Virus record (IMG/VR): IMGVR_UViG_3300020439_000012
Span: 1-46,321 of that record
Length of the DNA: 46,321 bases
Source of the DNA: a virus
Reading direction: 5' to 3' (one strand)
Part shown: piece by piece, positions 1 through 46,321 of the stretch
Position numbering within the stretch: the first letter of the stretch is position 1
Layout: the number at the start of each line of letters is the position of its first letter
Position numbers and translations under genes: made by a program
The notes under the pieces: generated by a model
Told to the model about the DNA's origin: nothing
Database searches by the model: none
What the model saw: only the letters and a program-made list of their open reading frames with translations

Positions 1-29
1 AATATAGATGTATCAACAGATACAATTTA

Positions 30-80
30 CGTTCATCCCTTCGGGGACGCAAGTAAGTCGCGGAACGGAGCGTTCATCCC
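30..80 (+). promoter_or_regulatory. Glutamine-riboswitch-like leader (Downstream-peptide / glnA class)
   Basis: Seen: a three-way junction can be drawn. P1 pairs CGTTC (30-34) with GAACG (63-67). P2 pairs CCC (37-39) with GGG (44-46) around a TTCG loop. P3 pairs CGC (48-50) with GCG (60-62) and holds the loop AAGTAAGTC. Known: the glnA and Downstream-peptide RNAs of marine cyanobacteria and their phages have this layout, bind glutamine, and the second type precedes short ORFs. Here a 53-codon ORF starts at 81. The 3' strand of P1 can instead pair with CGTTC (71-75), so a switch between two folds is possible. The GGAG at 67-70 sits at the junction of both folds. Class assignment is from memory of the consensus. 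Confidence 0.55.
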
Positions 81-242
81 ATGTTTGAGTTCTTACTCTA
101 TTCCAATATTGCTTGTGTTGATGCTATCGAAATTATCGAGCGTATCAATGCACATGAGCACATGGATGCAGCGGTCAAGGTAGAACTGATTGAAGTAGTT
201 CAAGAAGCAACGCCTGACTGTCCATGGGACGCACACGACTGA
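81..242 (+). CDS. Small conserved cyanophage protein (riboswitch-controlled peptide candidate)
   Basis: 53 residues, beginning MFELLLYSNIACVDA and ending TPDCPWDAHD. The start is the first ATG after the structured leader, with GGAG 10 bases upstream. The sequence is acidic, has two Cys and a hydrophobic N-terminus, but no clear membrane segment. Function unknown. It resembles the short peptides that follow Downstream-peptide RNAs, and its placement directly behind the leader suggests control by nitrogen status. It is followed by a run of similarly tiny genes. Confidence 0.6.
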   Translation: MFEFLLYSNIACVDAIEIIERINAHEHMDAAVKVELIEVVQEATPDCPWDAHD

Positions 243-308
243 AGGAACGGGTAACGGATCCACCGAAAGGTGAGAAGGTTAATCACCCTACTATTTCAGG
301 AGTCAATC

Positions 309-476
309 ATGAACACACTTAACATCATCAAGAAACAAATCGACAAAGCATCTGCGCTGCATAATGCACAACTCTCTCACACTGCATATCGTGGTGTTGA
401 GTACAATGTAAATTGCGCTGAGCATAAGGATGCCCATGGCACCTATTGCTATCGTGGACACGTCTACAGCAAGTGA
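309..476 (+). CDS. DUF4278-like small protein
   Basis: 55 residues from ATG 309, with AGGAG 9 bases upstream. An upstream in-frame start is possible, but the ATG after the ribosome site fits better. Two copies of a YRG motif are visible, AYRGVEY in the middle and CYRGHVY at the C-terminus. This is the signature of the DUF4278 family of short cyanobacterial and cyanophage proteins, whose function is unknown. A third YRG peptide is encoded at 596-754. Likely part of an early or accessory small-gene cluster. Confidence 0.6.
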   Translation: MNTLNIIKKQIDKASALHNAQLSHTAYRGVEYNVNCAEHKDAHGTYCYRGHVYSK

Positions 477-483
477 GGTAGTC

Positions 484-579
484 ATGTTAGCACTACAAAC
501 AGTTACGTTTGTATCGATTGGATGCGTAGCATTCATCGGTATGATCTACGGAGAACTTCTCCTTCTACAGAAAGTATAA
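484..579 (+). CDS. 31-residue membrane peptide
   Basis: Begins MLALQTVTFVSIG and ends LLLLQKV. Almost the whole peptide is one hydrophobic segment with a small polar interruption (YGE), so it is probably a single-pass membrane peptide. A GAGG sits about 7 bases before ATG and the gene follows the YRG protein by 7 bases. No family recognised. Its shortness leaves real doubt, but codon use and spacing match its neighbours. Confidence 0.45.
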   Translation: MLALQTVTFVSIGCVAFIGMIYGELLLLQKV

Positions 580-595
580 GGGGGAGGTAGGACAA

Positions 596-754
596 ATGGT
601 GAAGGTCAGATTTGAATATGACCTTCCAGAGTTTGATCCTTTGATGCACGATCCAGATAAAACATTTGCGTTTTTGACTTATCGTGGAGTCCATTATGCA
701 AAGTGGGTTAACTTAAAACCCATGAAGAACAAATCCTGGAAGATCACATCTTGA
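596..754 (+). CDS. Small YRG-motif protein
   Basis: 52 residues preceded by a strong GGGGAGG about 8 bases upstream of ATG 596. The middle holds LTYRGVHYAKW, matching the YRGVxY core seen twice in the protein at 309-476, so the two are probably related (DUF4278-like). The C-terminus is basic. A rho-independent terminator follows 10 bases after the stop, closing the first small-gene operon. Function unknown. Confidence 0.55.
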   Translation: MVKVRFEYDLPEFDPLMHDPDKTFAFLTYRGVHYAKWVNLKPMKNKSWKITS

Positions 755-763
755 TTTCCACAC

Positions 764-789
764 AAAGCACCCACTATGGGTGCTTTTTT
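764..789 (+). terminator. Rho-independent terminator before talC
   Basis: Stem of eight or more pairs, AGCACCCA (766-773) with TGGGTGCT (777-784), a three-base loop and a run of six T. It separates the small-gene cluster from talC. Confidence 0.85.
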
Positions 790-828
790 GCTATTCTAAA
801 TAACAGTAACCTACGCATAGGAGAAGTC

Positions 829-1494
829 ATGAAACTCTTTCTGGACTGCTCTGATGCCGACCTAATCGCTAATGCTTTTGAGACGGGTTTAATTGACGGC
901 GTTACAACCAATCCGTCCCTCATGAGGAAAGCAGGACAAGATCCTATAGAAGTCATCAAGGAAATTTCAAATATTTTTCCTTGGGATGCATCTATATCTG
1001 CAGAGGTAGTTGGAGAAACTGCTGAAGAGATGCTTGACATGGCAGATGATTATCTCGAAATCGGACCAAACATTACAATCAAAGTTCCTTGTACACCAGA
1101 AGGTCTCAAAGCCTGTAGAGATCTCGCTAACGAAGACGTTAATGTAAACGTTACATTGATATTCAGTACAGCACAGGCAATCTTAGCATCTAAAGCAGGT
1201 GCTACATACGTTTCACCTTTCGTTGGACGTGTCTATGATCAATCATTTGATGGTATTAAATTGATTGAAGACATTGCTGATGTCTTTGCAACACATGAAG
1301 TTAAGACACGAGTCCTTGCAGCATCGATTAGAGATGTAGGACAAGTTGCTTCTGCATTTAAAGTTGGTGCTGATATTTGCACACTCCCTGTCAAACTATT
1401 TCATGGCATGTACAAACATGTTTTGACTGACAAGGGATTAGAATCATTCGACAAAGATTGGAGGGAATTACGCCAATGCCTAGAGGTAACCTGA
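829..1494 (+). CDS. talC: Transaldolase, TalC/MipB type
   Basis: 221 residues, the usual length of the short transaldolase (fructose-6-phosphate aldolase-like) family. It transfers a dihydroxyacetone unit between sugar phosphates in the non-oxidative pentose phosphate pathway. Seen: N-terminal MKLFLDCSDAD strand, GVTTNPSLM (residues 24-32), the Schiff-base Lys in ITIKVP (about Lys85), and the GATYVSPFVGRVYD block. ATG 829 has GGAG upstream; the longer open frame from 751 crosses a terminator and was not used. Known: cyanophage TalC works with phage CP12 to move host carbon from the Calvin cycle to the pentose phosphate pathway; cp12 is in this window too (30124). Confidence 0.95.
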   Translation: MKLFLDCSDADLIANAFETGLIDGVTTNPSLMRKAGQDPIEVIKEISNIFPWDASISAEVVGETAEEMLDMADDYLEIGPNITIKVPCTPEGLKACRDLANEDVNVNVTLIFSTAQAILASKAGATYVSPFVGRVYDQSFDGIKLIEDIADVFATHEVKTRVLAASIRDVGQVASAFKVGADICTLPVKLFHGMYKHVLTDKGLESFDKDWRELRQCLEVT

Positions 1495-1640
1495 AAAAAA
1501 GTGAATTGGAAAATCGTGTTCTTAAGATGAAGAATGAACTATATGATGGTACTTGGTCTCACAAGAATGGCGAATGGCATGATGGTGCTCACGAAATGTT
1601 GAATAAAGTTCTACACACACTAGAAGAATATCGTGAATAA
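1476..1640 (+). CDS. Small conserved cyanophage protein
   Basis: 54 residues beginning MPRGNLKKSELENRV, ending HTLEEYRE. It overlaps the end of talC by 19 bases in another frame, and GGAGGG lies about 10 bases before ATG 1476, inside talC. Mostly charged and helical, with possible short coiled coil. Small proteins starting MPRGNL recur in T4-like cyanophages. Function unknown; likely co-translated with talC. Confidence 0.6.
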   Translation: MPRGNLKKSELENRVLKMKNELYDGTWSHKNGEWHDGAHEMLNKVLHTLEEYRE

Positions 1641-1797
1641 AAGAAACTTGCAAATTCTAATTCGGGATCTTGAGTTCTTACTCACAGAACTCAAATCGGA
1701 AGTTTATTCTGATCCCGAATCTTACCTAGATAAAAGTAAGATTAAGAGTGTGAGTAATTACATTGACCAAAACGACGACGACGGAGACCCCGACTGA
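1633..1797 (+). CDS. Small helical conserved cyanophage protein (GTG start)
   Basis: 54 residues, read VNKRNLQILIRDLEF to NDDDGDPD. GTG start at 1633 overlaps the previous stop by 8 bases. An amphipathic helix-rich N-terminal half is followed by an acidic Asp-rich tail. This looks like a short protein commonly found beside talC-type genes in cyanophages, but no function is known. The 3' end overlaps the next gene by 35 bases. Confidence 0.55.
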   Translation: MNKRNLQILIRDLEFLLTELKSEVYSDPESYLDKSKIKSVSNYIDQNDDDGDPD

Positions 1798-2233
1798 CTA
1801 TGAAAACCCCTGGATTTTTAACGGATACCCTTTTCTATCTGAGGACATTGACGACTATTTCGGTTTTGTCTATTGCATTACAAACACACTCACTGGTAAA
1901 AGATACATCGGAAGAAAATACTTTCACCAATTACGAAAACCTAGAACTGGAGGTAGGCGAGTTAAAAGTGAGAGCGACTGGAAAAAATACTACGGAAGCT
2001 CTGCTGAACTTACTGCCGAAAGGAAGAAGGTCGGGAATCTCGTCTTTAGACGAACTATATTAAGCCTACATAAAACAAAGGGACTCACAAACTTTGAAGA
2101 GACCCGACAACTTTTTCTCAATAATGTACTTACGGAGGCGATGTCAGATGGGACACCAGCATTTTACAATTCAAACATCCTTGGTAGGTACATGCGAAAG
2201 GACTATTTTAAAACTGGCACACAAAACCCTTGA
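1763..2233 (+). CDS. GIY-YIG-like nuclease
   Basis: 156 residues from TTG 1763; a stop lies just upstream in frame and no ATG precedes the domain. Residues 34-54 contain GFVYCITN, TGKRYIG and RKYF, the two strands of a GIY-YIG nuclease domain with VYC in place of the first tyrosine motif. Arg65-Arg66 and Glu112-Glu113 are candidates for the catalytic Arg and Glu. Such domains cut DNA in homing endonucleases, UvrC and T4 Seg proteins. No DNA-binding domain is obvious, so it may be a free-standing Seg-like nuclease or a repair or processing enzyme. Confidence 0.6.
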   Translation: MTKTTTTETPTDYENPWIFNGYPFLSEDIDDYFGFVYCITNTLTGKRYIGRKYFHQLRKPRTGGRRVKSESDWKKYYGSSAELTAERKKVGNLVFRRTILSLHKTKGLTNFEETRQLFLNNVLTEAMSDGTPAFYNSNILGRYMRKDYFKTGTQNP

Positions 2234-2258
2234 CCCCTGCTGATGGGTCTGTTATAAT
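2230..2258 (+). promoter_or_regulatory. Sigma-70-type promoter
   Basis: TTGACC (2230-2235), 17-base spacer, TATAAT (2253-2258), lying over the stop of the GIY-YIG gene. It would drive the small acidic gene at 2285 and tRNA-Arg. Confidence 0.75.
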
Positions 2259-2284
2259 TCAGAGGTAGTCAAGGGAGTTCTCCG

Positions 2285-2431
2285 ATGGACAACGAGTTCA
2301 ATGACATTGAAGACGCAATGGTCGATCTTATGATTGATCAGTTGCATAAATGTGCTGAGCTTGAAATGGAGGAGGCAGACCTTGACACCGCCTGGGTCAG
2401 TAGCTCAGCGGATAGAGCAACTGCCTTCTAA
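2285..2431 (+). CDS. Small acidic protein overlapping tRNA-Arg
   Basis: 48 residues from ATG 2285, with AAGGGAG upstream. The first 36 residues are strongly acidic (MDNEFNDIEDAMVDLMI, then MEEADLD). The last 12 codons read into tRNA-Arg and stop within its anticodon arm. No family recognised. Either the C-terminus really is encoded by the tRNA gene or the ORF is only a leader peptide for it; the strong promoter and ribosome site favour translation. Confidence 0.45.
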   Translation: MDNEFNDIEDAMVDLMIDQLHKCAELEMEEADLDTAWVSSSADRATAF

Positions 2432-2466
2432 GCAGTCGGTCGTAGGTTCGATTCCTACCTGACCCG
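2394..2466 (+). tRNA. tRNA-Arg (UCU)
   Basis: Complete cloverleaf of 73 bases: acceptor GGGTCAG/CTGACCC, D arm GCTC/GAGC, anticodon stem ACTGC/GCAGT with loop CTTCTAA, T arm GTAGG/CCTAC with TTCGATT. Anticodon TCT reads AGA and AGG, codons favoured by this AT-richer phage. No CCA is encoded. Its 5' half overlaps the acidic ORF. Confidence 0.95.
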
Positions 2467-2506
2467 TTGCCCTTTTAGGGCATTCGGTCCATTAAAGGTA
2501 AAGCAT

Positions 2507-2719
2507 ATGACTACAGCACAAAAGTTCTCGTCCGTCATTGACATTCTTTCCGATGCCGTTGACAGACAAGTGACACTTGACATCGAGTATCCCATCATTT
2601 ATAATCAAGTTGTGAAATTTTATGAGGAGAAAGGTGTCGATTTCTATGGTGATGTAGATGAGGATTATGATATCCTCTTGACCAAACTTGAGCAGGACCT
2701 TTTTTATTATGAAACCTGA
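2507..2719 (+). CDS. Hypothetical acidic protein
   Basis: 70 residues from ATG 2507 with AAAGGTAAAG upstream. The sequence is acidic, with Tyr-rich segments (FYEEKGVDFYGDVDEDY) and ends DLFYYET. No family recognised. It begins a three-gene run with overlapping ends, so it is probably co-translated with the next two. Confidence 0.55.
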   Translation: MTTAQKFSSVIDILSDAVDRQVTLDIEYPIIYNQVVKFYEEKGVDFYGDVDEDYDILLTKLEQDLFYYET

Positions 2720-2951
2720 TGTTCTTCTAGAACGTTATCCCTATCGTTATGTTCAGTCTGGGACGATCGCACTCAATGGTCGTCCTGACTATCGTATCCA
2801 AAAGTACGATGAATGGACAAAGCGATACAAAGATATGTACCTCCTAGACAATGCAATTCAATTGGATTATGCTATGGAGGATTTTGAATACACCAAATGG
2901 TTAGATCCTGAAGGTGTTCCATGTTACATTCGAGATGTAGTTACCCCATGA
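2709..2951 (+). CDS. Hypothetical protein
   Basis: 80 residues from ATG 2709, which overlaps the previous stop by 11 bases. Rich in Tyr and charged residues (LLERYPYRYVQSG, YDEWTKRYKDMYLL), with no membrane segment. No known domain recognised. It ends in an ATGA overlap with the next gene. Confidence 0.55.
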   Translation: MKPDVLLERYPYRYVQSGTIALNGRPDYRIQKYDEWTKRYKDMYLLDNAIQLDYAMEDFEYTKWLDPEGVPCYIRDVVTP

Positions 2952-3256
2952 ACTCTTATCAAAAAGCAATCAAAGCACTTGAGGAATGCGTCAAAGACGC
3001 TATGGAAAATGATGTTGACAGCAATCTTCAAAGTGAGATCTGGCGTCACTATCAGGGTATGAAGTCGATTCGTAAGTCTGTGGAAAGCAGGTACAAAGTC
3101 AGTCCCACGAAAGAATTTCTTGTGAGTGACAGTAACTATGATATTGATTACAATATCAGTTTCACAGGTTCCGACAACATTTCAGTTGGTGCAGCACAAC
3201 CAGTTGATACTCCTTTCTTCGGTGCAGGTAACACAGATGTGATTACCTTTTCCTAG
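2948..3256 (+). CDS. Hypothetical protein
   Basis: 102 residues beginning MNSYQKAIKALEECV. The ATG overlaps the previous stop (ATGA). The N-terminal half is predicted helical with alternating charge. The C-terminal half is Ser, Asp and Asn rich, with a hydrophobic GAAQPVDTPFFGAGN stretch. No family recognised. A terminator follows about 125 bases downstream; the gap holds one short hairpin (3291-3307) and nothing else identified. Confidence 0.55.
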   Translation: MNSYQKAIKALEECVKDAMENDVDSNLQSEIWRHYQGMKSIRKSVESRYKVSPTKEFLVSDSNYDIDYNISFTGSDNISVGAAQPVDTPFFGAGNTDVITFS

Positions 3257-3380
3257 TCTTTCCCAATAGACTATAAACTAGATGGTTTTTCAACTGGATG
3301 ACAGTTGTACATATGTGAAAAGAGTTTCCCTGTTCTTTAAAATAAAAACATGGTGGTGGAGTCAATTTGACCCATTGATT

Positions 3381-3406
3381 AGGATCCCATAAGGGGTCCT
3401 TTTTTG
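3381..3406 (+). terminator. Rho-independent terminator
   Basis: AGGATCCC (3381-3388) pairs with GGGGTCCT (3393-3400) around ATAA, followed by T7. It isolates the hli operon from upstream genes. Confidence 0.85.
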
Positions 3407-3437
3407 TTGGATTCAAAATCTTAATGATTCAAGGGTG

Positions 3438-3466
3438 TTGACAAATGTAAAGAAATGATATATAGT
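3438..3466 (+). promoter_or_regulatory. Sigma-70-type promoter of hli operon
   Basis: TTGACA (3438-3443), 17-base spacer, TATAGT (3461-3466). The first hli ATG lies 25 bases beyond the -10, giving a short leader. A consensus -35 suggests recognition by the unmodified host polymerase. Confidence 0.7.
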
Positions 3467-3490
3467 TGTAATAGTTCTTTACAAAAGACA

Positions 3491-3709
3491 ATGACCGTTA
3501 CAACAAACGAGTATGGGCAGAACAACATGTTCGCCAAAGAACCTCAAATGTATGTGTCTAAGACCGACGCTGAGCGTTATGGTTACGAGACCTATGCAGA
3601 ACGTGCAGAGAAACTGAATGGTCGCACAGCGATGCTCGGTTTTGTAGCAGCAGTTCTTTCTTATGCTACTACTGGTAGTATCTTCTTCTTCGGTGCTTTT
3701 GGCATCTGA
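3491..3709 (+). CDS. hli: High-light-inducible protein
   Basis: 72 residues from ATG 3491. The chlorophyll-binding helix motif AEKLNGRTAMLGF (ExxNxRxAMxGF type) lies at about residues 41-53, followed by a hydrophobic membrane span. Hli proteins bind chlorophyll and carotenoid and protect photosystem II in the thylakoid membrane. Phage copies are thought to keep the host photosynthesising during infection. The longer open frame starting at 3455 runs back into the promoter and is not used. Confidence 0.92.
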   Translation: MTVTTNEYGQNNMFAKEPQMYVSKTDAERYGYETYAERAEKLNGRTAMLGFVAAVLSYATTGSIFFFGAFGI

Positions 3710-3747
3710 TGATTCCCTCACTTCTATCACTTAATTTTTACAGAACA

Positions 3748-3855
3748 ATGAACGAAAACGCAGAAAGGTTTAATGGTTGGGCAGCAATGCTCGGTATTAT
3801 TGCAGCATTCGGTGCTTATGCAACTACAGGACAATTGATTCCTGGTGTTTGGTAA
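3748..3855 (+). CDS. hli: Minimal high-light-inducible protein
   Basis: 35 residues, little more than the single Hli helix: NENAERFNGWAAMLGIIAAF followed by GAYATTGQLIPGVW. The ExxNG-AMLG core is kept, but Arg of the usual NGR triad is Trp. Such very short Hli proteins exist in marine cyanobacteria and their phages. The gene starts 38 bases after the first hli and its TAA directly abuts the next ATG. Confidence 0.8.
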   Translation: MNENAERFNGWAAMLGIIAAFGAYATTGQLIPGVW

Positions 3856-3999
3856 ATGTCAGACGTTCAGGCAGCATTACTCTTCCCATTTATCCCTCTG
3901 TTGGGGTATCTATTGATAGAGTTATTGTTGGACCAACCTGATGATGACGATGATGGTGGCGGTGGTATGCTCATTCCAGCATATAACCCCACCCAATAA
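3856..3999 (+). CDS. Small membrane protein with acidic linker
   Basis: 47 residues: an N-terminal hydrophobic span (LLFPFIPLLGYLLIELLL), then five Asp and four Gly residues in a row, then MLIPAYNPTQ. ATG follows the previous TAA without any gap. It is probably a thylakoid or cytoplasmic membrane peptide accompanying the hli genes. No family name recognised. Confidence 0.55.
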   Translation: MSDVQAALLFPFIPLLGYLLIELLLDQPDDDDDGGGGMLIPAYNPTQ

Positions 4000-4010
4000 T
4001 AAAAGTAACA

Positions 4011-4017
4011 ATAAATA
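4011..4017 (+). promoter_or_regulatory. T4-type late promoter candidate (ATAAATACT)
   Basis: ATAAATA, followed by CT, sits 24 bases before the ATG at 4041. T4 late promoters consist mainly of a TATAAATA -10 recognised by gp55 with gp33 and the clamp; gp33 is encoded at 15936. Confidence 0.45.
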
Positions 4018-4040
4018 CTAACTCCTCGCCAATTCCATCT

Positions 4041-4121
4041 ATGGCACTCTTAGCAACAGCAGGTTTTTGCCTAGCAACATTTGCAGCAGCAGCATTTTTT
4101 ACTCAGAGTGGTGACGAATAA
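4041..4121 (+). CDS. 26-residue membrane peptide
   Basis: Reads MALLATAGFCLATFAAAAFF and then TQSGDE: one membrane helix with a short polar tail. It lies between a late-promoter-like motif and a strong terminator and has its own 5' region, which supports a real gene despite its size. It resembles tiny photosystem-associated subunits in shape only; no specific match is recognised. Confidence 0.45.
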   Translation: MALLATAGFCLATFAAAAFFTQSGDE

Positions 4122-4146
4122 ATAAATCATATCGTCGTCGCATGAC

Positions 4147-4188
4147 AACGGGGTAACTGGCACAATCCAGTTGACACCCCGTTTTTTA
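4147..4188 (+). terminator. Strong rho-independent terminator
   Basis: ACGGGGT and AACTGG pair with CCAGTT and ACCCCGT around CACAAT, with a one-base bulge, followed by T6. It ends the hli cluster. Confidence 0.9.
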
Positions 4189-4211
4189 TGTCGTATACTG
4201 GTGAGGTTCAC

Positions 4212-4793
4212 ATGAGACTTATGAATACAATTATCATTGGTGCCGCAGTAGCAGCATCCACTACAATTGCTTTCTTCAGTCGCCCTGCTGCACCACCTAC
4301 AACTAATGTTGTGGAGATTCCTGTAGTCGAAAAGACATGGAAATGTCCAGACTGTAGTACAAACGAGCAGTACGTCCTTGAACAACTTCAATCAAAAACT
4401 AAGGTCCGTGATCGGAACGCAATTGCAACGATCATGGGTAACATTAAACAGGAAAGCAAGTTCATTCCCAACATATGCGAGGGAGGGGCTCGAGTTTCTT
4501 ACGACGCTTGCCATAGTGGAGGTTATGGTCTTATTCAATGGACCAGCGTAGGTCGCTATGATAACCTCGGTAAGTTTTGTAAGAAGTATGATTGTGATCC
4601 TAGTTCCTTAGAGGGTCAGACTGCATATATGATTAATGAAAGCACGTTCCAACGTTACCTTCCTGAATTTGAAGGTCGTGGACAAACTATCCAACAATAC
4701 ATGGTGCCCGCCTACTACTGGTTAGGTTGGGGTATCAAAGGTGCTCGTGAAACCTATGCACACGAGTACCATTCCAAATTAATTTGGGCATAA
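4212..4793 (+). CDS. Phage tail-lysozyme-like protein, membrane-anchored
   Basis: 193 residues from ATG 4212 (GTGAGG upstream); an ATG at 4188 lies inside the terminator and is less likely. An N-terminal hydrophobic segment (residues 5-22) is a signal anchor or signal peptide. A CPDC pair follows at 45-48. Residues about 70-193 look like the Phage_lysozyme2 family: IMGNIKQES with candidate catalytic Glu81, then GGYGLIQWTSVGRYDNL. This family cleaves peptidoglycan. Placement just upstream of psbA rather than in the tail module, and the export signal, suggest an endolysin or entry role; this is inference. Confidence 0.7.
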   Translation: MRLMNTIIIGAAVAASTTIAFFSRPAAPPTTNVVEIPVVEKTWKCPDCSTNEQYVLEQLQSKTKVRDRNAIATIMGNIKQESKFIPNICEGGARVSYDACHSGGYGLIQWTSVGRYDNLGKFCKKYDCDPSSLEGQTAYMINESTFQRYLPEFEGRGQTIQQYMVPAYYWLGWGIKGARETYAHEYHSKLIWA

Positions 4794-4796
4794 ATA
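4789..4796 (+). promoter_or_regulatory. Late promoter candidate upstream of psbA
   Basis: CATAAATA followed by CT, overlapping the stop of the lysozyme-like gene. If used, psbA would have both a late promoter and the sigma-70-type promoter at 4811-4839. Confidence 0.4.
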
Positions 4797-4810
4797 CTCA
4801 ACTTTTAGTC

Positions 4811-4839
4811 TTGACGGGAAAACCGAACCCTGATATACT
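4811..4839 (+). promoter_or_regulatory. psbA sigma-70-type promoter
   Basis: TTGACG (4811-4816), 17-base spacer, TATACT (4834-4839). The implied psbA leader is about 155 bases long. Confidence 0.75.
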
Positions 4840-4886
4840 AAATAGGTAAACAAATGTAAAGCAAGTCGCTTTTATTTTTAACACAA

Positions 4887-4983
4887 ACACCCGCTAACCG
4901 AGACCTATGGGTGTCTAAAGCACGTCTCTCATACCTTGTCTAAGGGTGGCAAGGAATAGTAACTCCACCATTTCCCTGATGGT
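4887..4983 (+). promoter_or_regulatory. Structured psbA 5' leader
   Basis: Three hairpins can be drawn in series: ACACCC (4887-4892)/GGGTGT (4909-4914), CCTTG (4934-4938)/CAAGG (4950-4954), and ACCAT (4967-4971)/ATGGT (4979-4983). A U-rich unstructured stretch then leads to the psbA ATG, with no Shine-Dalgarno. Such a leader could set mRNA stability or translation; no known RNA family is recognised. Confidence 0.4.
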
Positions 4984-5003
4984 CTTACTTATTTTTTATT
5001 CAA

Positions 5004-6083
5004 ATGTCTAGTTCAACTCTGTCACGCACTCGCGTGTCTAACTGGGATTCATTCTGCGAATGGGTGACTTCCACAGAGAACCGCCTTTACGTTGGTTGGT
5101 TCGGCGTCCTGATGATCCCTACGCTGCTTGCAGCAACCATCTGTTTCATCGTCGCCTTCATCGCTGCTCCCCCTGTGGACATCGATGGTATTCGTGAACC
5201 TGTTGCTGGTTCACTTCTGTATGGTAACAACATCATTTCTGGTGCTGTTGTTCCTAGTTCAAATGCAATTGGTCTTCACTTTTATCCCATTTGGGAAGCA
5301 GCAACCCTTGATGAGTGGTTGTACAATGGTGGTCCTTTCCAACTCGTAATCTTTCACTTCCTGATTGGTATCTTTGCATACATGGGACGTGAATGGGAAC
5401 TTTCCTATCGTCTTGGTATGCGTCCTTGGATCTGTGTTGCATACTCTGCACCTGTTGCAGCAGCATCCGCAGTCTTCCTGGTCTATCCTTTCGGTCAAGG
5501 TTCGTTCTCTGACGCAATGCCTCTCGGCATTTCTGGTACTTTCAACTACATGCTGGTGTTCCAAGCAGAGCACAACATCCTGATGCACCCCTTCCATATG
5601 CTCGGCGTTGCTGGCGTATTTGGTGGATCTCTGTTCAGTGCAATGCATGGTTCCCTGGTTACTTCTTCACTGGTTCGTGAAACCACTGAAACTGAGTCCC
5701 AGAACTATGGTTACAAGTTCGGTCAAGAAGAAGAGACTTACAACATTGTTGCTGCACATGGATACTTCGGTCGTCTGATCTTCCAGTATGCATCGTTCAA
5801 CAACTCCCGTTCGCTGCACTTCTTCCTTGCTGCATGGCCTGTCGTTGGTATCTGGTTCACTGCACTTGGTGTTAGCACCATGGCATTCAACCTGAATGGT
5901 TTCAACTTCAACCAGTCTATCCTTGATAGTTCTGGTAAGGTTCTGCCTACCTGGGCAGACGTTCTCAACCGCGCTGGTTTGGGTATGGAAGTTATGCATG
6001 AGCGTAACGCACACAACTTCCCTCTCGACCTTGCTGCTGCTGAGTCCACACCCGTGGCACTGACGGCACCCGCTATCGGTTGA
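5004..6083 (+). CDS. psbA: Photosystem II D1 protein
   Basis: 359 residues, full length. Core subunit of the photosystem II reaction centre in the thylakoid membrane, binding the manganese cluster, P680, pheophytin and QB. All checked residues are present: Tyr161 (YZ), Asp170, Glu189, His190, His198, His332, Glu333, His337, Asp342 and Ala344. Residue 130 is Glu, as in the high-light D1:2 form. A 15-residue C-terminal extension after Ala344 would be removed by host CtpA. The gene is uninterrupted by an intron. It replaces the fast-turning-over host D1 during infection. It has its own promoter and terminator. Confidence 0.98.
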
Positions 6084-6103
6084 TATAGGTTACATACAAT
6101 TCG

Positions 6104-6131
6104 ATAGGACCCTTCGGGGTCCTATTTTTTT
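6104..6131 (+). terminator. psbA terminator
   Basis: Nine-pair stem ATAGGACCC/GGGTCCTAT-type (6104-6112 with 6117-6125) closed by TTCG, then T7. A near-perfect intrinsic terminator 20 bases after psbA. Confidence 0.95.
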
Positions 6132-6149
6132 CTCTGCATATGTAAAGTT

Positions 6150-6287
6150 ATGATAACTTCAGAGACACCTTACAAACTTGCCGAGATCATTCGTGATACT
6201 TGGCCACAACTGTACTACTTAAAGGATAGAAAAGATGGTCGCTTCAACACTAAGTCCTCCACAACGGGGGTGGTTCGATGTCCTTGA
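6150..6287 (+). CDS. Possible small protein overlapping psbD start
   Basis: 45 codons from ATG 6150, [20 protein letters not shown] onward, ending in the first 53 bases of psbD in another frame. The amino-acid composition of the part before psbD looks protein-like (amphipathic helix, then basic stretch), while the overlapping C-terminus is low in information. No strong ribosome site. It may be a real small gene, a remnant, or chance. No family recognised. Confidence 0.3.
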
Positions 6288-7290
6288 TGACTGGCTTAAA
6301 CGAGATCGCTTTGTCTTTGTGGGTTGGTCTGGACTACTTCTTTTTCCCACTGCTTATATGGCAATTGGTGGCTGGCTTACTGGTACTACGTTTGTCACAA
6401 GCTGGTACACTCACGGACTCGCGTCTAGTTATCTTGAGGGTGCTAATTTTCTCACAGCGGCTGTGTCAACGCCTGCTGATGCTATGGGTCATTCTCTTCT
6501 TCTACTTTGGGGTCCTGAGTCTCAGGGGGATTTCGTCCGCTGGATCCAACTTGGAGGACTCTGGAATTTTGTGGCGCTCCACGGGGCTTTCGCTCTAATT
6601 GGTTTCATGCTTCGCCAGTTTGAACTGGCACGTCTCATCGGTATCCGTCCCTACAATGCTATTGCGTTCTCTGGTCCTATCGCTGTTTTTGTTAGTGTCT
6701 TTCTCATCTACCCTCTGGGTCAATCGAGTTGGTTTTTCGCTCCATCTTTTGGGGTCGCAGCAATCTTCCGATTCCTCCTCTTCCTCCAAGGTTTCCACAA
6801 CTGGACCTTGAATCCCTTCCACATGATGGGTGTTGCAGGAATTTTGGGTGGAGCACTACTCAGTGCAATCCATGGTGTGACTGTTGAAAATACTCTCTAT
6901 GAAGACGGTGAACAAGCAAACACTTTCAAAGCATTTGACTCTACTCAAGAGGAAGAAACCTACTCAATGGTTACTGCAAACCGTTTCTGGTCTCAGATCT
7001 TTGGTATTGCGTTCAGTAATAAGAGGTGGTTGCATTTCTTTATGCTGTTTGTTCCTGTTATGGGTCTTTGGACAAGTTCCATCGGTATTATTGGTCTTGC
7101 TCTCAACCTTCGTGCTTATGACTTTGTATCCCAAGAGATCAGAGCAGCAGAAGATCCAGAGTTCGAGACGTTCTACACAAAGAACATTCTATTGAATGAA
7201 GGTCTTCGTGCATGGTTGGCACCTATCGATCAACCGCATGAAAACTTTGTATTCCCAGAAGAAGTTCTGCCCCGTGGTAATGCACTTTAA
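6235..7290 (+). CDS. psbD: Photosystem II D2 protein
   Basis: 351 residues, full length; partner of D1 in the photosystem II heterodimer. Typical D2 features are visible: the [20 protein letters not shown] start, [12 protein letters not shown] with the P680 His, the [21 protein letters not shown] loop, and the [11 protein letters not shown] end. ATG 6235 is preceded by AAAGGA. It follows psbA after a terminator, so the two are likely separate transcripts. Carrying both genes together would allow replacement of the whole reaction-centre pair. Confidence 0.98.
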
Positions 7291-7330
7291 TAAGGATTTG
7301 TCTTATTAAAGGAAACTCACTAAACCTTAA

Positions 7331-7337
7331 ATAAATA
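7331..7337 (+). promoter_or_regulatory. Late promoter candidate overlapping a terminator
   Basis: ATAAATA preceded by CTTA, 25 bases before the ATG of the 952-residue structural gene. Transcripts initiated here would start inside the following hairpin and so escape it. Confidence 0.5.
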
Positions 7338-7360
7338 GAGGGGTAAGACCCCTCTTTTTT
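7337..7360 (+). terminator. psbD terminator
   Basis: AGAGGGGT (7337-7344) pairs with ACCCCTCT (7348-7355) around AAG, ending in T6. It would stop psbD transcripts one base before the next ATG at 7362. Confidence 0.88.
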
Positions 7361-7361
7361 A

Positions 7362-10220
7362 ATGTCTTTTTATTTTCCTGTAGGTCCGTTCGGACCAATA
7401 TGTGATCTAAATCAACCTGATGATATCATCAGGAGAAGAGGTCGTCCTGCTCAAGAAGAAGACGATGATGATGGCAGGATTGATACGTTTCCTCCACTAG
7501 ATCCTGATAATTGGTTACCTCAGTTTGATTTATTTGATCCTCCACCTCCATGGATCACTAATAGAAAGTGTAAGGTTCGCACTTTAGATGATGGATCGCT
7601 GGAATACTATGATTGTATATACGAATATCTTTCAGAGATTCCAGATATTCCATTTGTAAATGATCAACTCGATCGTGGTCTAAAAAGTATTGATCCTGGT
7701 GAAAATTTTACAGTACCAGATTTCGGTCCAGATACTTGTGCTCCATTTGATCCTGATATTAATATCAAACCAATAAAATTTTTCTTATCAAATGGCAAAA
7801 CTCTTTCAAAATACAAAAGGCAGAAGTCTACTCCTGTAACTTTTCCTGTAGATTCTGATTACGTTTTTTCAACGGACGCATCTACAGTCAGTGTAGCATT
7901 TGATTCAACTTCTCAAAATCTTGTCGCTACAGGAACAGGAACTGGTATCGTCAACCTTAAATTAAAGTGGGATGATAATCCAAATACCAATGGAACTGCT
8001 GTAAGTACAATTGCAGTTGCAGGAAAGATATGGACTCAGACATCTGGAGTTGAAAAAGGTAGTCAGAGCGAATCAATTACAGTTACTGCAGGAACGTCAT
8101 ATCCAATTACATATACTGGACTACACCCAGCAAACAATCCAATCATTCAAAATGGAAGCACTGAATTGTGTTTGAAAGATGGCGATGGAACTGATTGTAA
8201 TGCTCGTTTTTATGTCACTAGCACTAATCAACAGACCACTGTCAGCAATGCTTCGTACTGGAGTGACACGGGAAATGCATTAGCAGTATGGGTAAACCCT
8301 GAAGTTTGTACATTACCATTCCAAACACAAACTATTAATTATGAAATTGATATTCCTACATCAGGAACATATGGATTTGAGTTTGGTGTTGATGACACAG
8401 CAACAGTTACTATCAATGGTAATGATGTCCTCTTTAATAATGTTGCTGGTGGTATCTTCAGAGGTGGTGCATTAAGCACTCCATATACAGTAACCAGAAC
8501 TCTTACTGCTGGTGTCATGCCGATGACTGTAGTTATTACTAACTCAGCAGCAGGGTTTACATCTGTCGATGAAGATGGTAATACTATTCCGACACCTAAT
8601 AGTCTTGCCTTTTCATGGAGTAGAAACCCTGGTGGTTATTATCTGAAGATCTGCAGAGGTGGTGCATGTATTTCAGGAAATAGTAACCCATGGGTCAAGT
8701 CTGGTCCTCATCCAGCATGGGGTGATTTTATGGATACCTATGCAGTGTACCCATCTGCTAATGATGTTTTGACTAGCACAACACATACTGCTACCTGGAA
8801 CGTTAATGTTCCTTTTACAGGTGACTACCAGTTAGAATATTCTGCAGATAATGTTGGTAATATATTACTTGATGGTACTAATGTTGCTGCAAATTTTGGT
8901 AACTTTACTACTTCTGCAACAACTACCTTATCTAATCTGTCGCAGGGTCCTCATGTAATAACTGGAACCATTGTTAATACTCCCCCAGCAGACTTAGGAC
9001 AAAATGAATGGACAAAAAATCCCGCTGGTCTTGCATGGGTCCTTCGCCAATCAAACGCTGGTGTAAGTGTTGCTGCTAATTTTAAAAAGAATGGAGATCT
9101 TAAGGTAACTGGTAATGGTACTGCAGATTTAGTTCTGAACTTTGCTTGGAATGAAAACACTCAATCACAAACTATTACTAGTAATATCACAGCATCCTTC
9201 AATAATGGTACAGGTTTAGTTGTTGGTGGAACTGGTACAGGACAGGTTGTTCTTGAGTTTGAATGGGATGACAATCCTGCTGCATGGAAACAAGCATTAG
9301 GATCTTGGACTAATGGTGGTGTGGGATTTGTACAACCCGATCAAGAAGAGGGATCCATCACAAAAACTTTATACAACAAAGCAGCAGGAACATATAAAAC
9401 AATTATTGATGGTAACACTGGAAGCATTGTTAGACAGAATAATAATAAAGATCTTGTCTTTGATGATGATCCTAGCAATGGGTTTGATACAAACGCCACT
9501 CTAAGAATCCAGAGTGGTGATGCAACGTTTAATTCAAGTGGAGATTTGGTTGTTGCTACTGCTGGAAATATTGAACTGAAATTTTTCTGGGATGACAATC
9601 CTAATACTTCTGGTAAAGCAATTAATCATATTGTTGTTGGTGTTGAGGATAATATCTTCTTCACGCAAGATGATGGACAACGTTCTGGTACAAAACAATT
9701 GACGTTGAACGTTGAAGCAGGTAAAACATATGGTGGTGTATTGACAAATCAAACTGGAGGTTATAGAATTGAGGGTAATCAAACTAGAGTTTGTTTCTTT
9801 GACAATGATGGTGATGATTGTAATGCTAATCTTAGAATCAAGACCATTACAAATGACTCTGTTACCAACACTGCTAACCCCGATACTGCACTAGGAACAT
9901 ATAGAGTTCGTAATGCATCATTCGTACAATCTGGTGAGTCTGGATCTGCGAGTGCTACGATTCGAGTTCAGGCAGGAACTACATATGCTTCAACCATTTT
10001 AAACAATCCATATGGATTTGTACGGCAGAGTAGTAATCAACAACTTGGATTCAAAGACTCTGGAGGGGTGAAAGCGACAGTTACAATTGGAACAATCACT
10101 CCAGTTGCTGCAGCTGACGTGGCATCATCACTTGATCTTAATGCTAACAACAAAGATGGTAATCTTATCTGGACTACTAGAGATGGTGTTGGTTATGAAT
10201 ACTACGAAATAGAAGAGTAA
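7362..10220 (+). CDS. Large modular virion or adhesion protein
   Basis: 952 residues, no identified family name. N-terminal 130 residues are Pro/Asp-rich with DDDD and PPPP runs. Then repeated modules: a WDDNP or similar strand motif (about 203, 635, 743; degenerate NENT near 597) each closing a beta unit, and a four-fold element of the type xITVTAGTSY...xCLKDGDGxDCNARFxV (about 238-288, 664-720, 776-828, 862-912). Between them, two segments (about 325-425 and 475-560) have a PA14-like pattern: G-x-Y-x-F/L-E, then an IxGNDV or LLDGTNV turn, then an N-P-x-G-x-x-W. Probably a beta-rich, possibly carbohydrate-binding virion surface protein. No signal peptide. Confidence 0.6.
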   Translation: MSFYFPVGPFGPICDLNQPDDIIRRRGRPAQEEDDDDGRIDTFPPLDPDNWLPQFDLFDPPPPWITNRKCKVRTLDDGSLEYYDCIYEYLSEIPDIPFVNDQLDRGLKSIDPGENFTVPDFGPDTCAPFDPDINIKPIKFFLSNGKTLSKYKRQKSTPVTFPVDSDYVFSTDASTVSVAFDSTSQNLVATGTGTGIVNLKLKWDDNPNTNGTAVSTIAVAGKIWTQTSGVEKGSQSESITVTAGTSYPITYTGLHPANNPIIQNGSTELCLKDGDGTDCNARFYVTSTNQQTTVSNASYWSDTGNALAVWVNPEVCTLPFQTQTINYEIDIPTSGTYGFEFGVDDTATVTINGNDVLFNNVAGGIFRGGALSTPYTVTRTLTAGVMPMTVVITNSAAGFTSVDEDGNTIPTPNSLAFSWSRNPGGYYLKICRGGACISGNSNPWVKSGPHPAWGDFMDTYAVYPSANDVLTSTTHTATWNVNVPFTGDYQLEYSADNVGNILLDGTNVAANFGNFTTSATTTLSNLSQGPHVITGTIVNTPPADLGQNEWTKNPAGLAWVLRQSNAGVSVAANFKKNGDLKVTGNGTADLVLNFAWNENTQSQTITSNITASFNNGTGLVVGGTGTGQVVLEFEWDDNPAAWKQALGSWTNGGVGFVQPDQEEGSITKTLYNKAAGTYKTIIDGNTGSIVRQNNNKDLVFDDDPSNGFDTNATLRIQSGDATFNSSGDLVVATAGNIELKFFWDDNPNTSGKAINHIVVGVEDNIFFTQDDGQRSGTKQLTLNVEAGKTYGGVLTNQTGGYRIEGNQTRVCFFDNDGDDCNANLRIKTITNDSVTNTANPDTALGTYRVRNASFVQSGESGSASATIRVQAGTTYASTILNNPYGFVRQSSNQQLGFKDSGGVKATVTIGTITPVAAADVASSLDLNANNKDGNLIWTTRDGVGYEYYEIEE

Positions 10221-10537
10221 TGGACTTACCTAAAATCAAAAACAGCGATCTACCTCCTGAGATCAAGGCAATCCTTGGTGATCAAGATGCGGTATTCGAT
10301 TCTATTGTCGATCCTAATGATATTGTCAGTATTGCACTCAGCAGTGATGACATGAAAAAATACTATGATGAAAGGTATGCTACTGCCATGCAGTTAATTG
10401 AAGCAAGAAATAAACTGGATGAGATGCAAAAACAGCAGAGAAAAATAAATAGTACAAAACAGAATAATACAAATGAGATTCAAAGACACGATAAAAGGCG
10501 CAAAAAAAATTCTAAAAATAGCAAAAAGGAATCCTGA
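10220..10537 (+). CDS. Hypothetical helical Lys-rich protein
   Basis: 105 residues from an ATG sharing one base with the previous TAA. The N-terminal part is acidic (DLPPEIKAILGDQDAVFDS), the middle a helix (YATAMQLIEARNKLDEMQKQ), and the last 35 residues are Lys/Asn-rich and disordered. The end overlaps the next gene by 65 bases in a different frame. Function unknown; coupling to the 952-residue structural gene suggests an assembly or structural accessory role. Confidence 0.55.
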   Translation: MDLPKIKNSDLPPEIKAILGDQDAVFDSIVDPNDIVSIALSSDDMKKYYDERYATAMQLIEARNKLDEMQKQQRKINSTKQNNTNEIQRHDKRRKKNSKNSKKES

Positions 10538-10649
10538 GTTCTATAATGAAGATGAACTTAGGTATGTAAGAATGCTTAAAAAACAAGCAAAGATTAATTT
10601 GAAGAGGAAACAATCTGTCACAGATAAGACAGATTCAGTAACACCTTGA
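10473..10649 (+). CDS. Small basic conserved cyanophage protein
   Basis: 58 residues, MRFKDTIKGAKKILKIAKRN then PEFYNEDELRYVRMLKKQAK. Highly basic, two helices. Short proteins with a GAKK...PE(W/F)Y...D...Y pattern recur in T4-like cyanophages. It starts inside the preceding gene, +1 frame. A nucleic-acid-binding role is suggested by charge only. Confidence 0.55.
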   Translation: MRFKDTIKGAKKILKIAKRNPEFYNEDELRYVRMLKKQAKINLKRKQSVTDKTDSVTP

Positions 10650-10662
10650 ACGTTTTAGATTG

Positions 10663-10670
10663 TATAAATA
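10663..10670 (+). promoter_or_regulatory. Consensus T4-type late promoter
   Basis: TATAAATA, the exact T4 late -10 consensus, followed by CT as at other sites in this window. It lies 135 bases ahead of the beta-barrel-like gene. Confidence 0.55.
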
Positions 10671-10695
10671 CTGAGTCCGTTACATTTTGACACAC

Positions 10696-10724
10696 TTGAC
10701 CTGCAGTAGAGTGTGTGCTATAAT
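10696..10724 (+). promoter_or_regulatory. Sigma-70-type promoter
   Basis: TTGACC (10696-10701), 17-base spacer, TATAAT (10719-10724), about 80 bases upstream of the secreted protein gene. Confidence 0.8.
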
Positions 10725-10804
10725 ATTCGGGCAACGCAGACATGTCGAGTCTGCTTTCATCTGCGGGTAATCACTCCGCAAGTAAACTAAAAGGTAAACA
10801 ACAA

Positions 10805-11182
10805 ATGATTAAATCTTTCATCGCTGCAGCAGCCGCTGCTCCTCTCTTCGCTGGCGCTGCTTTTGCAGGTCCCTACGTTAACGTGGAAACCAATGCAGGC
10901 TGGACTGGCGACGACTACACTGGTGCAACTACAGACGTTCATGTGGGCTACGAAGGCGCTCTTGGTGACACTGGTGCTTCCTACTACCTTCAGGGCGGAC
11001 CTGCTCTGGTCTCTGTTGATGGAGAAGAACTGGAGACTCGTTTCTCTGGTAAAGCAGGTATTGGCGTTCCTGTTACTGAATCTCTGGGTCTCTATGGTGA
11101 ACTCTCCTTCATCACCGCAGAAGACGAAGTGTTCGATGACCTCGGTGTAGGTGGTAAATTGGGTGTGAAGTATAACTTCTGA
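10805..11182 (+). CDS. Secreted outer-membrane beta-barrel-like protein
   Basis: 125 residues from ATG 10805 (AAGGTAAAC upstream). An N-terminal signal peptide is clear: MIKSFIAAAAAAPLFAGAAF with AFA|GP cleavage. The mature 100 residues alternate polar and hydrophobic with Gly and aromatic residues and end GVGGKLGVKYNF, a C-terminal Phe typical of outer-membrane barrels. It resembles small porin-like barrel proteins of marine cyanobacteria. It might alter the host outer membrane, for example in exclusion or leakage, but no function is established. Own promoter and terminator. Confidence 0.6.
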   Translation: MIKSFIAAAAAAPLFAGAAFAGPYVNVETNAGWTGDDYTGATTDVHVGYEGALGDTGASYYLQGGPALVSVDGEELETRFSGKAGIGVPVTESLGLYGELSFITAEDEVFDDLGVGGKLGVKYNF

Positions 11183-11206
11183 TACTCAGTCTACATATAA
11201 TAAACT

Positions 11207-11229
11207 AGGCACCCTAGGGTGCCTTTTTT
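11207..11229 (+). terminator. Rho-independent terminator
   Basis: AGGCACCC (11207-11214) pairs with GGGTGCCT (11217-11224), then T6. Closes the beta-barrel gene; glutaredoxin begins 20 bases later. Confidence 0.88.
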
Positions 11230-11248
11230 AATCTTTCAATAAAACGCC

Positions 11249-11485
11249 ATGAACTTTGTAATCTATACCCGACCTGGGTGTCCATATTGCACCAAGATTA
11301 AAAGTGTATTGGAGATGAAGCGATTCTCCTACACAGAAAAACAACTGAATAAAGACTTTAGTCGCGAACAATTTTACGCAGAGTTTGGACCAGCTAGCAC
11401 TTTTCCTCAAGTTCTGCTAGACTCTAAAAGACTGGGTGGTTGCACCGAGTCTGTTAAATACCTGCGAGAAAACAAAATTATCTGA
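11249..11485 (+). CDS. nrdC: Glutaredoxin
   Basis: 78 residues, typical of a monodomain glutaredoxin like T4 NrdC. The redox motif CPYC lies at residues 11-14 after MNFVIYTRPG. The cis-Pro region reads STFPQVLL and the C-terminal LGGCTESVKYL binds glutathione. It supplies electrons to ribonucleotide reductase for dNTP synthesis in the cytoplasm. Overlaps the next gene by one base (TGATG). Confidence 0.9.
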   Translation: MNFVIYTRPGCPYCTKIKSVLEMKRFSYTEKQLNKDFSREQFYAEFGPASTFPQVLLDSKRLGGCTESVKYLRENKII

Positions 11486-11823
11486 TGAATCCTGAATTTT
11501 ATGATCTGGTCGAACGTTCAATTGACATTGCATTTGAAGAAAACAAATATCCATTCAAGTGCTATAATTATTTGAAGTCTAGTAAAACAACTAGAAAGAA
11601 CATTCGCGAGTTCATTGAATCACCCACTGCGAGAAGTATTAATTCTTTGATTGAAGAACTAGACAACTATATTCGTGGTGGTAACAAACAACTTCGGGAA
11701 GCGTATGGTCACATTCCCAAACCTAAAGCAAGAAAAATCAAAGAGTACCTCAATACTATATTGAAGGATGCCTCTCAATATGAACTAGATCGACGACCAG
11801 GACGCAAAAAACGTACTAAATAA
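11485..11823 (+). CDS. Conserved hypothetical protein
   Basis: 112 residues beginning MNPEFYDLVERSIDIAFEE. Mixed charge, helical, with a strongly basic end (RRPGRKKRTK) that could bind nucleic acid. TGATG junction with glutaredoxin implies coupled translation. No domain recognised. Confidence 0.6.
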   Translation: MNPEFYDLVERSIDIAFEENKYPFKCYNYLKSSKTTRKNIREFIESPTARSINSLIEELDNYIRGGNKQLREAYGHIPKPKARKIKEYLNTILKDASQYELDRRPGRKKRTK

Positions 11824-11881
11824 ATCAGAGTTTATAGGGGGTAGGTTTCCATATTATTCTCAGTTTAAATGGAGGGAAACC

Positions 11882-12115
11882 ATGTTAATCGCACTAGTAG
11901 TTCTAGGCATTATCGGAGCATTCATTTTAGGAATCACAACCTCTTGGTTAGCAAAAGGATATGTTGAGGACTTCATTGAGAATGCTGCATACGCTAAATC
12001 AGTTACTCATCCAGAAATGTTGGATGAAAACGGAAACATTTTACAAGATGATTTGATTTACATCCGCCCTGATATTCAGTATTGGGATGAGGACATTTTA
12101 GAAGATGAGGATTAA
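11882..12115 (+). CDS. Single-pass membrane protein
   Basis: 77 residues. An N-terminal helix (LIALVVLGIIGAFILGITTS) is followed by an acidic cytoplasmic tail ending DEDILEDED. GGAGG lies about 8 bases before ATG. A CTAAATAAAT stretch at 11815-11824 may be a late promoter. Proteins of this form are frequent in cyanophage replication clusters; function unknown. Confidence 0.6.
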   Translation: MLIALVVLGIIGAFILGITTSWLAKGYVEDFIENAAYAKSVTHPEMLDENGNILQDDLIYIRPDIQYWDEDILEDED

Positions 12116-12131
12116 ACGAGGTTAAATTATT

Positions 12132-12599
12132 ATGCCAACAAAATCAATTGATAACAGCAACTCTAGGTTGCTTCTTAGTGAGATCTTGAGAAAGGTCTCC
12201 AATGCAAAAACCAAAAAGGAGAAGGTTGATCTTCTCCGTAAACACAACAGCACTGCTCTCCGTCAACTATTGATTATCAATTTCGACGAGAGTATTGTTT
12301 CTGTATTGCCCGAAGGAGATGTTCCTTACACTCCTAACGATGCACCTGTAGGAACTGATCACACACGTCTTGAGTCTGAGTATCGTGGTCTGTATCGGTT
12401 CTTCAAGGGTGGTGCAGATAAACTACCCATGTTGAAGAAAGAATCTATGTTCGTTCAATTACTGGAAGGACTCTCTGCTGAAGAAGCAGAACTTCTGGTT
12501 CTTGCTAAAGATGGTAGGATGAATGAGAAGTATAAGCGTATTACTAAAGCGGTTATCTCCGAAGCATTCCCATCTATTGAATGGGGAGGTCGTTCCTGA
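12132..12599 (+). CDS. DUF6433-like conserved phage protein
   Basis: 155 residues: helix-rich N-terminus (LLLSEILRKVSNAKTKKEK), a central LPEGDVPYTPND turn and LPMLKKESMFVQLLEGLSAEE, then KAVISEAFPSIEW. This order matches a family shared by T4-like phages (DUF6433 by recollection). Function unknown. It sits two genes upstream of thyX in a tight operon and overlaps the next start (TGATG). Confidence 0.6.
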   Translation: MPTKSIDNSNSRLLLSEILRKVSNAKTKKEKVDLLRKHNSTALRQLLIINFDESIVSVLPEGDVPYTPNDAPVGTDHTRLESEYRGLYRFFKGGADKLPMLKKESMFVQLLEGLSAEEAELLVLAKDGRMNEKYKRITKAVISEAFPSIEWGGRS

Positions 12600-12868
12600 T
12601 GGGGAAAGGTGTTAAAATTCTCCATGCGGATTGCGACCCCACTTTATCACAAGACAAAGGTCTTCCTTACACTGCTTATCTTGTAGAGTATATGCAAGAT
12701 GGCATGACTAAGTTTGATATTGTGTCTGCTGGTAAGCAGGTTGATATCTTTGACCATTACTATGATCTTTACAAAAAAGATTTCATAAACATGAGTCAAG
12801 CTGAAGGTAGAATTAATCCTAAATTATGGAAAGATCCAAACGAACCAAAGAAAAAGAAAACAAAATGA
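12599..12868 (+). CDS. Conserved hypothetical protein
   Basis: 89 residues from ATG 12599, sharing a base with the preceding TGA. MGKGVKILHADCDPT start, aromatic middle (FDHYYDLYKKDF) and a Lys-rich tail after KLWKDPNEP. Overlaps the next gene as ATGA. No domain recognised; its conserved place near thyX suggests a replication-stage role. Confidence 0.55.
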   Translation: MGKGVKILHADCDPTLSQDKGLPYTAYLVEYMQDGMTKFDIVSAGKQVDIFDHYYDLYKKDFINMSQAEGRINPKLWKDPNEPKKKKTK

Positions 12869-13107
12869 CTATCTACTTCGACAAACGTGCTGAAGAAGCA
12901 CAGGATGCCGAAGCAGAAGAACAGAAACAAAAAGAAGAATCGGTCAAAGCAGCAGCTCAAGCGATTGCATTCTTTGTCAAACCTGTAGTTCTTATGTTAT
13001 TATGGAACTGGTTGATGCCTACTATCTTTGGTCTGGTTACCATTGGATACTTCAAGGCATTAGGTTTGTGTATTATTGCTCGCATTATCATAGACAAGAA
13101 TGACTAA
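12865..13107 (+). CDS. Membrane protein with charged N-terminus
   Basis: 80 residues. A 25-residue Glu/Lys/Gln-rich helix is followed by two hydrophobic segments (AIAFFVKPVVLMLLWNWLM and IFGLVTIGYFKALGLCIIA). ATG overlaps the previous stop (ATGA), and the end overlaps thyX by 8 bases. Likely an inner-membrane protein; function unknown. Confidence 0.55.
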   Translation: MTIYFDKRAEEAQDAEAEEQKQKEESVKAAAQAIAFFVKPVVLMLLWNWLMPTIFGLVTIGYFKALGLCIIARIIIDKND

Positions 13108-13810
13108 AGTATGCTTAGTATCTGTCACTCCTGAGGCAGAGAAAACCATTGGGTATATTGCTCGTGTGAGCAACCCATCAAATCAGGACAACCCTAAGGT
13201 TGCAGGACTGCTGAAGTATTGTATTAAGCATGGACACTGGTCTGTGTTTGAGCAAGCATCCATGACGTTGCAGATTGAAACTACCAGAGGACTGGCAGCT
13301 CAAATTTTGCGTCACCGTTCATTCTGCTTCCAAGAGTTTTCCCAACGCTATGCTGATTCCTCCCTACTCGGTGAGAAGATTACACTCCCCGAACTCCGTC
13401 TTCAAGACCACAAGAATCGTCAGAATTCTATTGATGCTATTGACCCTTGGAAGAAGCAGAAGTATGAAATCCTGATGCAGAATCATTTCAAGCAAGGTAT
13501 GGAACTTTACCAACAGATGCTTGAAGATGATATCGCAAAGGAGTGTGCTCGTTTTGTGCTTCCCCTCGCTGTAGGGACAAAACTCTACATGACGGGAAAT
13601 CTTAGGTCATGGATCCATTATATCAATCTGCGTACCGCCAACGGCACCCAGAAGGAGCATATGGACATCGCAGAACTCTGTAAGAAGCATTTCATCTGTC
13701 AGTTCCCCACGATCTCTGAGGCGCTTGACTGGTGCCCTGAGAAGGACTGCGGATGCCCTGAGAACTTAGATGAGTGGGAATGTTTACAACCATCATTGAG
13801 GATTGATTAA
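13100..13810 (+). CDS. thyX: Flavin-dependent thymidylate synthase ThyX
   Basis: 236 residues. Makes dTMP from dUMP using FAD, NADPH and methylene-tetrahydrofolate. The ThyX signature RHRx7S is exact: Arg71-His72-Arg73 and Ser81, followed by QRY. The HGHWSVFEQA block before it is also typical. In an operon of overlapping genes with the glutaredoxin upstream, consistent with dNTP supply during phage replication. The stop overlaps the next ATG. Confidence 0.95.
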   Translation: MTKVCLVSVTPEAEKTIGYIARVSNPSNQDNPKVAGLLKYCIKHGHWSVFEQASMTLQIETTRGLAAQILRHRSFCFQEFSQRYADSSLLGEKITLPELRLQDHKNRQNSIDAIDPWKKQKYEILMQNHFKQGMELYQQMLEDDIAKECARFVLPLAVGTKLYMTGNLRSWIHYINLRTANGTQKEHMDIAELCKKHFICQFPTISEALDWCPEKDCGCPENLDEWECLQPSLRID

Positions 13811-14265
13811 TGGATTTAAAACAAGATTATCTTGCTAAACCTCTCTACGACGAGTTAGCATTGATGTTTGATGAAGGTAATTACCAATGGTATTACCAAA
13901 AAGAAACTGGACTTTATATGCATACTTTGTATGACAGAGACATGGTTCAGAGTGATTCCTTTCAAGTGATCGATCAGATCTTTAGGAAGAGGTGTACTGC
14001 TAGAGCATGGACTAGTGCATATGTTCAGGCACTTGCTAAGCGTACAAAGAAAGATTCTGGTTTAGTGATTAACGAACCTAGAGTTGGTGAATATACTGCA
14101 GTATTTTACCTAACTACTTGTAATGCTAAGACTAAGATTGGAGATGAGAAGTTTGAGTTTGTTGGGAATCAGATTGTAGAGTTCTCTGCAACTGAATCTT
14201 ATTCTCATGAATCATTTACTGATGATAGTGACAGAGCAGTAATTCTGACCCTCAATTATTTCTAA
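13810..14265 (+). CDS. Degenerate 2OG-oxygenase-like (DSBH fold) protein
   Basis: 151 residues. The C-terminal half matches the 2OG-Fe(II)-oxygenase-like protein at 40554: FYLTTCNAKT versus YYLNTCNGYT, then a distal His133 (YSHES) and Arg142 before VILTLNYF. The first iron-binding motif (HxD) is missing: the aligned position reads VINEPR where the other has HVDFPR. It may therefore be catalytically dead or bind another ligand. Co-transcribed with thyX (one-base overlap). Confidence 0.45.
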   Translation: MDLKQDYLAKPLYDELALMFDEGNYQWYYQKETGLYMHTLYDRDMVQSDSFQVIDQIFRKRCTARAWTSAYVQALAKRTKKDSGLVINEPRVGEYTAVFYLTTCNAKTKIGDEKFEFVGNQIVEFSATESYSHESFTDDSDRAVILTLNYF

Positions 14266-14267
14266 CC

Positions 14268-14498
14268 ATGCCTACCTACCCAGTAATAAATAAAAAGACT
14301 GGAGAGAAACAAACTCTCCACATGACAATGAAAGAATATTGTGATTGGAAGGATGAGAATCCTGATTGGGACAAAGACTGGAGTGAAGGTGTCGCTGGCA
14401 CTACCTACGGACAACCCAAACAATCCGATGGATTCAAGGAAGTCATGTCCAAAGTTCAAAAAGCACATCCTCGTGCAAACCTGAGTCGATACACTTAA
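14268..14498 (+). CDS. Conserved small protein (MPTYPV family)
   Basis: 76 residues: MPTYPVINKKTGEKQTLHM, then MKEYCDWKDENPDWDKDW. The layout recalls FmdB-type zinc-ribbon proteins (MPTYxY start) but the Cys pairs are absent, so metal binding is unlikely. Positioned two bases after its upstream neighbour and three bases before phoH. Function unknown. Confidence 0.6.
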   Translation: MPTYPVINKKTGEKQTLHMTMKEYCDWKDENPDWDKDWSEGVAGTTYGQPKQSDGFKEVMSKVQKAHPRANLSRYT

Positions 14499-14501
14499 AC
14501 T

Positions 14502-15263
14502 ATGGCTAGAGCAAGGAAGAAAACTGGGACTCCCCAAACCTATCCCAATGGTATGTCTAAGAAGCAAATGAAACGTAAGAAACCTATTGATTCTTCATAC
14601 ATGGTTCCGATCAAACCCTTGACGGACAACCAGACATTTGCATATGAGCAGTACGAACAAGGAAAGAACTTATTGCTGCATGGAGCAGCAGGTACTGGTA
14701 AAACTTTTATCACACTCTACCTTGCACTTCAAGAGGTACTTGACGAAAACACACCTTATGATAAAATATACATTGTAAGGTCTCTGGTTCCTACCAGAGA
14801 GATTGGTTTCCTTCCTGGAGACCATGAAGATAAGTCTGCACTCTATCAGATTCCATACAAGAACATGGTTCGATACATGTTCAGTATGCCTGACGATAAT
14901 TCTTTTGAAATGTTGTACGACAATCTACGAGCACAAGAAACTATTAGTTTCTGGTCTACAAGTTTTATCCGTGGTGTCACTATGGATAATTGTATTGTTA
15001 TCGTAGATGAATTCAGCAACCTTAACTTCCATGAACTTGATTCAATGATCACTCGCGTTGGTGAGGATTCTAAGATCATGTTCTGCGGTGATATTACTCA
15101 ATCTGATTTGGTGAGAGAAAATGAAAAGACTGGAATCTCTGACTTCATCAAAATTCTACAAGAGATGCAGGAATTTTCTTGTATTGAGTTTGGTATTGAT
15201 GATATTGTTCGTTCTGGCTTGGTTAAATCTTACCTTATTAGTAAATATAATCTTGGGTTCTAA
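14502..15263 (+). CDS. phoH: PhoH-like ATPase
   Basis: 253 residues. Walker A GAAGTGKT at 61-68 and Walker B (IVIVDEFSN) at about 165. A basic N-terminus (KKQMKRKKP) precedes the P-loop domain. PhoH proteins are common in marine phages; their cellular role is uncertain, with RNA or nucleotide handling and phosphate stress proposed. No Pho box was identified upstream, and the gene lies within a replication operon. TAATG junction with the exonuclease. Confidence 0.92.
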   Translation: MARARKKTGTPQTYPNGMSKKQMKRKKPIDSSYMVPIKPLTDNQTFAYEQYEQGKNLLLHGAAGTGKTFITLYLALQEVLDENTPYDKIYIVRSLVPTREIGFLPGDHEDKSALYQIPYKNMVRYMFSMPDDNSFEMLYDNLRAQETISFWSTSFIRGVTMDNCIVIVDEFSNLNFHELDSMITRVGEDSKIMFCGDITQSDLVRENEKTGISDFIKILQEMQEFSCIEFGIDDIVRSGLVKSYLISKYNLGF

Positions 15264-15943
15264 TGTCCTTTAACTTTATTAATCTCGATCTCAAAGAACC
15301 TGAGGTCGAACCTGTGAATCGTGATGGCGTAAGGCATTACCCTATTCCTGGTACTGATAAATATTTTCCGAGTGTTACCTCAATCACATCGTTCAAAAAC
15401 GCTCAGTTCTTCAAAGAATGGAGAACTAAAATAGGTGAAACTGAGGCTAATCGTATCACCGCTCGCGCTACACAACGCGGCACAGCATTCCACCACCTCG
15501 CTGAAGATTATTTCAAAGGCGAACTAAATCTAGACAGATACTTGGAAAACAATCCATTATCTGTTAGAATGTTTCAGACAGCAAAATCTACACTAAATCG
15601 AATCGATAACATTCATTGTTTAGAGACCTTTCTCTATTCACATTATCTTGGTTTGGCAGGTCGAGTAGATTGTATTGCTGAGTTCGATGGCGAATTAGCA
15701 GTGATCGATTTTAAAACCTCAACTAAAGAAAAAAAGGAATCATACATCGAGCACTATTTTGTGCAAGAGACTGCTTATGCAGCGATGTTCCTTGAGCGTT
15801 CAGGTATCGAGGTAAAGAAAATTGTCACACTTATCGCAACCGAAGAGGGATCTATTCAAATTTTTGAGAAGTACAATCTTGATGACTATTTACAATTACT
15901 CAAATCCTATATTGAAGAATTTGTTAGGGGAAGACATGCCTAA
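15263..15943 (+). CDS. PD-(D/E)XK exonuclease
   Basis: 226 residues. The nuclease core is visible: RGTAFHHLAEDYF helix (72-84), GRVDCIAEF with Asp136, then VIDFKTS with Asp149 and Lys151, and a downstream YFVQETAYAAM helix with Gln168. This is the RecB/Cas4/MGME1-like arrangement. It probably processes DNA ends in replication or recombination. Lies between phoH and gp33; the stop overlaps gp33 by 8 bases. Confidence 0.85.
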   Translation: MSFNFINLDLKEPEVEPVNRDGVRHYPIPGTDKYFPSVTSITSFKNAQFFKEWRTKIGETEANRITARATQRGTAFHHLAEDYFKGELNLDRYLENNPLSVRMFQTAKSTLNRIDNIHCLETFLYSHYLGLAGRVDCIAEFDGELAVIDFKTSTKEKKESYIEHYFVQETAYAAMFLERSGIEVKKIVTLIATEEGSIQIFEKYNLDDYLQLLKSYIEEFVRGRHA

Positions 15944-16187
15944 AAAAGACTTGGATGATAAGTTTCTCACACCTACCAAATTCTCTCAGGAAATTGAGAG
16001 GTTAGTGAAAAAAAGTAATGGTCTAATTTCTTACATTGAGGCAGTAGTTACTTACTGCCAGGAAAATGAAATCGAATTAGAAACTGTTCCTAAACTTATT
16101 TCCAAACCATTAAAAGAACGTTTACGCCATGAGGCACAACGTTTAAACTACATGAAACAATCATCTAAAGGAGTTCTACCATTGTGA
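15936..16187 (+). CDS. 33: gp33 late-transcription coactivator
   Basis: 83 residues from ATG 15936 with AGGGGA upstream. MPKKDLDDKFLTPTKFSQEI start, central IEAVVTYCQENEIE, then VPKLISKPLKERLRHEAQRLNY and a hydrophobic C-terminal end. T4 gp33 (112 residues) bridges RNA polymerase and the sliding clamp to activate late promoters. Shorter than T4 gp33, as usual for cyanophages. Its position before gp59 and gp32 supports the call. Confidence 0.82.
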   Translation: MPKKDLDDKFLTPTKFSQEIERLVKKSNGLISYIEAVVTYCQENEIELETVPKLISKPLKERLRHEAQRLNYMKQSSKGVLPL

Positions 16188-16783
16188 CTGGGTTTGAAGT
16201 GTATAAAATGTATCTCGCACTTAAGCAACACTTCACTAAAGAAAAATACGATTTCTACAAATACAATGGTAAGGTTCGCGCTAATGAAAAATCTTTTGAA
16301 GAAAGGCGCGACCGATACTTCTTTAAAAAGTTAGCGACGAAGTATTCGGGAGCAAAACTCTTAGGATATTTTGTCGCTAACTTTGTTAATAACCCCAAAG
16401 GATATCTCAGATCTTTTAGTGATGATATCTACACTGATTGGAAGATTCATCAAGAGTCTTTCACATATAAATTTAAACAGGACGTAAACACTTTACTGGA
16501 TCAATCTACATTCCCATACCAGGAAGCATTCGATAGAATTTTCAAGTTAGAACCTGGTAAACATCCAAGTGTATTACGTTTATATCTTTCTCAAGATATC
16601 TCACTAGAAACTCTCGTTGTATTTGAACATTGCTTAGGATTTGTATCTGATTTTGATAGAGTATTAACCGATCCTATTTGGAAAGAGACTAGACTTAAAA
16701 TTTTAAAGTATAAACCTTTTTTGAGCATTGATTGCACAGAGTATAAGACAACTATTTTGGATACAATAAGGACAAAGTTATGA
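16184..16783 (+). CDS. 59: gp59 replicative helicase loader
   Basis: 199 residues (T4: 217), GTG start in a GTGA overlap with gp33. Matches T4 gp59 in pattern: VYKMYLALKQHF near the start, KYDFYKYNGKVR, RRDRYFFKKLATKY, and ILKYKPFLSID near the end. It loads gp41 helicase onto gp32-coated fork DNA. Neighbours gp33 and gp32 are the same as in T4. Confidence 0.92.
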   Translation: MTGFEVYKMYLALKQHFTKEKYDFYKYNGKVRANEKSFEERRDRYFFKKLATKYSGAKLLGYFVANFVNNPKGYLRSFSDDIYTDWKIHQESFTYKFKQDVNTLLDQSTFPYQEAFDRIFKLEPGKHPSVLRLYLSQDISLETLVVFEHCLGFVSDFDRVLTDPIWKETRLKILKYKPFLSIDCTEYKTTILDTIRTKL

Positions 16784-17112
16784 GTTTTTTTAAGTCCGAT
16801 CAAGTGCAGGAAAACCTGCAAGACATTTTTAACATGTACCAATCAGTTTCATATGAAACATCTCGTCTTGGTAACATGTCCATAGAAGAAAAACTTGAGC
16901 ATATTGAATCATGTAAGATGCTCATCGACAAACAGAGAACCTTTTATGGTAGACTATGCCTTGCTGCTTCGGAAGATCCTGATGCAGCAGACATGAAGAC
17001 CCGAATCAATGCACTCTCGCAAGCGTTCGGGTATGCAGATCTTGGTGAGTGCCTTGGCGCTATGGTCATGACACTCGAACAAGCGGCACAACGCGAGGTT
17101 GACCAAGACTAA
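16780..17112 (+). CDS. DUF1825-like protein
   Basis: 110 residues. MSFFKSDQVQENLQDIFNMY and the later QRTFYGRLCLA follow the pattern of the short cyanobacterial DUF1825 family (xFFxSxxVQxEx...YR..M.R..L). Helical and acidic. Inserted between gp59 and gp32, with an ATGA overlap. Function unknown; the host-like family suggests acquisition from a cyanobacterium. Confidence 0.6.
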   Translation: MSFFKSDQVQENLQDIFNMYQSVSYETSRLGNMSIEEKLEHIESCKMLIDKQRTFYGRLCLAASEDPDAADMKTRINALSQAFGYADLGECLGAMVMTLEQAAQREVDQD

Positions 17113-17127
17113 ATAGTATGCTACGAT
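17099..17127 (+). promoter_or_regulatory. Possible gp32 promoter
   Basis: TTGACC (17099-17104), 17-base spacer, TACGAT (17122-17127), at the end of the DUF1825-like gene. gp32 begins 51 bases later with GGAG upstream. Confidence 0.5.
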
Positions 17128-17178
17128 AACCCAGTAGCAAACAAAACACACTACACATTCAATACGGAGAATACGATT

Positions 17179-18132
17179 ATGTCATTCGCATCCCTCAAGA
17201 AAGCGTCCTCTGGTGGCGATACCTTCGCTAAACTGACGCGAGAGATCGAAAAAATCAATCAACCCCAGTCTGGTGGTGGCGCAGATGAGCGTCTCTGGAA
17301 ACCTGAACTGGACAAGTCTGGTAACGGATATGCTGTCATCCGTTTCCTTCCCGCTCCCGATGGCGAAGAAATGCCTTGGGCAAAGGTCTGGTCTCACGCC
17401 TTCAAAGGACCAGGTGGTCAGTGGTACATTGAGAACTCTCTCACAACTCTCGGCAAGGATGATCCTGTCGGTGAACTGAACCGCGAACTTTGGAACAGCG
17501 GTCGTGACAGCGACAAAGAGATTGCTCGTGCTCAAAAGCGTAAGCTCTCTTACTACAGCAACATCTATGTTGTGAGTGATTCTGCTCACCCCGAGAACGA
17601 AGGCAAAGTCTTCCTCTACAAGTTCGGTAAGAAAATCTTTGACAAACTGGTCGAAGCAATGCAACCTGCATTTGCTGATGAGACTCCCATCGATCCTTTC
17701 AACTTCTGGAAGGGTGCTGACTTCAAACTGAAGATCCGCAAGGTCGATGGTTACTGGAACTATGACAAGTCTGAGTTCGCTGCACCTGGTACGCTGGGTA
17801 ACTTCGATGATGACAAACTGGAATCTATCTGGAAGCAGGGATATTCCCTTGCAGAGTTTGAAGATGCTAAGAACTTCAAGTCCTATGAGCAACTTCAAGC
17901 ACGTTTGAATCTGGTTCTCGGCAAGAATGCTGCACCTGCTCGCATTGATGAATCCCTTGAGGATGAATCTGAAGGACGAGGTTCTTTCAACTCTCCTGAC
18001 ATCATGGCATCTAATCAACCTGATTGGGGTGCTGAAGTCAAGGACTTCCGAGAGAAAGCAGTGGCATCATCTCCTGTTCAAGATGAAGATGACACTCTCT
18101 CCTATTTTGCTAAACTTGCAGAGGAAGAGTGA
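17179..18132 (+). CDS. 32: gp32 single-stranded DNA-binding protein
   Basis: 317 residues (T4: 301). N-terminal SFASLKKAS basic segment for cooperative binding, OB-fold core with YAVIRFLPAPDGEEMPWAKV, QWYIENSLTTLG and KRKLSYYSNIYVV, and an acidic C-terminal tail (QDEDDTLSYFAKLAEEE) that recruits replication proteins. Coats single-stranded DNA at the phage fork. The Cys-rich zinc loop of T4 gp32 is not seen. Noticeably more GC-rich codon choice than the tail genes. Confidence 0.95.
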   Translation: MSFASLKKASSGGDTFAKLTREIEKINQPQSGGGADERLWKPELDKSGNGYAVIRFLPAPDGEEMPWAKVWSHAFKGPGGQWYIENSLTTLGKDDPVGELNRELWNSGRDSDKEIARAQKRKLSYYSNIYVVSDSAHPENEGKVFLYKFGKKIFDKLVEAMQPAFADETPIDPFNFWKGADFKLKIRKVDGYWNYDKSEFAAPGTLGNFDDDKLESIWKQGYSLAEFEDAKNFKSYEQLQARLNLVLGKNAAPARIDESLEDESEGRGSFNSPDIMASNQPDWGAEVKDFREKAVASSPVQDEDDTLSYFAKLAEEE

Positions 18133-18245
18133 TGGACTTTGTTCATGCTTGGAACTCCATGTCTTATGGCGAGGGGTTCCTCTTCTCGATCTGGGTGATC
18201 GGGATGTACTATATAAAACTAAGAATGGATAGGTACTTCCGATGA
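18132..18245 (+). CDS. 37-residue membrane peptide
   Basis: MDFVHAWNSMSYGEG followed by a hydrophobic helix (FLFSIWVIGMYYI) and a basic tail. The ATG overlaps the gp32 stop (GTGATG) and its stop overlaps the next ATG, so it is translationally coupled on both sides. Function unknown. Confidence 0.5.
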   Translation: MDFVHAWNSMSYGEGFLFSIWVIGMYYIKLRMDRYFR

Positions 18246-18727
18246 AACTAGCACTTGCATCACTAATGCTATTGTCATCTATTGCACTTCCTGCTCAGGC
18301 AAGAGGTCCAGTCTATGACCCTACCAGAATTCGTTATCGAGATACTGGTGACTATTCAAACTACAAAGCATACGAATCGAAGGGTGGGTATGCTCGTGAA
18401 GAAAAATGTTTCAAGCGAGTCTATCGTGAAGAGTACGTCCCTGGAGACATGCGTAATCCTGGGTATGTCAGATCATACAAGAAAAGGGTTTCCGTTCCCT
18501 GTGATTGGAAATATTATAATAGGAGACCTGCTGCTCCTTCAGTTCATAAACATAAACATGAACATAAAGAGAAGGATGACAACTCTTGCATCGAAGGTGC
18601 AGTTCTTGGTGGCATCGGTGGTGCTGGAGCAGGTGCTGTACTATCCCGTGGCGATGGTCGCTGGTGGGCAATCCCTCTAGGTATTGTCGGAGGCAGCATG
18701 GTTGGATGCCAAATTGATGGGGGTTGA
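18242..18727 (+). CDS. Secreted glycine-zipper protein
   Basis: 161 residues. Signal peptide MKLALASLMLLSSIALPAQA. Central Cys-containing Tyr/Arg-rich domain, a His/Lys-rich linker (HKHKHEHKEK), then a glycine zipper (GAVLGGIGGAGAGAVLS), as in the 17-kDa surface-antigen type of envelope proteins. Probably periplasmic or outer-membrane associated. Its role in infection is unknown. Last + strand gene before the convergent gp53/gp48 unit. Confidence 0.6.
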   Translation: MKLALASLMLLSSIALPAQARGPVYDPTRIRYRDTGDYSNYKAYESKGGYAREEKCFKRVYREEYVPGDMRNPGYVRSYKKRVSVPCDWKYYNRRPAAPSVHKHKHEHKEKDDNSCIEGAVLGGIGGAGAGAVLSRGDGRWWAIPLGIVGGSMVGCQIDGG

Positions 18728-18762
18728 CCCCAAACCAAAATCGACCCTTGATTCCCAGGAAA

Positions 18763-18780
18763 GCGGAAAAAAAATTCCGC
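18763..18780. terminator. Convergent hairpin, possible terminator
   Basis: GCGGAA (18763-18768) pairs with TTCCGC (18775-18780), between the + strand gene ending at 18727 and gp53 on the - strand ending at 18805. A6 on one side gives a U-run on the - strand only ahead of the stem, so it is not a textbook terminator. Position suggests shared function. Confidence 0.35.
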
Positions 18781-18804
18781 CAAAAAATGGGTCTCTAGGG
18801 TTTT

Positions 18805-19758
18805 TTAGTATCCTCCTCCATAACCAGGTGAAGGCGATGGGGATGGACTTGGAGAAGGCGAAGGTGAAGGACTTGGTGAAGGCGAAGGTGATGGGGAAGG
18901 GGATGGACTTGGAGTAGGAGATGGGGATGGTGTTGGAGTAGACGTTGTAGTCGCTGCTGTAGTTCCACCTGACGCTGATGTGATTGTAGATGTAGCAGTT
19001 GTAGTTCCAGCAGTTCCAGCAAGAGATGAACCTGGACCATAATCGAAAGATGTTGTCGTTGTCGTCGTTTCTGTAGAAACCAGAGATTCTGATGTAATGT
19101 ACCCAACATCACCAAGGAATCTAGAAGCAATAGAAATAGGAGTCTTTTTGTTCCCCTGATCGTCAAGTTCTAGATGTGGAGCATAAGCAATTAATTGTTC
19201 AAACTCTTCAATAATCAAATCTACCATTTGAGAAACTGGAAGAAGAATTTGTCTTTTCTTCTCATTTTCAAATGATTCATATTCATAGTTACTAACAGGA
19301 TATACTGATTCAGTTTCACTCTTAGTAGTGCCATCTGGCATTACTGTTCTCCAAGTTCGGTTTACAACAATACCTCCTGGCATATAGACGATATCATCTA
19401 GCAATATTTCTTGTGTTTCATAATGATGGACATCATCAGGACCACTATACTTTTCATTGACATATGTGATTAAGTCCTCTTCATTTCTAGGCCAATCTTC
19501 ATATACATCAGTGATATTGTTTACTAGTAGGATAACCCAATCTAAGTGAGCATCTTTATAAACTTCTAATGCTAATGATGATGGTGTTTGACCAGCAGTA
19601 ATTGAATACGCTTCAAATAGAGAACTATACTTTGATAAATCATCTCTAGTTTTGGTGCGTCTGAATAGATTTTTTACTAATCTATATTTGGTTGCTTCAT
19701 CGTCAGCAACACCTTCACCAACGTATACATTTGGTAAATAAGAAAAAAACCCAGGCAT
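18805..19758 (-). CDS. 53: gp53 baseplate wedge protein with Ser-Pro tail
   Basis: 317 residues. The first 215 residues match T4 gp53 (196 residues): FSYLPNVYVGEG, LVKNLFRRTKTRDDL, then YSITAGQTPSSLALEVY, LDWVILLVNNITDVYEDWP. gp53 joins baseplate wedges around the hub. The C-terminal 100 residues are extra: a Thr/Ser/Gly/Ala-rich stretch followed by about 18 Ser-Pro or Thr-Pro dipeptides and GYGGGY. The ATG shares one base with the gp48 stop. Confidence 0.9.
   Translation of the reverse strand: MPGFFSYLPNVYVGEGVADDEATKYRLVKNLFRRTKTRDDLSKYSSLFEAYSITAGQTPSSLALEVYKDAHLDWVILLVNNITDVYEDWPRNEEDLITYVNEKYSGPDDVHHYETQEILLDDIVYMPGGIVVNRTWRTVMPDGTTKSETESVYPVSNYEYESFENEKKRQILLPVSQMVDLIIEEFEQLIAYAPHLELDDQGNKKTPISIASRFLGDVGYITSESLVSTETTTTTTSFDYGPGSSLAGTAGTTTATSTITSASGGTTAATTTSTPTPSPSPTPSPSPSPSPSPSPSPSPSPSPSPSPSPSPGYGGGY
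18826..18939 (-). repeat. Six-base-period repeat coding (Ser/Thr-Pro)n in gp53
   Basis: Nineteen codon pairs in gp53's C-terminus read Ser-Pro or Thr-Pro. Serine is encoded by TCA, TCG, TCC, TCT and AGT, while a higher-order unit of about 24 bases recurs. This suggests both duplication and protein-level selection for the dipeptide. Confidence 0.85.
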
Positions 19759-20765
19759 TAGAATCCTCCTCGTCCATCTTTAACAGGTCCAATGTCTGTT
19801 TGTGTAATAATTCTTGTTTCTGTAAAGGAAACTGTCAATTGAATTGCAGGGACTTGAACCATGTCACCTGAAACTCGTTTAAATGATGTATATTGACCAT
19901 CTGGAGTATAGTTGACGTTAATACCTGTGCATACAGATGGGAACATATTGAAGTGCATTGATTTTTCATTATCAGTAGAATTATCACTAATACTACCATC
20001 AGCATTCAGTCTGATAAACTTCAGATCAAACTTATCAGGAACTTCTAAGAATCTATTTGAACTGATAGTTGAGAACTGATCTGAAAGTTGATCACCAACA
20101 CCAAATCCACTTCCACTTAAAGAACCAGTTGCTCCCATGATAGGTAGAGAACCTTCTTTAATATAATCAATGATCATTCTGACCATTCTTGCTTCTTGCT
20201 CAGATCTAGAATAGAATTTAAAGGTGAACTGATGAGTTCTAAAATTCATATTACTAAAGATCTGTTCTTGGAATGGGTTAAATACTTTACCCTTTCCAAT
20301 TGCTAACAGAGAACTAGCATCAACATTACCTGCCAGACCTAATGCTTGATTCATTGCACCAGCAGCTTGTGCCATTGCACCCAAAGCAACTTCTGGAACT
20401 GCTCCAGCAGCAGCACCCTGAATACTCTCTGCCAAAGTCTTGAAATCACCAGAATCCAGTCCTGCTAAAGCAGAAGCACCCAAAACACCCATGACTCCCA
20501 TATTTACTTGCCTATAGGAGGGCGTATATTGAGTTTGCAACTGCTGAGGCATTGCAAGGTAGCATCTACGAGGATTTAACTCACGTTCTACTTTGTTACC
20601 TGGTAAATTCTCACCATAATATTTCGAGGAGTTGTCCTCAAACTTGATTCTGCTTCGTTGCAGCATCAAGTAATCAATAGCTTTTGTGGCACCCTGATTA
20701 TCATCATCTCCCTGATTTGCAGTAACAGGCGGTTGTAATGGATACCTTAGGATAGATTGTGCCAA
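19758..20765 (-). CDS. 48: gp48 baseplate tail-tube cap
   Basis: 335 residues (T4: 364). It caps the baseplate hub and starts tail-tube polymerisation. N-terminal ILRYPLQPP, central Ala-rich region (AAAGAVPEVALGAMAQAAGAM), then FNPFQEQIFSNMNFRTHQF, FKFYSRSEQEA and the C-terminal VQVPAIQLTVSFTETRIIT are typical of cyanophage gp48. Followed by gp53 on the same strand. The CATAAATA at 20797-20804 on this strand is a likely late promoter. Confidence 0.88.
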   Translation of the reverse strand: MAQSILRYPLQPPVTANQGDDDNQGATKAIDYLMLQRSRIKFEDNSSKYYGENLPGNKVERELNPRRCYLAMPQQLQTQYTPSYRQVNMGVMGVLGASALAGLDSGDFKTLAESIQGAAAGAVPEVALGAMAQAAGAMNQALGLAGNVDASSLLAIGKGKVFNPFQEQIFSNMNFRTHQFTFKFYSRSEQEARMVRMIIDYIKEGSLPIMGATGSLSGSGFGVGDQLSDQFSTISSNRFLEVPDKFDLKFIRLNADGSISDNSTDNEKSMHFNMFPSVCTGINVNYTPDGQYTSFKRVSGDMVQVPAIQLTVSFTETRIITQTDIGPVKDGRGGF

Positions 20766-20773
20766 CTTCGTAC

Positions 20774-20780
20774 CTAAATA
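20774..20780 (+). promoter_or_regulatory. Late promoter candidate for gp4
   Basis: CTAAATA 22 bases before ATG 20802, close to the late -10 consensus. Diverges from the - strand site at 20797-20804. Confidence 0.35.
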
Positions 20781-20796
20781 TTATGTGACCTCTATG

Positions 20797-20804
20797 TATT
20801 TATG
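20797..20804 (-). promoter_or_regulatory. Late promoter for gp48-gp53
   Basis: On the - strand this reads CATAAATA, 31 bases before the gp48 start. It overlaps the ATG of gp4 on the + strand, so two divergent late units share about 36 bases. Confidence 0.5.
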
Positions 20805-21221
20805 AGATATCAAGGAAAGTATCGTCCTAGTTTCCCCAGAAAGTACAAAGGTGATCCGACAAATGTTATTTATCGGTCATCATGGGAGTATAAGTTCATG
20901 AAATGGTGTGATATAACCGCATCAGTTCAAGAATGGGGAAGTGAAGAGATCATTATTCCATACATATCACCAGTTGACGGCAAAAGACATAGATATTTTC
21001 CCGATTTTTATGTCAAAATAGCAAACAAAAGGTATCTGGTTGAAGTCAAACCATTTAGGCAGACTAAAGAACCTAAAACCCAAAAAAGAATGACAAAACG
21101 CTATATTAATGAGGTTGTTACTTGGAGTGTCAACCAAGCAAAGTGGAAAGCAGCAACTGAATTCTGCAAAGATAATAATTGGGAATTTATGTTAATCACA
21201 GAAAAGGAACTTAAGGTCTAA
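20802..21221 (+). CDS. 4: gp4 head completion protein
   Basis: 139 residues (T4: 150). A nuclease-like fold is visible: RSSWEYKFMKWCD with Glu, SVQEWGSEEIIIPY, then the HRYFPDFYV strand with Asp and YLVEVKP with Glu-x-Lys, the TnsA-like PD-(D/E)XK arrangement. In T4 gp4 completes the DNA-filled head before tail joining. ATG 20802 lies in a divergent promoter region; stop overlaps the next start. Confidence 0.85.
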   Translation: MRYQGKYRPSFPRKYKGDPTNVIYRSSWEYKFMKWCDITASVQEWGSEEIIIPYISPVDGKRHRYFPDFYVKIANKRYLVEVKPFRQTKEPKTQKRMTKRYINEVVTWSVNQAKWKAATEFCKDNNWEFMLITEKELKV

Positions 21222-22021
21222 TGGCAATCCCAAATCCGCAGGCAGCAAAATATAACTCATTAAATGAATTCATAGGGCAATTCAAGGACAATGATAATTT
21301 CCCTAGTACGACGAATTTATTTTCGTTACATTTTGCATGTCCTGCTATTCTTAGATCAACACAAACTCAAGTATCTGGAACATTTGCGGGTCAGACCGAT
21401 GAAGTTTTCAATCCTGAGCGAGGTGATTTAAGAAACTTACTTTTAGATTACTATGCCAAGACTGTAAACTTACCCAGTAAGCAGGTAACTAGTGGTCAAA
21501 TTGTAAATGTAGGTTCTGGATTTAAGTATGCTACTGGTACAGCATTTAGTCAAATCAATATAACGTTTCAAGTTCCTCGTTCTCAATACACCAGAAACTT
21601 CTTTGAGAGATGGGTTGATGAGATGGCGAGAGATTCCAATCAATTTACAGAATTCTATCGCGAGTACGTTTGCCCTAGATTATACATCTTCAAAATGGAG
21701 AGAGGTGGTGGAGATTTAGCAATATCAGATCCCAAACTTCTATCGGAGGTTAGGAGAGCAGCATCACAAGGTCTGCAAGTTCTAACCGCTAGAAAGAATG
21801 ATGTTACAGCATGTTGGGAATTGCAGAACGTTTTTCCATATAACATTGGGTCTATTCAGTTAAATAACGATAAGGCACGAGTTATGGAACTTACTGTTGG
21901 TTTTTACTATGAAAGATATAGGTTCTTTACTAAGGATCAATTTGATTCCCCAGGTCGTCCCGATATCGTACTTGACATGGCAGAAACTTCTGATAATATC
22001 ATTGATACGAACCTCGTCTAA
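21221..22021 (+). CDS. Tail-tube initiator/junction protein (gp54-like)
   Basis: 266 residues (T4 gp54: 320). Tube-protein fold features: LPSKQVTSGQIVNVGSGF, ATGTAFSQINITFQV, a helix RNFFERWVDEMA, and the ending MELTVGFYYERYRFF common to gp19/gp54 proteins. Such proteins sit between baseplate and tail tube. Its place beside gp48 supports gp54; the name is by fold and context rather than close identity. Confidence 0.65.
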   Translation: MAIPNPQAAKYNSLNEFIGQFKDNDNFPSTTNLFSLHFACPAILRSTQTQVSGTFAGQTDEVFNPERGDLRNLLLDYYAKTVNLPSKQVTSGQIVNVGSGFKYATGTAFSQINITFQVPRSQYTRNFFERWVDEMARDSNQFTEFYREYVCPRLYIFKMERGGGDLAISDPKLLSEVRRAASQGLQVLTARKNDVTACWELQNVFPYNIGSIQLNNDKARVMELTVGFYYERYRFFTKDQFDSPGRPDIVLDMAETSDNIIDTNLV

Positions 22022-22028
22022 ATAAATA
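22022..22028 (+). promoter_or_regulatory. Late promoter candidate for gp26
   Basis: ATAAATA in the context CTAAATAAATATACT, directly after the stop codon at 22021 and 18 bases before the gp26 ATG. Confidence 0.5.
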
Positions 22029-22045
22029 TACTGAATTGAATTTCT

Positions 22046-22759
22046 ATGGCATTACCTAAGTTAAACACCCCAAAATACAAACTAAAACTACCTTCTGATG
22101 GTAGTACGGTGAACTTTAGACCTTTCCTCGTAAAGGAAGAAAAATTGCTTCTTTTAGCAACTGAAACGGGTGAAACAGATCAGATTATTACTGCGATCAA
22201 GGACATTATCAGTGCATGTTCTGATGTTAAAAATGTAGACAAATTATCTACATTTGACATTGAATACTTGTTCTTGCAAATCCGTACAAAGTCTGTAGGT
22301 GAATCTGTTGATGTGACAGTCACATGTCAAGATGATGGTGAAACTGAAGTCAAGGCATCTATTCCTCTCGATGAAATCAAAGTAATCAAGGATAGAAAGC
22401 ATAAAAAGGCAATCCAGATCTCAGATGACGTTATTGTGACCATGGGATATCCTAGTTTGGATACCTTTGTCAAAATGAATTTCGTTGATAGTGATGGACC
22501 TGGTGTTGATCAAATCTTTGAAATGGCAGCAGGATGTGTTGAATCAATTGCTGATGAAAATCAGGTATATGATTGTTCCGACATGCCTAAAAAAGAAATC
22601 TTGGAATGGTTTGAAGAGCTTAATAGCAAACAATTTGGTATGATTCAAGAGTTCTTTGAGACCATGCCTAAGTTATCACATACCTTGACTATTACCAATC
22701 CCAATACTGGAAAGGAAAACACGATTGTGCTTGAGGGACTAGCGAGTTTTTTCGCCTAG
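22046..22759 (+). CDS. 26: gp26 baseplate hub assembly protein
   Basis: 237 residues (T4: 208), T4_baseplate family. LPKLNTPKYKLKLPS, NFRPFLVKEEKLLLLA, LSTFDIEYLFLQIRTKSVGE and the C-terminal FFETMPKLSHTLT are typical. In T4 gp26 and gp51 assist assembly of the baseplate hub and are not kept in the virion. The gene ends TTT TTC GCC TAG, and the preceding T plus TTTTTC forms a slippery heptamer that gives access to the gp51 frame. Confidence 0.85.
   Translation: MALPKLNTPKYKLKLPSDGSTVNFRPFLVKEEKLLLLATETGETDQIITAIKDIISACSDVKNVDKLSTFDIEYLFLQIRTKSVGESVDVTVTCQDDGETEVKASIPLDEIKVIKDRKHKKAIQISDDVIVTMGYPSLDTFVKMNFVDSDGPGVDQIFEMAAGCVESIADENQVYDCSDMPKKEILEWFEELNSKQFGMIQEFFETMPKLSHTLTITNPNTGKENTIVLEGLASFFA
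22747..22753 (+). promoter_or_regulatory. Slippery heptamer T TTT TTC for -1 frameshift
   Basis: In gp26's frame the heptamer is T-TTT-TTC, an X-XXY-YYZ site where both tRNAs can re-pair after a -1 slip. The stop of gp26 follows one codon later. A possible stimulatory stem CCTTCA (22764-22769)/TGAAGG (22791-22796) begins 10 bases after the site. The -1 frame then runs 64 codons with a gp51-like sequence and has no start codon before it. Confidence 0.6.
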
Positions 22760-22947
22760 CACTCCTTCACAACAATCTTCGTTCATACTATGAAGGCAAT
22801 TTTGCCCTGATGCACCATCATAAGTGGAACATCGAACATATTGATAATTTAATGCCTTGGGAAAAAGAAATTTATATCAACATGTTGATGCAATTCCTAA
22901 AGGAGGAAGAAAAACGAATGAAGGAGCAGCAAGCAAAAGGTGGCTAA
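22753..22947 (+). CDS. 51: gp51 baseplate hub catalyst, apparently made as gp26-gp51 fusion
   Basis: After a slip at 22747-22753 the reading continues RLALLHNNLRSYYEGNF, ALMHHHKWNIEHIDNLMPW and EKEIYINMLMQFLKEEE, stopping at 22945-22947. This is the pattern I associate with cyanophage gp51: hydrophobic helix, HHKW, then MPWEKEIYI. The -1 frame is closed by TGA at 22732 and contains no ATG, GTG or TTG until ATG 22810, which would lose the conserved N-terminal helix. So the natural product is probably the fusion, as with lambda gpG/gpGT. It lies immediately before the tape-measure-like genes, overlapping the next start by 8 bases. Confidence 0.65.
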   Translation, partial: RLALLHNNLRSYYEGNFALMHHHKWNIEHIDNLMPWEKEIYINMLMQFLKEEEKRMKEQQAKGG

Positions 22948-25858
22948 ATTACAAGTCTATAAATTTGTAAATCCTGGTTCAGTAGGTGCCAATGCACCTG
23001 CTCCAGTCGCTGCTGCGAGTAAAACTACTTTAGCATTAAACAGAACGGGAGCAATTGCATCCAGTATCGGTGAAATGGTACAGGATCTGGAGAAAATTGC
23101 TCTTAAAGGTCAAACATTACAAAAGACTGAAGAAATCCTGGCACGCAAGAGAAAGCGTCGGGAAATGGATGCTGCTGCTGAAGAGGCACAGGAATTAGAA
23201 AAACTAGAAAAAGGAAAGGTAAAACCTAAGAAGGATAGTAAGACTAAGAAAGGTATAAAAAAATCGTTTGGTTGGTTAGAAAGTTTCTTTGGACCGATCG
23301 GTAGTCTTTTAATGAAGGTTGCCACTCTGGGCATTATTACAGAGACTTTAAAATATCTGTCAGATCCTGAAAAGAAACAACAGATTGTAACTTTTTTAGA
23401 GAAAACACAATTTGTTTTTGAAAAGTTATATGGATTTGCTAAAGGTCTAACTACAACTTTCTTAGACGGATTCTCAGCATTGATGGATCCTAATTCAGAC
23501 TTTGGTACTCGTCTGAAGGGTCTTGGAAAGGTGATGCTTGGCATCACAGCACTGAAGTATTTGATGAATCCATTCAGTTTAATTACTGATATTCTTGGTA
23601 TCATCGATCTTCTAAGTCTTGGTGGAGGGACAAAGCAACCAAAGAACCAACCAAAGTCGAAGACACAAAAGAAACCTCCTGGAGTAGATCCTAAAACTAA
23701 GAAACCACCAGGTAGCACTACTACAACACCAAAACCGCAAGTAAGACCCCAGACTACGTTTACTGGGATTGAAGATAGTGCTTTAAATTCACCACAAAGA
23801 AGAATAGGTGACAATATTTCTAAACAGCATGGTAATGCTGCTAGAAATGTATATAACCAAAGATATAATCAATTAATCTCTGAAGGTGTTTCTCCATCTC
23901 AAGCAGCAGCGCGTGCTAAAGCAGATGTAGCAAAGAGAATTAGTAAAGGGCAGATTAAATCTGCACCTAAACTGGGTAGTCTATCTACCAGAAGTAATAG
24001 GATTACTGCGACTTTATTAGGTGAAAGCAACGAACAGGCAGCAAAATTAGCAGGATCTTCCATCTTCAAGAAGGGAATTGATAAAGCAACACAACGTTTC
24101 TTCCTGAAGATTCTTGGCATGGGCGGTGTCAAGGCTCTGAAGAAAGTTTTTAACAGAATTCCTGTCATTGGTCCTCTGATTACATTTGCACTTAACTGGG
24201 CAGCAGGTGAATCGATTGCCAAGTCTTCTGCTATGGCAGTTGGTGCAGGTATTGGTGAACTGCTTGGAACTTGGGCGGGTGGTGCTATTGGTGCTATTGG
24301 TGGTCCAGCAGCACCTCTCACAGTTCCTATCGGTGCCTTTATTGGAGGTGTGCTCGGTAGTCTTGGTGGTGAAGCACTTGGTGGATGGTTGTTTAGCACT
24401 ATCACTGGAGAAGGTGGTGGATCAGGTGGTCTTGGTGCTGTAGGCGAATCCCTGATGGGAGCAGTCAAGACTTTATTTACTGGTGAGTTCTGGACACAAA
24501 TTGGTCAAGGTATAGCAGAATTCTTTGGTAATGTAGTCAAGGGGATTGGCGGTCTGTGGAACATGTTAGGTTCCATGGCAGAATTCCTAGGTGTCAAAAA
24601 TTTCTTTGATGCCCTTTGGGAGGAACTCGGCAGCATTGCTGGTTCGATGTTCAAGGTGATGAAGTATCTCGCCAATCCACTTAACTGGTGGAAAATTGGT
24701 GGCGAGTTATTCAAAATAACAAAACAACTTACCAAACTATTTGTATTCCCTGGTCCTATAGGTTTTATTTGGGAGAATGCTATTCAACCATTCTTCGCGA
24801 ATGTTGGAAAACTTTGGGCACAAAGAGATAGGTTCTTTGATTTCTTAATGCAACCAGGAACGTTCCAACAAACGTTTGGTGCAAAATATGATCCAAGTCA
24901 GACTTCTCCTCAAGCAAAAGGATCTCAAGACAGACAAGCACATTCTGGCGGCGGACTTGTACAACCTCAACAATTATTCCTTGGTGGTATTGTCAAAGGT
25001 ATTAAGAAAGCGGTAAGTGGTGTAGGTAAAGCAGTTGGTAGTATTGTAAGTAACCCTATTGTTCAGACTGCTGCGTCGTTTATTCCTGGTGCTGGACCTA
25101 TCATAGCAGGTGTTAATGCAGTTGCTGGTCTTGCCAGTGGTAATCCCATGGGTGCTATCACTCAAGGTCTCAGCATGATTCCTGGAGTAAGTGGAATAAT
25201 GAGTCAAGTTGGCAATTTCATGGATTCGCCACTTGGAGGAATTGCATCAAACTTGCTGGGAGGAAACTTTGCTGGTGCTATCACTGGTGGATTAAACATG
25301 ATCAACCCAGCATTAGGTGCCATTGGAGGTAATCTGATGAGTGGCAACTTTATGGGTGCTCTCAGCGGTGGATTGAACATGATCAATCCTAATCTTGGTG
25401 GTATTGCACAGCAATTAGCAGGTGGTAACTTCGGTGGTGCTATTCAGAATGCATTCAACTCTTTTGATATTGGTTCTAAACTTGGAAGTTTTGGTGGAAC
25501 TGTATCTGCATTTGTGAATAGTGGATTCGATGCAATGACTGGTATGCAAGCAATGGCAGATCAGTTTGGTGCTGGTGGTATCTTCCGAGGTATTACTAAT
25601 GCTATAGGTGGAGATTATTCATCTGCAATTAGTGAGATTGGTTCCGATCTCGGTATCGATCCTAAGATTTTGGGTGTAGCAAGTTCTGCTACAAAAGAAA
25701 TGATGAAACCTGGTGGTTTATCTGCTGAATATGTAATGAACACTGCTATAGACATTGTTCCTGTTCCAGTTGTTCTTGAGAAAATTGTTCCTATTCCTCA
25801 AGCAGTGCCCATAAATAACGTTAGAACTATTGTTCAACATGCTGCCTCAGGGAGATAA
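22940..25858 (+). CDS. Tape-measure-like tail protein 1
   Basis: 972 residues from GTG 22940 (AAGGAG upstream). Layout: YKFVNPG start, a coiled-coil-like Lys/Glu segment (about 50-105), hydrophobic helices (about 110-225), a Pro/Lys/Thr linker (about 230-275), glycine-rich hydrophobic stretches (GIGELLGTWAGGAIGAIGG), and a C-terminal third with repeated GGNFxGAIxGGLNMINPxLG units (three or more). This is the look of tape-measure proteins. Position straight after the frameshifted chaperone pair supports that. T4 gp29 is shorter, so direct homology is unproven. Confidence 0.6.
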   Translation: MAKLQVYKFVNPGSVGANAPAPVAAASKTTLALNRTGAIASSIGEMVQDLEKIALKGQTLQKTEEILARKRKRREMDAAAEEAQELEKLEKGKVKPKKDSKTKKGIKKSFGWLESFFGPIGSLLMKVATLGIITETLKYLSDPEKKQQIVTFLEKTQFVFEKLYGFAKGLTTTFLDGFSALMDPNSDFGTRLKGLGKVMLGITALKYLMNPFSLITDILGIIDLLSLGGGTKQPKNQPKSKTQKKPPGVDPKTKKPPGSTTTTPKPQVRPQTTFTGIEDSALNSPQRRIGDNISKQHGNAARNVYNQRYNQLISEGVSPSQAAARAKADVAKRISKGQIKSAPKLGSLSTRSNRITATLLGESNEQAAKLAGSSIFKKGIDKATQRFFLKILGMGGVKALKKVFNRIPVIGPLITFALNWAAGESIAKSSAMAVGAGIGELLGTWAGGAIGAIGGPAAPLTVPIGAFIGGVLGSLGGEALGGWLFSTITGEGGGSGGLGAVGESLMGAVKTLFTGEFWTQIGQGIAEFFGNVVKGIGGLWNMLGSMAEFLGVKNFFDALWEELGSIAGSMFKVMKYLANPLNWWKIGGELFKITKQLTKLFVFPGPIGFIWENAIQPFFANVGKLWAQRDRFFDFLMQPGTFQQTFGAKYDPSQTSPQAKGSQDRQAHSGGGLVQPQQLFLGGIVKGIKKAVSGVGKAVGSIVSNPIVQTAASFIPGAGPIIAGVNAVAGLASGNPMGAITQGLSMIPGVSGIMSQVGNFMDSPLGGIASNLLGGNFAGAITGGLNMINPALGAIGGNLMSGNFMGALSGGLNMINPNLGGIAQQLAGGNFGGAIQNAFNSFDIGSKLGSFGGTVSAFVNSGFDAMTGMQAMADQFGAGGIFRGITNAIGGDYSSAISEIGSDLGIDPKILGVASSATKEMMKPGGLSAEYVMNTAIDIVPVPVVLEKIVPIPQAVPINNVRTIVQHAASGR

Positions 25859-25861
25859 TTG

Positions 25862-28726
25862 ATGGCAACCATTTCAAAAACTAGCAAGATTAATTTCTAT
25901 AAGTTCGTTAATGTAGAAAAAGTATCTGTTGATGCTAATGACACAAAGAACGAACCTAAAAGAAGAGCAAAGTTAGTAAAATCTATTAACAACAATACTC
26001 AAGCAGTGAATAATCTGGGTGCTACCCTGAATTCAATTGCTGGAATGGTTGCTGGTTTGAAGTCTGCCATGATCGGTAGATTGGAATTGCAAGAGAAGCA
26101 AAAGAAAAAGTTTGACGCTGAATATACAGAACCGAAAAAAGATAGGAAACTGGTTAGTTTTGTAGGACAACTTGTAACTGGCACAGGTAGTTTCTTTGAA
26201 GCTATCATGAAGATGTTTGGGGGTTTGTTCAAATTATTTGTTGTTGTACCTGCACTCAAATGGTTAGCTGACCCGAAAAATAAACAGAAAGTTATTGGTA
26301 TTTTAGAAGGTATTGCTAAGGTAGTCAAGTTTATTTTTGACTGGGCAAAATTTGGTGTCGTTAATACTATTGAAGGATTATATAAACTTTTATCTGATGA
26401 TACTAGTTGGTGGGAAAAACTAAAAGGTTTTGGACAAGCATTTGTTGGATTAGGTGCATTGTTCCTTGGATTGCGTTGGTTGAGCAATCCTTTAAAAATT
26501 ATTACGGATTTTGGTGCCGTCCTCAAATTGTTTTATAATGGCCTTGTGAGAGGCAAAGCAAGCCTTATAAAAAGAGCTTTGAGGTTTGGACTTAATCCAA
26601 AGACTCTATTAGCTGCTGGCGTCATCACTGCAGGTGTCATGACGTACCTATCAAACCAAGAGGGTTCTGCACAGGATGAAGATGCTGCAGCTCAAGGCAA
26701 ATCTCGTCAGCAGGAAATGTCTGAGGAGAAAAGTGGTGGTGGATTTAATGTCTCCGAACCTTTCAATGTTTTCTCTAGAGGTGGTAAAGTCCCCTCATTA
26801 AAAGGTTTCTCTCAGGGAGGATGGATCAATGGACCACAATCAGGATATCCCGTATCATTGGATGGAGGGAGATCAACCGCGTTTATCGGACATGGCTCTG
26901 AGTACGTCGCTAGAAAGAGCGATGGGGGAGCTTTCGTCGTTCCTTTTAATACTCCTGGAACAAAAACGCAACCCCACCTAACAGATAAACGACTGGGTGA
27001 AGCAAAAAGTTTAGGATATAAAGTTCCTGGATTTGCACAGGGTGGTAATTTAGATAAACAGATTTATTTCCACTGGACTGCTGGTGGATATAATTGGAAG
27101 AATGGTCCATATCACACAACTATTCAAGGTGATGGTAGTGCATATAGACACAAGGGTTATGATGAACATACTAACCATACTTACTACAGAAATCGTGGTA
27201 ATGTAGGTATCTCCATGGCAGGTATGAAGGGATGGGATTGGGACAACTATGGTCCTAAAAACATTCAACTTCAAAATATGGCAAAGGAAGCATCTAACGT
27301 TGCTCTAGACTGGGGATGGGAACCAAAACATATTAATATTAAGCGTGTAATGAATCACGCTGAAGCAGCATCAAATAAAGATGGTAGATCACCTCATGAT
27401 AATTATGGTCCTACTTGGTGGGGTGGTACTGGTGAGCGTTCTGACTTACATAAACTATCTAAGAATGAAGCAGATGGCAGTGGTGGTGATAAACTTCGTG
27501 CCATGGTTAAAAAATATTTGGCAAAAGGTGAGAGGTATAATATTCCTAGTGCTGGTGGACCTGCTACTGACAATACTGGATCTGGTTCTACTAGACAGGG
27601 CGGAGAAATTTCTGGTTCCAAAGAATTTGAATACTTACAAAAACTCGTTTTAGCAGAAGCAGGTGGAGAAGGTTTAATTGGACAGGCATTGGTTGCTAGA
27701 TCAGTTCTTAATAGAGCAGGACTAATTCAGGGCAATGTAGTTAATCCTGGAATGTTTAACGCAAAGTCTGGTAGTATCACTGACGTTATTAATGCTCCTG
27801 GTCAGTATCAACCAGTACCAGCATCTATTAATGGTAATGGTGATGGAAGTATCAATAAACCAAGAACTAAAGGACAGATGGACGCTGCAGCATCAGCGAT
27901 TAAAATAGCACAAAATCCTTCAGGTCTTAGGGGTAGTCTTGAGGCACGGGGATTAGGACCAGATCAGATCAATTATTTGTTAGCAGCAACTGGATTTAGA
28001 ACTGGTTCTGCAAAAAAAGATTCTTCTCAGAATGTCAACGTTGTTCAATTTGGTAATCATTTCTTCACTACTGCTGGCAATAAAAATCTACAAACACCAG
28101 TAAGTGAGATTGGTCCTGATGGTGGTACTAGTGGTCATAGAGGTTTAGATTCTCCTGTAGGAGATGCAGCAACTGAATCAAGTAAACCAAAAGTTAAAAT
28201 TAATTTAGGTCTCGGACCTGGATCTGATTCTAGATCTGGTATGGTGAGAAGGGGTGCTAGTTATGCACATTCAGTAGATGCCCTCATTAGACAGGCTCAA
28301 CAGGCAGATACTAATCAACGATTAGCAGCACTAAGAGGCGCAGTTCCTGGTGGTCCTACTGGTAATATGTCTAATTTAGGACCTGGAAAACGACCAGGTG
28401 CTAGTGATGTACAAAGACAGAGAGAATTGGCAAAACTAACTGAAGATAGAAATGCTGCCAAGGAAGGCATAAGTCAAAGAACTAGAGAGATGATTCAAGC
28501 TGTTATGGATCAGGTTGGAAGACAAAATGGTATGAATAGACAGCAGATTGGTGCTGCTCAGCAAGTGATTACACAACTAATGTCACAAGCGAGTGGACAA
28601 CAGGAACAACATATGATGACTAGTAGTATGAGTGGTCGGGGAACCAGTCGTGTCAACGGAGTACAACAAACATCTGCAAAGGCGTTGAATTCCAACCTAA
28701 ATCCAATTAAAGGTCTGATCAAATGA
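25862..28726 (+). CDS. Tape-measure-like protein 2 with amidase-like and SleB-like domains
   Basis: 954 residues from ATG 25862 (AGGGAG upstream). The N-terminus (INFYKFVN) and following helices resemble its upstream neighbour, so the two are paralogues. Residues about 395-530 look like a type-2 N-acetylmuramoyl-alanine amidase: IYFHWTAGG with His404, HTTIQGDGSAYRH, GNVGISMAGM, and RVMNHAEAA with His499. Residues about 590-740 look like a SleB-type cell-wall hydrolase: LVLAEAGGEGLIGQALVARS with Glu599, VLNRA, then NVVQFGNHFFTTAG. The remainder is Gln/Gly-rich. Probably cuts host peptidoglycan during DNA entry. It ends in an ATGA overlap. Confidence 0.7.
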   Translation: MATISKTSKINFYKFVNVEKVSVDANDTKNEPKRRAKLVKSINNNTQAVNNLGATLNSIAGMVAGLKSAMIGRLELQEKQKKKFDAEYTEPKKDRKLVSFVGQLVTGTGSFFEAIMKMFGGLFKLFVVVPALKWLADPKNKQKVIGILEGIAKVVKFIFDWAKFGVVNTIEGLYKLLSDDTSWWEKLKGFGQAFVGLGALFLGLRWLSNPLKIITDFGAVLKLFYNGLVRGKASLIKRALRFGLNPKTLLAAGVITAGVMTYLSNQEGSAQDEDAAAQGKSRQQEMSEEKSGGGFNVSEPFNVFSRGGKVPSLKGFSQGGWINGPQSGYPVSLDGGRSTAFIGHGSEYVARKSDGGAFVVPFNTPGTKTQPHLTDKRLGEAKSLGYKVPGFAQGGNLDKQIYFHWTAGGYNWKNGPYHTTIQGDGSAYRHKGYDEHTNHTYYRNRGNVGISMAGMKGWDWDNYGPKNIQLQNMAKEASNVALDWGWEPKHINIKRVMNHAEAASNKDGRSPHDNYGPTWWGGTGERSDLHKLSKNEADGSGGDKLRAMVKKYLAKGERYNIPSAGGPATDNTGSGSTRQGGEISGSKEFEYLQKLVLAEAGGEGLIGQALVARSVLNRAGLIQGNVVNPGMFNAKSGSITDVINAPGQYQPVPASINGNGDGSINKPRTKGQMDAAASAIKIAQNPSGLRGSLEARGLGPDQINYLLAATGFRTGSAKKDSSQNVNVVQFGNHFFTTAGNKNLQTPVSEIGPDGGTSGHRGLDSPVGDAATESSKPKVKINLGLGPGSDSRSGMVRRGASYAHSVDALIRQAQQADTNQRLAALRGAVPGGPTGNMSNLGPGKRPGASDVQRQRELAKLTEDRNAAKEGISQRTREMIQAVMDQVGRQNGMNRQQIGAAQQVITQLMSQASGQQEQHMMTSSMSGRGTSRVNGVQQTSAKALNSNLNPIKGLIK

Positions 28727-30096
28727 GTATTAAAAGAGAACAGGTTGGTGAAATTGATTTCACCCTGTTAGTTTATAGAAATGGTCAAAAACTTCAGAAC
28801 TCTGAAGGTAGTTATGACCTGAAAGAATTTGTCAGAGGATTTGAGATCTTTGAAAGTATTGAAAATGCCACTATAGAAGCATCATTTATCTTTGAAGATG
28901 CTGCTGGTCTGATTGGTGCTTTAACTGGATCTGAGCAGTTTTCTCTCAATATTGTTGGTACGATCGTCGATAAGAGTTATAATTTTAGAAGTTATGAAAT
29001 TGAATCTAGAACAAGAACTAATCAGGGTTCTGATGTATTCATAGTTAATTGTGCTTCTGATGAGTTTGTTCGTAATGAGGTTACAAATGTATTCGGAAAC
29101 TCTGAAGTTATCTTTAAGAATGGAACCGAAGCATCTCAAATTGTAAAACAATTAGTTAAAAATCAAAAATATCTTTCTAGTGGTAAAAAAGTATACTTGG
29201 AAGAGACTTTGAACGATCATCATTTTGTTGCTCCAAACTGGAGACCCTTTGATGCAATTTATTGGATTGCACAAAGAACTATCAGAAAGAGTCAATCAGG
29301 TGGTGGATTTCAAAATGGTTTTGCTTTTTTTGAAAATGGACTTGGGTTTAATTTTAAGTCTATTGACAAAATGATTGAGGATATTAACGATCAATCTCCT
29401 ACAGAAAAGACAAATACAAATACTGGAAAACCAAGATTGTATAGTTATTCATATAGTCCTAAGCGTGGCGATGATGGTGCTATGGACTCATACAAAATCA
29501 ATGCCTTAACCTTTCCAAGCGAAAGAAACTTTTTGGAAGGTTTGAGGCATGGTGCATGGTCTGGATTTAGTATTGGATTTGATCCTAATACTGTACCTAA
29601 CTCTAAGATGGGAACCAGTACAGATATGTCCGTTGATGCATATCGATATTCCCTGAAAGAGTTGTGGTCAAACATGTCTCACTTAGGTAAGAACTCTACA
29701 AATCCATTTGAAAAAGCAGATGATAATGTTAAAAATTTAGTTGATTATCCAAAGAGGGTTAGATATACTATCCTACCTAATCAGATTTTCGATCCTAAGT
29801 TTCAACAGAATGCAGACACTAACTATGAAGCATTGGTAGAACTTCAAGCATATCAGTGGATGAGATTTGAATCGTTGAAGACTATCAAACTTAGAATTAA
29901 AATTCCTGGTAATTTAGATCTGTATGCAGGTCATGGAATCAACATAGTTATACCTGCAACCACTAGAAGTGGTAGTAAAACTCAGATAGATAAAAAATAT
30001 AGTGGAAGATACATGATTGCTTCCTTGACACATAGTTCTACAGGAACTATCCTAGAGACGGAACTATTCCTGGTTAAGGATTCAGTTCTGAAATAA
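28723..30096 (+). CDS. gp27-like baseplate hub protein
   Basis: 457 residues (T4 gp27: 391). N-terminal IDFTLLVYRNGQKLQN, FVRGFEIFESIENATIEA, central NDHHFVAPNWRPFDAIYWIAQ and a C-terminal beta-domain with KIPGNLDLYAGHGINIVIPA and RYMIASLTHS. These are marks of the hub/gpD/VgrG N-terminal fold. In T4 a gp27 trimer forms the cup under gp5. Context beside tape-measure genes and upstream of gp5 supports it; the exact T4 name is inferred. Confidence 0.7.
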   Translation: MSIKREQVGEIDFTLLVYRNGQKLQNSEGSYDLKEFVRGFEIFESIENATIEASFIFEDAAGLIGALTGSEQFSLNIVGTIVDKSYNFRSYEIESRTRTNQGSDVFIVNCASDEFVRNEVTNVFGNSEVIFKNGTEASQIVKQLVKNQKYLSSGKKVYLEETLNDHHFVAPNWRPFDAIYWIAQRTIRKSQSGGGFQNGFAFFENGLGFNFKSIDKMIEDINDQSPTEKTNTNTGKPRLYSYSYSPKRGDDGAMDSYKINALTFPSERNFLEGLRHGAWSGFSIGFDPNTVPNSKMGTSTDMSVDAYRYSLKELWSNMSHLGKNSTNPFEKADDNVKNLVDYPKRVRYTILPNQIFDPKFQQNADTNYEALVELQAYQWMRFESLKTIKLRIKIPGNLDLYAGHGINIVIPATTRSGSKTQIDKKYSGRYMIASLTHSSTGTILETELFLVKDSVLK

Positions 30097-30123
30097 ATAG
30101 TAACGTATCAGTAGTATACAAAT

Positions 30124-30351
30124 ATGGAATCCATCGAACAACATATCGAGAAGGATAAGGAAATTCTCGATAATCCAAACACAAATCCTCAAATGCGTCG
30201 TCATATTGAAAGCGAACTGCATGATCTTGAGGAATACAAAGAGCACCATAAAAAGGAAATCGAAGCGGGTGACCATCATGACCCTACATACCTTGAGCTC
30301 TATTGCGACCAATTCCCATCGGAACCTGAATGCCTAGTGTATGACGATTGA
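30124..30351 (+). CDS. cp12: CP12-like Calvin-cycle regulator
   Basis: 75 residues. The C-terminal YCDQFPSEPECLVYDD carries the CP12 pattern YCx8CxxYD, with Cys61 and Cys70 spaced as in cyanobacterial CP12. The helical N-terminus has ELHDLEEYKEHH. The N-terminal Cys pair of classical CP12 is absent. CP12 joins GAPDH and PRK into an inactive complex in the cytoplasm, stopping the Calvin cycle. Phage CP12 with phage TalC is known to favour the pentose phosphate pathway. Overlaps cpeT by 11 bases. Confidence 0.88.
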   Translation: MESIEQHIEKDKEILDNPNTNPQMRRHIESELHDLEEYKEHHKKEIEAGDHHDPTYLELYCDQFPSEPECLVYDD

Positions 30352-30793
30352 TGATTTTTTATTAGGACACTGGACAAACAAATATCAAGCACAATCTTCT
30401 CCACATTGTTATGCTCAAGTAGAAACAATATGGGAGAAGATTGATGGTGGGTATCATTCAAAAAACTTTTATAGAAAGGATGGTCCCAGCAATCCATATC
30501 GAGAAAGATATCACAAACTCGTAGTCATCTCAGAAACTGAAGTTGTCTTTGAAAATTACGATCTAGACTGGACACGATCGGAAAATTGTGATATGATGTT
30601 CTCATTCGACGGCACTGCATGGCACGGACGTTTAGTCGGTGATAAATGCACTGGTGTTAAAGGATATCGTGTTGAATCTATGATGTCTCTCTATGGTACT
30701 AAATTACATAGTAGAGATAGAGGATTTAATACAAATGGAGAAATGGTGTGGGGATCTCACAATCCTTACAAATTTATCCGAACGGGAGATTAG
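30341..30793 (+). CDS. cpeT: CpeT/CpcT-type phycobiliprotein lyase
   Basis: 150 residues. Typical blocks: LLGHWTNKYQAQSSPHCYA start, NPYRERYHKLVVISE, ENCDMMFSFDGTAWHGRLVGDKC, then KLHSRDRGFNTNGEMVWGSH. T-type lyases attach or deliver phycoerythrobilin to phycobiliproteins, or assist as chaperones. Shorter than the usual 190-200 residue host form, as in other phage copies. ATG 30341 overlaps cp12, so the two are co-translated. The stop TAG is positions 8-10 of tRNA-Val. Confidence 0.88.
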   Translation: MTIDDFLLGHWTNKYQAQSSPHCYAQVETIWEKIDGGYHSKNFYRKDGPSNPYRERYHKLVVISETEVVFENYDLDWTRSENCDMMFSFDGTAWHGRLVGDKCTGVKGYRVESMMSLYGTKLHSRDRGFNTNGEMVWGSHNPYKFIRTGD

Positions 30794-30855
30794 CTCAGCG
30801 GTAGAGCACCTCGTTTACACCGAGATTGTCACAAGTTCGATCCTTGTATCTCCCA
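30784..30855 (+). tRNA. tRNA-Val (UAC)
   Basis: 72 bases: acceptor GGGAGAT/ATCTCCC, D arm GCTC/GAGC, anticodon loop TTTACAC (TAC), T arm ACAAG/CTTGT. One C-A mismatch tops the anticodon stem. Overlaps the last 10 bases of cpeT. Reads GUA. Confidence 0.92.
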
Positions 30856-30859
30856 TATT

Positions 30860-31471
30860 ATGAACATTCAGTATTTAAAAGAACCTTTCCCCCACATCAT
30901 TATTGACAATCATTATGATGATTGGCAACAAAAAGAAATTTGGGAAGAGTTAGATTATCTTACACATCCTAGTAGGATGGTAAAAAGTAGTGCTGGAGAT
31001 GGAGCACTATCTCCTGATGGAAAATTGCTTAAAGACAATTATGTTGTATGGGTAGATGATTTTTTCACTGACAGAAATCATTCTAGCATTTTAAGGAATA
31101 CTGCTAAAATGTATGAAAATGATCTGCAAATATTAAAAGATCATGGACACTGGTATTTTTCTGCACGAAATCTTTCTGCATACAATACTCAACTTTGTTA
31201 CTATGAAGATAGTAATTCATATAAACCTCATTGGGATGTTTCTATTGTCACAACTCTAACTTGGTTTTATAAAAAACCTAGAGCATTTAGAGGTGGAGAT
31301 TTAATTTTTCCTGAATTTGACTATAAGGTAGATCTAGACTATAATAGAACTTTGATCTTCCCATCTCCATTGATGCATGAGGTAACTCCTATCAAAATGA
31401 AACGACAAGGTGAAAAACTTGGTAGATATTGTATCAGTCAATTCATTATTTGTGAGCAAAATCAGCGATGA
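30860..31471 (+). CDS. 2OG-Fe(II) oxygenase
   Basis: 203 residues. A full iron triad is visible: His124-Trp-Asp126 (KPHWDVS), distal His173 (LMHEV), and Arg189 for 2-oxoglutarate (GRYCISQF). GGDLIF precedes the distal strand. Double-stranded beta-helix hydroxylase of the prolyl-4-hydroxylase-like group. The substrate cannot be told from sequence. It starts 5 bases after tRNA-Val and overlaps the next oxygenase start by 4 bases. Confidence 0.8.
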   Translation: MNIQYLKEPFPHIIIDNHYDDWQQKEIWEELDYLTHPSRMVKSSAGDGALSPDGKLLKDNYVVWVDDFFTDRNHSSILRNTAKMYENDLQILKDHGHWYFSARNLSAYNTQLCYYEDSNSYKPHWDVSIVTTLTWFYKKPRAFRGGDLIFPEFDYKVDLDYNRTLIFPSPLMHEVTPIKMKRQGEKLGRYCISQFIICEQNQR

Positions 31472-32076
31472 TTAAAGCAGTCAGTCCCAACAATCTTGGA
31501 TGGTTAGAAAAAAAATTATCTCGCCAAGAAAAGATACATTTATGGGAATGTATTGAAAGCGGAGGTAAGGACTTAAAAGAACATCTAGCAGGAAATATTT
31601 CCACTAGTCATGTGATTCCTGACACTGATGATTGGTTCTTCAATAATACATTGATAGAACTGATAGAAAGATATGGTCAAGAATTTATTGACTTAACTAG
31701 ATCATTGCCTACAACAGAAGTCCTTCCTATATGTTTGGATAAAATGTGGGTTAACTATCAGAACCAATATGAATTCAACCCAATGCATGATCATACTGGT
31801 ATCTATAGTTTTGTAATCTGGATGAAAATTCCTACTGAATTTGAAGAGCAAAAGAAATTACCATTTGCTCGATCAAATTCTATGGACATTTCTAATTTTG
31901 AATTTATCATCACAAATATTTTAGGTCAACCTTGTCCTTACACATATTTTATGTCACCTGAATATGAAGGAACTATGTTATTTTTCCCATCTAAACTAAC
32001 ACATATAGTATATCCTTTCTATAATTGTGATGACCAACGTATTTCTATCTCAGGCAATTTGTCTTTAAAAGTATGA
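31468..32076 (+). CDS. 2OG-Fe(II) oxygenase-like protein (HxH type)
   Basis: 202 residues. NPMHDHTGIYSFVIWMKIP gives His107 and His109, GTMLFFPSKLTHIVYPF gives distal His179, and QRISISGNL gives Arg191. This matches the phage and marine-bacterial 2OG-FeII_Oxy_5-like family, in which the first ligand motif is HxH. Probably a hydroxylase; target unknown. Coupled by ATGA to genes on both sides. Confidence 0.72.
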   Translation: MIKAVSPNNLGWLEKKLSRQEKIHLWECIESGGKDLKEHLAGNISTSHVIPDTDDWFFNNTLIELIERYGQEFIDLTRSLPTTEVLPICLDKMWVNYQNQYEFNPMHDHTGIYSFVIWMKIPTEFEEQKKLPFARSNSMDISNFEFIITNILGQPCPYTYFMSPEYEGTMLFFPSKLTHIVYPFYNCDDQRISISGNLSLKV

Positions 32077-32750
32077 AAAACACTATTATTGCTGGACTTC
32101 TTCTCGGTATGGCACATGGATTCTCCATGCCTGTACAAGCAGAGGGTAAGATTACTAAAGGATACTACACCATGGATGCCATGGGTTGTATGCTTCTTAA
32201 AGAATGCACCAAGGATGTAGAAAGGATCAACTCATCTATTGATCTCGAACATGCATTTCCACAATCTGATTGGGATCCAGTCAAAGATGAGTTTGATCAG
32301 ATTATGATTGCCTTTAAGAAGATTGGTGTTCATGTTCACCTTGCCGATGAAAAGTATTTTCCTGTAGGACATCGTGGTGTCTATCATACTGTAAGTAATC
32401 ACTTTTATCTCAATCGCTCATATGTGTATCGCCCACATGTACTCATGAGTGTTGTTCGTCATGAAGGTTGGCACGCTGCTCAGGATTGTATGGCAGGGAC
32501 CATCAAGAATAATATGATCGCTATTATCAAACCTGAAGAAGATGTTCCTATGATTTGGAAAGAAATGGTCAAGCGCACTTATCCTGCACACGCACAACCC
32601 TGGGAAGCAGAAGCAACCTGGGCAGGCAAAACTGAGAATATGACACAGGAAGCATTAGAGTCCTGTGCTCGTGGCACTATGTGGACTGATTATGATCCTA
32701 CACCCATGACTGGTGAATGGTTAAAAGAAAACGGATACCTTACTAAATAA
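32073..32750 (+). CDS. Secreted zincin-like metallopeptidase candidate
   Basis: 225 residues with a signal peptide (cleavage after VQA, about residue 23). HEGWH at 130-134 fits the HExxH zinc site, and Glu178 or Glu180 in PWEAEATWAG could be the third ligand (gluzincin-like spacing of 44-46). Six Cys residues in the mature part suggest disulfides. It may cleave a periplasmic or envelope protein. Family not recognised by name; conserved-looking but functionally unassigned. Confidence 0.5.
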   Translation: MKNTIIAGLLLGMAHGFSMPVQAEGKITKGYYTMDAMGCMLLKECTKDVERINSSIDLEHAFPQSDWDPVKDEFDQIMIAFKKIGVHVHLADEKYFPVGHRGVYHTVSNHFYLNRSYVYRPHVLMSVVRHEGWHAAQDCMAGTIKNNMIAIIKPEEDVPMIWKEMVKRTYPAHAQPWEAEATWAGKTENMTQEALESCARGTMWTDYDPTPMTGEWLKENGYLTK

Positions 32751-32776
32751 ACTTATAGGATATAAACCTTAAATAA

Positions 32777-35314
32777 ATGGCAACAATTGATGGTATTATC
32801 AATGAACCTTCAGTAAATTTTGTCGGTAGAGACGGATTTTTCTGGTGGGTTGGTGAAGTAGAAGACAACGAAGATCCAATGGAACTCGGACGCTGTAAGG
32901 TTCGGGTTCTTGGATATTACACAAATGTTCGTGGTGGAACTACTGCTGATTTGCCAACTAAAGAAATTCCTTGGGCAACTGTTCTACAACATACTTCTCA
33001 GGCAGGTAATGATGGTCAGGGTGAAAGTTCTGGTCAATTACAACCTGGCGCTATTGTTATGGGATTCTTCATGGATGGAGAATCTGCACAGATGCCCATT
33101 GTGATTGGTGTCTTGCGTGTAAATAAATCTCCAGAATCTGCAGATAAGAAAGTATTTGCATTTACTGGTGAATACATGGAACCAGGCATTGCACCCAATG
33201 CATCTGCTTTGAATCCAACTACGCCAAACTCTGTTACTGCTAGAACTAAATCAGAAGGATATAATCGTCAGGGTAATAATAACTCAGTATCATTGCCTGC
33301 TAGTAAGACAACAGGTGTTCAAGGTGCTGGTTCTCCAAATAGTATTGCTACAACTCCTGGTGTTGCTGGTAGTAGTGCTAACCCTGTAAAACCAAGAAAT
33401 CCAGAAAAACCAATTCCTGCTGCTAATGGTGTTGGTGGTCCATGGAAAACTTTAGAGTATCAATTATCTTATCTTGTAGAAGATCTAGCAGATACGGCAG
33501 GTAATCTAGTTAAAGCAGAAGATGGTGACTTCTTAGATATTGTTTCTGGAAAACTGGTTACTGCAAAGGCATTGACTGCAAAGATTCAAAACTTTTTGAG
33601 TGCAGTATTTACACAGGTTGTTTCTGCAGTTCGTCAATCAATTGCTAACTTAGCAGAGCAACTGCAACTCGTTAACCTTTTAGGCGGTGCTACTGGTGTT
33701 CCGTTTATTATCTTTACTGCTATTCAACAGGCAGTCGTACAGATTCTATCTTCTCTATGTAATATTGACTCTAACTTGATTGGTTACATTTCTGATCCTA
33801 TTGGAAGTCTTACTAATATTGTTAATTCATTCTTGGATGGAATCATTGATAAGGCAGCAATGGTTCTTCAGGGTGTTCAGGAAATCATTGATAGTATCGT
33901 CTGCAGTGTAAATAACATCCTTGATCAAGTTCTTTCAATTGTTGATACAGTTTCAACTATTGTTCAGGGTGTTCAGCAAGCACAAGAAATTATTGAAGCA
34001 TGGAAATCTGGTAGTGCTATTTTCTCAGAAGGAACAGACTTAATCAAGAATGGAATCAGTAGCATCACTGGTCTCATTGCTATGTTTATTAAGTTTGCTG
34101 CTGGTAATTGCAACAGAACTCCTGATGGCGGTGTAGATACAGTTGGTTGGTTCCCTCTCTTTGGTGTTACACATTGTACACCTGAAGAATTAGCAGAAAT
34201 TAATAAAATCCGAGGAAAACAAAGAGGGAGTTGTGGCAATAATAGTGGTGGTGGAAGTTTAATTGATAACATCATTGCTGAAGCAGATCCATATATGACT
34301 GCTGCAAAAACATGGATTAATGGTGCATATGAGATGTATGTTGGTACGCCAGGTAGACAAGCAAGTCTAAAAAAAGATACCAACGGAACTACACACCTCG
34401 CGGTTAAAACTAACAATCATGAGTATGCTAAACATGTAGCATATAAAAAGATTCGTGAAGAGAACAAAGATCTCAGTGATGAAGAAGCACAAAAATTAGC
34501 AGATCAAACCGCAAAGCAAAATAATAGTGGTAAAGGTGATACTGGTAATTTAGTTGCAAACCACTCAACTTATGCAGGTAACTACACTCAAGAAATTCAT
34601 GGTGATGATTGTAAAACAGTTGACAATGATAAGGTTGTCAATGTAAATGGCGATTACTTCTTGAAAGTTACAGGTGACATGCACCTTGAAGTTGGTGGTG
34701 GTTTATTCGTTGATGCTGAAGGTGCTCCTAAGGTAGTTGATAAGAATGGTGAGGATAAAAACACTAAGATTCAAAAGCATACATTGAAATTTGGATCTGA
34801 TGTTGATATCAACGTTGTTGGTGCTAAACTTGAGGCACAAGCATCCGAAATCAACCTCGCATCACAATCTACTAAAATTACTGGTGCATTGTATGAAAAC
34901 TCTTGTAGTCAGCAAAGTATGTCTGGTGCAGAAATTATCTGCACAGGATCTAATAGTATCAGTTTAATTACAACAACACTGAATGAAACTATTAACATGC
35001 TTAGTGCAGGTATTCCTCCTGCAAAAGCAGGTATTTTCAGACTAGTAAAAGGATCTGTAGAAACTATCATGTCTCCTGCTGGTTCTGCTGCTGATGCTGT
35101 TCCTCGGTATACTATTTCAAATACTGCGGGTCTTAAAGCAGAAAACTATGGTCTTACTTCTGTATGTGACGTTAAAGGTGCATACACATTAACTGTTGGT
35201 GGTGTCGCTACTACAAAAGTTGGTGGCGTTTGTAGTATCTCTGCTGGTGGTGCGATGAATCTCATCGCGAAAGGCAAAATGATCATTGGAGCACCAACTA
35301 TTTACTTAAACTAA
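32777..35314 (+). CDS. 5: gp5 baseplate hub / central spike protein, no lysozyme domain
   Basis: 845 residues (T4: 575). N-terminal OB-fold: FFWWVGEVEDNEDPMELGRCKVRVLGY and AIVMGFFMDGESAQMPIVIG (residues 20-115). A low-complexity linker (about 140-215), a long helical region (about 225-440), and a C-terminal beta-helix with repeats like VVNVNGDYFLKVTGDMHLEV and VGGVATTKVGGVCSISAGGA. The T4-lysozyme insertion is not found. It would form the membrane-puncturing spike under the gp27-like hub. RBS is weak. Confidence 0.88.
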   Translation: MATIDGIINEPSVNFVGRDGFFWWVGEVEDNEDPMELGRCKVRVLGYYTNVRGGTTADLPTKEIPWATVLQHTSQAGNDGQGESSGQLQPGAIVMGFFMDGESAQMPIVIGVLRVNKSPESADKKVFAFTGEYMEPGIAPNASALNPTTPNSVTARTKSEGYNRQGNNNSVSLPASKTTGVQGAGSPNSIATTPGVAGSSANPVKPRNPEKPIPAANGVGGPWKTLEYQLSYLVEDLADTAGNLVKAEDGDFLDIVSGKLVTAKALTAKIQNFLSAVFTQVVSAVRQSIANLAEQLQLVNLLGGATGVPFIIFTAIQQAVVQILSSLCNIDSNLIGYISDPIGSLTNIVNSFLDGIIDKAAMVLQGVQEIIDSIVCSVNNILDQVLSIVDTVSTIVQGVQQAQEIIEAWKSGSAIFSEGTDLIKNGISSITGLIAMFIKFAAGNCNRTPDGGVDTVGWFPLFGVTHCTPEELAEINKIRGKQRGSCGNNSGGGSLIDNIIAEADPYMTAAKTWINGAYEMYVGTPGRQASLKKDTNGTTHLAVKTNNHEYAKHVAYKKIREENKDLSDEEAQKLADQTAKQNNSGKGDTGNLVANHSTYAGNYTQEIHGDDCKTVDNDKVVNVNGDYFLKVTGDMHLEVGGGLFVDAEGAPKVVDKNGEDKNTKIQKHTLKFGSDVDINVVGAKLEAQASEINLASQSTKITGALYENSCSQQSMSGAEIICTGSNSISLITTTLNETINMLSAGIPPAKAGIFRLVKGSVETIMSPAGSAADAVPRYTISNTAGLKAENYGLTSVCDVKGAYTLTVGGVATTKVGGVCSISAGGAMNLIAKGKMIIGAPTIYLN

Positions 35315-35316
35315 TT

Positions 35317-35874
35317 ATGACAAATTGGCAAATTCTTCCGATGTTTGCTCGTCCGATAGCAATCACGAAGATTGATGATGAAAAAACTAAAGCAGTTCAA
35401 AAACTTGCATCTAATGTGATGTGGTTTGCTTCAAAAGAACAACAGGATATTGAGATAGCATATTCTAAGAAGGATAATGTCCTTAAAGGAGAACTGCAAG
35501 AATATTTTCTCGACCTTTCTGCAGACTTAATTGGTGAGTTTGGGTATCAATGTGATATTCAAATGACTAGATCATACTTCCGAAAGTCTGATCCATCAGG
35601 ATTTACTTGGGAAGATTGTAACCCAGGATCTTGGTTTACTGCTATTTTCTGGTGGGAAGATTATACAGAAGAATCTGGTTCAATAAAGTTTTCTTGTGAC
35701 CCTGATCCATACGGACAACCTAAGGAATGGAATGTATGGAGTTCTCCTTGGATCGATATTTACCCCGATAAAGGTGCTTTATGCGTATTTCCCAGCACCA
35801 TGCGTAATCGCTTGACTGCTAACCAGTCAGAGGTCTCTCGGAAGGAACTGATGTTCCACTTTGTGCCAAAGTAA
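35317..35874 (+). CDS. 2OG-oxygenase-fold protein lacking iron ligands
   Basis: 185 residues, two bases after gp5. The strand order resembles the oxygenases nearby: LPMFARPIAITKID start, WFTAIFWWEDYTEESGSIKF, then DKGALCVFPSTMRNRLTAN and RKELMFHFVPK. Where an HxD and a distal His are expected there is CNPGSW and STMRNR, so the iron site appears lost. Possibly a structural or binding relic of the family. Confidence 0.5.
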   Translation: MTNWQILPMFARPIAITKIDDEKTKAVQKLASNVMWFASKEQQDIEIAYSKKDNVLKGELQEYFLDLSADLIGEFGYQCDIQMTRSYFRKSDPSGFTWEDCNPGSWFTAIFWWEDYTEESGSIKFSCDPDPYGQPKEWNVWSSPWIDIYPDKGALCVFPSTMRNRLTANQSEVSRKELMFHFVPK

Positions 35875-35891
35875 CTGCTGGCACACCCCCC

Positions 35892-35919
35892 TTGCGTTTC
35901 GCTCTGGTTGTGCTATAAT
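35892..35919 (+). promoter_or_regulatory. Sigma-70-type promoter
   Basis: TTGCGT (35892-35897), 16-base spacer, TATAAT (35914-35919), ahead of the small gene at 35944 and the downstream tRNA/oxygenase run. Confidence 0.65.
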
Positions 35920-35943
35920 ACATAGGTAATCAAGGGAACTCCC

Positions 35944-36138
35944 ATGGACACCGAACTGGCACATGTCTTCGTCAACTTCTCGAAGCGTTCTATGAAAATC
36001 GTAGACAACGAAGGATATGACAAAGATGTCAATTGGAAGTGGGACTATGAAGGAGCAGCAGGTTTCTCTGAAACTGTTTCTGAACTAGGGGAAATTCTCG
36101 ATCCCGATATGATCACCTATTGTTTTGCAGAAGTATGA
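35944..36138 (+). CDS. Hypothetical small protein
   Basis: 64 residues, MDTELAHVFVNFSKRSMKI to DPDMITYCFAEV. AAGGGAACTCCC lies upstream of ATG. Acidic, with no membrane segment and no known domain. First gene after a sigma-70-type promoter; overlaps the next gene by 4 bases (ATGA). Confidence 0.55.
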   Translation: MDTELAHVFVNFSKRSMKIVDNEGYDKDVNWKWDYEGAAGFSETVSELGEILDPDMITYCFAEV

Positions 36139-36365
36139 TTGGACCTATTGGTATTACCCTACGTCAAGCAGAAGATCACTTTGATTTCATTATGGATCTA
36201 ACAGAATCTCAACATGTATGCTGGAAGATTACTCGTCCAGATGGAAAGTCTGCGATGATGGTTCCTGTAAATGAGATCCCTCCTGTTGCAGATGAAATCC
36301 AACAGCAAGCAGAAGAATTTCGTAAATCATTTTTAGAAGGAGTTGGTGTTTCCGATGAGACCTGA
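36135..36365 (+). CDS. Phd/YefM-like antitoxin-family candidate
   Basis: 76 residues from ATG 36135 in an ATGA overlap. ITLRQAEDHFDFIMDL, then ITRPDGKSAMMVPVNEI, follow the Phd/YefM antitoxin pattern (xxAxxxFxxLxD...ITRxxGKxAxxVxxxE), a small dimeric DNA-binding repressor with a helical toxin-binding tail. No evident toxin gene lies next to it. It might block a host toxin, act as a repressor, or be a fold look-alike. Confidence 0.45.
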   Translation: MIGPIGITLRQAEDHFDFIMDLTESQHVCWKITRPDGKSAMMVPVNEIPPVADEIQQQAEEFRKSFLEGVGVSDET

Positions 36366-36555
36366 AACTCGTAAATCTATGGAAATGCTTTGGTCAGCAA
36401 AATGGAACTTGCCAACAGCAGCAGTACATGCTAATCTTAGCAACAAGGAGATGAAAATCACTTTCAATGAGTATTGTCATTTCCACCCCCCAACCTATGA
36501 TGGGAGTGTGGCGGAATCGGTAGACGCACCAGACTTAAAATCTGTTGAGAATTAA
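36355..36555 (+). CDS. Small conserved protein running into tRNA-Leu
   Basis: 66 residues from ATG 36355: MRPETRKSMEMLWSAKWNL, then LSNKEMKITFNEYCHFHPP. The first 49 residues look like a conserved short cyanophage protein. The last 17 codons are read from tRNA-Leu and stop after its anticodon arm. It overlaps its upstream neighbour by 11 bases. Function unknown. Confidence 0.5.
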   Translation: MRPETRKSMEMLWSAKWNLPTAAVHANLSNKEMKITFNEYCHFHPPTYDGSVAESVDAPDLKSVEN

Positions 36556-36586
36556 TCTCGTGGGGGTTCAAGTCCCCCCACTCCTA
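36502..36586 (+). tRNA. tRNA-Leu (UAA)
   Basis: 85 bases with a long variable arm, as expected for Leu. Acceptor GGGAGTG/CACTCCT (terminal G-U), anticodon loop CTTAAAA (TAA), variable stem GAGA/TCTC, T arm GGGGG/CCCCC. Reads UUA, a codon rare in GC-rich hosts. Confidence 0.93.
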
Positions 36587-36590
36587 TATT

Positions 36591-36770
36591 ATGGACAAGG
36601 AAAAGTTGATTGAGATGCTTCACCAAAATGAAAATGACTATCACGAACTTCCGATGTATGGTCTAATTTCTGATTGGTATCTTCGTTATTGGCATCTACA
36701 CATTGCATTGTATCAGTATTTGGAACTTGATAAGGAGGATTATTATGGTCCTTGGCCTCTAAGACAATAG
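36591..36770 (+). CDS. Hypothetical small aromatic-rich protein
   Basis: 59 residues starting 5 bases after tRNA-Leu: MDKEKLIEMLHQNENDYHEL, then LISDWYLRYWHLHIALYQYLE. Very rich in Tyr, Trp and His. No clear ribosome site and no known domain. Confidence 0.5.
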   Translation: MDKEKLIEMLHQNENDYHELPMYGLISDWYLRYWHLHIALYQYLELDKEDYYGPWPLRQ

Positions 36771-36820
36771 TCCCGAAATGACTTAAAACTTGCTCTGGTC
36801 GGGTGTTCCCTTCGTTTAAT

Positions 36821-37372
36821 ATGGAATTTTTATTTTCTAACTCATTTTATTCTAAATTTCAAGCACCTAATGCTGGTGAATTAATCTCAACTCTAGAGAT
36901 GGATGAGGGTGAAAATGTAAAATATTCATGGTCCGACATGTGTAATGTAAAGACTTATCGTCTTTCAACTGAAAAGTATCTCCCAATCCTGAAACCTTCT
37001 ATTGAACTATTTGCTCGTAATGCAGAGATTGGAGAACTAAATTATTACATGTGGGATCCTTGGATAAATTTTTATTCAAGAAATGGTTTCCAAGAGTTGC
37101 ATGATCATTCTAATCATGATATAGTATGTGTATTCTTCTTGGACACTGGTATAGACTTTAGTGAATTCTACTTCTACAATAGAAATCACATTCAATGGTC
37201 TTTTAACTGGAGAACTCTTATGGAACTATCTGATAGGTTTGTACCTACAATCAGAGAAGGTGACATAATGTTTTTCCCAGGTCATATGTTGCATGGAGTA
37301 TCTCCTCACCGATCCGATAAAGTGAGGAGAACACTATCGTTCAATCTGGATATTACTTTTCCAAATGCATGA
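36821..37372 (+). CDS. 2OG-Fe(II) oxygenase-like protein (HxH type)
   Basis: 183 residues from ATG 36821; a GTG at 36803 in frame is an alternative. Ligands: His94-Asp-His96 (ELHDHSNH), distal His158 (HMLHGVSPH), Arg170 (RRTLSFNLDI), in the same arrangement as the protein at 31468. Probably a hydroxylase with unknown target. The stop overlaps the next gene by 8 bases. Confidence 0.7.
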   Translation: MEFLFSNSFYSKFQAPNAGELISTLEMDEGENVKYSWSDMCNVKTYRLSTEKYLPILKPSIELFARNAEIGELNYYMWDPWINFYSRNGFQELHDHSNHDIVCVFFLDTGIDFSEFYFYNRNHIQWSFNWRTLMELSDRFVPTIREGDIMFFPGHMLHGVSPHRSDKVRRTLSFNLDITFPNA

Positions 37373-37916
37373 TTTTATCAGAGAATATCAAATTAGTAAA
37401 GAACTCTGCGAAGAATTAATCATACATTTTCATACCTCCATGAATAAACGTCCTGGAGAATGTGGAAGAGGTGTTGACTTGAACGTAAAAAGATCTACAG
37501 ATTCTGAATTTACAGACTTAGACACAGGTTACGGAAAACTTTATCATGATGCTCTCATGAAATGTGTAGATGCATATTGCGATGAGTATCCATTCGCTGA
37601 GTTTTATTGTGAATTCAGTGCCGTAGAACCTATTCGTTTACAATGGTATAAACCAGGCGAAAGTTTTCGTTTGTATCACTGCGAACGAGGATCTGTAGAA
37701 AGTTCTATGAGACATCTAGTCTTTATGACTTATCTCAATGATATTGATGTTGGTGGTGAAACTGAGTTTTACCATCAGCAACTCAAAGTTAAACCTGAGA
37801 CAGGTAAAACACTTATCTGGCCATCAGATTGGACATTCACACATCGTGGAGTAGTTGCACCCCACGAACACAAATACATAGTCACAGGTTGGTTATCATT
37901 TCCATCGCCCCCGTAG
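37365..37916 (+). CDS. 2OG-Fe(II) oxygenase, prolyl-4-hydroxylase-like
   Basis: 183 residues. WYKPGESFRLYHCERG gives His105-x-Glu107, FMTYLNDIDVGGETEF and KPETGKTLIWPSDW are P4H-like, THRG gives distal His160, and Lys170 may replace the 2OG-binding Arg, as in true P4Hs. Substrates of phage P4H-like proteins are unknown. The stop TAG is positions 8-10 of tRNA-Thr. Confidence 0.78.
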   Translation: MHDFIREYQISKELCEELIIHFHTSMNKRPGECGRGVDLNVKRSTDSEFTDLDTGYGKLYHDALMKCVDAYCDEYPFAEFYCEFSAVEPIRLQWYKPGESFRLYHCERGSVESSMRHLVFMTYLNDIDVGGETEFYHQQLKVKPETGKTLIWPSDWTFTHRGVVAPHEHKYIVTGWLSFPSPP

Positions 37917-37978
37917 CTCAGTGGTAGAGCAGGGCTTTTGTAAAGCTCAGGTCGCAAGTTCAAATCTTGTCAGGGGCT
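37907..37978 (+). tRNA. tRNA-Thr (UGU)
   Basis: 72 bases. Acceptor GCCCCCG/CAGGGGC with one C-A mismatch, D arm GCTC/GAGC, anticodon loop TTTGTAA (TGT), T arm GCAAG/CTTGT. Overlaps the preceding oxygenase gene by 10 bases. Reads ACA. Confidence 0.9.
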
Positions 37979-37982
37979 CCTT

Positions 37983-38055
37983 GGGGAATTAGCTCAGTTG
38001 GTAGAGCACCTGCTTTGCACGCAGGGGGTCAGGAGTTCGAGTCTCCTATTCTCCA
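37983..38055 (+). tRNA. tRNA-Ala (UGC)
   Basis: 73 bases, four bases after tRNA-Thr. Acceptor GGGGAAT/ATTCTCC, D arm GCTC/GAGC, anticodon stem CCTGC/GCAGG with loop TTTGCAC (TGC), T arm AGGAG/CTCCT. Reads GCA. Confidence 0.94.
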
Positions 38056-38103
38056 TGGGGGAGTACAAAAGATCTGTATTTTAGAAACAGCGCCCCCTCT
38101 TTT

Positions 38104-38304
38104 ATGGCATCTAATTACGAATTTGGTGGTAGACCCGTAACGGGAGTTCATCTTCTTCTACTCATAAGTGAGATGGAAGGTACTTATCAACATCTTAAGT
38201 ACATGGGTTTTGAAGAAGATATGATCACTATTGACAATATGAAGAAAAAGTATTATAGTCTTTACTTCAAGACTGCCAAACAAGAAAAACTCAATCCTCA
38301 GTAG
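38104..38304 (+). CDS. Hypothetical small protein ending in tRNA-Asn
   Basis: 66 residues, MASNYEFGGRPVTGVHLLLL to KTAKQEKLNPQ. Has a short hydrophobic stretch, then a charged helical half. No ribosome site is clear. The TAG stop is positions 8-10 of tRNA-Asn. Family not recognised. Confidence 0.5.
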   Translation: MASNYEFGGRPVTGVHLLLLISEMEGTYQHLKYMGFEEDMITIDNMKKKYYSLYFKTAKQEKLNPQ

Positions 38305-38366
38305 CTCAGCGGCAGAGCTATCGACTGTTAATCGATTGGTCGTAGGTTCAAATCCTACCTGGGGAG
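38295..38366 (+). tRNA. tRNA-Asn (GUU)
   Basis: 72 bases. Acceptor TCCTCAG/CTGGGGA, D arm GCTC/GAGC, anticodon stem ATCGA/TCGAT with loop CTGTTAA (GTT), T arm GTAGG/CCTAC. Overlaps the end of the preceding ORF by 10 bases. Confidence 0.94.
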
Positions 38367-38370
38367 TTAT

Positions 38371-38973
38371 ATGATTGTTACCATGGAACAAGCATTCACC
38401 GAAAAAATCCTTTACGAAACACGAACTAAATTGCCTGATCCTATGATCGCAATGATGGTGCAACAAGTTAAAGAACTGACTTATAACACAGCAGAGACTG
38501 GATCTGAAAAAGAAGGGAATCCAGATTTAGATTTAGTTCGTAGATCTAATGTTGCTTGGATTAATTGGGATGAATGGATTCCTGGAATTATTCACAACAT
38601 TATGACATCTGCTAATGAAGAATATTTTCATTATGATTTAACTCACTTTGATAGTAGAATACAATCTACCATCTATAATGGTGAGGATGAGGACTTTTAT
38701 ACATGGCATACTGATGATGGTACATCAACGTTAAAACCAGAATATCCTGGTCAGGAGAGAAAACTATCATGTTCTCTTCTGTTAAGTGATGCTGACGAAT
38801 ATGAAGGTGGTGAGTTTCAAATTCACTATCATAGAAATTGTTTCATGTCTTTGAAACCAAAGAAAGGAACTGCTCTCGTATTTCCATCTTGGATTCCACA
38901 TAGAGTTAGACCAGTAAAAAGCGGTCAACGTATTTCTTTGGTAGCATGGATGAAAGGTCCGATGTTTAAATAG
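38371..38973 (+). CDS. 2OG-Fe(II) oxygenase (PiuC/P4H-like)
   Basis: 200 residues from ATG 38371 (ATG 38383 also possible). The iron triad is complete: His113-Thr-Asp115 (WHTDDG), distal His177 (WIPHRV), Arg187 (GQRISLVAW), with ADEYEGGEFQI before the loop. The C-terminal WMKGP is typical of PiuC-like hydroxylases. Begins 4 bases after tRNA-Asn. Confidence 0.85.
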   Translation: MIVTMEQAFTEKILYETRTKLPDPMIAMMVQQVKELTYNTAETGSEKEGNPDLDLVRRSNVAWINWDEWIPGIIHNIMTSANEEYFHYDLTHFDSRIQSTIYNGEDEDFYTWHTDDGTSTLKPEYPGQERKLSCSLLLSDADEYEGGEFQIHYHRNCFMSLKPKKGTALVFPSWIPHRVRPVKSGQRISLVAWMKGPMFK

Positions 38974-38994
38974 TAACGAACTACCATGGAACAT

Positions 38995-39339
38995 ATGGGA
39001 ATATACGACACAATTTATTCAACCTTTGATCTTGGACCAGGATTCTGGAATCGAGAGTTACGGACTAAAGATCTGGAAGGATATATGACGTATAATTGGA
39101 TTGACCCTAAAGGTCAACTTTGGACAGTAGATCACACTGGAACATATGATTTTGAAGATAGCGGATGCTTCAAGGTTGTAAAGAACATAAATCATGGTAG
39201 AGTATCACCATACCCCCTTTCAAAACAAATAGAACTATATCCTGCACATTGGACTATACATTACGCTCCAACTCCCAGTGCTATGGTTACATTTGTGGAG
39301 GGACGTGTTGAAAACGTATTATTCGCTTCTGGTAATTAA
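38995..39339 (+). CDS. Conserved phage protein (MGIYDTI family)
   Basis: 114 residues from ATG 38995; ATG 38986 adds three residues. The start MGIYDTIYSTFDLGPGFWN and FxTKDLEGYM-like segment resemble a widespread short phage family beginning MGMFD. Beta-rich, no membrane segment. Function unknown. TAATG junction with the next gene. Confidence 0.6.
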   Translation: MGIYDTIYSTFDLGPGFWNRELRTKDLEGYMTYNWIDPKGQLWTVDHTGTYDFEDSGCFKVVKNINHGRVSPYPLSKQIELYPAHWTIHYAPTPSAMVTFVEGRVENVLFASGN

Positions 39340-39983
39340 TGGCATTCCTTGTACATCCTATTCCTCCAAATCCAGTATTCGTAAAGAAAGAATATCTTTA
39401 CGATCATGAAAAAGGTCATGGTGAATTGACACCAGGAATATGGATTTCCGTTAAAAGTGTTCAGACTAAAGCATTGTATTTTGAGACACTTTTGACTGAA
39501 TATGGTGCATTGTTTGATAAATTACCTTTAAGCGCATTTGTATGGAAAAAAGACTTCGATCCAGAAGATCAACTCCCTTTGGACGTACTTGAACTTTGGG
39601 ACTCTTTCGACTATAATATCACTGTAGTTCGGAAACCTATTCTAGGACGTTGCGAGTTCTTTGGTAAGGACAAAAAAATGCACGCAGGAGAATATGAATT
39701 TACAATTGACACTGCTCATCCAGATCAGTCTATTATTGACACTAATTTTTCTGAGTTGGACCCCGAACATAAATCGTTCAACATCATCGCCCTCGACAAC
39801 GGGCAGTTCGCTGCTCAACCGAACAATCGAGTGATCTGGAGAGACAATTCACTAATCCCAGGAAAACTTAAACAACCCGATTTCAAAGTTTGCACACAAA
39901 ACTATGCAGTTGAAACAGAACCAAAATGGTGGACAGTTGGACACACAGACGAGTGGCAGTACAAAACCGAAGATGGTGCCTGA
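39339..39983 (+). CDS. Conserved hypothetical cyanophage protein
   Basis: 214 residues beginning MAFLVHPIPPNPVFVKKEY. Mixed alpha/beta with an internal SFNIIALDNGQFAAQPNNRVIW block and a Trp-rich end (KWWTVGHTDEWQYK). No domain recognised. Coupled to neighbours by overlaps at both ends. Confidence 0.6.
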   Translation: MAFLVHPIPPNPVFVKKEYLYDHEKGHGELTPGIWISVKSVQTKALYFETLLTEYGALFDKLPLSAFVWKKDFDPEDQLPLDVLELWDSFDYNITVVRKPILGRCEFFGKDKKMHAGEYEFTIDTAHPDQSIIDTNFSELDPEHKSFNIIALDNGQFAAQPNNRVIWRDNSLIPGKLKQPDFKVCTQNYAVETEPKWWTVGHTDEWQYKTEDGA

Positions 39984-40203
39984 AGATGCCAAACTAATTG
40001 ATGATGCTTTCTACGTTGTGGAAACACGATTTATGTGGAAAAGTATGCGTCAAGTTGATGGTGAATGGAAGGATTTCCTATTCGGTCTCACCGAAAAAGT
40101 TGTCACTGACATGTCTAGGTGGCATCTTAAATGTGAACAAGAAGGCACTCTAGAACAATATTCCCGAGTCGTCGGGTCCGCAATCGTTGGAGGAAAATTA
40201 TGA
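39973..40203 (+). CDS. Hypothetical small protein
   Basis: 76 residues from ATG 39973, overlapping the previous gene by 11 bases. MVPEDAKLIDDAFYVVETRF, then FLFGLTEKVVTDMSRWHLK. No domain recognised. An ATGA overlap follows. Confidence 0.55.
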   Translation: MVPEDAKLIDDAFYVVETRFMWKSMRQVDGEWKDFLFGLTEKVVTDMSRWHLKCEQEGTLEQYSRVVGSAIVGGKL

Positions 40204-40364
40204 CGAAAAAAACAATGACTATTGGTAGCGATACTTGGGAGTGGGAAGAAACTCCTGAAGCAAAAGCAGCAATCGCAAAGTTACATCAAAATGCAACTGA
40301 GCGTCTTCATGCTGACATTCGCAAACTTGAACTGAAAGCACCTGATTATGGAGTTGGAAAATGA
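40200..40364 (+). CDS. Hypothetical small protein
   Basis: 54 residues: MTKKTMTIGSDTWEWEETPE, then an Ala/Lys-rich helix. GGAGG lies 7 bases before ATG 40200. Overlaps both neighbours by four bases (ATGA). Function unknown. Confidence 0.55.
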   Translation: MTKKTMTIGSDTWEWEETPEAKAAIAKLHQNATERLHADIRKLELKAPDYGVGK

Positions 40365-40570
40365 AACCACCTACCCTTGAAGAATATCAAGCAGCAGGAG
40401 AAGAATTCTTTCCTAAGTATTTCTATGTTGCCAGAGAACTTGGTGAAGGTGCTAAGGCAGAAGAAATTCTGAAAGTGATGGAATCTCTTGCTGGTGTTGC
40501 CATGAAAAAACGTTCTGAGGATAAGGTTGGTCCTTGGGGGTTTGTAAAGGACGATGATACAAGTAATTGA
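40361..40570 (+). CDS. Hypothetical small protein
   Basis: 69 residues: MKPPTLEEYQAAGEEFFPKY, helix-rich, ending GPWGFVKDDDTSN. This resembles short cyanophage proteins with a PTLEEY start. The end overlaps the following oxygenase-like gene by 17 bases. Confidence 0.55.
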   Translation: MKPPTLEEYQAAGEEFFPKYFYVARELGEGAKAEEILKVMESLAGVAMKKRSEDKVGPWGFVKDDDTSN

Positions 40571-41087
40571 TGATTTCTTACCAGAAGAAGATTTTATGAC
40601 TATCAGTCAATTCATGACTGGTCATAAAATCAACTGGTATTTTCAAAACTATGTTAACGACCAATGTGATGAGGAGTTTAATGATCCAAACACATTTCAA
40701 TTTACACATGGCATTTACAATGTAAACAAAGGTCCAGTTAGTGAAACTTTCAACGCCATTGAAACGTTATTCATGGAAAGGTTGAATGTTTGGATGTGGA
40801 TTAGAATTAAAGCAAACCTTCTAACTAAATCGGAAAATTTAAGAGAGTTTGGTTATCATGTAGATTTTCCTAGACCTATTAGCGATAACATGACTACCGC
40901 AATCTACTATCTAAACACTTGTAATGGTTATACATCTTTTATAGATGGAACAACTATTGATACTATTGGTAATCGAATGGTAATTTTTCCAACTAATACT
41001 AGACACACTGGTTCAACAACAACTGATAGTAAGCATAGAGTTGTAATTAACTTTAATTACTATCAAAATATGGAGATTCAGAAATGA
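40554..41087 (+). CDS. 2OG-Fe(II) oxygenase-like protein
   Basis: 177 residues. Starts MIQVIDDFLPEEDF, usual for phage 2OG oxygenases. Ligands: His102-Val-Asp104 (GYHVDFPRP), distal His151 (TRHTGS), Arg162 (HRVVINFNYY). The AIYYLNTCNGYT block is shared with the degenerate homologue at 13810. Overlaps the next gene as ATGA. Confidence 0.75.
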   Translation: MIQVIDDFLPEEDFMTISQFMTGHKINWYFQNYVNDQCDEEFNDPNTFQFTHGIYNVNKGPVSETFNAIETLFMERLNVWMWIRIKANLLTKSENLREFGYHVDFPRPISDNMTTAIYYLNTCNGYTSFIDGTTIDTIGNRMVIFPTNTRHTGSTTTDSKHRVVINFNYYQNMEIQK

Positions 41088-41302
41088 TGGAAACCTATGC
41101 ATATCAAAGGAAATGTCGTTTAGCAGATGTCATTTTAGATTATCTTAACGATGAAGAAGTTTCTGCACGTCGTTTATATGAAGAACTGCTTGCTGAAACT
41201 TCCGAAATGATTGATTATCATCAACGCCATGCAAAAAAGTATGAAGAATTCAGAGAACTCATCCAAGGACACAGACTTATCGATTCCTTTGAATCTGATT
41301 GA
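41084..41302 (+). CDS. Hypothetical small helical protein
   Basis: 72 residues: MMETYAYQRKCRLADVILDYL, then helical YEELLAETSEMIDYHQRHAKK. Two adjacent ATG codons (41084, 41087). Acidic with a basic centre; possible coiled coil. Family not recognised. Confidence 0.55.
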   Translation: MMETYAYQRKCRLADVILDYLNDEEVSARRLYEELLAETSEMIDYHQRHAKKYEEFRELIQGHRLIDSFESD

Positions 41303-41399
41303 TGAATGGGAATCGTATCTTGCATGTTGTGAATCGCTAGAAGTAAAACCTAGCGCACGTCGATTCCTCAGATACAATGAATTGTATCCGTATAAATAA
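41241..41399 (+). CDS. Hypothetical small protein, start uncertain
   Basis: 52 residues if ATG 41241 is used, in another frame from the preceding gene. The well-formed part is the last 35 residues (IDEWESYLACCESLEVKPSA, then RRFLRYNELYPYK), so a TTG near 41289 or another start may be the true one. The stop overlaps the late promoter at 41393. Confidence 0.4.
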   Translation: MKNSENSSKDTDLSIPLNLIDEWESYLACCESLEVKPSARRFLRYNELYPYK

Positions 41400-41400
41400 A
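41393..41400 (+). promoter_or_regulatory. Consensus T4-type late promoter
   Basis: Exact TATAAATA, 25 bases before the GTG of the fibre-like gene at 41426. Confidence 0.65.
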
Positions 41401-41425
41401 CTTGTAGCAAATCGTGTGATTATTC

Positions 41426-42775
41426 GTGGGAACTCGTAAAATTTCTCAGTTAGATACAATCGCAGATGCGAACTTGTCGGGAGAAGCAATTCTCCCCGTT
41501 GTCGTATCTGACCCGTTGATTCCTAACAGAAAGGCAAAAGTAAATCAACTCTTTAAGGGAGTTGCACAGGGCACTAAAGCAGAGCCTGGATTATCTTTCG
41601 ACTTGGATCGAAATACTGGATTGTATCAAAATGCATACGATGAATTAGGTCTTGGTTTTGGTGTTGGTGGTCTTTATCTTACTAGAGCAGCAGTTGGTTC
41701 TAATTCAAAAATTACTATCACTGCCGTTGATTCAACAACCCCCGAGAAAACTAATCTTCACCTGAGTGCTGCTGGAACAGGTACAGTTATTATTGACTCT
41801 ACACTGGAAGTTGTAGATACCGAGTTTATCATTAAGGACGCTGGTACTGGTCCTCAAGCAAGATTTTCTACGATTGATATTGGTTCTGGTTCTGCACAGA
41901 GGATCTTTAAGTTTCCTCCTATGAGTAGTGACACTACTACTTTAATCGGTTCTGATACTACACAAACCCTCACGAATAAAACCATCCAGATCGATGATGA
42001 TAATCTGATTCTTTATAAGGATGGTGCTAATGCTAGTTCTGATAGAGCAAAATTTGTACTAAACTACGATCCTAATCCTGGATCCCAAGGACAACAAAGA
42101 ACATATAAGTTGCCTGATGCTGGTACTACAGTTGTTACAGTAGAAGATCCAGCGGTACTTGATTCAACCATCGTTGATACTAAGGCAACACAAAAGATTC
42201 TTAATAAGACTCTCGTTCTTCCTAAGTTTGCTGCAAATGATTCAACAGGTACTAATTTCTTCCAGTTCAATACTGACGCTCTAACAACTACAAGGGTCAT
42301 TACAATTCCTGACCTTAGTCTTACTCTGGTTGGTAAAGATACTACGCAGACATTAAGTGCTAAGACTATTGTTGATTTGATTCTTGCAGATGATATTGAC
42401 AATACAAAGAGACTGACGTTTGATTTATCTAACATCCAGACTCTAACAAATAACTCTATTGGTTATCCAAACACGGATACGCTAAATAATCCTGGTGCTA
42501 CTAACATCACAGTTCTTGAGAAAGCAACTCAGGATCTGTCAAATAAAACTTTGATTCGTCCTCAAATTCGTGAGGCGGCATCAACTACTCGTTATGTAAC
42601 CATTGACACCACTAACATCACTGCGGCAAGAACAATTAAGTTCCCAGATGCAGACGCTACATTACTTTCTACTGAAAACGTAACGGTCGATGATGTTAAC
42701 TTTGGTGCAGGTATCGGTGCTGCTAATCTAACAGGTCGCACTAGACTTCAACAATTCTTTTACGCAGGATTCTAA
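41426..42775 (+). CDS. Tail-fibre-like structural protein
   Basis: 449 residues from GTG 41426; no ribosome site is obvious. N-terminal GTRKISQLDTIADANLSG is a common attachment module of cyanophage fibre proteins. Repeats of the type TTLIGSDTTQTLTNKTI, VGKDTTQTLSAKTI and LEKATQDLSNKTLI, about every 60-100 residues, are typical of a trimeric beta-fibre. Probably a short fibre or baseplate decoration. Confidence 0.7.
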   Translation: MGTRKISQLDTIADANLSGEAILPVVVSDPLIPNRKAKVNQLFKGVAQGTKAEPGLSFDLDRNTGLYQNAYDELGLGFGVGGLYLTRAAVGSNSKITITAVDSTTPEKTNLHLSAAGTGTVIIDSTLEVVDTEFIIKDAGTGPQARFSTIDIGSGSAQRIFKFPPMSSDTTTLIGSDTTQTLTNKTIQIDDDNLILYKDGANASSDRAKFVLNYDPNPGSQGQQRTYKLPDAGTTVVTVEDPAVLDSTIVDTKATQKILNKTLVLPKFAANDSTGTNFFQFNTDALTTTRVITIPDLSLTLVGKDTTQTLSAKTIVDLILADDIDNTKRLTFDLSNIQTLTNNSIGYPNTDTLNNPGATNITVLEKATQDLSNKTLIRPQIREAASTTRYVTIDTTNITAARTIKFPDADATLLSTENVTVDDVNFGAGIGAANLTGRTRLQQFFYAGF

Positions 42776-42784
42776 TTTATAACA

Positions 42785-44251
42785 ATGGCAAGATCAGGCA
42801 TTTTAGGACAATCTAAACCCGCTGGTACTACAAATACAGTTTTGTATGCAGCACCAACAAATAAATCTGCTAGCGCAGTATTAACCATTGCAAACGATGG
42901 TACGGGAGCAGCATATGATGTTGCTCTGAAAGATTACGACCAAAGTCTAACAATGGACGCTAGCACATATCTCTTCCATGAAGGTGATGTGATTACTAGT
43001 CAGAGATTCACTTTGAGTCCTAATATTACACCAGATGAAGCGATTACTCCTGGTGATCAACTTACTAGTGCTAGTGGTGAAAAGAAAGCAAAGTTCCATG
43101 GATTTTACATTCCAGAAACTACAACAATTCATGTAAGGAAAGTATCTCTTACTGCTATTACAGTTGAAAGTCCTAGTGGTGATTTTAACATTGGTGCAAC
43201 TTTAACCAAAGGCACTGCACCTAACGCAACAACTGCATTAATTTATGATGCATACAATGCAGGTTCCAATCTTATCGTTCAAGTTGGACCTTCTACCATC
43301 AATGGTAGTGGTAGTGCATTTGCTGCTGGTGACTCTGTTAGTGCAAGTTCTGGTGGTTCTGCAACTATTGCTACTGGTGGTATTGGTACTGCTGGAGATG
43401 AGTTTGTATTCTCTACAGATAACGAGACTACCTTTGGTTTCTATGCACAAACGTCTGACTATGATCTGAATGTATTCACAGACAGAACTTATAGATTTGA
43501 TGTTTCCGACTCTTCTATGAGTGGCAGATTGTTGAGACTTTCCTCTACCATCAATGGTGAGTATGGTCCTGATAATGATGCTGCTACCACAGGAGATAAT
43601 GGTACTGAATATACTGATGGTAAGACTACTAATGGCACCGCTGGATCTACTGGCGCATATGTTCAGTATGATTTTACTCAAGGTACACCTCCATCAGTTC
43701 TCTATTGGTATGATGGAAACACTGGATCTAACGCTGGTGCAGGATATGGTGGTTCTGAAAGATATCTTGGCACAACTACATCATATGAATATAGTGAGAT
43801 CTATGTTTATGATATTGAAAACACATGGTCCAACTCAACTGATACATTTGCTGTAGGTAATAGTTCGTTTACAGTAACTGCTCAGACCGCTGGTAAGTGG
43901 GGTGTTGTCAGAGATTACACTGGCACCGCACTTAAGATTATTAAAGGTCTTAACTCTGCTGATTTTGCAGGTTCTGAAGTCTTCTTAGATTCGCCTCTTA
44001 AAGCAGGTGCAACTAGAAGTTTTGCCACAGTTAGTTCTATTGGCACTGCAACAACAGCACTTGAGGCACAGCATTACATTGTTAAAGATAAGACTAATGC
44101 TGCAAACAACATTGACAAAATTACGTCGATTGTTGTTGGTCCTGGACAACGTGTGATTGTAGAGAGTGCAACGCAAAATAACATCTTTTCCTTGGTTGGA
44201 TTTGAAGACAACTCTACTGAACTTTCCGTAAGGAACTATACCTCCTCCTAA
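42785..44251 (+). CDS. Virion structural protein
   Basis: 488 residues, MARSGILGQSKPAGTTNTVL start. Gly/Ser/Thr-rich and beta-sheet-like, with lectin-like FGFYAQTSDYDLNVFTDRTY and repeated NGTEYTDG-type turns. The N-terminal GILGQSKPA module recurs among cyanophage structural proteins. It follows the fibre gene after 9 bases and is under the same late promoter. Exact virion site unknown. Confidence 0.6.
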   Translation: MARSGILGQSKPAGTTNTVLYAAPTNKSASAVLTIANDGTGAAYDVALKDYDQSLTMDASTYLFHEGDVITSQRFTLSPNITPDEAITPGDQLTSASGEKKAKFHGFYIPETTTIHVRKVSLTAITVESPSGDFNIGATLTKGTAPNATTALIYDAYNAGSNLIVQVGPSTINGSGSAFAAGDSVSASSGGSATIATGGIGTAGDEFVFSTDNETTFGFYAQTSDYDLNVFTDRTYRFDVSDSSMSGRLLRLSSTINGEYGPDNDAATTGDNGTEYTDGKTTNGTAGSTGAYVQYDFTQGTPPSVLYWYDGNTGSNAGAGYGGSERYLGTTTSYEYSEIYVYDIENTWSNSTDTFAVGNSSFTVTAQTAGKWGVVRDYTGTALKIIKGLNSADFAGSEVFLDSPLKAGATRSFATVSSIGTATTALEAQHYIVKDKTNAANNIDKITSIVVGPGQRVIVESATQNNIFSLVGFEDNSTELSVRNYTSS

Positions 44252-44257
44252 TAAATA
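44251..44257 (+). promoter_or_regulatory. Late promoter candidate
   Basis: ATAAATA in CTAATAAATACTA, directly at the preceding stop and 23 bases before the next ATG. Confidence 0.5.
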
Positions 44258-44280
44258 CTATTATCACCAAAGGATAAGAA

Positions 44281-46321
44281 ATGGCTCTTACTAGACTTAA
44301 GAACATTATTACTTCCCGCACGGGAAGAATTATCTATGTGAATCCAGATGACTTTGATGCATCTGATTCAATTGATAACAGAGGTAACTCTGCATTGCGA
44401 CCATTCAAAACTATTCAAAGAGCATTTCTTGAGGTAGCAAGATTCTCGTATCGAGTTGGTCTGAGTAATGACGAATTCGACGCATTCTCTATCATGCTGT
44501 ATCCAGCAGAGTATGTTGTTGATAACAGACCTGGCGAGGTTCTCTACACAAACGTTGCTCCCATTGATGCTAACTCAAACTTAGATATTACATCACCTAA
44601 CAATGTATTGTATAAGTACAATTCTGTAGAAGGTGGTCTCATTGTTCCTAGAGGTTGTTCTCTTGTAGGTACTGATCTTCGTCGTACAAAAATTATTCCT
44701 AAGTACATTCCTTATCCTACAACTTATGCCGCAAAAGGCATTAATGAGGGTCAGGAACCTCCTAGAACTTCTATTTTCAGAGTAACTGGTGGTACATATT
44801 TCTGGCAATTCTCTTTCTTCGATGGTAGTGAAGAAGGTGTATATTTCAAACCAGACTCTACAGAAACAATTCCTCCAAAGTTCTCTCACCATAGACTTAC
44901 CTGCTTTGAATTTGCAGATAATGTCAATACTTTAGCAGATTTTATTGCTGCTGGAAGAGTTCCCTCTGGTGACTATTCCGCAGTTCCAAATATTCTTGAG
45001 AGAACAGACTTGGAGATTTACTATCAAAAGATCTCTAAAGCATTCTCTTCAATTCCTGATACATCTGGTGATCCTACTACTGACCAAATTCAGGCAAGGG
45101 TTGAAGAAAACAGAATCGTTGGTCCTATCTCTGACGAATATCGTGTTTCTCAGATTACAAGTAATGGTGCAACTGCAACTGCTGTAACTGTTGACGAATT
45201 CGATCAACCTAGAAATCATGGATTCTCTGTTGGTGTTAACATTAACATTGATGGTGTTACTGGATCTTTAGGACCTAATAGTGCAGCAGATATTGCATTG
45301 TATGAAGGTTCGTTCACTGTAACATCTGCTAGGGATAATATCTTTACCTATCAGATGTCGGGTGAACCGAGTGGAAATGCTGTAGGTACTGCTATCACAG
45401 TTAAAACTGAGATTGATACAGTTGACTCTGCATCACCATATGCGTTTAACCTATCACTGAGATCAGTGTGGGGTATGAATGGTATGCACGCTGATGGTAG
45501 TAAATCTACTGGTTTCAAATCAATGGTTGTGGCGCAGTTTACTGGTCTGTCACTACAAAAAGATGATAGGGCATTTGTTTTATACGATCAATCAACTGGA
45601 ACTTATACACCACAGGCAGCAGGTTCAGGTGCTCACTTGAATGGTTTTGCAGAATATAGAAAGGGATGGGCACACGAACATATTAAGTGTAGTAATGACT
45701 CATTCATTCAGGCAGTTTCGGTGTTCGCTGTTGGATATGGCACACACTTTACCGCACTGAGTGGCGGTGACATGTCAATTACGAACTCTAACTCTAACTT
45801 TGGTAACACTGCTTTAAGATCTGCTGGTTTTAAGGCAAAAGCATTCTCTAAGGACAAATCTGGATTCGTCTCACATATCATTCCACCCAAAACATTGCCT
45901 GTTGTAACAGCAGTATGTACTGGTACTAGTGGTGCTACAACTGTTACTTTACCGAATGATGGTTCGGTGTATGGTGTATTGGCAGGTATGAATGTAACTG
46001 GCAATGGTATCGGAACTGGTGCTACTGTATTAAGTACATCTGGTAATGACGTTACATTATCTGTTGCCAATAGTGCAACCGTCAATAATCAAGTTATTTT
46101 TGGTGATGAAACTGCGGTAAACTGGGTCAACATTGACATCAACAGAACAAAAGTAATTAACGCAGGATTAAGTGGACAAGGCGAACTCGCAGGAACAAGA
46201 TTATACTTATTTGGATACACGAACGAAAATTCGCCTCCTACAAATAAAGTCCAAGGTTTCACCGTTGGAGCACGTCTTGATGGCACGGGCGGTAGTGCTG
46301 TACCCGACAAATTATTCTGCC
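44281..46321 (+). CDS. Large virion structural protein (partial, runs off window)
   Basis: At least 680 residues; the frame is open to the end of the window. Begins MALTRLKNIITSRTGRIIYV, then NPDDFDASDSIDNRGNSALR, a pattern of long cyanophage structural proteins with a beta-helical core. Segments such as SVEGGLIVPRGCSLVGTDLR and SSFRVTGG-like strands suggest a pectin-lyase-like fold. AAGGATAAG precedes the ATG. Possibly baseplate-wedge or tailspike related; complete length and C-terminus are not visible. Confidence 0.7.
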   Translation, partial: MALTRLKNIITSRTGRIIYVNPDDFDASDSIDNRGNSALRPFKTIQRAFLEVARFSYRVGLSNDEFDAFSIMLYPAEYVVDNRPGEVLYTNVAPIDANSNLDITSPNNVLYKYNSVEGGLIVPRGCSLVGTDLRRTKIIPKYIPYPTTYAAKGINEGQEPPRTSIFRVTGGTYFWQFSFFDGSEEGVYFKPDSTETIPPKFSHHRLTCFEFADNVNTLADFIAAGRVPSGDYSAVPNILERTDLEIYYQKISKAFSSIPDTSGDPTTDQIQARVEENRIVGPISDEYRVSQITSNGATATAVTVDEFDQPRNHGFSVGVNINIDGVTGSLGPNSAADIALYEGSFTVTSARDNIFTYQMSGEPSGNAVGTAITVKTEIDTVDSASPYAFNLSLRSVWGMNGMHADGSKSTGFKSMVVAQFTGLSLQKDDRAFVLYDQSTGTYTPQAAGSGAHLNGFAEYRKGWAHEHIKCSNDSFIQAVSVFAVGYGTHFTALSGGDMSITNSNSNFGNTALRSAGFKAKAFSKDKSGFVSHIIPPKTLPVVTAVCTGTSGATTVTLPNDGSVYGVLAGMNVTGNGIGTGATVLSTSGNDVTLSVANSATVNNQVIFGDETAVNWVNIDINRTKVINAGLSGQGELAGTRLYLFGYTNENSPPTNKVQGFTVGARLDGTGGSAVPDKLFC

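Follow-up and report, generated by a model that had tools for sequence, protein, structure and literature searches.

A conserved −1 frameshift site very probably joins gp26 and gp51 into short and long tail assembly chaperones in a Syn30-like cyanophage

Introduction

In Escherichia coli dnaX, the homopolymeric heptamer A AAA AAG is preceded, at about 10 nt, by a Shine-Dalgarno (SD)-like element and accompanied by a strong downstream hairpin, and the slippery heptamer of the lambda tail genes G/GT is G GGA AAG. The lambda frameshift was reportedly described by Levin et al. in 1993 and Xu et al. in 2004.

The T4-like tail assembly chaperones gp26/gp51 are, according to two citing papers (PMC12846349 and PMC10885494), the subject of Vladimirov, Gautam and Davidson (2022, Virology 566:9-15). 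The paper on phage Adele cites that work for the polyT signals by which chaperone genes of T4-like phages shift to −1 (PMC12846349), and the PRFect paper, crediting the same source, states that some T4-like phages have short and fused long chaperone genes, with no frameshifting (PMC10885494). Phage Adele itself resembles the present case in that a conserved polyT −1 site lies where the short chaperone ends and in a downstream piece misannotated in databases, but belongs to another phage family, the Vandenendeviridae, and has the motif GTTTTT (PMC12846349). As these citing papers present it, the core finding—frameshifted tail chaperones in T4-like phages—is already known; the link between the T4 hub-assembly pair and the classic tail chaperones, raised in an earlier note made from the sequence alone, is likewise not new, being, on their account, the topic of the 2022 work. 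What is reported here on the SD-like element, on the Vibrio variant and on the tree may add to this core.

The locus under study lies in a 46,321-nucleotide stretch of viral DNA (IMG/VR record IMGVR_UViG_3300020439_000012), hereafter the window, which over positions 21000-24000 shares 99.9% identity with Synechococcus phage Syn30. Its likeness to the T4-like gp26/gp51 system consists in the PF12322 family, the polyT −1 signal and the short and long forms (PMC12846349, PMC10885494); T4 itself, however, has two divergently encoded, paralogous genes, 26 and 51, whereas the Syn30-like window has one gene with a very probable frameshift. The window's heptamer, T TTT TTC, differs from that of lambda G/GT. 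With dnaX the locus shares an SD-like element upstream of a homopolymeric heptamer, although the heptamer of dnaX consists of A and G and its hairpin is strong, the downstream structure in the window being weak.

Materials and methods

The loci examined comprised 80 gp26 relatives from IMG/VR and 28 further loci, with counts made over 109 single-gp26 loci; a non-redundant set contained 68 relatives less than 85% alike.

Results and discussion

The gp26 gene and its slippery site

The 3′ end of gp26 reads AGT TTT TTC GCC TAG, the features of this part of the locus being the following:

22046-22759, plus strand: gp26 open reading frame, 237 aa, predicted short (G-like) form of the tail assembly chaperone (Pfam PF12322, E 2.4e-77; phrog_150, E 3.6e-88)
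22747-22753, plus strand: slippery heptamer T TTT TTC (104 TTTTTTC and 3 TTTTTTT in 107 relatives; Phe codons TTT in 68/68 and TTC in 66/68)
22757-22759, plus strand: gp26 stop TAG, one codon past the slip site (exactly one sense codon between them in 102 of 107 relatives)

The PF12322 domain of gp26 scored 259.9 bits against a cut-off of 24.5. The AlphaFold model of the protein had a pLDDT of 85.5, and in a Foldseek comparison with the PDB the top probability among the matches listed, 0.57, belonged to 2OB9, the HK97 tail assembly chaperone gp13, a similarity of fold that is not significant (E 1.1). Searching solved structures by sequence returned none for gp26 or for T4 gp51.

The heptamer one codon before the gp26 stop, from which the earlier note had started, was thus found in place, and it is conserved. 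In the first 81 loci, the window included, TTTTTTC is followed by one codon and a stop, with gp51 in the −1 frame, without exception (81/81). Comparison of the junction across the relatives, a check that the note had proposed for cyanomyoviruses, placed the run of six T in one and the same codon phase in 107 of 109 loci, some of them with no more than about 30% gp26 identity, the exceptions being a Vibrio phage (L086) and a Stenotrophomonas phage Marzo-like locus (L117). The latter has five T at the slip site, leading into the +1 frame, which is probably a sequencing indel. Among 57 conserved gp26 codon columns in the 68 relatives, the two slip-site Phe codons form the most uniform pair, with all other columns at or below 0.91, while Phe codons elsewhere in gp26 are divided between TTT (804) and TTC (422). 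Moreover, the base before the two Phe codons is T in 68/68, though the residue encoded there may be Ser, Asn, Asp, Ala or Gly. It should be mentioned that TTTTTTC is not over-represented within the window (19 copies against 19.2 expected), so that its mere occurrence at the end of gp26 carries no weight; it is the conservation of the site that goes beyond chance expectation. A search of Rfam matched no family.

A homopolymer run present in all relatives examined, except the Vibrio phages and the locus with the likely indel, might also be taken as a site where RNA polymerase slips, producing mixed mRNAs, some of them with gp51 in frame. Six bases are, however, short for transcriptional slippage, the terminal C is kept in 104/107 and the codon phase is one and the same throughout, and the SD-like element described below stands at a fixed spacing and acts on ribosomes, so that slippage of the polymerase appears the least probable of the explanations, close to negligible.

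The gp51 tail in the −1 frame

The second coding stretch overlaps the end of gp26 in the −1 frame and has no start of its own ahead of the overlap, as in pairs of the lambda G/GT type:

22753-22947, plus strand: gp51 coding stretch read in −1, 64 residues past FF, predicted C-terminal domain of the long form (phrog_634, E 2.1e-32; third-position variation before the first ATG)

A direct check of the sequence bore out that a TGA at 22732-22734 interrupts this frame, that the first ATG, GTG or TTG in it is the ATG at 22810, and that it ends with TAA at 22945-22947. No relative has a start codon upstream of the site within the −1 open stretch (0/68). The claim that gp51-like codons begin already at 22753 was upheld by the match to phrog_634 and by the third-position-biased pattern of change: over the first 18 codons past the site, i.e. 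before the window's first ATG, the third positions of the −1 frame collect 680 differences, as compared with 485 and 339, and it is only in this frame that synonymous differences are in excess (298/837 against 92/901 and 74/901). The tail is under purifying selection ahead of the window's first ATG; judged from these patterns, it appears to be translated, in the window from something other than a start of its own.

These observations bear on the possibility that gp51 is a separate protein of 45 aa, translated from the ATG at 22810 by coupling or by reinitiation past the gp26 stop. It is annotated as such, from this ATG, in the records of S-P4 and Syn33, and a split form may exist elsewhere, two Vibrio phages (D533 and 207E48) having a TAATG overlap and no heptamer. 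The conserved tail nevertheless begins at the slip site, well ahead of that ATG, and a separate gp51 would leave unexplained both the conserved codons of the heptamer and the match of T4 gp51 across the junction of the fusion (see below); such a protein is thus very improbable in the window, if a shade less so than slippage of the polymerase. In relatives an ATG often follows soon after the site—at codons 2-4 in 31/68 and at codon 6 in 10 more, i.e. in 41 within codons 2-6—and might start a separate gp51 there.

Proposed mechanism

It appears almost certain that a programmed −1 frameshift joins gp26 to gp51, giving a short and a long tail assembly chaperone; this reading of the earlier note is by far the best one, the conserved site and its codons, the selection on the tail and the literature on T4-like chaperones all agreeing with it. 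That ribosomes shift frame here, how often they do so and that the products act as chaperones are inferences from the sequence comparisons. Most ribosomes would end at the gp26 stop and release the short chaperone, while a minority would pause on T TTT TTC, the GAGGG before it being base-paired with 16S rRNA. The two tRNA-Phe would then slip one base back, and translation would go on in the −1 frame as ...SFF-RLALLHNNLRSYYEGNFALMHHHKW... to yield a long chaperone of 300 residues. Like G/GT of lambda, this pair of proteins probably acts by coating and delivering the tape measure protein and by recruiting subunits of the tail tube.

Putative stimulatory elements

Two elements around the heptamer may assist the shift:

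22733-22737, plus strand: SD-like GAGGG, putative dnaX-type stimulator, lying 9 nt before the heptamer (conservation z −9.9 when compared with synonymously resampled codons, 68 relatives)
22764-22796, plus strand: stem CCTTCA/TGAAGG, possible weak stimulator (6/6 pairs in only 5/68 relatives; partial retention in the nearest clade)

A GAGG able to pair with the 16S 3′ end is conserved, 7-9 nt upstream of the heptamer, beyond the constraint of the peptide: on average, the best SD pairing reaches −7.36 kcal/mol, as opposed to −5.66 (sd 0.17) after synonymous resampling of codons, and the conserved Glu in the element is encoded by GAG in 43 cases and GAA in 14, against 429 and 1139, respectively, elsewhere. 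The stem named in the earlier note is indeed present in the window, with its arms at 22764-22769 (CCTTCA) and 22791-22796 (TGAAGG), but it is only partly conserved, the relatives with all six pairs being mostly those nearest to the window, and the window's own fold at +5 to +50 is no more stable than that of synonymous variants (z +0.31). As a stimulator conserved across the family the stem was rejected; at most, it may be a weak one in the Syn30-type clade. In the same interval the mean structure of the relatives does exceed synonymous controls (z −1.88, SEM 0.19; control segments −0.16 to −0.94), with downstream hairpins that differ from lineage to lineage. The upstream SD-like GAGG is, by comparison of these sequences, the better-supported candidate stimulator.

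Relationship to T4 gp26 and gp51

In profile comparison, T4 gp26 and gp51 matched each other with a probability of 98.9 and an E of 3.6e-17 (gp26 8-208 with gp51 7-203), and both match PF12322; the two are, by these comparisons, paralogues. The predicted frameshift fusion aligned end to end with T4 gp51, which has 249 residues, across the junction (fusion 12-287 with gp51 6-250; probability 98.7, E 1.9e-16), whereas the alignment of T4 gp26 to it stopped at the slip site (probability 99.5). The gp51 tail by itself matched residues 207-249 of T4 gp51 (probability 93, E 2.9e-7), and profile comparison found no counterpart of it in T4 gp26. The earlier proposal that the T4 genes 26 and 51 are one frameshifted pair here hence holds as far as the joining is concerned, but T4 gp51 corresponds to the whole fusion and not to the small tail piece. 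The AlphaFold model of a T4-like gp51 (pLDDT 89.2) had no match in the PDB; in a viral structure library its significant matches were baseplate-hub-type or unnamed phage proteins. In another T4-like phage (L097:2001-2746) gp51 is broken into two frames covering residues 1-120 and 113-247, which may be an error or a real split, and in the T4 record (L081:5803-6090) gp26′ is annotated as a product of an internal in-frame start in gene 26.

Three genomes (T4, RB43, Aeromonas 31) contain two copies of PF12322, and 13 other records contain one. Of the genomes checked for the slip run, the single-copy ones other than two Vibrio phages have it, S-PM2, KVP40, Aeh1 and LPCS28 with TTTTTTC and HTVC008M with TTTTTTT; the three two-copy genomes have no run of six T at the gp26 end. 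This pattern offers a clean natural comparison between frameshifting and gene duplication. The Vibrio phages D533 (L141) and 207E48 (L142) have a single copy without the heptamer, their gp51-like piece beginning at the ATG of the TAATG overlap, which suggests a split, two-protein form.

In the evolutionary tree, gp26 and gp51 of the T4 type fall together in a single clade (UFBoot 99) nested among the single-copy proteins, close to those of Aeh1, LPCS28 and KVP40, although its exact position there is weakly supported (57-65). The gp26 copy of RB43 joins the gp51 clade basally (89), probably as a long branch. The position of the clade inside the single-copy proteins points to duplication within Straboviridae, which would be the simplest history of the T4-type pair. 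On balance, we lean slightly towards the frameshift, with dnaX-like SD stimulation, having been ancestral for the tail chaperones of the T4 family and having given way, on one occasion within Straboviridae, to a duplicated pair, short 26 and long 51, and, among some Vibrio phages, to a split by stop-start overlap. If so, one pair of chaperone forms would have been reached by three decoding routes. The correspondence of T4 gp26 and gp51 to a short and a long form of the same chaperone also offers a possible reason why hub assembly in T4 needs the two of them.

Annotation and neighbouring genes

The cyanophage records need correction, gp51 being either listed as a protein in its own right, "baseplate hub assembly catalyst", that starts at an internal ATG—45 aa in S-P4 and Syn33, in S-P4 from the equivalent of 22810—or omitted, as in the RefSeq record of Syn30, where no gp51 is annotated between gp26 and the next open reading frame.

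Upstream of gp26, the open reading frame at 21221-22021 encodes a tail tube protein (phrog_45, E 8.8e-56). Downstream, the first feature is the following:

22940-25858, plus strand: 972-aa open reading frame in the tape-measure gene position, candidate (phrog_790; GTG start overlapping the gp51 end)

An open reading frame does stand where the earlier note placed tape-measure-like genes, but its identity as a tape measure found no sequence support, hhalign giving no match between the 972-aa protein and T4 gp29 or annotated tape measures. In the relatives Cr30 and phiM12, genes annotated as tape measure or tape-measure-like follow after one small gene downstream of gp51. In the window, the 972-aa and 955-aa open reading frames of the region 22940-28726 share about 210 N-terminal residues (hhalign probability 99.3) and, from this similarity, look like paralogues.
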